Source: a virus. Taken from it: DNA of 21,165 nt. Each line of letters starts with the position of its first letter. Positions within the stretch are counted from its first letter, which is position 1. Under the pieces are notes generated by a model. That model was not told the origin of the DNA. It saw only the letters and a list, made by a program, of their open reading frames with translations, and ran no database searches. Location of the stretch: positions 1 to 21,165 of the IMG/VR virus record IMGVR_UViG_3300017786_000184; one strand, given 5' to 3'. Below are positions 1 through 21,165 of this stretch, one piece after another. A program made the position numbers and the translations under genes.

Positions 1-205
<205 letters not shown>

Positions 206-206
206 T

Positions 207-704
207 TTAAACTCCTAATGAATAAGCACCTTGTAACAATTCAAGCAACCCTTTATTGGCTGCTGCACTGCCGTATGGATTAGTTTGCATATCTGGCATT
301 TGTTGAGAAAACCCTGATCTTGATGCAGCTGTAATTGGACCAAAATCACTAGGTTTTGCTGCCATAGAATCAAATGCTGAGCCTATTTCACCTAACATAT
401 CTGCAGGCTTTTGGGGTGCTGCAGGAACACCTGTAGGTATACTTGGTATAGCTGGCGCACCAACCGCGCCACCTAGCGTCAGGCCTGTAATATTTGTCTG
501 TCTATTCATATTAACAGGGGCAGTTGTCGCAGAAGCCACATTACTTGCTAAGGTGGGTGCTTGTACATTACCAGCAGCATTTATTGGTAAGTTGTTAAAA
601 TTAGTATTAGCTAGAATGCCTTGTGGAGAGATTGCACTAGCAACACTACCGCCTTGCCCCCCCATGATTGCTGCCAAAGTTGCTGGATCAATTGGTGGAA
701 TCAT
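207..704 (-). CDS. Ala/Gly/Pro-rich hypothetical structural protein
   Basis: This 165-residue protein has a composition biased to Ala, Gly, Pro, Asn and Gln and no Cys or Trp. It starts at an ATG overlapping the preceding TAA by one base (TAATG), so it is likely translated by coupling. No domain is recognised. The N-terminus carries a Gly-rich stretch (IMGGQGGSVASAIS), the middle is low-complexity, and the C-terminal 35 residues look helical (ANKGLLELLQGAYSLGV). The composition resembles the S74-bearing protein encoded just upstream, so I infer a virion, perhaps internal or ejection-related, component. The function is unproven. Confidence 0.75.
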   Translation of the reverse strand: MIPPIDPATLAAIMGGQGGSVASAISPQGILANTNFNNLPINAAGNVQAPTLASNVASATTAPVNMNRQTNITGLTLGGAVGAPAIPSIPTGVPAAPQKPADMLGEIGSAFDSMAAKPSDFGPITAASRSGFSQQMPDMQTNPYGSAAANKGLLELLQGAYSLGV

Positions 705-1819
705 TAGCTATATACCTCATCAAGTTTCTTATAGTTTACGGCTTTATAGCCTGTCTTCGTATCCATAACCATTTCTGGATGAACCAATTCAAGCTCTTGT
801 GCAATAACCCCGACACTGTCGCCTAACACAACACCTTCATTGTTTAAGCTAGCCTCAGCCTCATATGCGTCAGCATTCCAATCCCAAGTGTATAAACCAA
901 TGCCGTTAGCCAGCTCGCCTATCTTATTGATGTTTTCTTTTAGCCTGATATCACTACCCATAAATGCACCAGCCACCTGAGTACCCATATTGAGATAATC
1001 AAATAAGCCTAAGTCTTTTGTATTTTGCTGATTGGTAGGCACTGTAGCTGCACCTAGAGCATTTGATAGATACCCTATAGTTGAAGCTGGAGCACCAGAG
1101 AATCCTGCAAATTGACCTTTAGATGCGTCTATAAGCTGTTGTGCAATTAATTGGTCGACGTTGCCTTGATTCTGTAGGTTTCTTTGAACAGTTTGTCCCA
1201 TATCAAAACCTAAATTGCCCATTGTTGCAGCCTGATTTGCAGCAGCCAACTGATTGCCTACAGCAAACTGATCAGCACCTACATTAAATGTATCAGCCTG
1301 ATACTGCCTATTCAAATCAGCCTGTGCTTGATTCTGTGCGTTTGTATAGCCTTGCTGACGCAAACCGCCAACAGTAGCACCTACCCTGTCTAAAAAGTTA
1401 CGCTGCATCTCAGCGTCCGCTACTCCCTGTCTAGAGCCACCATACGCACCAGCCTGACCAAACTGAAAGTCTTGCACGTTGCCAGCAATCTGATTAGCCC
1501 TTCCTAAATCTGCAATCGTCTGATCGACTACTTGTTGCTCGTATGGGTTTGTGTATTGTGATAAATCCATGCCTGCCATTTGACCTGCTTGGACATTTTC
1601 AGGTCGGTACATACCAGCATCTGCAGTAGCCGCTAGACCGCCTGTAATCGCGTTTGCAGCCTGCTGGTTAACATTACCACCACCAGTAACAAACTCTTGA
1701 TACTGGCCGCCCATGCCCCCAAACATTGGATTGTACCCAGTTCCACTAACACCTACACCAGATGGGTCTTTGTTTGGAAAAGGATTTGTATCACCGAATT
1801 TTTTCCTACTACCGCCCAT
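704..1819 (-). CDS. virion protein with C-terminal S74 chaperone segment
   Basis: This is a 371-residue protein. Residues 1-285 are rich in Gln, Ala, Asn and Gly with an AYGGSRQGVADAE stretch near 125-137, a pattern known from structural or ejection-type proteins of marine podoviruses. Residues 289-371 begin with SDIRLKENI and include VGVIAQELELVHPEM and GYKAVNYKKL, which match the S74 intramolecular chaperone/peptidase seen at the end of tail spikes. In that family the Ser of SDxRLK and the Lys five residues later form the self-cleavage dyad; here these are S289 and K294. The segment ends without the long C-terminal helix of full-length S74 domains. The start overlaps the previous stop (TAATG). 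Confidence 0.8.
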   Translation of the reverse strand: MGGSRKKFGDTNPFPNKDPSGVGVSGTGYNPMFGGMGGQYQEFVTGGGNVNQQAANAITGGLAATADAGMYRPENVQAGQMAGMDLSQYTNPYEQQVVDQTIADLGRANQIAGNVQDFQFGQAGAYGGSRQGVADAEMQRNFLDRVGATVGGLRQQGYTNAQNQAQADLNRQYQADTFNVGADQFAVGNQLAAANQAATMGNLGFDMGQTVQRNLQNQGNVDQLIAQQLIDASKGQFAGFSGAPASTIGYLSNALGAATVPTNQQNTKDLGLFDYLNMGTQVAGAFMGSDIRLKENINKIGELANGIGLYTWDWNADAYEAEASLNNEGVVLGDSVGVIAQELELVHPEMVMDTKTGYKAVNYKKLDEVYS

Positions 1820-2229
1820 TATCCCCTACCTTGAGGATTTTGATCCCCGAATAACTTATCGTAAATTGCTGCTTGATTAGGATCACGCCTTTTAAATTCA
1901 GCAACCGCTTGGTCATATAAAGGAAACGCGCTATATCCAAACATAGTAGAACCATCATCGCCCATAAATTGAGTTGGCTCTGGCAACCCTGTTTGCTGTG
2001 CGTCTCTAGGCACTGCCAAACCAAATGCTGCTGCGGCATCTGCATTGTTTTGTCTAGCAGCCATCTGTGTTGGCGAATAAGCTGCAATATCAGGACCAAT
2101 ATACGGCATATAGCCGACCTGCTGTGCTGTTTCTGCCCTAGCTAAATTACGCTTGGTTGGCTCTCTTGCCCATGCAGGTATTTCTTGCTTCTGTGTAGAG
2201 CCGCCACCTTTACCGCCACCACCACTCAT
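1819..2229 (-). CDS. small phage structural protein, Gly-rich N-terminus
   Basis: A 136-residue protein begins MSGGGGKGGGSTQKQEIPAW, a Gly-rich start followed by a WAREPTKRNLARAETAQQ helix. This layout is seen in small proteins encoded beside ejection-type proteins in marine phages. The ribosome binding site AAGGATATTTGATATG fits the chosen ATG. Its stop overlaps the ATG of the S74-bearing protein, and its ATG follows the GNAT-like gene by one base. No enzymatic motif is visible. A virion role is inferred from position and composition only. Confidence 0.75.
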   Translation of the reverse strand: MSGGGGKGGGSTQKQEIPAWAREPTKRNLARAETAQQVGYMPYIGPDIAAYSPTQMAARQNNADAAAAFGLAVPRDAQQTGLPEPTQFMGDDGSTMFGYSAFPLYDQAVAEFKRRDPNQAAIYDKLFGDQNPQGRG

Positions 2230-2230
2230 A

Positions 2231-2602
2231 TCAAATATCCTTTGCTAATGTTGTGAAAATTTCCTCATAACCTTTGTCAGCTAACACACGCTTCCATCCA
2301 CGTCTGCCTGCTATGCTCAGCCCTGTGCAGCCTTGCTCTTTAGCCCAAATTACCGCAGATTCATCCATATCCACTATCTGGTCCATTTCTCCTGCTGCTA
2401 GAAATATATGTAAGACTTTTTTTTGCGGAAAAACACATATTTCTGTAATCGCACACCCTCTTGGGGCTTCCCAAAATTGTAAATCTCCTGACAAGACACC
2501 ATCTACAATATCCTTGTAGGTATGTGTTCCACCACTATATTCTAGTGCATCTTCTATCCAATGCTTGCAATTGTGCAATTTATCTACAATTCCATTTTCC
2601 AT
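2231..2602 (-). CDS. GNAT-fold-like phage protein
   Basis: A 123-residue protein resembles small GNAT-like proteins found next to tail genes of podoviruses. Visible marks are an N-terminal helix, HTYKDIVDGVLSGDLQFWEA (residues about 27-46), a beta strand with AITEICVFPQKKVLHIFLAAG, and a C-terminal part AKEQGCTGLSIAGRRGWKRV with a typical last helix and strand. The acetyl-CoA loop is not clearly canonical, so catalytic activity is uncertain. The ATG lies six bases after a TATAAT hexamer and lacks a well-placed ribosome binding site, so the message may be leaderless. It is followed directly by the Gly-rich structural gene. Confidence 0.65.
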   Translation of the reverse strand: MENGIVDKLHNCKHWIEDALEYSGGTHTYKDIVDGVLSGDLQFWEAPRGCAITEICVFPQKKVLHIFLAAGEMDQIVDMDESAVIWAKEQGCTGLSIAGRRGWKRVLADKGYEEIFTTLAKDI

Positions 2603-2604
2603 TT

Positions 2605-2618
2605 CCCGATTATACCAC
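2605..2618 (-). promoter_or_regulatory. putative late promoter, extended -10 (copy 1)
   Basis: The minus strand reads GTGGTATAATCGGG, with TGG-TATAAT forming an extended -10. The same 14 bases occur at 15753-15766. It lies between the stop of the 113-residue gene and the ATG of the GNAT-like gene. No convincing -35 is seen. Expected transcription starts at or within a base or two of the ATG. Confidence 0.55.
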
Positions 2619-2620
2619 CT

Positions 2621-2962
2621 TTAGTGTAAGTTTACCCATACACCGTTTGCATAAACTCTTAACTTATTGGTTGAGCTGTCATAGTAAACCATGCCATTTA
2701 CTGGGCTTGATGGCTGCGTAGTGGGTGTAAATACCAGATTAGAAGTGCCATTTTTAGCAACCAAAGATACAAAGCTGTTGTTTTTTGTGTAAACAGGTGA
2801 CTGCTCTATTCTATCGTACAGCAGCATACCTTCTTCTTTAGCACTTGCTACACTAGCCTTTGCTGGCAACCTTGTCCGTACTTGCGTCAGGTAATCATTA
2901 AGCCTTTCTGCCCAATTCTTGGCCCAAACTAATGGCGGTGGTGGCGGTCTTTGCAGCGTCAT
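2621..2962 (-). CDS. small tail/virion protein with C-terminal fibre-like segment
   Basis: A 113-residue protein starts MTLQRPPPPPLVWAKNWAER and then has a helical region, a KEEGMLLYDRIEQSPVYTKN stretch, and a C-terminal segment PSSPVNGMVYYDSSTNKLRV. That segment resembles the short beta modules (GMVYYDSSTNKLRVYANGVW) common in phage fibre or needle proteins. The ATG overlaps the TGA of the nozzle-like gene (ATGA), indicating coupled translation. A role at the tail tip is inferred, not shown. Confidence 0.7.
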   Translation of the reverse strand: MTLQRPPPPPLVWAKNWAERLNDYLTQVRTRLPAKASVASAKEEGMLLYDRIEQSPVYTKNNSFVSLVAKNGTSNLVFTPTTQPSSPVNGMVYYDSSTNKLRVYANGVWVNLH

Positions 2963-5001
2963 CGTTTGCTTCCTGCTGCAGTATCAATACGCATTTTTCC
3001 TACCTTCCAGTTAACTAAGTTAACCCCATTAACTCGGTAGCGCATTTGTTTACCTTGAAACCTTACTGATGTCGGGTTAGCTAAGGTAAATGGGCCATGT
3101 GACTCCTCAGTTCCCTGCGGGAAATACCTTGTCTTAAAGGTAACATTAACATCACCTTGTGTTTTTTCGTCTGGTATAAGGCTTTTAACACTTATGACAT
3201 TGTCCCCTTCACCCATTTTTATAGGTCCAGTTTCAGCATATGGTGTCGATGATCCATGCGCGAAATTAGTCTCATGGTCATAAATATTGCCAAGAGCATC
3301 AAAATATATAGGGTTTGTGTATACACCAACATCAATCAATGCTGTTCTATCAAGCTGCCCTATATTCCAATAGTTGTCCTTGTAATTAAATGCTACATAT
3401 CTGTTATTTTCTAATGAGCTGCCACTAGGGTACATCCACCATATCTCGTTGAATTGACTGTTCTCTACAGAAACAACTTTAGAAATCTCTGCCCTGTTTA
3501 TATCCTCGAACACATAATCATTTACGCTGCATGGCACTTCTTGAACAGATGATCCGTCATATGCAAAAAAGCCATTATAGGACATCCAAAATGCACCGTC
3601 TTTGATAGCGGTAGCTGCGTGTCTTGATATAATTCCACACTCATGACCAACTTGCTCGAAACCATAAACCACAGGCGGTCCTGCATATGAACCTATATGG
3701 GCATCTGTGGATGTTAATATTAATACTCTGCCTCTTACGTTCACACCACAAAGTATTTGACCACTCGAATTCAATGTATAGTCGCCTGCTTCATTGGTTG
3801 CGGCTGCTGTCCACGACGTATTATCTTCTCTATCACACCATGCTATTTTTCTTGGGTCAGAATTAGCAGCAAGTGCAAATAAAAATCTGTCATCAGTTAC
3901 TAATATACTTTTAGCTGTCGGTGCGTTTAATAATGTTCTTGCCTCAATAGCAGGGTTTAGTGTCCACTCGTATATCCTGCCTTGTGCTGATGATGTTGTA
4001 GTACCACAGGCTATTAAGTTTTGTCCAAAATTACCTACTGACCATGTTGTTACTTCAATATTAATAGAGTTTGCTGGTCTTGGAGTACCGTAGTTATCTA
4101 AACCATAATAATAACCACCATAACCCTGATTTGATCCTGAGTTAACTTGACCAGCAGGGAATGCTTGTTTGGTTATTGTTGCAGATGTTGGCGAAAATGT
4201 TTCAGTGTTTGTGATTCCAGACTTTGTAATTTCAAATGTGGTTGCTGCAATATTAGCTATTATATAACTACCATTGATATCTACAGATGATGTAGAGCCA
4301 GCTCCAAACAATGCTAACGTAACGACATTACCTTCTTGCAAATTATGTGCAGCCGATGTTGTTACTTGAACAACAGTAGTAGACGTTGCCGCTGCTGCAG
4401 AAACACCGCCAGCAGTTATACTAGTGGCTGTTGGTGTTATATCGCTAACAACGCCTACGCTGCTTATATGATACAACTTGTTATATGTGCCTGCTGCTAT
4501 ATGTTTATTAAAAGAATTATCGGTCCAACTTAAAGCCCCCCTTGCTGCAGACGGGTCTGTTAATGTCACGTTTAATGTTTTTTTAATTATTCCACTTGTT
4601 GGGTCAAATGTTTCACCTTGTACGCAAGCTAAACCAGCTGTCGTCAAATTAATAAGAAGTGCAGTTGTGCTAGAGACTACAAAATCGTAAGCCCTGTCAT
4701 TAATATTTAAACTTGAAACACTGCCTACACCAAAACCTGACAAAGTTATTTTCTTACTTTGATCGGATAAAACCAAACCATGTGGCGTAGAAGTGTTTAT
4801 TAATAATGTTGTTGTCTGTAAAGCAGTTATAGTGCTTACAGAAACATTAACTGTCGCTGTGCGCTCTTGCCAACCACCAATAGGCCGCAAAGAATTCTGC
4901 TCCCATCTAACTAAATTGACATCACGCCACCTACCTTCAGAATCAAAATCTGTGCCATGATTAACTACACCAGCAGGTATATCTAAACTAATTAAAGCCA
5001 C
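2959..5001 (-). CDS. tail nozzle / DNA-stabilisation-like beta-propeller protein
   Basis: A 680-residue protein begins at a GTG preceded by GTGAGGTATTTTAG. The first 45 residues (LDIPAGVVNHGTDFDSEGRW, then WEQNSLRPIGGW) and the region from about 365 (DDRFLFALAANSDPRKIAWC, DREDNTSW, SYNGFFAYDG, NEIWWMYPSG, YKDNYWNIG) match the repeated Trp/Asp beta-blade pattern of podovirus tail proteins of the nozzle or P22 gp10-like type. Two beta insertions lie at about 52-142 and 202-280, both with a T-x-HxL...I/V-L-x-F-G pattern resembling FCCH-like domains seen in phage tails. It probably forms the lower tail tube and helps hold DNA. The exact family is uncertain. Confidence 0.75.
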   Translation of the reverse strand: MALISLDIPAGVVNHGTDFDSEGRWRDVNLVRWEQNSLRPIGGWQERTATVNVSVSTITALQTTTLLINTSTPHGLVLSDQSKKITLSGFGVGSVSSLNINDRAYDFVVSSTTALLINLTTAGLACVQGETFDPTSGIIKKTLNVTLTDPSAARGALSWTDNSFNKHIAAGTYNKLYHISSVGVVSDITPTATSITAGGVSAAAATSTTVVQVTTSAAHNLQEGNVVTLALFGAGSTSSVDINGSYIIANIAATTFEITKSGITNTETFSPTSATITKQAFPAGQVNSGSNQGYGGYYYGLDNYGTPRPANSINIEVTTWSVGNFGQNLIACGTTTSSAQGRIYEWTLNPAIEARTLLNAPTAKSILVTDDRFLFALAANSDPRKIAWCDREDNTSWTAAATNEAGDYTLNSSGQILCGVNVRGRVLILTSTDAHIGSYAGPPVVYGFEQVGHECGIISRHAATAIKDGAFWMSYNGFFAYDGSSVQEVPCSVNDYVFEDINRAEISKVVSVENSQFNEIWWMYPSGSSLENNRYVAFNYKDNYWNIGQLDRTALIDVGVYTNPIYFDALGNIYDHETNFAHGSSTPYAETGPIKMGEGDNVISVKSLIPDEKTQGDVNVTFKTRYFPQGTEESHGPFTLANPTSVRFQGKQMRYRVNGVNLVNWKVGKMRIDTAAGSKR

Positions 5002-5011
5002 CTAAAATACC

Positions 5012-5206
5012 TCACAATAATTTTAAAGCTAATAATACGCCTATAAAAAAAGGATATACAGCTATTATCCAGCCTTCTAATCTTTTCATTCTATCTGAGC
5101 CCGAATCCAATCTACGCTCAATCATCTCTAATCGCATTGCACACTCAGATTCGTGCTTTTCTAATCTTGCTAATAATTCTTTAACGGTCATAATTTTGTT
5201 TGCCAT
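5012..5206 (-). CDS. holin-like protein: coiled coil plus C-terminal membrane segment
   Basis: A 64-residue protein has two parts. Residues about 5-44 are a charged heptad-like helix (VKELLARLEKHESECAMRLE, then RRLDSGSDRMKRLEGW), and residues about 45-64 (WIIAVYPFFIGVLLALKLL) are a single membrane helix at the very C-terminus. This layout is that of XhlA-type haemolysin/holin accessory proteins and some small phage holins. A lysis function fits, but no endolysin is recognised beside it; a virion membrane-anchor role is the alternative. The ATG at 5206 has a modest site (TAGGCAATTATTATG). Confidence 0.65.
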   Translation of the reverse strand: MANKIMTVKELLARLEKHESECAMRLEMIERRLDSGSDRMKRLEGWIIAVYPFFIGVLLALKLL

Positions 5207-5215
5207 AATAATTGC

Positions 5216-5860
5216 CTAAAATCTAACTGTGTAATGTATGCCGCCATCACCTTTGTGAACTTCCAAAGTTGAATTGTTTGCAACTGCCCAATTTTGAAAA
5301 ATTTGTGCTACATTTTTAAAACAGCATGGTGGCAAAGATATACCCCATTCTTCTTCACAGATATGATAATTATCGCTTATAGTCCAATAAAACCCAGCCA
5401 ACCCAGCGTTTTTAAGTTTTGTGCATATCCAATCAACCCAATTAGATTCGAAGTATATGCCTTGACCTTCGATCAAACAGCAAAAACCAAACTGTGCAAT
5501 GTTATCTTCTCTTATAGATAAACCCATGACAGTGTATAAGTCATTGGTTTCAGGTTTTCTGCCCACAAATGTTATGAAGTCATTGCTTGGTGTATCGTTC
5601 AATTTGCGCCAAAAAAAATCACAGACTTCATCTGACCAAGCATTGCAGGTTGAAGCGTCACTTGTTGACAATAATTTCATTGCCGCATTGAGCAAATTTT
5701 TATTTGCTATTGACTCGGCTTCAGAAACACTTGACCAAGTGCTGTCAACAATATTAAAAGGTGAATCATAATTGCAACTATTTTCTTCAATGCTGTCATC
5801 TTCTAGGTCATCAAAATTTGTGATCAAAACAGTATTCATTGGTGCGATTTGTGCTGTCAT
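5216..5860 (-). CDS. Cys-rich hypothetical protein
   Basis: A 214-residue acidic protein contains nine Cys (29, 72, 80, 127, 128, 146, 168, 179, 180), including two CC pairs, and many Trp/Phe. It could bind metal or be disulphide-bonded. The segment from 94 to 165 (NDFITFVGRKPETNDLYTVM, then an alternating strand and a helix WVDWICTKLKNAGLAGFYW) has a GNAT-like look, but no family is recognised. It sits between the holin-like gene and a small structural gene, so either a lysis or a tail-associated role is possible. The start ATG is four bases after the previous stop, with a weak site. Confidence 0.65.
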   Translation of the reverse strand: MTAQIAPMNTVLITNFDDLEDDSIEENSCNYDSPFNIVDSTWSSVSEAESIANKNLLNAAMKLLSTSDASTCNAWSDEVCDFFWRKLNDTPSNDFITFVGRKPETNDLYTVMGLSIREDNIAQFGFCCLIEGQGIYFESNWVDWICTKLKNAGLAGFYWTISDNYHICEEEWGISLPPCCFKNVAQIFQNWAVANNSTLEVHKGDGGIHYTVRF

Positions 5861-5863
5861 TCG

Positions 5864-6310
5864 TTACTCGACTATAAATTGAATTGTTGGGTAAGGTGAA
5901 CTGGCTGAGTATGGCATCCCTGCCCACTCAATAGTTGAATACAAATAACCAAGTTGATCAACTGCTGTTGCTGTTCTTGATGCGTAATCTTCGTAAGGAA
6001 AAACTTGACCATTAAAAATAAGTCGTCTCCACTCTTGCGTGACACCAGTGTAAGTTGACCCCTGCTGGTATGGTTTCCTTGTGGTAAATAAAATTTGTGA
6101 GGGCGTGCCCTGAGTTGCAGCTAATTCATAAACAGTTATATCTGCACCTGATAGCCCAGTGTAGGGTGAAGGTGATTGTGTAACACCACCATAGCTTTGC
6201 GCTCTATGACCACGCCTAACTGAATCATAAGCTGATTGCCCTTGCACCACAGTCAAAACACCAACAGTGAGTGGATCAACCTTGCTAGATATTGCGGCCG
6301 CACTAAACAT
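5864..6310 (-). CDS. hypothetical virion protein
   Basis: This 148-residue protein starts at the ATG at 6310, which shares a base with the stop of the long fibre gene (TGATG). A TTG one codon upstream is possible but less likely. The protein is rich in Tyr, Ser, Thr and Gly (GVTQSPSPYTGLSGADITVY, RKPYQQGSTYTGVTQEWRRL) and looks beta-rich. No catalytic motif or named family is seen. Being coupled to the fibre gene, it may be a fibre-associated or tail protein. Confidence 0.7.
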   Translation of the reverse strand: MFSAAAISSKVDPLTVGVLTVVQGQSAYDSVRRGHRAQSYGGVTQSPSPYTGLSGADITVYELAATQGTPSQILFTTRKPYQQGSTYTGVTQEWRRLIFNGQVFPYEDYASRTATAVDQLGYLYSTIEWAGMPYSASSPYPTIQFIVE

Positions 6311-8373
6311 CAAGCAAGCCCCGAGCCAAACACAACAATTTTGTCAGCATCAGTCACTAAGAATTCTGCAACACCGCCTTTTGCCACAGTAACAGTTGAA
6401 GAACTTGCTGGGGCAACGCCTGATATTAATTTATAAAAACCTGTGCCACCTGAAGTTGTGCAAGATATATCAACATCACCAGCGTTCACAACAAGCCATG
6501 TTTTGCCCTTGTCACCTATTAACACATCTGGAAACGTGTAAACTGGTGAACCAGTTGTTGCTGTGTTTATGGTCTTTTCACCAACATGACCAGACATTGT
6601 TTCATTGCCTGTTTGAATGTTGTGTGTCAATGAAGCTGTGATTGTGCTTGGTACAGATGTAAGATAACCAGCACTGGCATGATTGCCCCAGCCATGCGCT
6701 GTTGTTGCTTTTGTACCTATGTCAGCAACGTCTTGGCCGTCAACAGTCCCAGATACAGTTATATTGCCGTTTACATCTATACCTGTAGCTGTAGTAGCTA
6801 GTTTTGCTGTAGCATGACTAGCCGCATTGTGCCAGATTTGTACTGCTCCACCTTCAACACCTTTTATGAATTTGTTGCTATTTGTATCTTCTAAAGTAAG
6901 ATCATCAGCTTGGAGTATAAGGTTGCCTGAGCCAGTTTCCTTAATTGTAGAATTACCGTTGGAGCTTTTATGGGTAATTGTTAAGGCATTACTAGCTCCA
7001 AGAGTTATTGTTTCATCATCACCTAATGACAAGCCATCAGCAGTTACAGTGCCATTGACATTTAAACCAGCAGACACAACCTCCGCACGAACATTAGTTT
7101 CATCAGTTCCACAATAGAACCTTGTACCAGTGTGTTGGTTGCCTACCTTGATTCTTGTGTAGCTAACAGTTGTATCAGTGCTTAACTCTGAATCAATCTT
7201 TACACCACCTTCATCGTGAACAGTAATTTTAGAAAGGTCTCTGTTATTACCATGGATAACTACTGCATCGCCTTTGATGTTTAAGTTACCACCGCCTTGC
7301 TCCAGTAGATTTGTTGTAGTACCAGATGTTTTAATAGAAAACGACTCTGTGCCATCTGTTTGCTCAAAGCGTAACTCATGGCCGTTCTGGATAGTGATGT
7401 TGCCATCAGTTTCCATGTTACCGTTTAGAGCTATGCTTGTAGCAGTTACAGTGCCTGTTACATTAATACCAGCCGCAACACTGCCTGTACCATCAGAAGT
7501 TTTTAACTTGATATTTCCATCAGAATAAAGAGCCACATCTTTGTTGTCGAAAGTTTGAATAAAACTTTTTGAAGCGGCTGAATTTGTGATGTTTATGTTT
7601 TCGCCTTGTATCTGTAAATTTGCGCTATTATTATTTTCTTTTATAATAGATTTATTAGTTGTGCCGTCATGGTATATCTGAAAGTCAGTCCCATCGCCAA
7701 GTTTAATTCTCTCATCATCACCCATGACAAGACCATCAGCAGTTACAGTGCCTGTTACGTCTATACCAGAGACTGTTGTTTCTATTTTTTTACTATGGTT
7801 ATGATAAAGCTCAACTGCTCCGTCTGTTATAAACTTTGCTTTAGTTTCACTGTTGGCTGAATTAACTATTTCTAATTCGTCAGCACCTATTTTTAAACTA
7901 CCTGTGCCATCGCCTGAATTACCTTCTAAGATATAACTGTGATTACCGTTATGATAGATTTCTAAGTCACTACCTGTACCAAGAGTAATCTTTTCGCCAT
8001 CACCCATGACAAGACCGTCAGCAGTAATAAAGCCAGATACGGTTGTAGCACCAGTTAGATTACCTGTTACATTACCAGTTACATTACCTGTTACGTCGCC
8101 TGTAAGTGATCCTGTTAAGGCTGTAGCGTTAAGTGTTCCAGCTACAGTAACAGTATTAGTGCCGACAGTTATAAGGTCAGGATCACCTACAGTACCTATG
8201 TTGCTGCCGTCTATTTTGACATTATCAACAACTATTGCCGTAAGTGTTGTGCCGCCACTCAACAAAGAATCTAAGTTGGTTAGATTCGTATTGATGCTTG
8301 TGCCCCAAGTGCCTTCCGCACCGTCTATCTCTGGTAGAATAAGGCTATAATTGCTTGTAGAACCGTCTGCCAT
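6310..8373 (-). CDS. long repetitive tail fibre protein
   Basis: A 687-residue protein is typical of marine phage tail fibres. The N-terminal 40 residues (YSLILPEIDGAEGTWGTSIN) form an attachment motif. A GDVTGNVTGNVTGNLTG tract is at 92-108. Several copies of a module follow that begins TADGLVMGD, then ITLG or IKLG, then LEIYHNG or FQIYHDG, at about 117, 212 and 444, with a diverged copy near 307. Residues 543-570 read VDGQDVADIGTKATTAHGWG, a motif common in distal fibres. No S74 chaperone is attached. It should form a trimeric host-recognition fibre. The ribosome binding site is AGGAAACAATTATG. The next fibre gene ends nine bases upstream of this start. Confidence 0.85.
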   Translation of the reverse strand: MADGSTSNYSLILPEIDGAEGTWGTSINTNLTNLDSLLSGGTTLTAIVVDNVKIDGSNIGTVGDPDLITVGTNTVTVAGTLNATALTGSLTGDVTGNVTGNVTGNLTGATTVSGFITADGLVMGDGEKITLGTGSDLEIYHNGNHSYILEGNSGDGTGSLKIGADELEIVNSANSETKAKFITDGAVELYHNHSKKIETTVSGIDVTGTVTADGLVMGDDERIKLGDGTDFQIYHDGTTNKSIIKENNNSANLQIQGENINITNSAASKSFIQTFDNKDVALYSDGNIKLKTSDGTGSVAAGINVTGTVTATSIALNGNMETDGNITIQNGHELRFEQTDGTESFSIKTSGTTTNLLEQGGGNLNIKGDAVVIHGNNRDLSKITVHDEGGVKIDSELSTDTTVSYTRIKVGNQHTGTRFYCGTDETNVRAEVVSAGLNVNGTVTADGLSLGDDETITLGASNALTITHKSSNGNSTIKETGSGNLILQADDLTLEDTNSNKFIKGVEGGAVQIWHNAASHATAKLATTATGIDVNGNITVSGTVDGQDVADIGTKATTAHGWGNHASAGYLTSVPSTITASLTHNIQTGNETMSGHVGEKTINTATTGSPVYTFPDVLIGDKGKTWLVVNAGDVDISCTTSGGTGFYKLISGVAPASSSTVTVAKGGVAEFLVTDADKIVVFGSGLA
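8050..8112 (-). repeat. 12-nt tandem repeat encoding VTGN units
   Basis: This stretch encodes GSLTGDVTGNVTGNVTGNLTG, with a four-residue period (TGxV/L) and matching 12-nt DNA repeats (plus strand TTACCTGTTACA-like units). Such short repeats expand and contract by slippage and set fibre length. Confidence 0.7.
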
Positions 8374-8382
8374 AATTGTTTC

Positions 8383-9357
8383 CTATGATGCTAATGCTGT
8401 TCGTTTCCACATATATACTGTTATATAAGGTTGGATATTGTTATGCCCTGTTACTGTGCCGTTTGTTAAGGCTCTGTTGGCGGATGTGTATGTGTTTTGT
8501 CTCATTTCATATTGATCGCTATAAAGCATTTTGTTGCCAGAAGAATCAAAAGTTGAATCTTCAGTATTGTTAGATACACCATCCATTTTAATGAACCTGT
8601 CAAAACTGTTAGACGCATCTGATTCTTTTTTGTTCCACTGATGATTATGATTTATTTCTGCTTGTGTAAGCGTATGGTTGTATTCGCCAGCTGTAGCTTC
8701 TGATGTGCTGAATACTACAGATTCACTGTTGCTGTCTGTACCAGTTCCTACACCCACCAATGTACGGCCAGCACCGAATGCTGCCCAAGTGCCGCCATAT
8801 ATTGTTGCAGGATCAGCGTTTGATGTAGAAATGAATATAGAATCTACAGGATAAACTATGTTAAATATATTTTTCAGTCTTGCGTCAGTAGCGTCGCCAG
8901 TGCTTAACTTCGTGTTTAAATCAGCAACATCAACACCATCAACTGTGCCTGTCACAGTTATATTATCGTTGACTGTGAGCTCGCCTGACGTTGTTAATGT
9001 ACCATTGACAGTTAACGCGCCATTAGCAAGTGCCATTAAATCTTCATCGTCAGTTGTGAAACCAATATTGCTGCCGTCAATCGTGACGTTATTACATATA
9101 ATTTTTTCTAGCGTCGCACTGGTAGTTGCACTAACAGTAGTACAGGCTAAGGTAGTAAATGCACCAGTGTTAGGTGTTCCAGCACCTATCGGAGCGTTAT
9201 CAATTGATCCGCTGTTTATATCTATGCCAGATATAGGTGAATTACCACTGAGTAGGTCGTCTGTTTTTACCCAGTTTGCATTCAGCAGCGTACCCCAATT
9301 ATCTAATTCAGCACCTACCGTTGGTGTATAAAAATTATAGTCTGTTGTTGTGCTCAT
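8383..9357 (-). CDS. tail collar-type fibre protein with gp10-like C-terminus
   Basis: A 324-residue protein. Its N-terminus (YNFYTPTVGAELDNWGTLLN) is a diverged copy of the start of the long fibre, and both share an IDGSNIG segment. The C-terminal half begins IVYPVDSIFISTSNADPATI and YGGTWAAFGAGRTLVGVGTG, continues with EYNHTLTQAEINHNHQW, and ends HNNIQPYITVYMWKRT. These are hallmarks of the T4 gp10/collar-like receptor-binding domain, where His-rich loops bind metal in the trimer. The ribosome binding site is AGGTGATATATG. The upstream gene is seven bases away. Likely a receptor-binding short fibre. Confidence 0.85.
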   Translation of the reverse strand: MSTTTDYNFYTPTVGAELDNWGTLLNANWVKTDDLLSGNSPISGIDINSGSIDNAPIGAGTPNTGAFTTLACTTVSATTSATLEKIICNNVTIDGSNIGFTTDDEDLMALANGALTVNGTLTTSGELTVNDNITVTGTVDGVDVADLNTKLSTGDATDARLKNIFNIVYPVDSIFISTSNADPATIYGGTWAAFGAGRTLVGVGTGTDSNSESVVFSTSEATAGEYNHTLTQAEINHNHQWNKKESDASNSFDRFIKMDGVSNNTEDSTFDSSGNKMLYSDQYEMRQNTYTSANRALTNGTVTGHNNIQPYITVYMWKRTALAS

Positions 9358-9364
9358 ATATCAC

Positions 9365-9598
9365 CTAATTTTGTATTCTAACCTCTGTCCAAGTTTCTGG
9401 GGTTTCTGTTACCGATGACCATGTCTCATCTGACTCAGTCACCGCTGTCCATGACTCTGTATCTTCTGTTACCTCAACCCATGTTATACGTATTACTGAT
9501 AACATTTGAGTTGATTCCCTGCTTAATGCAGAGCCTGAAAGAAGCCTCGTTGCAGTTTGGTACTTTCCGTAGTCATATAAATATACACCGTACCTCAT
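9365..9598 (-). CDS. Trp decapeptide-repeat protein
   Basis: A 77-residue protein whose C-terminal half holds four exact ten-residue spaced tryptophans (W40, W50, W60, W70) in units of the form TW-x-x-VTE-x-x-E: TWVEVTEDTE, SWTAVTESDE, TWSSVTETPE, TWTEVRIQN. The N-terminal part (MRYGVYLYDYGKYQTATRLL) is ordinary. Similar W/VTE repeats are seen in small proteins of marine phage tail operons, but no function is known to me. The ATG overlaps the TGA of the previous gene (ATGA). Confidence 0.75.
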   Translation of the reverse strand: MRYGVYLYDYGKYQTATRLLSGSALSRESTQMLSVIRITWVEVTEDTESWTAVTESDETWSSVTETPETWTEVRIQN

Positions 9599-9972
9599 GC
9601 ATCTATCATCTGTATTTGTAACTGGTTAGCGTCTATCTGTATCTGTGTGGCGTTGTTGCCATCCAGAGAGCTTGTTAGCTGCGAAGCCACAAGCTGATTG
9701 CCGCCAGTTGCTGCATCATATATAGCCACATGAGTAATCACGCCAAATGACTCGCCTAGATTCCAATTTAATGCCACAGGGTTTTTCACTGTGTTACCGC
9801 CATCAATAACAAAATTTGATTGCTTCCTAGCATACGATGCCGTTGCTACCTCATTACTAACAGTTGGTGCAGCTGTATGCAGCCCAACATACAACGCTGT
9901 AGGTGCAGTGTAACTTACACCTGTAAACACATGGTTCAATATTGCAGCATCTAAAAAGTTAGTAAATGCCAT
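9595..9972 (-). CDS. conserved phage tail/virion protein
   Basis: A 125-residue protein beginning MAFTNFLDAAILNHVFTGVS, then YTAPTALYVGLHTAAPT, YARKQSNF and GVITHVAIYDAATGGNQLVA. This is a recognisable and widespread small phage structural family, often annotated as a tail or fibre-linked protein. It is beta-rich and has no catalytic motif. The start codon overlaps the adaptor stop (TAATG), so the two are translationally coupled. Confidence 0.75.
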   Translation of the reverse strand: MAFTNFLDAAILNHVFTGVSYTAPTALYVGLHTAAPTVSNEVATASYARKQSNFVIDGGNTVKNPVALNWNLGESFGVITHVAIYDAATGGNQLVASQLTSSLDGNNATQIQIDANQLQIQMIDA

Positions 9973-10619
9973 TAATATATCCTTCTCGACAAACCTGTAT
10001 CTAAGCCTCTACGACGCATTCTAAGGCCGTCTACGCCAAATTCAGCTGCCTGCCCTTCATCCTCTAGCCTTTTAATTGATGCAGCGTACAGCTGTGCGAA
10101 GACCGTCATACGCTGGTCGTCATTTAAATATGGAGCAGAATGCAGCAGCGATCCGTACAAATAAATATCAGGAGCTTCAGTAAGCAGCCAATTAGACGTA
10201 TTGCTGTCACTCAATGCAGGTATCTTCTTGTAATAATGCAGCTCAAACGTCGTTGATGCGTTAGGCGATGGAAATACCTCAAACTGGTCCTCAATATGGC
10301 AGTAAAATTTAGGCGTTCCTGCTTCATTTGCTCGATTCATCCTGCGCTCATCCATAGCTGCTACGCTTAACAACTCTAATGCCTTTGTGTTGCCTGTAGT
10401 TATGCGTAAACGCTTCGTCTGAACCCAATCAGACGGTCTGGCGATGTATCTGTCGGTAGATGTTGTTGTCACCCTATCTTCCATCTGCCAATGACGCAAA
10501 TCTCTGTCGATTTGTGCCTGTGCTAAATCAATAAACGTAGGAATTACAGATGTTAAGTCTGTTCTGTTCAAATAATCAGCAATTGTTGTCTTTAACTCTG
10601 CAAATGTTGTTATAGCCAT
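9972..10619 (-). CDS. head-tail adaptor-like protein
   Basis: A 215-residue mostly helical protein. The N-terminus (TFAELKTTIADYLNRTDLTS, then FIDLAQAQIDRDLRHWQME) followed by RYIARPSDWVQTKRLRI and a helical C-terminal half (QLYAASIKRLEDEGQAAEFG) fits the podovirus adaptor/connector family that docks under the portal ring. No portal gene is present next to it. The ATG at 10619 has only a weak site (ACAGAGACTGAATTATG). A putative extended -10 lies 26 bases upstream of the start. Confidence 0.75.
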   Translation of the reverse strand: MAITTFAELKTTIADYLNRTDLTSVIPTFIDLAQAQIDRDLRHWQMEDRVTTTSTDRYIARPSDWVQTKRLRITTGNTKALELLSVAAMDERRMNRANEAGTPKFYCHIEDQFEVFPSPNASTTFELHYYKKIPALSDSNTSNWLLTEAPDIYLYGSLLHSAPYLNDDQRMTVFAQLYAASIKRLEDEGQAAEFGVDGLRMRRRGLDTGLSRRIY

Positions 10620-10643
10620 AATTCAGTCTCTGTTGCGGTGTGT

Positions 10644-10655
10644 CGATTTTACCAC
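10644..10655 (-). promoter_or_regulatory. putative late promoter, extended -10 (copy 3)
   Basis: The minus strand reads GTGGTAAAATCG, a one-base variant (TAAAAT for TATAAT) of the 14-base motif found at 2605 and 15753. It lies in the 54-base gap between the polyvalent gene and the adaptor gene, about 26 bases before the adaptor ATG. No -35 consensus is seen. Confidence 0.5.
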
Positions 10656-10673
10656 TTTTTTACTTAAAATGCT

Positions 10674-13600
10674 TTAGTTAGCTATCTGCAGCAAGCCTTG
10701 GTTAGCCTCTGGCAATAATGGTATTTCTACTTTTGGTGTTTTAGGCTTTAACGGTAAATAGAACGTCAAAGCACCCATAGCAGCTAATGCAGCGTAACCA
10801 ATTCTTGGTGCTACCTCTTCCTGCACAGGTTCAGGCAGTGAATAGTAAACATCTTGTATTTGCGTAATTCTTTTTGCTAAGTTCTCTTTGATTGAAACAT
10901 TTGTCAGTGGATCAGGCGTATTCATAACGAAATTTATAGCAGGCATCAATACTTCACCAGCTTGCTCGCCTAACAATGCTGCAGCGTCTTTTGTAGATTG
11001 ATTATAATCACCAAAGAAACTAGGCTTGTCCATCTGAGCTTGGAATCGGCCAGATTCTGGCTCGATTGCGCTGCCTAAGCCGCCAACAAGCATCCTAAAT
11101 CCATCTTCAAAGGTTCTAGCTACTAGCCTTGCTGCATCTTGTAATGCCTCAGCCTCAACCTTAGCTACGACAGCAGGTCCATATTCGTATGTGCTACTAG
11201 GTGGTGCAGCGAGTTTTTCCAAGACAGGTTTTGCTTTTTGTATTGCTGCATTAGATTCTTTAGCTGACTCGGTGATTGGCTTGCTTACAGATATATCGTC
11301 AAATAAACCATCAGTGTCTGCATACGGCCCTAATATCTCTTCAACAAGATTATCATAAATAACCAACTGTCTTTCTTGAGGCACTGTTGCCCCAGCGTAA
11401 TTTTCCGAGGCAAAAAGCGGAGTTTCATCTACTGGCTCGCCAAAAAGACCTTTCCTTAAAGGTATACTACGCACCTCATCTCTTAACTCTACATTCCTCG
11501 CCTCTACTTCTCCTGCAGTGTCTGTGTATACTCTGAATGGCGACAATATTTCATCTGGATTAAGATTACGCTGCACCTCTCGCATCTTTTCGTTTATCAA
11601 ACCACGATTTTTTTGTGTTCTTAAATCTCCAGCTGCTTGTGCCTCTTCTATTGTGCTTTGTGAAATATCTCCTTGTTTCAAGGCAGCCTCATACTTCGCA
11701 GCTAATGCAGTCAATCTATCTATTTCAGCCTGACCGCCCTTATTAACATACTGATCAGAAATTGTTAAAACTTGATCAATGTACTCTGGATCAGAACCAC
11801 GAGCAAAACCTTCACGCGCTTGTATTGCGTGCTGCAGCTCATGCAGTAAAAGACTTCTAAATTCTTTTTGTGTAACGCCTGCCCCTATATATATTTTATC
11901 TGCACCACCAAGGTAATAGGCTTCGTTGGGTGGCAACTCATTAGTAATAGCAACCTTTATATCCTTTAAGCTGCCAGCAACGCGAGAGCCGCGCACTTTT
12001 TCATCAGCATCCAAGTCACCGTAATCAGCCAAATATCTAGGCTCGCCATATTTTTCTATAAGATCAGACTGCTCCATCGTTAGTGGTTCACGCGGCATAC
12101 CGTACCTATCCGCATAATGCCTATCGTCAGCAATATCCTTTAATTCTTTTGGCTGGTACTGATCTAACAGCTCTGGGTCGTCAAAAAACTGCCACAATTT
12201 ATATGTTTCTTCTGTAAGATCGTCATCAGTAGCACCTACAAGCTCAATTCTTTCTGACAAAAAATCTATAAGGTTATTCTCTTCTAAAAAATCTAAATTG
12301 ATTTTGCTGTTTGTGTTTGGTAGCTCTGTACGCCATTTGTTGTCAGCACCGCTTCTCTCCCATCCTGTTGCACGAAATATGCTTGTCTTGTCTTGCCCTT
12401 CATCTTCCATGCGTTTAGCGGTTTCTAGCATATCTTTTCTGCTGAATCCTAGCTTAGAAGCTAGGCCAACAATTGATGCATCAGCCTCTTCAGACTGCCC
12501 TGCAGCCAACAAACCACTAGCACCAGCTACACCTGTGACACCTGACATTATGTTTGATGACTCGTCATCTAAACCTGCAGCGTTAACGGACCTAATATTC
12601 TTACCATCTAATGCTATGTAGCTATACTGATCCTCGCCAAACATTGGCTTGCCATCTGGCCTTTCATAAAGATTTGTATATCTAATAGTGTCGTAACCAG
12701 AATCCTTAATTGCTTTTCTAATCCTACCTAGATATTTTTTATTGAGATCAGAATTCATGTAGCCAAACGGTTGCAAGTCACCTGTTGTTTCATATTCTTT
12801 CAACGCTTTATTAGTTAAGGTTGGTGACTTTAGGTTTTCTTTGCGTCTAACTTCTACAATTTCATTTTTGATTTCTGTAATATTTTTTATAAGTTTTTGG
12901 AATTTAGGGTCATTACTGTGTAGCAAGCTACCCTTTTCAATGTTCAATATACCGTTAATAACTGTGTCCGATTCATTCCAATTACCAAAATCTGGCAACT
13001 CAAGCACCTCACCTTTTTTAAGATAAAAAGGCATTATCCTTGATTCTGTTCCTGCTATTGGAAAAAACTCACCCTCAGCTGGCTCAACAAATAGATTAGG
13101 GTCATCTGGCAGCGTATCGCCATCTTCAAGATCATATGGGAAAGCCTTTGATTTTAGTCGCTCATTTGCATGGCCTTTTGCACCAACATGGAAACCAATA
13201 TCATTTTGAAAAAGGTCCAAATTATCATCATCAAATGTTTCAGTGCCATGATAGTAAATGTTATCGGTGTCAAAACCTTTGTCTGCCAGCCTAGCAACAC
13301 TTGGCAGCTTGGCTAAAATACTGGCATCAGTATCCTCAGATTGAGCTGCAGTTAATAAACCAGTAGCTGCTGCTGTGCCACCAAACCCAGCCAAGATATT
13401 ATCAGTGTCATCTTGTTCGCCTTTTGCATTAACTGATCGAATATCTTTTGGATCAAACATTGCCAGTGTTGTTTGCACACCATCATCATTTTCTGCAAGC
13501 AACATACTGTCGTAACCTTTTTCTTTTAAGAAGTTTACAACTTCAGGCTTTTCATAGACTAAATACTTGCCTTTTCGATATGCGTCTATTACATAGGGGT

Positions 13601-15233
13601 CTTTTGTTTCGTCTAAAAAAAACTGCCCTGTAGGGTTATCAAATTGATCTAAAACTGGTTGTTCACCGCCTTGTAATTTAAGTATCTCATCTACAATTTC
13701 TGGTTCGTTTTGCGGATCAAATGTCTTTTTGGCTCTCGTAAAAACAGGGTAAATTGAACTGTCTGCCATTCTCTCGGCTTCAATAAATTTTCTACGTTCA
13801 GGGTAATAAACTTCTTGGTAATATTTGCTTTTTTCTTCTTCAGTTGTTATCTCTTTTATTATTTTTTCATGCTTTTCATCAAAGCGTTTTCTTTCGGCTT
13901 TTAAGCTGTCAAGTGTGCTTGTGTCACCCTGCCTCTCTGTAAATTTGCCTTTACCTAACCAGTCGTTAGCAAACTGTGGGTCTGGCGTTAAAAATATCAA
14001 TCCGTCGGAATAGCCAGCTTTAAACTTATCTATGTCTTGTTTGCTGGCATGATAAAAAACGCGGTCGGTGTTGAAGCCTTTTTCTTTGAGTTTAGAAATA
14101 TTAGCTAATTTTGCTATAGGATTAGCATCCGCCTCTTCGCTGCCTAACGCTGCAGCTCCCAGCAAACCTAATGATGCAGCAGTAGCTAATGGATTTGCGC
14201 TTACCTTAATACCTTTAGCTTCTAACCTACGCAGCAAGTCTTCATCAATAATACCGCCATAAGGTGACACTTCAGCTGCTCGCCTCATATCGCTAAACGC
14301 TTCTCTTGGCCCAGAATCACCCATGCTTAAGGGTCGGCCATAAATACCACCATCAGATTTGTATTGTGCAGTAGGGTCTAAATCTATGAGAGTTGCATCA
14401 GTGTCTAACCGCCCGATAAAGTCGCCAGCAACAGCGTCTGGATAAATAATATTGCCCTGACCAGATAGGTTGCCAGCATCAACATCAAGCAAGCCAACAT
14501 TTTGGAATCCCATCGTAGGTGCAGTTAATTGTGATGGATCAGCGATTGCAAGCCTTGCCTGCGGTAAAGATATGCCACCCTTATCTCGGTAGCCCTTGTC
14601 CATTATCTGCTGCTGTATAAATTTTCTGACTCTATCAGGCTGCATAGCGATTTGTGCTGGTGCTCTTGGGTCGTCGATACCAACAAAATCTGGCACTCTA
14701 TCCCTTATATCAGCATTGAGTTTTTTCTTAACAGCTGCAGGCATATTAGCCGACGCATAAGACATCATAACGCCAGATGTCATTTCACCAGAAAAATCAC
14801 TGCCTGAAGGTGTCATTCGCCAATTAATGAGCGCAGGGTTTCTGCCATATTGTTGTTTTAAATTTGAACCAGCTTGCAGCATTTGATTTATAGGGATTGT
14901 CCCAGATGCCCACAACGGACCATCTTTCATAAAGTCTTGGCCGCCAGTTAGGCTTACTGGATAGGCTAAATTTTTATCCCCGATACCTACTACCTGACCA
15001 CCTGCTGCTGTACGGTCAGACATTGTTGAGAGATATGGGTAGCCTTCTAGGTCGCTAAGTGTAACTGTTGGCGAAGCATCATAACCGCCCTCAACAACAG
15101 GCTTGCCATACTGATCTCTGGGCTTAACCTTCGGCACACTTCTAAGCTCAAAGCCTTCGTCATATTCTTCAGGCTCAAATATATAATCAAGTATACCTTT
15201 CGCTCTTGCACCGATGCCTTTTGCTTTTGACAT
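10674..15233 (-). CDS. large polyvalent protein: two ADP-ribosyltransferase-like domains plus HExxH protease-like domain
   Basis: A 1519-residue protein, starting at the ATG at 15233 (an upstream ATG at 15326 would overlap the 88-residue gene). Order of parts: conserved N-terminal region about 55-340 (YPYLSTMSDRTAAGG); ART-like domain 1 from about 391 (RVFYHASKQDIDKF, GLIFLTPDP) to 602 (DIRSVNA); ART-like domain 2 from about 658 (NIYYHGTETF) to 884 (NIRSVNA); then an LPD23-like segment (FRATGWERSGADNKW, about 953-967) leading to LLLHELQHAIQAREGFARGS (1128-1147) and AGEVEARN (1240-1247). HELQH with the later Glu suggests a gluzincin-like zinc site. A hydrophobic stretch lies near 1478-1494. 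Families of polyvalent ART and protease domains act on host proteins after injection; that role here is inferred. Confidence 0.8.
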   Translation of the reverse strand: MSKAKGIGARAKGILDYIFEPEEYDEGFELRSVPKVKPRDQYGKPVVEGGYDASPTVTLSDLEGYPYLSTMSDRTAAGGQVVGIGDKNLAYPVSLTGGQDFMKDGPLWASGTIPINQMLQAGSNLKQQYGRNPALINWRMTPSGSDFSGEMTSGVMMSYASANMPAAVKKKLNADIRDRVPDFVGIDDPRAPAQIAMQPDRVRKFIQQQIMDKGYRDKGGISLPQARLAIADPSQLTAPTMGFQNVGLLDVDAGNLSGQGNIIYPDAVAGDFIGRLDTDATLIDLDPTAQYKSDGGIYGRPLSMGDSGPREAFSDMRRAAEVSPYGGIIDEDLLRRLEAKGIKVSANPLATAASLGLLGAAALGSEEADANPIAKLANISKLKEKGFNTDRVFYHASKQDIDKFKAGYSDGLIFLTPDPQFANDWLGKGKFTERQGDTSTLDSLKAERKRFDEKHEKIIKEITTEEEKSKYYQEVYYPERRKFIEAERMADSSIYPVFTRAKKTFDPQNEPEIVDEILKLQGGEQPVLDQFDNPTGQFFLDETKDPYVIDAYRKGKYLVYEKPEVVNFLKEKGYDSMLLAENDDGVQTTLAMFDPKDIRSVNAKGEQDDTDNILAGFGGTAAATGLLTAAQSEDTDASILAKLPSVARLADKGFDTDNIYYHGTETFDDDNLDLFQNDIGFHVGAKGHANERLKSKAFPYDLEDGDTLPDDPNLFVEPAEGEFFPIAGTESRIMPFYLKKGEVLELPDFGNWNESDTVINGILNIEKGSLLHSNDPKFQKLIKNITEIKNEIVEVRRKENLKSPTLTNKALKEYETTGDLQPFGYMNSDLNKKYLGRIRKAIKDSGYDTIRYTNLYERPDGKPMFGEDQYSYIALDGKNIRSVNAAGLDDESSNIMSGVTGVAGASGLLAAGQSEEADASIVGLASKLGFSRKDMLETAKRMEDEGQDKTSIFRATGWERSGADNKWRTELPNTNSKINLDFLEENNLIDFLSERIELVGATDDDLTEETYKLWQFFDDPELLDQYQPKELKDIADDRHYADRYGMPREPLTMEQSDLIEKYGEPRYLADYGDLDADEKVRGSRVAGSLKDIKVAITNELPPNEAYYLGGADKIYIGAGVTQKEFRSLLLHELQHAIQAREGFARGSDPEYIDQVLTISDQYVNKGGQAEIDRLTALAAKYEAALKQGDISQSTIEEAQAAGDLRTQKNRGLINEKMREVQRNLNPDEILSPFRVYTDTAGEVEARNVELRDEVRSIPLRKGLFGEPVDETPLFASENYAGATVPQERQLVIYDNLVEEILGPYADTDGLFDDISVSKPITESAKESNAAIQKAKPVLEKLAAPPSSTYEYGPAVVAKVEAEALQDAARLVARTFEDGFRMLVGGLGSAIEPESGRFQAQMDKPSFFGDYNQSTKDAAALLGEQAGEVLMPAINFVMNTPDPLTNVSIKENLAKRITQIQDVYYSLPEPVQEEVAPRIGYAALAAMGALTFYLPLKPKTPKVEIPLLPEANQGLLQIAN

Positions 15234-15237
15234 TACA

Positions 15238-15504
15238 CTACCACTTTGTACGATTAGCCCAGTAAGCTGCTGACATCTTGCCTTTCTTGATGTTCTTAGC
15301 GTGTCTGGCTTTGAATGATTTAGCACGTTTGGTCATGGTCTTGTCGCCAGTTTTACCCTGCTGACCGAACCGTATAGTCTTCACCTCGTCGCCATCCTTA
15401 GCCACCACAACGTGCGATTTAGTTTTATGGCTTGGTGTGCGCTTAGGTTTGTTAAAGCCGCTAACGCCTGCCCTAGCCAATCTAGGGTCTTTTTTCTTAG
15501 GCAC
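15238..15504 (-). CDS. basic conserved phage protein (DUF6321-like)
   Basis: An 88-residue, strongly basic protein starting at a GTG, six bases after the TTA stop of the tiny peptide gene begins and with AAAGGG nine bases upstream. The sequence VSGFNKPKRTPSHKTKSHVV, then KTIRFGQQG and KARHAKNIKKGKMSAAYW, is typical of a small family common in marine phages, which I recall as DUF6321, though I cannot check. Function unknown; nucleic acid binding is plausible from charge. It sits in a run of three basic genes between the large terminase and the polyvalent protein. Confidence 0.75.
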   Translation of the reverse strand: MPKKKDPRLARAGVSGFNKPKRTPSHKTKSHVVVAKDGDEVKTIRFGQQGKTGDKTMTKRAKSFKARHAKNIKKGKMSAAYWANRTKW

Positions 15505-15506
15505 TA

Positions 15507-15572
15507 TTACTTACCCTTTGTCTTTTTCTTTTTTTTCTTTTTGGTTGGCTTGCTGCTGTATGACTTATACAT
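15507..15572 (-). CDS. tiny lysine-rich peptide (21 residues)
   Basis: A 21-residue frame reads MYKSYSSKPTKKKKKKKTKG and a final K, with a TAA at 15507. The ATG sits two bases after the stop of the 53-residue basic gene, with AAGAGGAAATAGCAATG upstream as a plausible binding site (GAGG). The A-rich tract encoding the seven lysines could slip. Similar tiny Lys-rich peptides are found after the 53-residue type of protein in marine phages, as far as I recall. A coding function is plausible, not certain. Confidence 0.5.
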   Translation of the reverse strand: MYKSYSSKPTKKKKKKKTKGK

Positions 15573-15574
15573 TG

Positions 15575-15736
15575 CTATTTCCTCTTCTTAACCTTTTTAG
15601 GTTTCTTTGCTGTCTTTGCTGCTGCCTTAAATGCTGCTGCAGTTGGTGCACCTTTTGATCCTGCCTTACGCATTTTTTCCTTGCTGCCTGCCTTAATACG
15701 CTTTCGCTTCTTATGGATATTCTTGTACAAACTCAT
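15575..15736 (-). CDS. small basic histone-like phage protein (53 residues)
   Basis: A 53-residue protein reads MSLYKNIHKKRKRIKAGSKE then KMRKAGSKGAPTAAAFKAAA and ends KTAKKPKKVKKRK. It is almost all Lys, Arg, Ala and Gly, with an imperfect KAGSKE/KAGSKG repeat; the C-terminus is histone H1-like. The ATG at 15736 has a good site (AAAAGGGAGTCGTCATG). It starts 20 bases after the putative late -10 at 15757-15762, itself overlapping the large terminase stop. This is a recognisable small gene of marine phages with unknown function. DNA binding in the virion is an inference. Confidence 0.75.
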   Translation of the reverse strand: MSLYKNIHKKRKRIKAGSKEKMRKAGSKGAPTAAAFKAAAKTAKKPKKVKKRK

Positions 15737-15752
15737 GACGACTCCCTTTTGG

Positions 15753-15766
15753 CCCGATTATACCAC
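15753..15766 (-). promoter_or_regulatory. putative late promoter, extended -10 (copy 2)
   Basis: The minus strand reads GTGGTATAATCGGG, identical to the copy at 2605-2618. The TATAAT hexamer overlaps the terminase TAA stop. A transcript starting about 7 bases downstream would have a short leader with GGGAG before the 53-residue basic gene. No clear -35. Confidence 0.6.
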
Positions 15767-17038
15767 GCCTTGGATATTTCTCTTAATAGGCGTTCCCCAA
15801 TCTCTTTTGGGCTTGTTGCCTACAGCTAGATACCTGAATGCATCTGCAGCGTGTGATGTCCAATCATGCAGCGGCCTGCCACGAAACGATTGATTCTTCT
15901 CATCATAGTCACGACGGTACTGTGACAAACAGTCTATACCCCTGCTGCACTTTTCCTTGTCAAACCAGCAAGTAGCAAGCATGGACCTTGATGCCTGTAT
16001 ACCATCATCAATCATCAGCTGCGGAGCTATCGTGATGGGCCTTACGCCAAGATTACCCAGAGTTTCTAGCCTAGACTTGCCTGTGCCTAACTCTCTCACC
16101 CTGACATCGTGCGGCAGCACATGGTCGCCATACACATAACCTTTGCTGTTTAATACTTGTACATAGTGGTCCAGACCAACACCGCTGCACTCGTAGTAAT
16201 CTATCAGCCTAACCTCTGCACCAACAAACTGAGCGAACCAGATAGCTGTAGAATCGCCAACACCTAAGTCCCAAGCCGTCGTAACAGGCACAGCAGGGTC
16301 GTAAGGCACTGCAGCAATACGATTAGACTGCCTGCAATCACGCATCTCTGTGGCGTAGTATGCACCGTCTACATGGACCAAAAAGTCGCCTTCCCAAATA
16401 TGGTCATAGGATTCAGGTCGCAGGTTAAAATCTTCTTGTCTAGCGAGCTCTAGCACATTAGGAAAGAATGGATTATCACGCCAGTTGATCTCACATATCT
16501 TCATGCCATCAGGCGATGACTCCCTGAATCGTTTATGCGTTGATGAATTTTTGTTCTCTGGATTCCATGTTACCCATATCTCTGAGTTTTCTTCTCGGAC
16601 CGTAGGGATTAATTTGGACCATGCAGTCTCTGTAACGCCCTCTGCCTCATCTACCCAGCACAAGAGTATCTTTGCCTTAGACTTGATGGAATCTAGGTTA
16701 CGACGCAGCCCAGAGAACGTGTAAGTGATCTTACCGTCTTTGGACCTGATGTAAGTTGCACCTATCTCATAGTAGTCAAGTAAGAAGTCGCAGCTCCTGA
16801 TGGCCGATTTAACCTCCTCTAGCGACGATTCTTCTAGGCTGTTCAAATGCTCACGCCCACAGAGAATCTGTCCCTGACGGCCTTCCATGCCCCACATATA
16901 CCCTCTTACAGCTGTCATCAGTGCAAAGCTAACAGTCTTGCCTGATCCACGACCACCCCATGCACACCGATACCTAGCATCACCTTGAAATAGGCTGACT
17001 AGTTTGGGAGGCAGCTGAATGGTAGCAATGTTAGTCAT
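15758..17038 (-). CDS. terL: terminase large subunit
   Basis: A 426-residue DNA-packaging ATPase/nuclease of the Terminase_3 (Sf6-like/PBSX-like) kind. Walker A is GGRGSGKT (28-35) with the preceding CAW. Walker B is ILLCWVDE (124-131), with D130 and E131. A coupling motif VTWNP is at 156-160. The C-terminal nuclease shows WDLGVGDSTAIWF (D257), LPHDVR (D311) and HDWTSHAADAFRYL (D399) as the metal-binding acids. The ATG at 17038 overlaps the end of the small subunit by eight bases. The motor moves DNA into the prohead and cuts the concatemer. Length is usual for the family. Confidence 0.95.
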   Translation of the reverse strand: MTNIATIQLPPKLVSLFQGDARYRCAWGGRGSGKTVSFALMTAVRGYMWGMEGRQGQILCGREHLNSLEESSLEEVKSAIRSCDFLLDYYEIGATYIRSKDGKITYTFSGLRRNLDSIKSKAKILLCWVDEAEGVTETAWSKLIPTVREENSEIWVTWNPENKNSSTHKRFRESSPDGMKICEINWRDNPFFPNVLELARQEDFNLRPESYDHIWEGDFLVHVDGAYYATEMRDCRQSNRIAAVPYDPAVPVTTAWDLGVGDSTAIWFAQFVGAEVRLIDYYECSGVGLDHYVQVLNSKGYVYGDHVLPHDVRVRELGTGKSRLETLGNLGVRPITIAPQLMIDDGIQASRSMLATCWFDKEKCSRGIDCLSQYRRDYDEKNQSFRGRPLHDWTSHAADAFRYLAVGNKPKRDWGTPIKRNIQGVV

Positions 17039-17447
17039 TAGGTGTCTCAGCAGCCACTAGCTGCACAATGGTGGGCTTAAATGTCTGGTCGCTAGATGTT
17101 ACATCTACAGAGGATTTGTCACCCCACTTCCTTGGTGTCATTCTGGCACACTTCCACTTGCGTGAATCTATACGCAGCTTAGCTCTAGCAATCTCATTGT
17201 TGTCGGCTGCTTCTGATAGCTCATCAGCTAAATCAACCACTTCATCCGCATAGAAGTCTGCCTGATAGTCTCTGGCCCTCGCGTACTGCTCCGAAAACTG
17301 CTGCTTATCGGGCTCAGTAAGCCATTTCATTAGGGTAGACATTGATGGCATATTGTCATCACGACAGATTTGTCGGGCAGATTCGCCTAGGGAAAGGCGG
17401 TAACAGATAGTGGAGGCTAACTCTTCAGTAAAAATAGATGGTCGCAT
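17031..17447 (-). CDS. terS: terminase small subunit
   Basis: A 138-residue protein starting at the ATG at 17447 (an upstream in-frame GTG at 17453 is possible). The N-terminal region LASTICYRLSLGESARQICR with MSTLMKWL is a helix-turn-helix of the kind that binds pac/cos DNA in small terminases. The middle (ARARDYQADFYADEVVDLAD) is helical and oligomerising, followed by RIDSRKWKCARMTPRKWGDK, which is a signature of this family. The gene overlaps the large subunit by eight bases and follows the 59-residue gene with a GTGA-type junction. Confidence 0.9.
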   Translation of the reverse strand: MRPSIFTEELASTICYRLSLGESARQICRDDNMPSMSTLMKWLTEPDKQQFSEQYARARDYQADFYADEVVDLADELSEAADNNEIARAKLRIDSRKWKCARMTPRKWGDKSSVDVTSSDQTFKPTIVQLVAAETPND

Positions 17448-17449
17448 GG

Positions 17450-17629
17450 TCACTCACAGATACAGACTATTTCATAACAGGTGCACTTCTTGCTGATTTT
17501 ACCACAGGCTAGGTAATATGTATCGTCTAAGGCCATACGGTCCTTCTCAGATAGTGCAGCTGCGAATGCGTTGATCAAGTCAATAACGGATTCGTCGATG
17601 TCGTAATCATCCGCATTCAGCTGCAGCAT
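17450..17629 (-). CDS. small Cys-cluster protein (59 residues)
   Basis: A 59-residue protein from the ATG at 17629, chosen because AGAGGTGACC precedes it at a good distance. A GTG at 17635 would add two residues. The N-terminal 40 residues are acidic and helical. The C-terminus has five Cys in YYLACGKISKKCTCYEIVCI (C42, C49, C51, C56, C58), suggesting a small zinc-binding fold. No family is recognised. A possible promoter for the terminase genes lies inside this gene at 17494-17505. Confidence 0.65.
   Translation of the reverse strand: MLQLNADDYDIDESVIDLINAFAAALSEKDRMALDDTYYLACGKISKKCTCYEIVCICE
17494..17505 (-). promoter_or_regulatory. putative late promoter, extended -10 (copy 4)
   Basis: The minus strand reads GTGGTAAAATCA. 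It shares its first 11 bases with copy 3 and lies 48 bases upstream of the terS ATG, inside the 59-residue gene. Because it is inside a coding region it is the weakest of the four copies. Confidence 0.35.
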
Positions 17630-17631
17630 GG

Positions 17632-17775
17632 TCACCTCTGACCGAGCAATGCCTCTATCTGTTTGTGCTGCTCAACAGTTAACCAGTAGGTTTTTTGTTT
17701 CAATCCCTGCTCGGCTCTCTGTTTTCGCATATTACGCATTAGCTCAGCTTTTGATTTTGGTTGTTTTTTACTCAT
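17632..17775 (-). CDS. small basic protein (47 residues)
   Basis: A 47-residue frame starting ATG at 17775 reads MSKKQPKSKAELMRNMRKQR and continues AEQGLKQKTYWLTVEQHKQI with a final EALLGQR. The ATG overlaps the TGA of the gene above (ATGA), and the TGA overlaps the region of the next start, so it fits the operon exactly. The second half (TYWLTVEQHKQIEALL) looks like a strand plus helix of a ribbon-helix-helix type DNA-binding domain, although this is only a resemblance. A regulator or small DNA-binding protein is possible. Confidence 0.7.
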   Translation of the reverse strand: MSKKQPKSKAELMRNMRKQRAEQGLKQKTYWLTVEQHKQIEALLGQR

Positions 17776-18038
17776 GAGCTTTCTCTGGTCCTAAAAAATC
17801 CATCATATTGTGGATACTTAGCCATAAACTTATGAGCGTAATGTTTAGACCAATTATTGTTCACCTTGAACGATCCTTTTTGCTGGATCATGGTTTCCCA
17901 ACGGATTTGATGAAATATTGCATTTGCAGAGTAGTTGCCTCGATATTGTGCAGCCTGCAGTGCAAATTTCTCAAACATCTCCCAAACTTCAGGATTTTCA
18001 GCGTCATAATAATTGAAATCCTTTTGATTATAGCTCAT
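17772..18038 (-). CDS. conserved phage hypothetical protein
   Basis: An 88-residue protein beginning MSYNQKDFNYYDAENPEVWE. It shows the pattern FEKFALQAAQYRGNYSANAI, HQIRWET, then FKVNNNWSKHYAHKFMAKYP and FFRTRES. This matches a small widespread phage/bacterial family (NPEVW...SANAIFHRIRW...NN..HYARRFM..P.YxGFFRTR). Its function is unknown to me. A strong site, GGCAGGAGGACAATATG, precedes the ATG at 18038. It overlaps the end of the 106-residue gene upstream. Confidence 0.8.
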   Translation of the reverse strand: MSYNQKDFNYYDAENPEVWEMFEKFALQAAQYRGNYSANAIFHQIRWETMIQQKGSFKVNNNWSKHYAHKFMAKYPQYDGFFRTRESS

Positions 18039-18348
18039 ATTGTCCTCCTGCCACTAACTTATTCATTGTATGCTCAATAACGCCATCACAAAGAAAATCA
18101 GCAATATCTTCAAAATTGTCTGTGTAGCCGCTATCCAAAACAATACTCATAACATCATGGTTGATGATAGAGCCTTTCTTGCCAGTTAAAACAAACACGC
18201 TGGTGCAGTCCATACTCTCGACATTCTCAACAACCTTATCGTAATCAGTCGTAGCCTTGCACAACCAATCGCCTTCTTCACCGCAGCAAACAGCTAATTT
18301 ATAACCGTCGCTGAGTAAACTTTTAACTACAGATTTATACGTCTTCAT
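18028..18348 (-). CDS. small conserved-looking phage hypothetical protein
   Basis: A 106-residue protein. The ATG at 18348 is chosen because a near-perfect site (CTAGGAGGTATAAAATG) sits just before it; an upstream ATG at 18546 would read through the preceding gene in another frame. The protein has N-terminal helix YKSVVKSLLSDGYK, a strand-rich middle (YDKVVENVESMDCTSVFVLT) and an acidic C-terminus (DNFEDIADFLCDGVIEHTMN). Similar small proteins are common in phages, but no function is known to me. Confidence 0.7.
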   Translation of the reverse strand: MKTYKSVVKSLLSDGYKLAVCCGEEGDWLCKATTDYDKVVENVESMDCTSVFVLTGKKGSIINHDVMSIVLDSGYTDNFEDIADFLCDGVIEHTMNKLVAGGQYEL

Positions 18349-18358
18349 TTTATACCTC

Positions 18359-18793
18359 CTAGTAATTATAAAATTCAGCGCGATGATCGCGTGTATTTCG
18401 CTCATAGCTCTCGAAGTATTTTTTAGAGCAGCGGCTGTAGTAGATTGGGCCTTCAAGCCACTGGTACTCCTGCTCGCGGTGTGCAAGGTAGGCACGATAG
18501 CTTGAAAACCTCTTAACATCGTTAACCTCAAACTGGTCACAATCACTTGAAGTGTAATGGAAATACACAGGCATAGGGTTTAATTTCTTAAAAAACTCAC
18601 AAGTGTTGTAACGTATGTCTGACAATGTTGGTGGTCTAACGACAAACTTTTTACTGCCAATAGTAAAAATCCATTTATTTCGGCTCATGTTATTTGCAAA
18701 AATTCGGAATGGACCTGCAACCAAATCAAGGTGGTAACGGTCGCCCTCTGTTAGATATAAAAACTGCATGCCTAAAAATTTGATATTCTTCAT
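18359..18793 (-). CDS. hypothetical early phage protein
   Basis: A 144-residue protein from ATG at 18793 with a strong site TAAGGAGATAAGTTAATG. It is rich in Tyr, Phe and Arg (YRAYLAHREQEYQWLEGPIY, YSRCSKKYFESYERNTRDH). The first 60 residues have alternating strands (DRYHLDLVAGPFRIFANNMS). No motif or family is recognised. It lies among small early genes and is followed ten bases later by the next gene's start. Confidence 0.65.
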   Translation of the reverse strand: MKNIKFLGMQFLYLTEGDRYHLDLVAGPFRIFANNMSRNKWIFTIGSKKFVVRPPTLSDIRYNTCEFFKKLNPMPVYFHYTSSDCDQFEVNDVKRFSSYRAYLAHREQEYQWLEGPIYYSRCSKKYFESYERNTRDHRAEFYNY

Positions 18794-18805
18794 TAACTTA
18801 TCTCC

Positions 18806-19015
18806 TTATTTGTAAAATCCGACAAGCTGGCCTCTAGATATTGCTGCATGACGATTAATATCTCTGGCAATGTCTGATGGCTTAGCAGGGCCGCTGACAA
18901 TCTTTATGTCACGCGCTTGGACCGTAACACTATGATGGAATTGCTTAGCATCAGTAAACTCAGTGACGCTGCCAGAACCATCGACGAAATTTTGCACTAT
19001 TAATTTATGTTTCAT
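18806..19015 (-). CDS. small hypothetical early protein (69 residues)
   Basis: A 69-residue protein with N-terminus MKHKLIVQNFVDGSGSVTEF followed by a His-containing region (KQFHHSVTVQARDIKI) and a C-terminal helix (PSDIARDINRHAAIS). No family is recognised. The start at 19015 is fixed by the shared leader (ACTACGGAGAGACACATATG) eight bases upstream. Confidence 0.65.
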   Translation of the reverse strand: MKHKLIVQNFVDGSGSVTEFTDAKQFHHSVTVQARDIKIVSGPAKPSDIARDINRHAAISRGQLVGFYK

Positions 19016-19020
19016 ATGTG

Positions 19021-19032
19021 TCTCTCCGTAGT
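19021..19032 (-). promoter_or_regulatory. shared leader/RBS element, variant copy
   Basis: The minus strand reads ACTACGGAGAGA, matching the 13-base leader (ACTACGGAGAGTA) in its first 11 bases. It contains the GGAG ribosome binding site for the 69-residue gene. Confidence 0.65.
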
Positions 19033-19041
19033 TTGCATAAG

Positions 19042-19059
19042 ACGCACCCTAAGATGCGT
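19042..19059 (-). other. short hairpin in the leader of the 69-residue gene
   Basis: On the transcribed strand ACGCATC and GGTGCGT form a 7-bp stem (one G-U pair) around TTAG. It is in the 67-base gap between two genes, just upstream of the leader element. No U-run follows, so it is not a clear terminator; it may be a transcript-stabilising or regulatory stem. Confidence 0.4.
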
Positions 19060-19082
19060 TTCGGCTAATAAAGCCTCGTCAA

Positions 19083-19340
19083 TTATGCTAAGTCTATTTC
19101 TGGCCGACCTTCTCTGTCGCCATCATACCAGCTCATAACTGTATTTTGATCCCACTGGTCTAGCTCGAAAAACTCAACGTCATCTTGTGGCGTATCTTCG
19201 CTGTAAAGCTCAAAGGAATAGCTGATGTTACGCGATGAATCATAAAAGTTAATAATTCGATCGTCTTCTGAAGATGCGGTAATGACCTGCTCACCATTAT
19301 ATGTTCTGCCAGTTTTAAAAGTAATCGTTTTCATGTTCAT
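19083..19340 (-). CDS. small acidic hypothetical early protein
   Basis: An 85-residue acidic protein beginning MNMKTITFKTGRTYNGEQVI. The first half is beta-rich (DDRIINFYDSSRNISYSFEL) and the second half is Asp/Glu-rich (DVEFFELDQWDQNTVMSWYD). It resembles small phage proteins that can mimic or mask nucleic acid by charge, but no family is recognised. The first ATG at 19340 is eight bases after GGAG in the shared leader; the second ATG two codons later is too far. Confidence 0.65.
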   Translation of the reverse strand: MNMKTITFKTGRTYNGEQVITASSEDDRIINFYDSSRNISYSFELYSEDTPQDDVEFFELDQWDQNTVMSWYDGDREGRPEIDLA

Positions 19341-19344
19341 TTTT

Positions 19345-19357
19345 TACTCTCCGTAGT
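19345..19357 (-). promoter_or_regulatory. shared leader/RBS element
   Basis: The minus strand reads ACTACGGAGAGTA, the exact 13-base leader also found at 20281 and 20511. It carries GGAG for the 85-residue gene. Confidence 0.7.
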
Positions 19358-19378
19358 TGATTTAAATTACCAGTGTTT

Positions 19379-19407
19379 ATTTAAGCACAGGTAACTGTTA
19401 CTTGCAA
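19379..19407 (-). promoter_or_regulatory. putative early promoter P2 with dyad
   Basis: The minus strand has TTGCAA (-35-like), then the dyad GTAACAGTTAC directly next to it, then TTAAAT (-10-like) at a 17-base spacing. It matches the strong promoter at 20548-20575 in 14 of 17 bases over the -35 and dyad, and its dyad lies 33 bases before the shared leader, as against 35 in that one. It is inside the 3' end of the 68-residue gene. Both hexamers are weak. Confidence 0.5.
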
Positions 19408-19587
19408 GTCTTTGCGTTCGATAAATTCAGATCGGACCTTCCAATCGCAGCAGCCAGAGACAATGTAGCTATCAATGGTGCAGTGTGGGTGTCCGTAGAG
19501 GATGGATTCGCCAGCTTCAAACCTTACAGTCATCGGCTGGCATGGTTTTTCGCAGCATTCACAGATGGTCGTGTAATGACCGAACAT
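19381..19587 (-). CDS. small Cys/His cluster protein (68 residues)
   Basis: A 68-residue protein with TTICECCEKPC (C9, C11, C12, C16), a HPHC (H33, H35, C36) and a GCC (C46, C47), arranged as in small zinc-binding folds. The start ATG shares a base with the preceding TAA (TAATG), so translation is coupled. No family is recognised. Its 3' end contains the putative promoter P2 and its dyad. Confidence 0.65.
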   Translation of the reverse strand: MFGHYTTICECCEKPCQPMTVRFEAGESILYGHPHCTIDSYIVSGCCDWKVRSEFIERKDLQVTVTCA

Positions 19588-19964
19588 TAATGGGTGTCCT
19601 GCTTTTCTAAATCTTCCAGCAGCACTTCTTGCTCAAGAGAATACTCATAATGTGCTTTGTCCCACGTTTTAACAGCCGTCTCATATACGCTGGTAATAAA
19701 AGCTGCACGATCCGCATGATAACCATGCTCCATCCAGCCTCGCACCGATACTTCAAGCTCATGCTGGTAGTAGCCTTGTTCGGCAGCAGCTGACATATTG
19801 TTGCCTCGATCATCAGATGGCTGCTCTTCATCGTAACCCAGTGCCTTGCCGAGCAGAGATACGCTGCCATTAACACCTCGATAAGTGTCCTCAACAAGTT
19901 GTCTGGTTTCTTCCAATGCAGCGGTAGCTGCAGCTAAACGATTTTTTATGTCACTGTTATCCAT
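19587..19964 (-). CDS. hypothetical helical early protein
   Basis: A 125-residue, mostly helical protein (DIKNRLAAATAALEETRQLV at the start, then acidic helices ending YSLEQEVLLEDLEKQDTH). The middle (MSAAAEQGYYQHELEVSVRG, WMEHGYHADRAAFITSVYE) looks like a conserved small phage protein, but I cannot name it. The ATG at 19964 has a strong site AAGGAGATATATCATG, which lies inside the last codons of the gene upstream (eight-base overlap). Confidence 0.65.
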   Translation of the reverse strand: MDNSDIKNRLAAATAALEETRQLVEDTYRGVNGSVSLLGKALGYDEEQPSDDRGNNMSAAAEQGYYQHELEVSVRGWMEHGYHADRAAFITSVYETAVKTWDKAHYEYSLEQEVLLEDLEKQDTH

Positions 19965-20277
19965 GATATATCTCCTTATATCTATCTTCGATTTGGTCTA
20001 AATATTGGTTTGCAAAATCCCACAAAACAGAACCGCCAGAATCATTGCAAGTGTCAATTATATCCATTGCAGCTTCATATGTCATTTCGGGTTTTTTAGT
20101 TAAGGCAGCCTTAAACAACTTAGTTAATGCTGCAGGCTCTAGGCTATCCATTAGGACATCTTCCCAGACTTCTATAAGCCTGTCTTCAGCACCAGCCAGC
20201 CACGCCTTGAGAAATACTTCACAAGCTATGTTAGTTGACCATTCTTCTGGCCTACGCTGATATTTTTTTACTATCAT
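19957..20277 (-). CDS. hypothetical early protein (106 residues)
   Basis: A 106-residue protein beginning MIVKKYQRRPEEWSTNIACE. The start at 20277 is chosen because the shared leader with GGAG stands seven bases before it. A GTG upstream would read through the C-rich tract into an artificial Pro-rich extension. The protein is helical (AEDRLIEVWEDVLMDSLEPA, LTKLFKAALTKKPEMTYEAA) with acidic C-terminal half. No family is recognised. Confidence 0.65.
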   Translation of the reverse strand: MIVKKYQRRPEEWSTNIACEVFLKAWLAGAEDRLIEVWEDVLMDSLEPAALTKLFKAALTKKPEMTYEAAMDIIDTCNDSGGSVLWDFANQYLDQIEDRYKEIYHG

Positions 20278-20280
20278 ACT

Positions 20281-20293
20281 TACTCTCCGTAGT
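20281..20293 (-). promoter_or_regulatory. shared leader/RBS element
   Basis: The minus strand reads ACTACGGAGAGTA, exactly as at 19345 and 20511, followed by AGTATG of the 106-residue gene. GGAG is the ribosome binding site. Confidence 0.7.
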
Positions 20294-20324
20294 GGGGGGG
20301 GGGATGGGGGAGCTTTCACTCCCC
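20294..20324. other. C10 tract and GC hairpin in an intergenic leader
   Basis: On the coding strand a 6-bp hairpin (GGGGAG, loop TGAAAG, CTCCCC) spans the stop of the 62-residue gene and is followed by CAT and a run of ten C. The other strand shows G10, AT, G5. The hairpin GGGGAG could instead pair with the C run. The homopolymer could be partly an error. Confidence 0.45.
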
Positions 20325-20504
20325 GCTGATTAACTCTTGTCTTGGCTTTACGTTATGTGGTGCGTAATTTTGGATTCTCGGTCCGATGCCATGTAAGGTT
20401 TCGCATTTTATTCTTTTTGGAGTAAATCCAACTACTTTACTCATAACCCAACAATCATCATCTATATCAGCTAATTTAACCCAAACTTTGTCGCCTACTT
20501 TCAT
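20316..20504 (-). CDS. small SH3-like early protein (62 residues)
   Basis: A 62-residue protein, MKVGDKVWVKLADIDDDCWV at the start and RIQNYAPHNVKP near the end. KVGDKVWVKL and the final NYAPHNVKP are typical of small SH3-like barrel proteins in phages and plasmids. A nucleic-acid or protein-binding role is possible. The start at 20504 follows the shared leader GGAG by ten bases. An upstream ATG at 20588 would run through the promoter region and is rejected. Confidence 0.7.
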   Translation of the reverse strand: MKVGDKVWVKLADIDDDCWVMSKVVGFTPKRIKCETLHGIGPRIQNYAPHNVKPRQELISGE

Positions 20505-20510
20505 TTTTTT

Positions 20511-20523
20511 TACTCTCCGTAGT
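20511..20523 (-). promoter_or_regulatory. shared leader/RBS element
   Basis: The minus strand reads ACTACGGAGAGTA, with GGAG ten bases before the ATG of the 62-residue gene. It lies about 20 bases downstream of the likely +1 of the strong promoter. Confidence 0.75.
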
Positions 20524-20547
20524 GGTGCTTCTCTAAAAAATGAGATC

Positions 20548-20575
20548 ATTATATAGGAGTAACCGTTACTGTCAA
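20548..20575 (-). promoter_or_regulatory. consensus sigma70-type promoter P1
   Basis: The minus strand has TTGACA (20575-20570) and TATAAT (20553-20548) with a 16-base spacer, both exact consensus. Predicted start near 20541. The NinG stop codon TGA lies inside the -35 hexamer. It drives the genes that read leftward from 20504. Confidence 0.8.
20558..20570. promoter_or_regulatory. 13-bp palindromic operator in the P1 spacer
   Basis: AGTAAC-C-GTTACT is a perfect inverted repeat of six bases around one base, lying between the -35 and -10 of P1 and overlapping the end of the -35. A repressor bound here would block RNA polymerase. The core GTAAC-N-GTTAC recurs at 19391-19401. Confidence 0.65.
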
Positions 20576-21006
20576 CACTTTTGCCCAATTCTTTTAAGAT
20601 TATCGCTAACTTGTTGTTTCCAATCGTGTAATAAGTCTTCTAGCTCCACCCTGTTTAGCTTACTTGTCACGTTTTTCTGCAGCATCTCATCAACCTTTTC
20701 ACGACCGTACATATCCACCATGTAGAGCGTGTAAGCCTTCTCAGTGTTACCGTATTTCATACCAAAGCCGTTGCAGCCTTTGCATTGCGGATGCACGTTT
20801 TCCTCTACTAGAGCCCACATATTTCTACCGCCTTGGCCCTTGGCTACAAAATGACCGCCATCCATATTGTCGTTCCATTGCCTTACCACGCCACAAGTCA
20901 CGCAGCTGCAATATCCGTCGTCGTCGGCTGCCTTCAGCCTCACAAGCTGCTGTAGGACCTCTAAGCACTGCTTACGCAGTTGCTGTACGGTTTTCTTTTT
21001 GGGCAT
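20572..21006 (-). CDS. ninG: NinG/Rap-family HNH recombination protein
   Basis: A 144-residue protein matching NinG (Rap) of lambdoid phages: basic N-terminus MPKKKTVQQLRKQCLEVLQQ, then DGYCSCVTCG (C33, C35, C38), DGGHFVAKGQGG (H52), and ENVHPQCKGCN (N70, H72, C75, C78), a zinc-stabilised HNH-like motif, then the helical segment GNTEKAYTLYMVDMYG. Rap acts on Holliday junctions and branched DNA in lambda, so a role in recombination or replication intermediates is likely. The start at 21006 overlaps the gene upstream by 35 bases and lacks an obvious site. Its stop lies in the -35 of P1. Confidence 0.85.
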   Translation of the reverse strand: MPKKKTVQQLRKQCLEVLQQLVRLKAADDDGYCSCVTCGVVRQWNDNMDGGHFVAKGQGGRNMWALVEENVHPQCKGCNGFGMKYGNTEKAYTLYMVDMYGREKVDEMLQKNVTSKLNRVELEDLLHDWKQQVSDNLKRIGQKC

Positions 21007-21157
21007 CTAGATATTCTTGTGATGGGAATGGCACACAAACCTTGCCTGATGTTTTTTCGATCAATGCTCGGTTAATAACGTCGTAAACTTCTGACACTTG
21101 CTGCTTGTTCAGGATTTTTGTGCTGCCTTTTGTGTTGTCCTGCATCAGCGATTCCAT
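20972..21157 (-). CDS. small hypothetical early protein, start uncertain
   Basis: A 61-residue frame beginning MESLMQDNTKGSTKILNKQQ and containing VSEVYDVINRALIEKTSGKV. Only eight bases precede the ATG at 21157 in the window and no stop or binding site is seen in them, so it may extend further upstream; an internal ATG at 21145 is another choice. No family is recognised. It overlaps the ninG start by 35 bases. Confidence 0.5.
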   Translation of the reverse strand: MESLMQDNTKGSTKILNKQQVSEVYDVINRALIEKTSGKVCVPFPSQEYLDAQKENRTATA

Positions 21158-21165
21158 AGGGAACA

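Follow-up and report, generated by a model that had tools for sequence, protein, structure and literature searches.

Phage polyvalent proteins were described by Iyer et al. 2017 (PMC5512222), who inferred that they are packaged into virions, injected and modify host proteins, and who predicted self-processing and, for kinases, recombination of cassettes. For the ART-PolyVal/Tox-ART-HYD2 clade, an H-Y-D residue set has been described, with H in strand 1, Y in strand 2 and D in strand 5. Splitting of injected multi-domain phage proteins and exchange of their effectors have been proposed before, not shown. The main text of Iyer et al. makes no mention of linkers or signal peptides, and a literature search on whether polyvalent or ejection proteins of phages have signal peptides, with most subscription papers outside its scope, yielded nothing relevant. 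Here, we analyze a protein of this known class that carries a recurring linker, of which we found no description in the literature searched.

Gene position and architecture

The window, i.e., the whole 21-kb stretch of virus DNA analyzed here, corresponds to positions 1 to 21,165 of IMG/VR record IMGVR_UViG_3300017786_000184 and comes from a marine-type phage. The gene lies on its minus strand with the coordinates and the 1519-residue length given in the earlier note, and an alternative start, GTG at 15326, would give 1550 aa. The placement between terL and the adaptor was confirmed by Pfam, and all motifs named in that note were located: YHA at 394-396, YHG at 661-663, IRSVNA at 598 and 880, HELQHAIQ at 1131-1138 and GEVEARNV at 1241-1248. 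The three linkers, the N-terminal carrier domain and the start of LPD23 directly after the third linker (~920) are additions to it. The features are as follows.

15758..17038, minus strand: terminase large subunit (terL), upstream; Pfam E 3e-22
15238..15504, minus strand: 88-aa upstream neighbour; PHROG 7595
10674..15233, minus strand: polyvalent protein gene of 1519 aa; start codon ATG at 15233, last stop-codon base at 10674
14199..15233, minus strand: N-terminal carrier domain, residues 1-345, unnamed; no Pfam match
14124..14201, minus strand: linker A, residues 345-370, SANPLATAASLGLLGAAALGSEEADA; preceded by K343
13401..14123, minus strand: ART1 cassette, residues 371-611; YHA, FDPKDIRSVNA; sub-threshold Pfam ART-PolyVal; homologues L077, L165, L093 and L009
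13323..13400, minus strand: linker B, residues 612-637, NILAGFGGTAAATGLLTAAQSEDTDA
12555..13322, minus strand: ART2 cassette, residues 638-893; YHG, ALDGKNIRSVNA; profile similarity, and AlphaFold model compared with viral ART-PolyVal models
12477..12554, minus strand: linker C, residues 894-919, NIMSGVTGVAGASGLLAAGQSEEADA
12279..12476, minus strand: LPD23, residues 920-985; starts directly after linker C with SIVG
11364..12278, minus strand: zincin-like metallopeptidase, residues 986-1290; HELQH 1131-1135, GEVEAR 1241-1246
10677..11363, minus strand: C-terminal domain, common to L002 and L009; hydrophobic segment near its end (1478-1496, by hydropathy)
9972..10619, minus strand: SU10-type head-tail adaptor, downstream; Pfam E 2e-36

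The 1519-aa protein is a cassette-built phage polyvalent protein. Members of this class combine at least two biochemically disparate domains in one polypeptide, here ART, LPD23 and metallopeptidase, and are encoded among the virion genes of phages with a terminase and a portal. The neighbours here are terL and the adaptor, and the contig of a close relative (L008) has portal-like and capsid-like ORFs by inspection. Domain, profile, model and neighbour-gene evidence together support the earlier reading, in which a late-gene slot encodes a polyvalent protein that has LPD23 and a zincin-like site besides its two ART-like domains. Neither megablast of the window against 50,697 phage records nor an NCBIfam search returned a match.

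The N-terminal domain, for which a PDB sequence search yielded nothing credible, was found by its profile at 69 viral-contig loci. Many of these are the N-domain alone, as solo ORFs of about 370-470 aa; others have different middle blocks, and L022 and L023 consist of the N-domain and a short tail. In L050 and L023, the carrier without large cassettes sits between terL and the adaptor, the same slot as in the window. The close relative L002, encoded on L008, matches residues 7-370 at 75% and residues 906-1515 at 45% (45-49% over the LPD23, protease and C-terminal domains), and its middle block is unrelated, yet is set between the same linkers.

Several neighbouring ORFs were noted in passing. 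The 88-aa protein is basic, and larger head-protein PHROGs also match it, over their inner or C-terminal regions. Adjacent ORFs at 707-1819 and 1822-2229 of the window correspond to the C- and N-terminal parts of one DNA-ejection-protein PHROG (4287), as if from a split gene. The terL-adaptor interval of the window is free of portal-like and capsid-like ORFs; in L008, those ORFs (6268-8370 and 9653-10603) also lie outside this interval, at a large distance downstream of tail-fibre and ejection-type genes. By inspection, an ORF at L002 530-1381 looks like an antirestriction protein of the ArdC type and carries a zincin motif of its own, HELIHWTGH.

ART-like domains and the LPD23-metallopeptidase

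Both ART-like domains of the earlier note stood, on different evidence. ART1 has a Pfam ART-PolyVal match at residues 490-603 (E 2.4e-5; 25.5 bits, below the gathering threshold of 31.2 bits) and is linked to ARTs through its relatives, whereas ART2 alone has no ART match in Pfam. With ART1, ART2 or the L009 ART as seed, profile searches reached the ARTs of numerous other phage proteins. In Pfam, two of these three seeds match ART-PolyVal (best E 1e-10), and one matches PARP at 1.4e-4. The AlphaFold model of ART2 (pLDDT 63.6, pTM 0.68), a check put forward in the earlier note, gave a divided answer. Against viral models there were 22 matches at E<=1e-3, several named ART-PolyVal, followed at E 0.01 by an N4-like vRNAP protein of Roseobacter phage RD-1410W1-01, but against the PDB there was none at E<=1e-3, the weak matches, many of them GNATs, including tankyrases and an Xre-RES toxin (TM 0.46 when scaled by target length). 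The model suggests, with fair confidence, that ART2 is an ART. In other searches, tblastn of the ART region found no match in the 50,697 phage records, a PDB sequence search with the ART profile gave chance-type matches only, and an ART alignment search of viral contigs gave seven weak loci only.

The YH motif, with the predicted catalytic H of strand 1, does not vary among the 13 aligned ARTs, and a D just before IRSVNA is retained in both domains. The position of the strand-2 Y is insecurely placed and possibly F in both, which, together with the sub-threshold Pfam score of ART1 and the missing one of ART2, would suit catalytically dead domains or binding modules; given the retained H and D, we regard this as unlikely for one or both domains. 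The tandem duplication suggested in the earlier note is not supported as a recent event: ART1 and ART2 are only 24% identical, BLASTP of the protein against itself found no internal repeat, and ART1 is closer to the ARTs of other phages (47% identity to L165, 38% to L077). Since the two ARTs lie in separate cassettes, each bounded by linkers, a better fit would be that they diverged long ago or were gained independently.

The LPD23-like segment proposed earlier matches Pfam LPD23 at residues 934-977 (E 3.8e-10; 39.8 bits, above the gathering threshold of 27 bits). The metalloprotease-like motif was likewise borne out, HELQHAIQ and the downstream G-E-x-E segment being invariant in 23 aligned relatives. 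The DUF6782 metallopeptidase match at 1095-1148 stays below gathering (E 4e-4; 20.1 vs 27 bits), as do those of L002 to DUF6782 (25.5 vs 27 bits) and to Peptidase_M78 (17 vs 22 bits, E 0.005). The model of this region (pLDDT 71.7, pTM 0.72, with the linker part at very low confidence) has strands at 204-228 followed by helices at 233-252 (HELQH) and 351-367 (second glutamate). Sequence and model together agree with a predicted zincin, in which an HExxH helix and a downstream Glu helix follow a three-stranded sheet. The structural check thus reproduced the strands and both zinc-site helices, but Foldseek against the PDB gave no significant match, that to PprI/IrrE being local (rmsd 1.5 over 44 columns, probability 0.47, E 3.1); IrrE is also the best PDB sequence match (E 0.014). 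In the LPD23-region relatives surveyed, LPD23 and a downstream HE[LIV]QH co-occur, also as solo proteins. The protein gp16 of Pseudomonas phage AF (L186 5994-12635; 2213 aa, annotated hypothetical) has both LPD22 and LPD23 and offers a cultured phage for studying the LPD23 module; a literature search for virion proteomics of phage AF or its relatives found none.

Linkers and cassette exchange

One linker lies ahead of each of ART1, ART2 and the LPD23-protease. As a group, the linkers have the n/h/c order of signal peptides, with a K/R, ~14-27 uncharged hydrophobic residues and an unusual, acidic c-region, [SP]-E-[ED]-A-[DE]-A|[SGA], as judged from their residues. Linker A of the window protein is K-bounded, while linkers B and C are left-bounded by D/E, unlike most. 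With a pattern (hydrophobic run and acidic A-x-A) that was written after examples had been seen, we found 46 linker-like sites, which fall in 24 of the 93 polyvalent ORFs left after de-duplication, compared with one site among 438 other ORFs, each 250 aa or longer; shuffled polyvalent sequences gave a mean of 3.4 sites and a maximum of 8. When the definition was made less directed, hydrophobic runs were followed by [AVTS]xA in 53/96 cases vs 20/169 controls (Fisher p 7e-14), and the motif-ending runs have a K/R left boundary in 43/51 cases vs 77/195 control runs (p 6e-9), p-values that are not strict since the sequences share ancestry. The remaining 69 of the 93 polyvalent ORFs have no linker by the pattern, and prophage-type relatives in a scan of genome contigs mostly lack it.

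The relatives L015 and L016 are 96.8% identical over 3.9 kb up to a joint and 77-92% identical beyond it. There, L015 has an extra block of ~606 bp (~200 aa), which may be methyltransferase-like by inspection; both junctions fall inside linker codons and share about 21 bp of linker DNA. L013 and L016 likewise differ by a cassette at the linkers, with 90% and 87% identity on the two sides. At the level of sequence, the architecture, its conservation and the enrichment of linkers are established, and these alignments establish that cassettes are gained and lost at linkers, suggesting that the recurring linkers mark where related phages swap domains and hinting at how phages rebuild putatively injected toolkits. 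A recurring S[LI]DYGAGxGxNAK block, at ~635-850 of the L009 protein and also in L013 and L017, looks by eye like a SAM-methyltransferase and serves as a swappable cassette.

The shared 21 bp and the cassette differences of L015 and L013 from L016 would also be explained if the linkers mattered as DNA only, as short homology patches for cassette recombination. However, codons vary at fixed residues and all four Ala codons are used at -1; therefore, the amino acid is what is kept. The h-regions differ while the c-region motif stays, and there is a left K/R bias, none of which DNA patches would need. A pure DNA-homology role is disfavoured by the codon variation, and we consider it very improbable.

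Proposed mechanism and known systems

We propose, with moderate confidence in the scheme as a whole, that the N-terminal (1-345) and C-terminal domains make up a carrier whose place among the late genes is fixed, and that between these two domains phages insert linker-preceded effector cassettes, here two ART-like domains and LPD23 with a zincin metallopeptidase. By analogy with the class (Iyer et al. 2017) and from the gene position, the protein would be packaged and injected, and its ARTs would modify host proteins. The linkers would act at the protein level, through cleavage after A-x-A and/or as membrane-inserting segments, freeing or positioning each effector, and the conserved c-region DNA may also serve recombination as a joint. 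Probably the linker has two roles, as a swap point and as a processing or membrane signal. A cleavage site is close to an even bet; a membrane or translocation segment without cleavage, the main alternative, seems somewhat unlikely. More tentative is the idea that these internal signal-peptide-like elements delimit effectors through recognition by host signal peptidase, another protease or the membrane, turning one injected chain into several effectors, with the same element as swap joint. Several N-in/C-out segments in one chain would be topologically awkward, a c-region this acidic is atypical of signal peptides, and both the D/E boundaries of linkers B and C and the ORFs without the pattern speak against the scheme.

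The cutting enzyme could instead be the LPD23-metallopeptidase of the same chain, in line with the self-processing that Iyer et al. propose for polyvalent zincins and infer for P1 DdrB, and a linker does abut LPD23 exactly. Yet linkers are intact in many proteins without HExxH (L011-L020, L028-L029), and a search through ten contigs of this kind, most of them fragments but including ones of 37.6 and 34 kb, turned up no LPD23-protease at another locus. Because of these two observations, any linker-cutting enzyme in those phages would act in trans, host signal peptidase being one candidate; the LPD23-protease as sole processor is disfavoured, and self-processing appears improbable.

The linkers could also be ordinary spacers, flexible and rich in Ala/Gly, whose SPEEA motifs cap helices and which have no processing or membrane role. 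Such spacers would account for the very low confidence of the linker in AlphaFold, i.e., for disorder, and [ST/P]-E-E is a common helix N-cap. This structural role is nevertheless unlikely in view of the invariant Ala at -1, the restricted -3 position, the K/R-bounded hydrophobic run and the near absence of such sites from the 438 other long ORFs. It is also doubtful that the protein stays in the cytoplasm and is merely encoded among virion genes. Our literature search for proteomics of the window protein or close relatives found none, which would leave room for that reading, but the terL-carrier-adaptor slot is conserved in several phages and packaging has been inferred at the level of the class (PMC5512222, PMC9503650).

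With a joint that is short, recurs and has defined residues, splitting and exchange can both be tested directly. The joint can also serve as a sequence handle for new effectors: any block that a pair of linkers flanks within one carrier is a candidate, as are, by this rule, the methyltransferase-like and other unnamed blocks in relatives.

Among known domains, the ARTs resemble the ART-PolyVal PF18760/Tox-ART-HYD2 clade in their YH start, IRSVNA end and profile and model matches, but differ in that ART1 scores below gathering, ART2 has no match and the strand-2 residue is insecure. The LPD23 segment agrees with LPD23 PF18838 with a HELQH metallopeptidase in its significant match and in the downstream HE[LIV]QH of surveyed relatives; here it directly follows a linker, whereas elsewhere it also occurs solo or in longer proteins such as phage AF gp16. 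With IrrE/PprI (Peptidase_M78) and DUF6782 zincins, the metallopeptidase shares HExxH and a downstream glutamate, a weak profile match and local structure matches, but it is sub-threshold, sits in a polyvalent chain behind LPD23 and has a large insert between the zinc-site helices. The linkers are like Sec signal peptides and signal peptidase I sites in their n(+)/h/c order, the helix breaker near -6 and A-x-A at -3/-1; unlike them, they are internal, repeated and strongly acidic in the c-region, with a putative cleavage. As a whole, the protein resembles the polyvalent proteins of Iyer et al. in its large size, its late locus and its combination of several domains, namely ART, LPD and zincin metallopeptidase, and it departs from them in its Pfam-nameless carrier N-domain and in the repeated signal-peptide-like linkers at its cassette joints.

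Follow-up and report, generated by a model that had tools for sequence, protein, structure and literature searches.

What does a 13-nt leader do, when it stands before several unrelated small early genes of a marine phage, beyond binding the ribosome? We analyzed this question in a 21,165-base IMG/VR fragment (record id G000; the whole stretch is called the window here), whose main genes are on the minus strand according to the ORF list. The leader ACTACGGAGAGTA was detected on the minus strand in exact copies at 20511-20523, 20281-20293 and 19345-19357, and with two end changes, as ACTACGGAGAGAC, at 19020-19032 (numbered below as copies one to four), confirming the three exact and one altered copies of the preliminary description. 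The 13-mer is an RNA-level tag, more than a ribosome site. The best reading of the data is that a CsrA-type translation operator, to which we give a probability of about 0.6 with CsrA binding predicted from the leader sequences, belongs to a system that the whole family shares, with early genes that can be exchanged behind a single conserved promoter.

Leader copies, relatives and the early gene block

The 11-mer core ACTACGGAGAG has four copies in the window versus 0.01 expected from shuffles (0/100 shuffles reach four), all of them 4-7 nt 5' of an ATG (gene starts 20504, 20277, 19340 and 19015). GGAG is a normal Shine-Dalgarno and the AC-rich bases upstream of it are presumably unstructured, as would suit a strong ribosome site of the usual kind, retained by chance or through a general start preference; the count of exact 11-mers makes this very improbable, and the paired flanks described below disfavor it as well. 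Pairing of the ACTAC prefix with 16S rRNA was rejected by reasoning, since the prefix precedes the Shine-Dalgarno and its partner bases would fall past the end of 16S rRNA. An extra copy of the 13-mer with one mismatch (9561-9573) is intragenic and at chance level, 3.4 matches being expected in the window at up to three mismatches. The starts 19964 and 18793 have related leaders with the loop AAGGAG instead of ACGGAG, so that six block genes share the leader feature; the four genes described initially are those that share the 11-mer.

No near or distant DNA relative was found among named phages, the nearest named large terminase being ~50% identical, and the TerL search of a GTDB-species genome collection gave three distant MAG matches and no host. 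Relatives were collected from IMG/VR by large terminase (best 80 of 191 stretches). The closest among these 80, G001 (35,294 bases, terminase 85%; its DNA appears under several locus ids and was counted once), contains three copies of ACTACGGAGAG and one of GCTACGGAGAG, each before a gene start, and ACTACGGAGAG was absent from the 39 other records searched. The third phage, L169, was found by the joint promoter and leader pattern, and the window, G001 and L169 are referred to as clade A. No such promoter or leader was found after NinG in the NinG relatives (loci L195-L211). The IMG/VR search for the 13-mer followed by ATG detected 82 stretches, most of them probably chance matches since the one recognized relative among them is G001's own record (L114); L111 had two matches.

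The block on the minus strand opens with the sigma70-type promoter TTGACA-16-TATAAT (20548-20575), followed by copy one and the first gene (20316-20504, 62 aa, MKVGDKVWV), whose Shine-Dalgarno lies under the ACU[ACGGAG]AGU hairpin (loop in brackets here and below) suggested by covariation and the location test. The hairpin GGGGAGUGAAAGCUCCCC with a GAAA loop (20307-20324, folding z -1.2) is upstream of copy two, and G001 has the GAAA-loop hairpin GGGCCGAAAGGCCC at the same place before its second gene (L168:8336-8351, z -3.1). A run of ten G on the plus strand (20294-20303), between the GAAA hairpin and copy two, could be slippery, phase-variable or a sequencing weakness. The block continues with the second gene (19957-20277, 106 aa), the leader UAU[AAGGAG]AUA (19969-19980), detected in the start survey, a related hairpin with another stem for which RNAfold favors GAUAUA[AGGAGA]UAUAUC, and the gene of this leader (19587-19964, 125 aa). 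The weak promoter-like element TTGCAA-17-TTAAAT (19379-19407) contains the palindrome GTAACAGTTAC (19391-19401), and G001 has a full promoter at the equivalent place. Copy three precedes an 85-aa gene (19083-19340); copy four, with the 2-bp stem CU/AG, precedes a 69-aa gene (18806-19015); and the leader AAU[AAGGAG]AUA from the start survey (18799-18810), also with a 2-bp stem, precedes the last block gene of this kind (18359-18793, 144 aa). Pfam, PHROG and PADLOC gave almost no matches for the cargo proteins. Protein matches identified the NinG-like gene (20572-21006) and the small (17031-17453) and large (15758-17038) terminase subunits on the minus strand. The 1550-residue ORF at 10674-15326, in which repeated LLAAGQSEEADASI-like segments lie between stretches of distinct sequence, has the look of a composite virion protein.

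The candidate hairpin and phage CsrA

The leader ACTACGGAGAGT can fold as ACU[ACGGAG]AGU, with a six-base loop over the Shine-Dalgarno. The suggested further role of the ACTAC prefix, as a translation operator, gains support, because the prefix is complementary to what follows GGAG and the partner co-varies in the sister phages. The loop is kept in clade A while the stem varies on both sides (ACU/AGU, AUU/AAU, UAA/UUA, UAU/AUA). Conservation of the prefix in relatives, proposed as its critical check, was found in altered form: the clade keeps the pairing rather than the letters, and distant relatives use another leader.

Fifteen clade-A leaders, 14 of them distinct, were aligned in register (alignment A2), comprising, for the window, G001 and L169, those early-block starts that have an ANGGAG loop, together with the repO start of G001, and omitting the L169 repO site (same hairpin letters) and an ACGGAA site (L168:6143). 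Of the cells for the three pairs, 88.1% are paired versus 57.4% in shuffles, and the covariation score is 0.744 versus 0.174 in shuffles and was reached by 0/500 of them; relatedness inflates these shuffle results and is retained in the control with the partner slid, where 28-55% of cells were paired. The two inner pairs are unbroken (28/28 cells, with 2 and 3 pair types) and the outer pair is broken in 5/14 sequences. Several tag copies descend from one another and are thus not independent. The AUU/AAU site of G001 and L169 overlaps the last coding bases of the gene before it, with the changed bases at third codon positions, and, as read from the sequence, AAC/GAG to AAT/GAA would be silent. 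Two further G001 genes are preceded by UAA/UUA and UAA/UUG stems, the second being an ArdC anti-restriction gene. The tag of the G001 replication gene falls within the last codons of a Cro/CI-like gene (L168:4910-5128, minus strand, ending VNYGERK), so that one stretch is coding sequence, ribosome site and possible hairpin.

According to free energy, the 3-bp hairpins are unstable alone and mostly marginal or not the best predicted fold. The A(N)GGA motif is at or over the Shine-Dalgarno in six window leaders, and its position in a six-base hairpin loop on a short stem is indicated by covariation and weakly by free energy. Published CsrA SELEX sites have six-base loops and stems of mostly at most 4 bp, and the RsmE loop is ANGGAN, as described in the available part of PMC7652899; the site rules also draw on PMC4066749.

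The hairpins are concentrated at gene starts. ANGGAG with a stem of at least 2 bp was detected at 15/21 start-proximal sites of clade A versus 5/30 away from starts, and at 7/57 start sites of ten csrA-less relatives (p 1e-6 versus the 15/21 of clade A); for ACGGAG in clade A the counts were 13/13 at starts and 1/8 elsewhere. The ORF-based start survey gave 17/33 for clade A versus 17/109 for csrA-less phages (p 6.6e-5), and 10/24 versus 16/91 (p 0.016) when each distinct 12-mer was counted once; genes in the start surveys came from a simple ORF script, and the counts vary slightly by edge and duplicate rules. One of the 17 clade-A survey sites, at window 15238, is among late genes and looks like chance.

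The proposed check for a phage RNA-binding protein had a positive outcome in the two sister phages. Both G001 and L169 encode a 68-residue CsrA; the G001 protein belongs to the family by its PF02599 match (75.9 bits versus the cut-off of 27, E 2.4e-21), and its residues 1-55 can be aligned with CsrA of solved structure. CsrA was found in 2/46 records searched, both of clade A, and in 0/44 others. These two are the clade-A records covering the replication region, and 12 csrA-less records hold both flanking genes, repO and ssb, so that the absence of csrA at that place in 12 relatives is real. The csrA gene is one gain by descent, and its coincidence with hairpin leaders therefore counts as a single event. 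The csrA place lies beyond the end of the window, and csrA of the window phage is thus predicted.

This last point could favor another reader, the hairpin being real and read by host CsrA or another RNA-binding protein, or serving as a decoy by which CsrA is drawn off host messages. Most gammaproteobacteria have CsrA. Such a reader is improbable in our estimate, since both sister records covering the region carry csrA, and the decoy form is disfavored by the search for sponge RNA, which found neither an Rfam match nor ANGGA motifs clustered as densely as they are in sponge RNAs. The other mechanism suggested at first, an RNA-processing or RNase site, found no support in the analysis.

The leader of clade-A csrA itself, AGU[AAGGAG]UCA, is without a stem (0/2 clade-A csrA genes with at least 2 bp). 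A general rule that csrA phages have such leaders was not supported, as only one of 12 other csrA-bearing phage sets was enriched for hairpin starts (L193, p 0.008, uncorrected) and 11 were not, suggesting that in many phages CsrA may act on host messages. The csrA gene's own leader has a stem of at least 2 bp in 5/12 sets (L189, L190, L191, L193 and phi297), and in L193, a viral contig, csrA and one other gene have UCU[AAGGAG]AGA in common in their leaders (L193:10001 and L193:17758). H82 (Acinetobacter) was excluded from the csrA set, as the record resembles a bacterial contig, and H90 and H69 (L235, L236), whose csrA leaders mark them as close to duplicates of the 431E45.1 and F116 types, were outside the survey.

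The palindromic promoter and gene exchange

The promoter upstream of copy one reads TTGACA-GTAACGGTTACTCCTA-TATAAT, with the perfect palindrome GTAACGGTTAC (20559-20569, minus strand), a probable operator, as spacer. Two of the four tag copies are behind a GTAACNGTTAC-palindrome promoter, the one at 19379-19407 being the weak, promoter-like element. The TTG...GTAACNGTTAC...TATAAT element recurs in many relatives, in 28 distinct modules after removing identical copies, and the first genes of these modules belong to 20 blastp families. Several palindrome-bearing lineages keep, in distant form, a small Cro/CI-like gene next to the replication gene, and its product probably reads the GTAACNGTTAC operator.

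The element GTATAATC was detected in the window at 2603-2615 (minus strand, in the form GGTATAATCGGGAAATG) and is similarly placed before the small gene upstream of terminase in relatives such as L008, L020 and L023. It ends ~5-8 nt 5' of the ATG, which would place the 5' end of the transcript at the ATG or close to it, and a leaderless mRNA is possible at these sites; the octamer of the site is at chance level in the window alone (2 seen versus 0.67 expected).

Each lineage has its own leader repeated before several block genes. The csrA-less relatives have lineage-specific leaders (CACACAAACGAGGA, AAGGGGAACAAAATG and ACAAATAAATAAGGAGAC) before gained or lost genes, with no ANGGAN hairpin, and leader repetition alone hence needs no CsrA. 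Among 14 modules of clade B, the stretch of leader between palindrome and ATG averages 91% identity (91/91 pairs at least 80% identical); for the first 90 nt of the genes, only 2/91 pairs are at least 80% identical. L011 and L013 have identical flanks and differ by one gene, whose presence or absence is bounded exactly by two copies of TAAGGGGAACAAAATGAAAA; the gene that is first in G001 is missing in L169 exactly between two ACTACGGAGAG copies, and L023 and L028 show gene gain or loss likewise at AAACGAGGA. The MxxGDKVWV family follows the first promoter in the window but the second one in G001. These phages also encode an annealing protein of the Rad52-like type, which could join short repeats. 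The preliminary suggestion of a shared start region of cassettes is thus borne out by the common leader before unrelated genes and by the indels that end at leader repeats.

The same observations, from the repeated leaders of csrA-less relatives to the mostly unrelated clade-B gene starts, the indel ends and the Rad52-like protein, could mean that the leader is a cassette seam and nothing else, a start region spread by duplication and recombination and read by no protein. We consider this unlikely, as it leaves unexplained the change of the stem on both sides of a constant loop and the presence of ACGGAG hairpins at starts only and in the csrA-bearing clade only. On the preferred reading, a CsrA-type operator within the exchange system, the tag also acts as a seam, because each gene has its own copy.

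In the mechanism that we propose, ACU and AGU would close the ACGGAG loop holding the Shine-Dalgarno in the mRNA, as in a CsrA/RsmE-type ANGGAN hairpin. CsrA made by the phage during infection would bind leaders such as ACUACGGAGAGU RNA, exclude ribosomes and jointly turn down the block of small early or anti-defence genes, giving repression and timing. Transcription of the block would be set by the promoter with the GTAACNGTTAC operator, probably via the Cro/CI-like protein, and recombination between tag copies would add, drop or swap genes with the start signal retained. An ArdC-type anti-restriction gene (L005:530-1381; PF08401, PF18818) in the G001 block behind the second promoter bears the hairpin, suggesting that the block serves counter-defense. 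More tentatively, and at somewhat less than even odds, the whole may be a self-contained phage regulon, in which a portable CsrA hairpin with its ribosome site provides a repression switch and a recombination seam to each incoming gene.

Relation to known systems

The candidate operator resembles the sites of CsrA/RsmA/RsmE repression in its six-base ANGGAN loop, short stem and Shine-Dalgarno overlap, as far as these are described in the part of PMC7652899 at hand, and a CsrA-family protein is encoded by two sister phages. Known targets in that text are host genes, many of them multi-site (PMC7652899), whereas the candidate regulon here consists of the phage's own early genes, mostly with one predicted site each.

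The Start-Associated Sequences of cluster K mycobacteriophages are, in the available parts of the reports, a 13-bp repeat with a Shine-Dalgarno before many non-structural gene families (PMC3203893; PMC12699233), and the window tag is likewise a short repeat with a ribosome site before many gene families. The same parts give them no known reader and no CsrA link (PMC3203893; PMC12699233). They differ in their hosts and in their consensus, GGGATAGGAGCCC, which the window tag does not match at up to two changes. In the clade of the window tag, unlike in the Start-Associated Sequences, partner bases co-vary and a candidate reader protein exists.

PeSL elements reportedly combine an early promoter with a terminator stem-loop, whereas the seam here consists of the leader with its ribosome site and extends as far as the ATG. 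A terminator-like hairpin precedes the promoter in L008, and by eye none was seen before the window promoter at 20548-20575. The likeness to the T4-type PeSL is in conserved early promoter elements where genes shuffle (as cited in the available part of PMC4503421). In several lineages of the phages studied here, small early genes are exchanged at the very signal for translation start.

Anti-defense genes of archaeal viruses also have one conserved early promoter region before many small genes (PMC11065993, in part); these early regulatory sequences belong to viruses of archaea, and the available part of the report describes no RNA-level tag (PMC11065993). The start-signal tag provides a sequence handle for finding anti-defense genes, one tagged gene being the ArdC anti-restriction gene.

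Our database search found csrA in 85 phage records. The gene is known in phages with its role unresolved, and loss-of-function tests are still needed, according to the accessible part of an earlier survey (PMC7366521). The titles and abstract openings of the CsrA-phage literature matches listed included none on targets of phage CsrA within the phage. Unlike that survey, as far as its accessible part goes (PMC7366521), the analysis here names candidate targets of the phage protein, providing a concrete candidate target set for phage-borne CsrA inside the phage's own genome.
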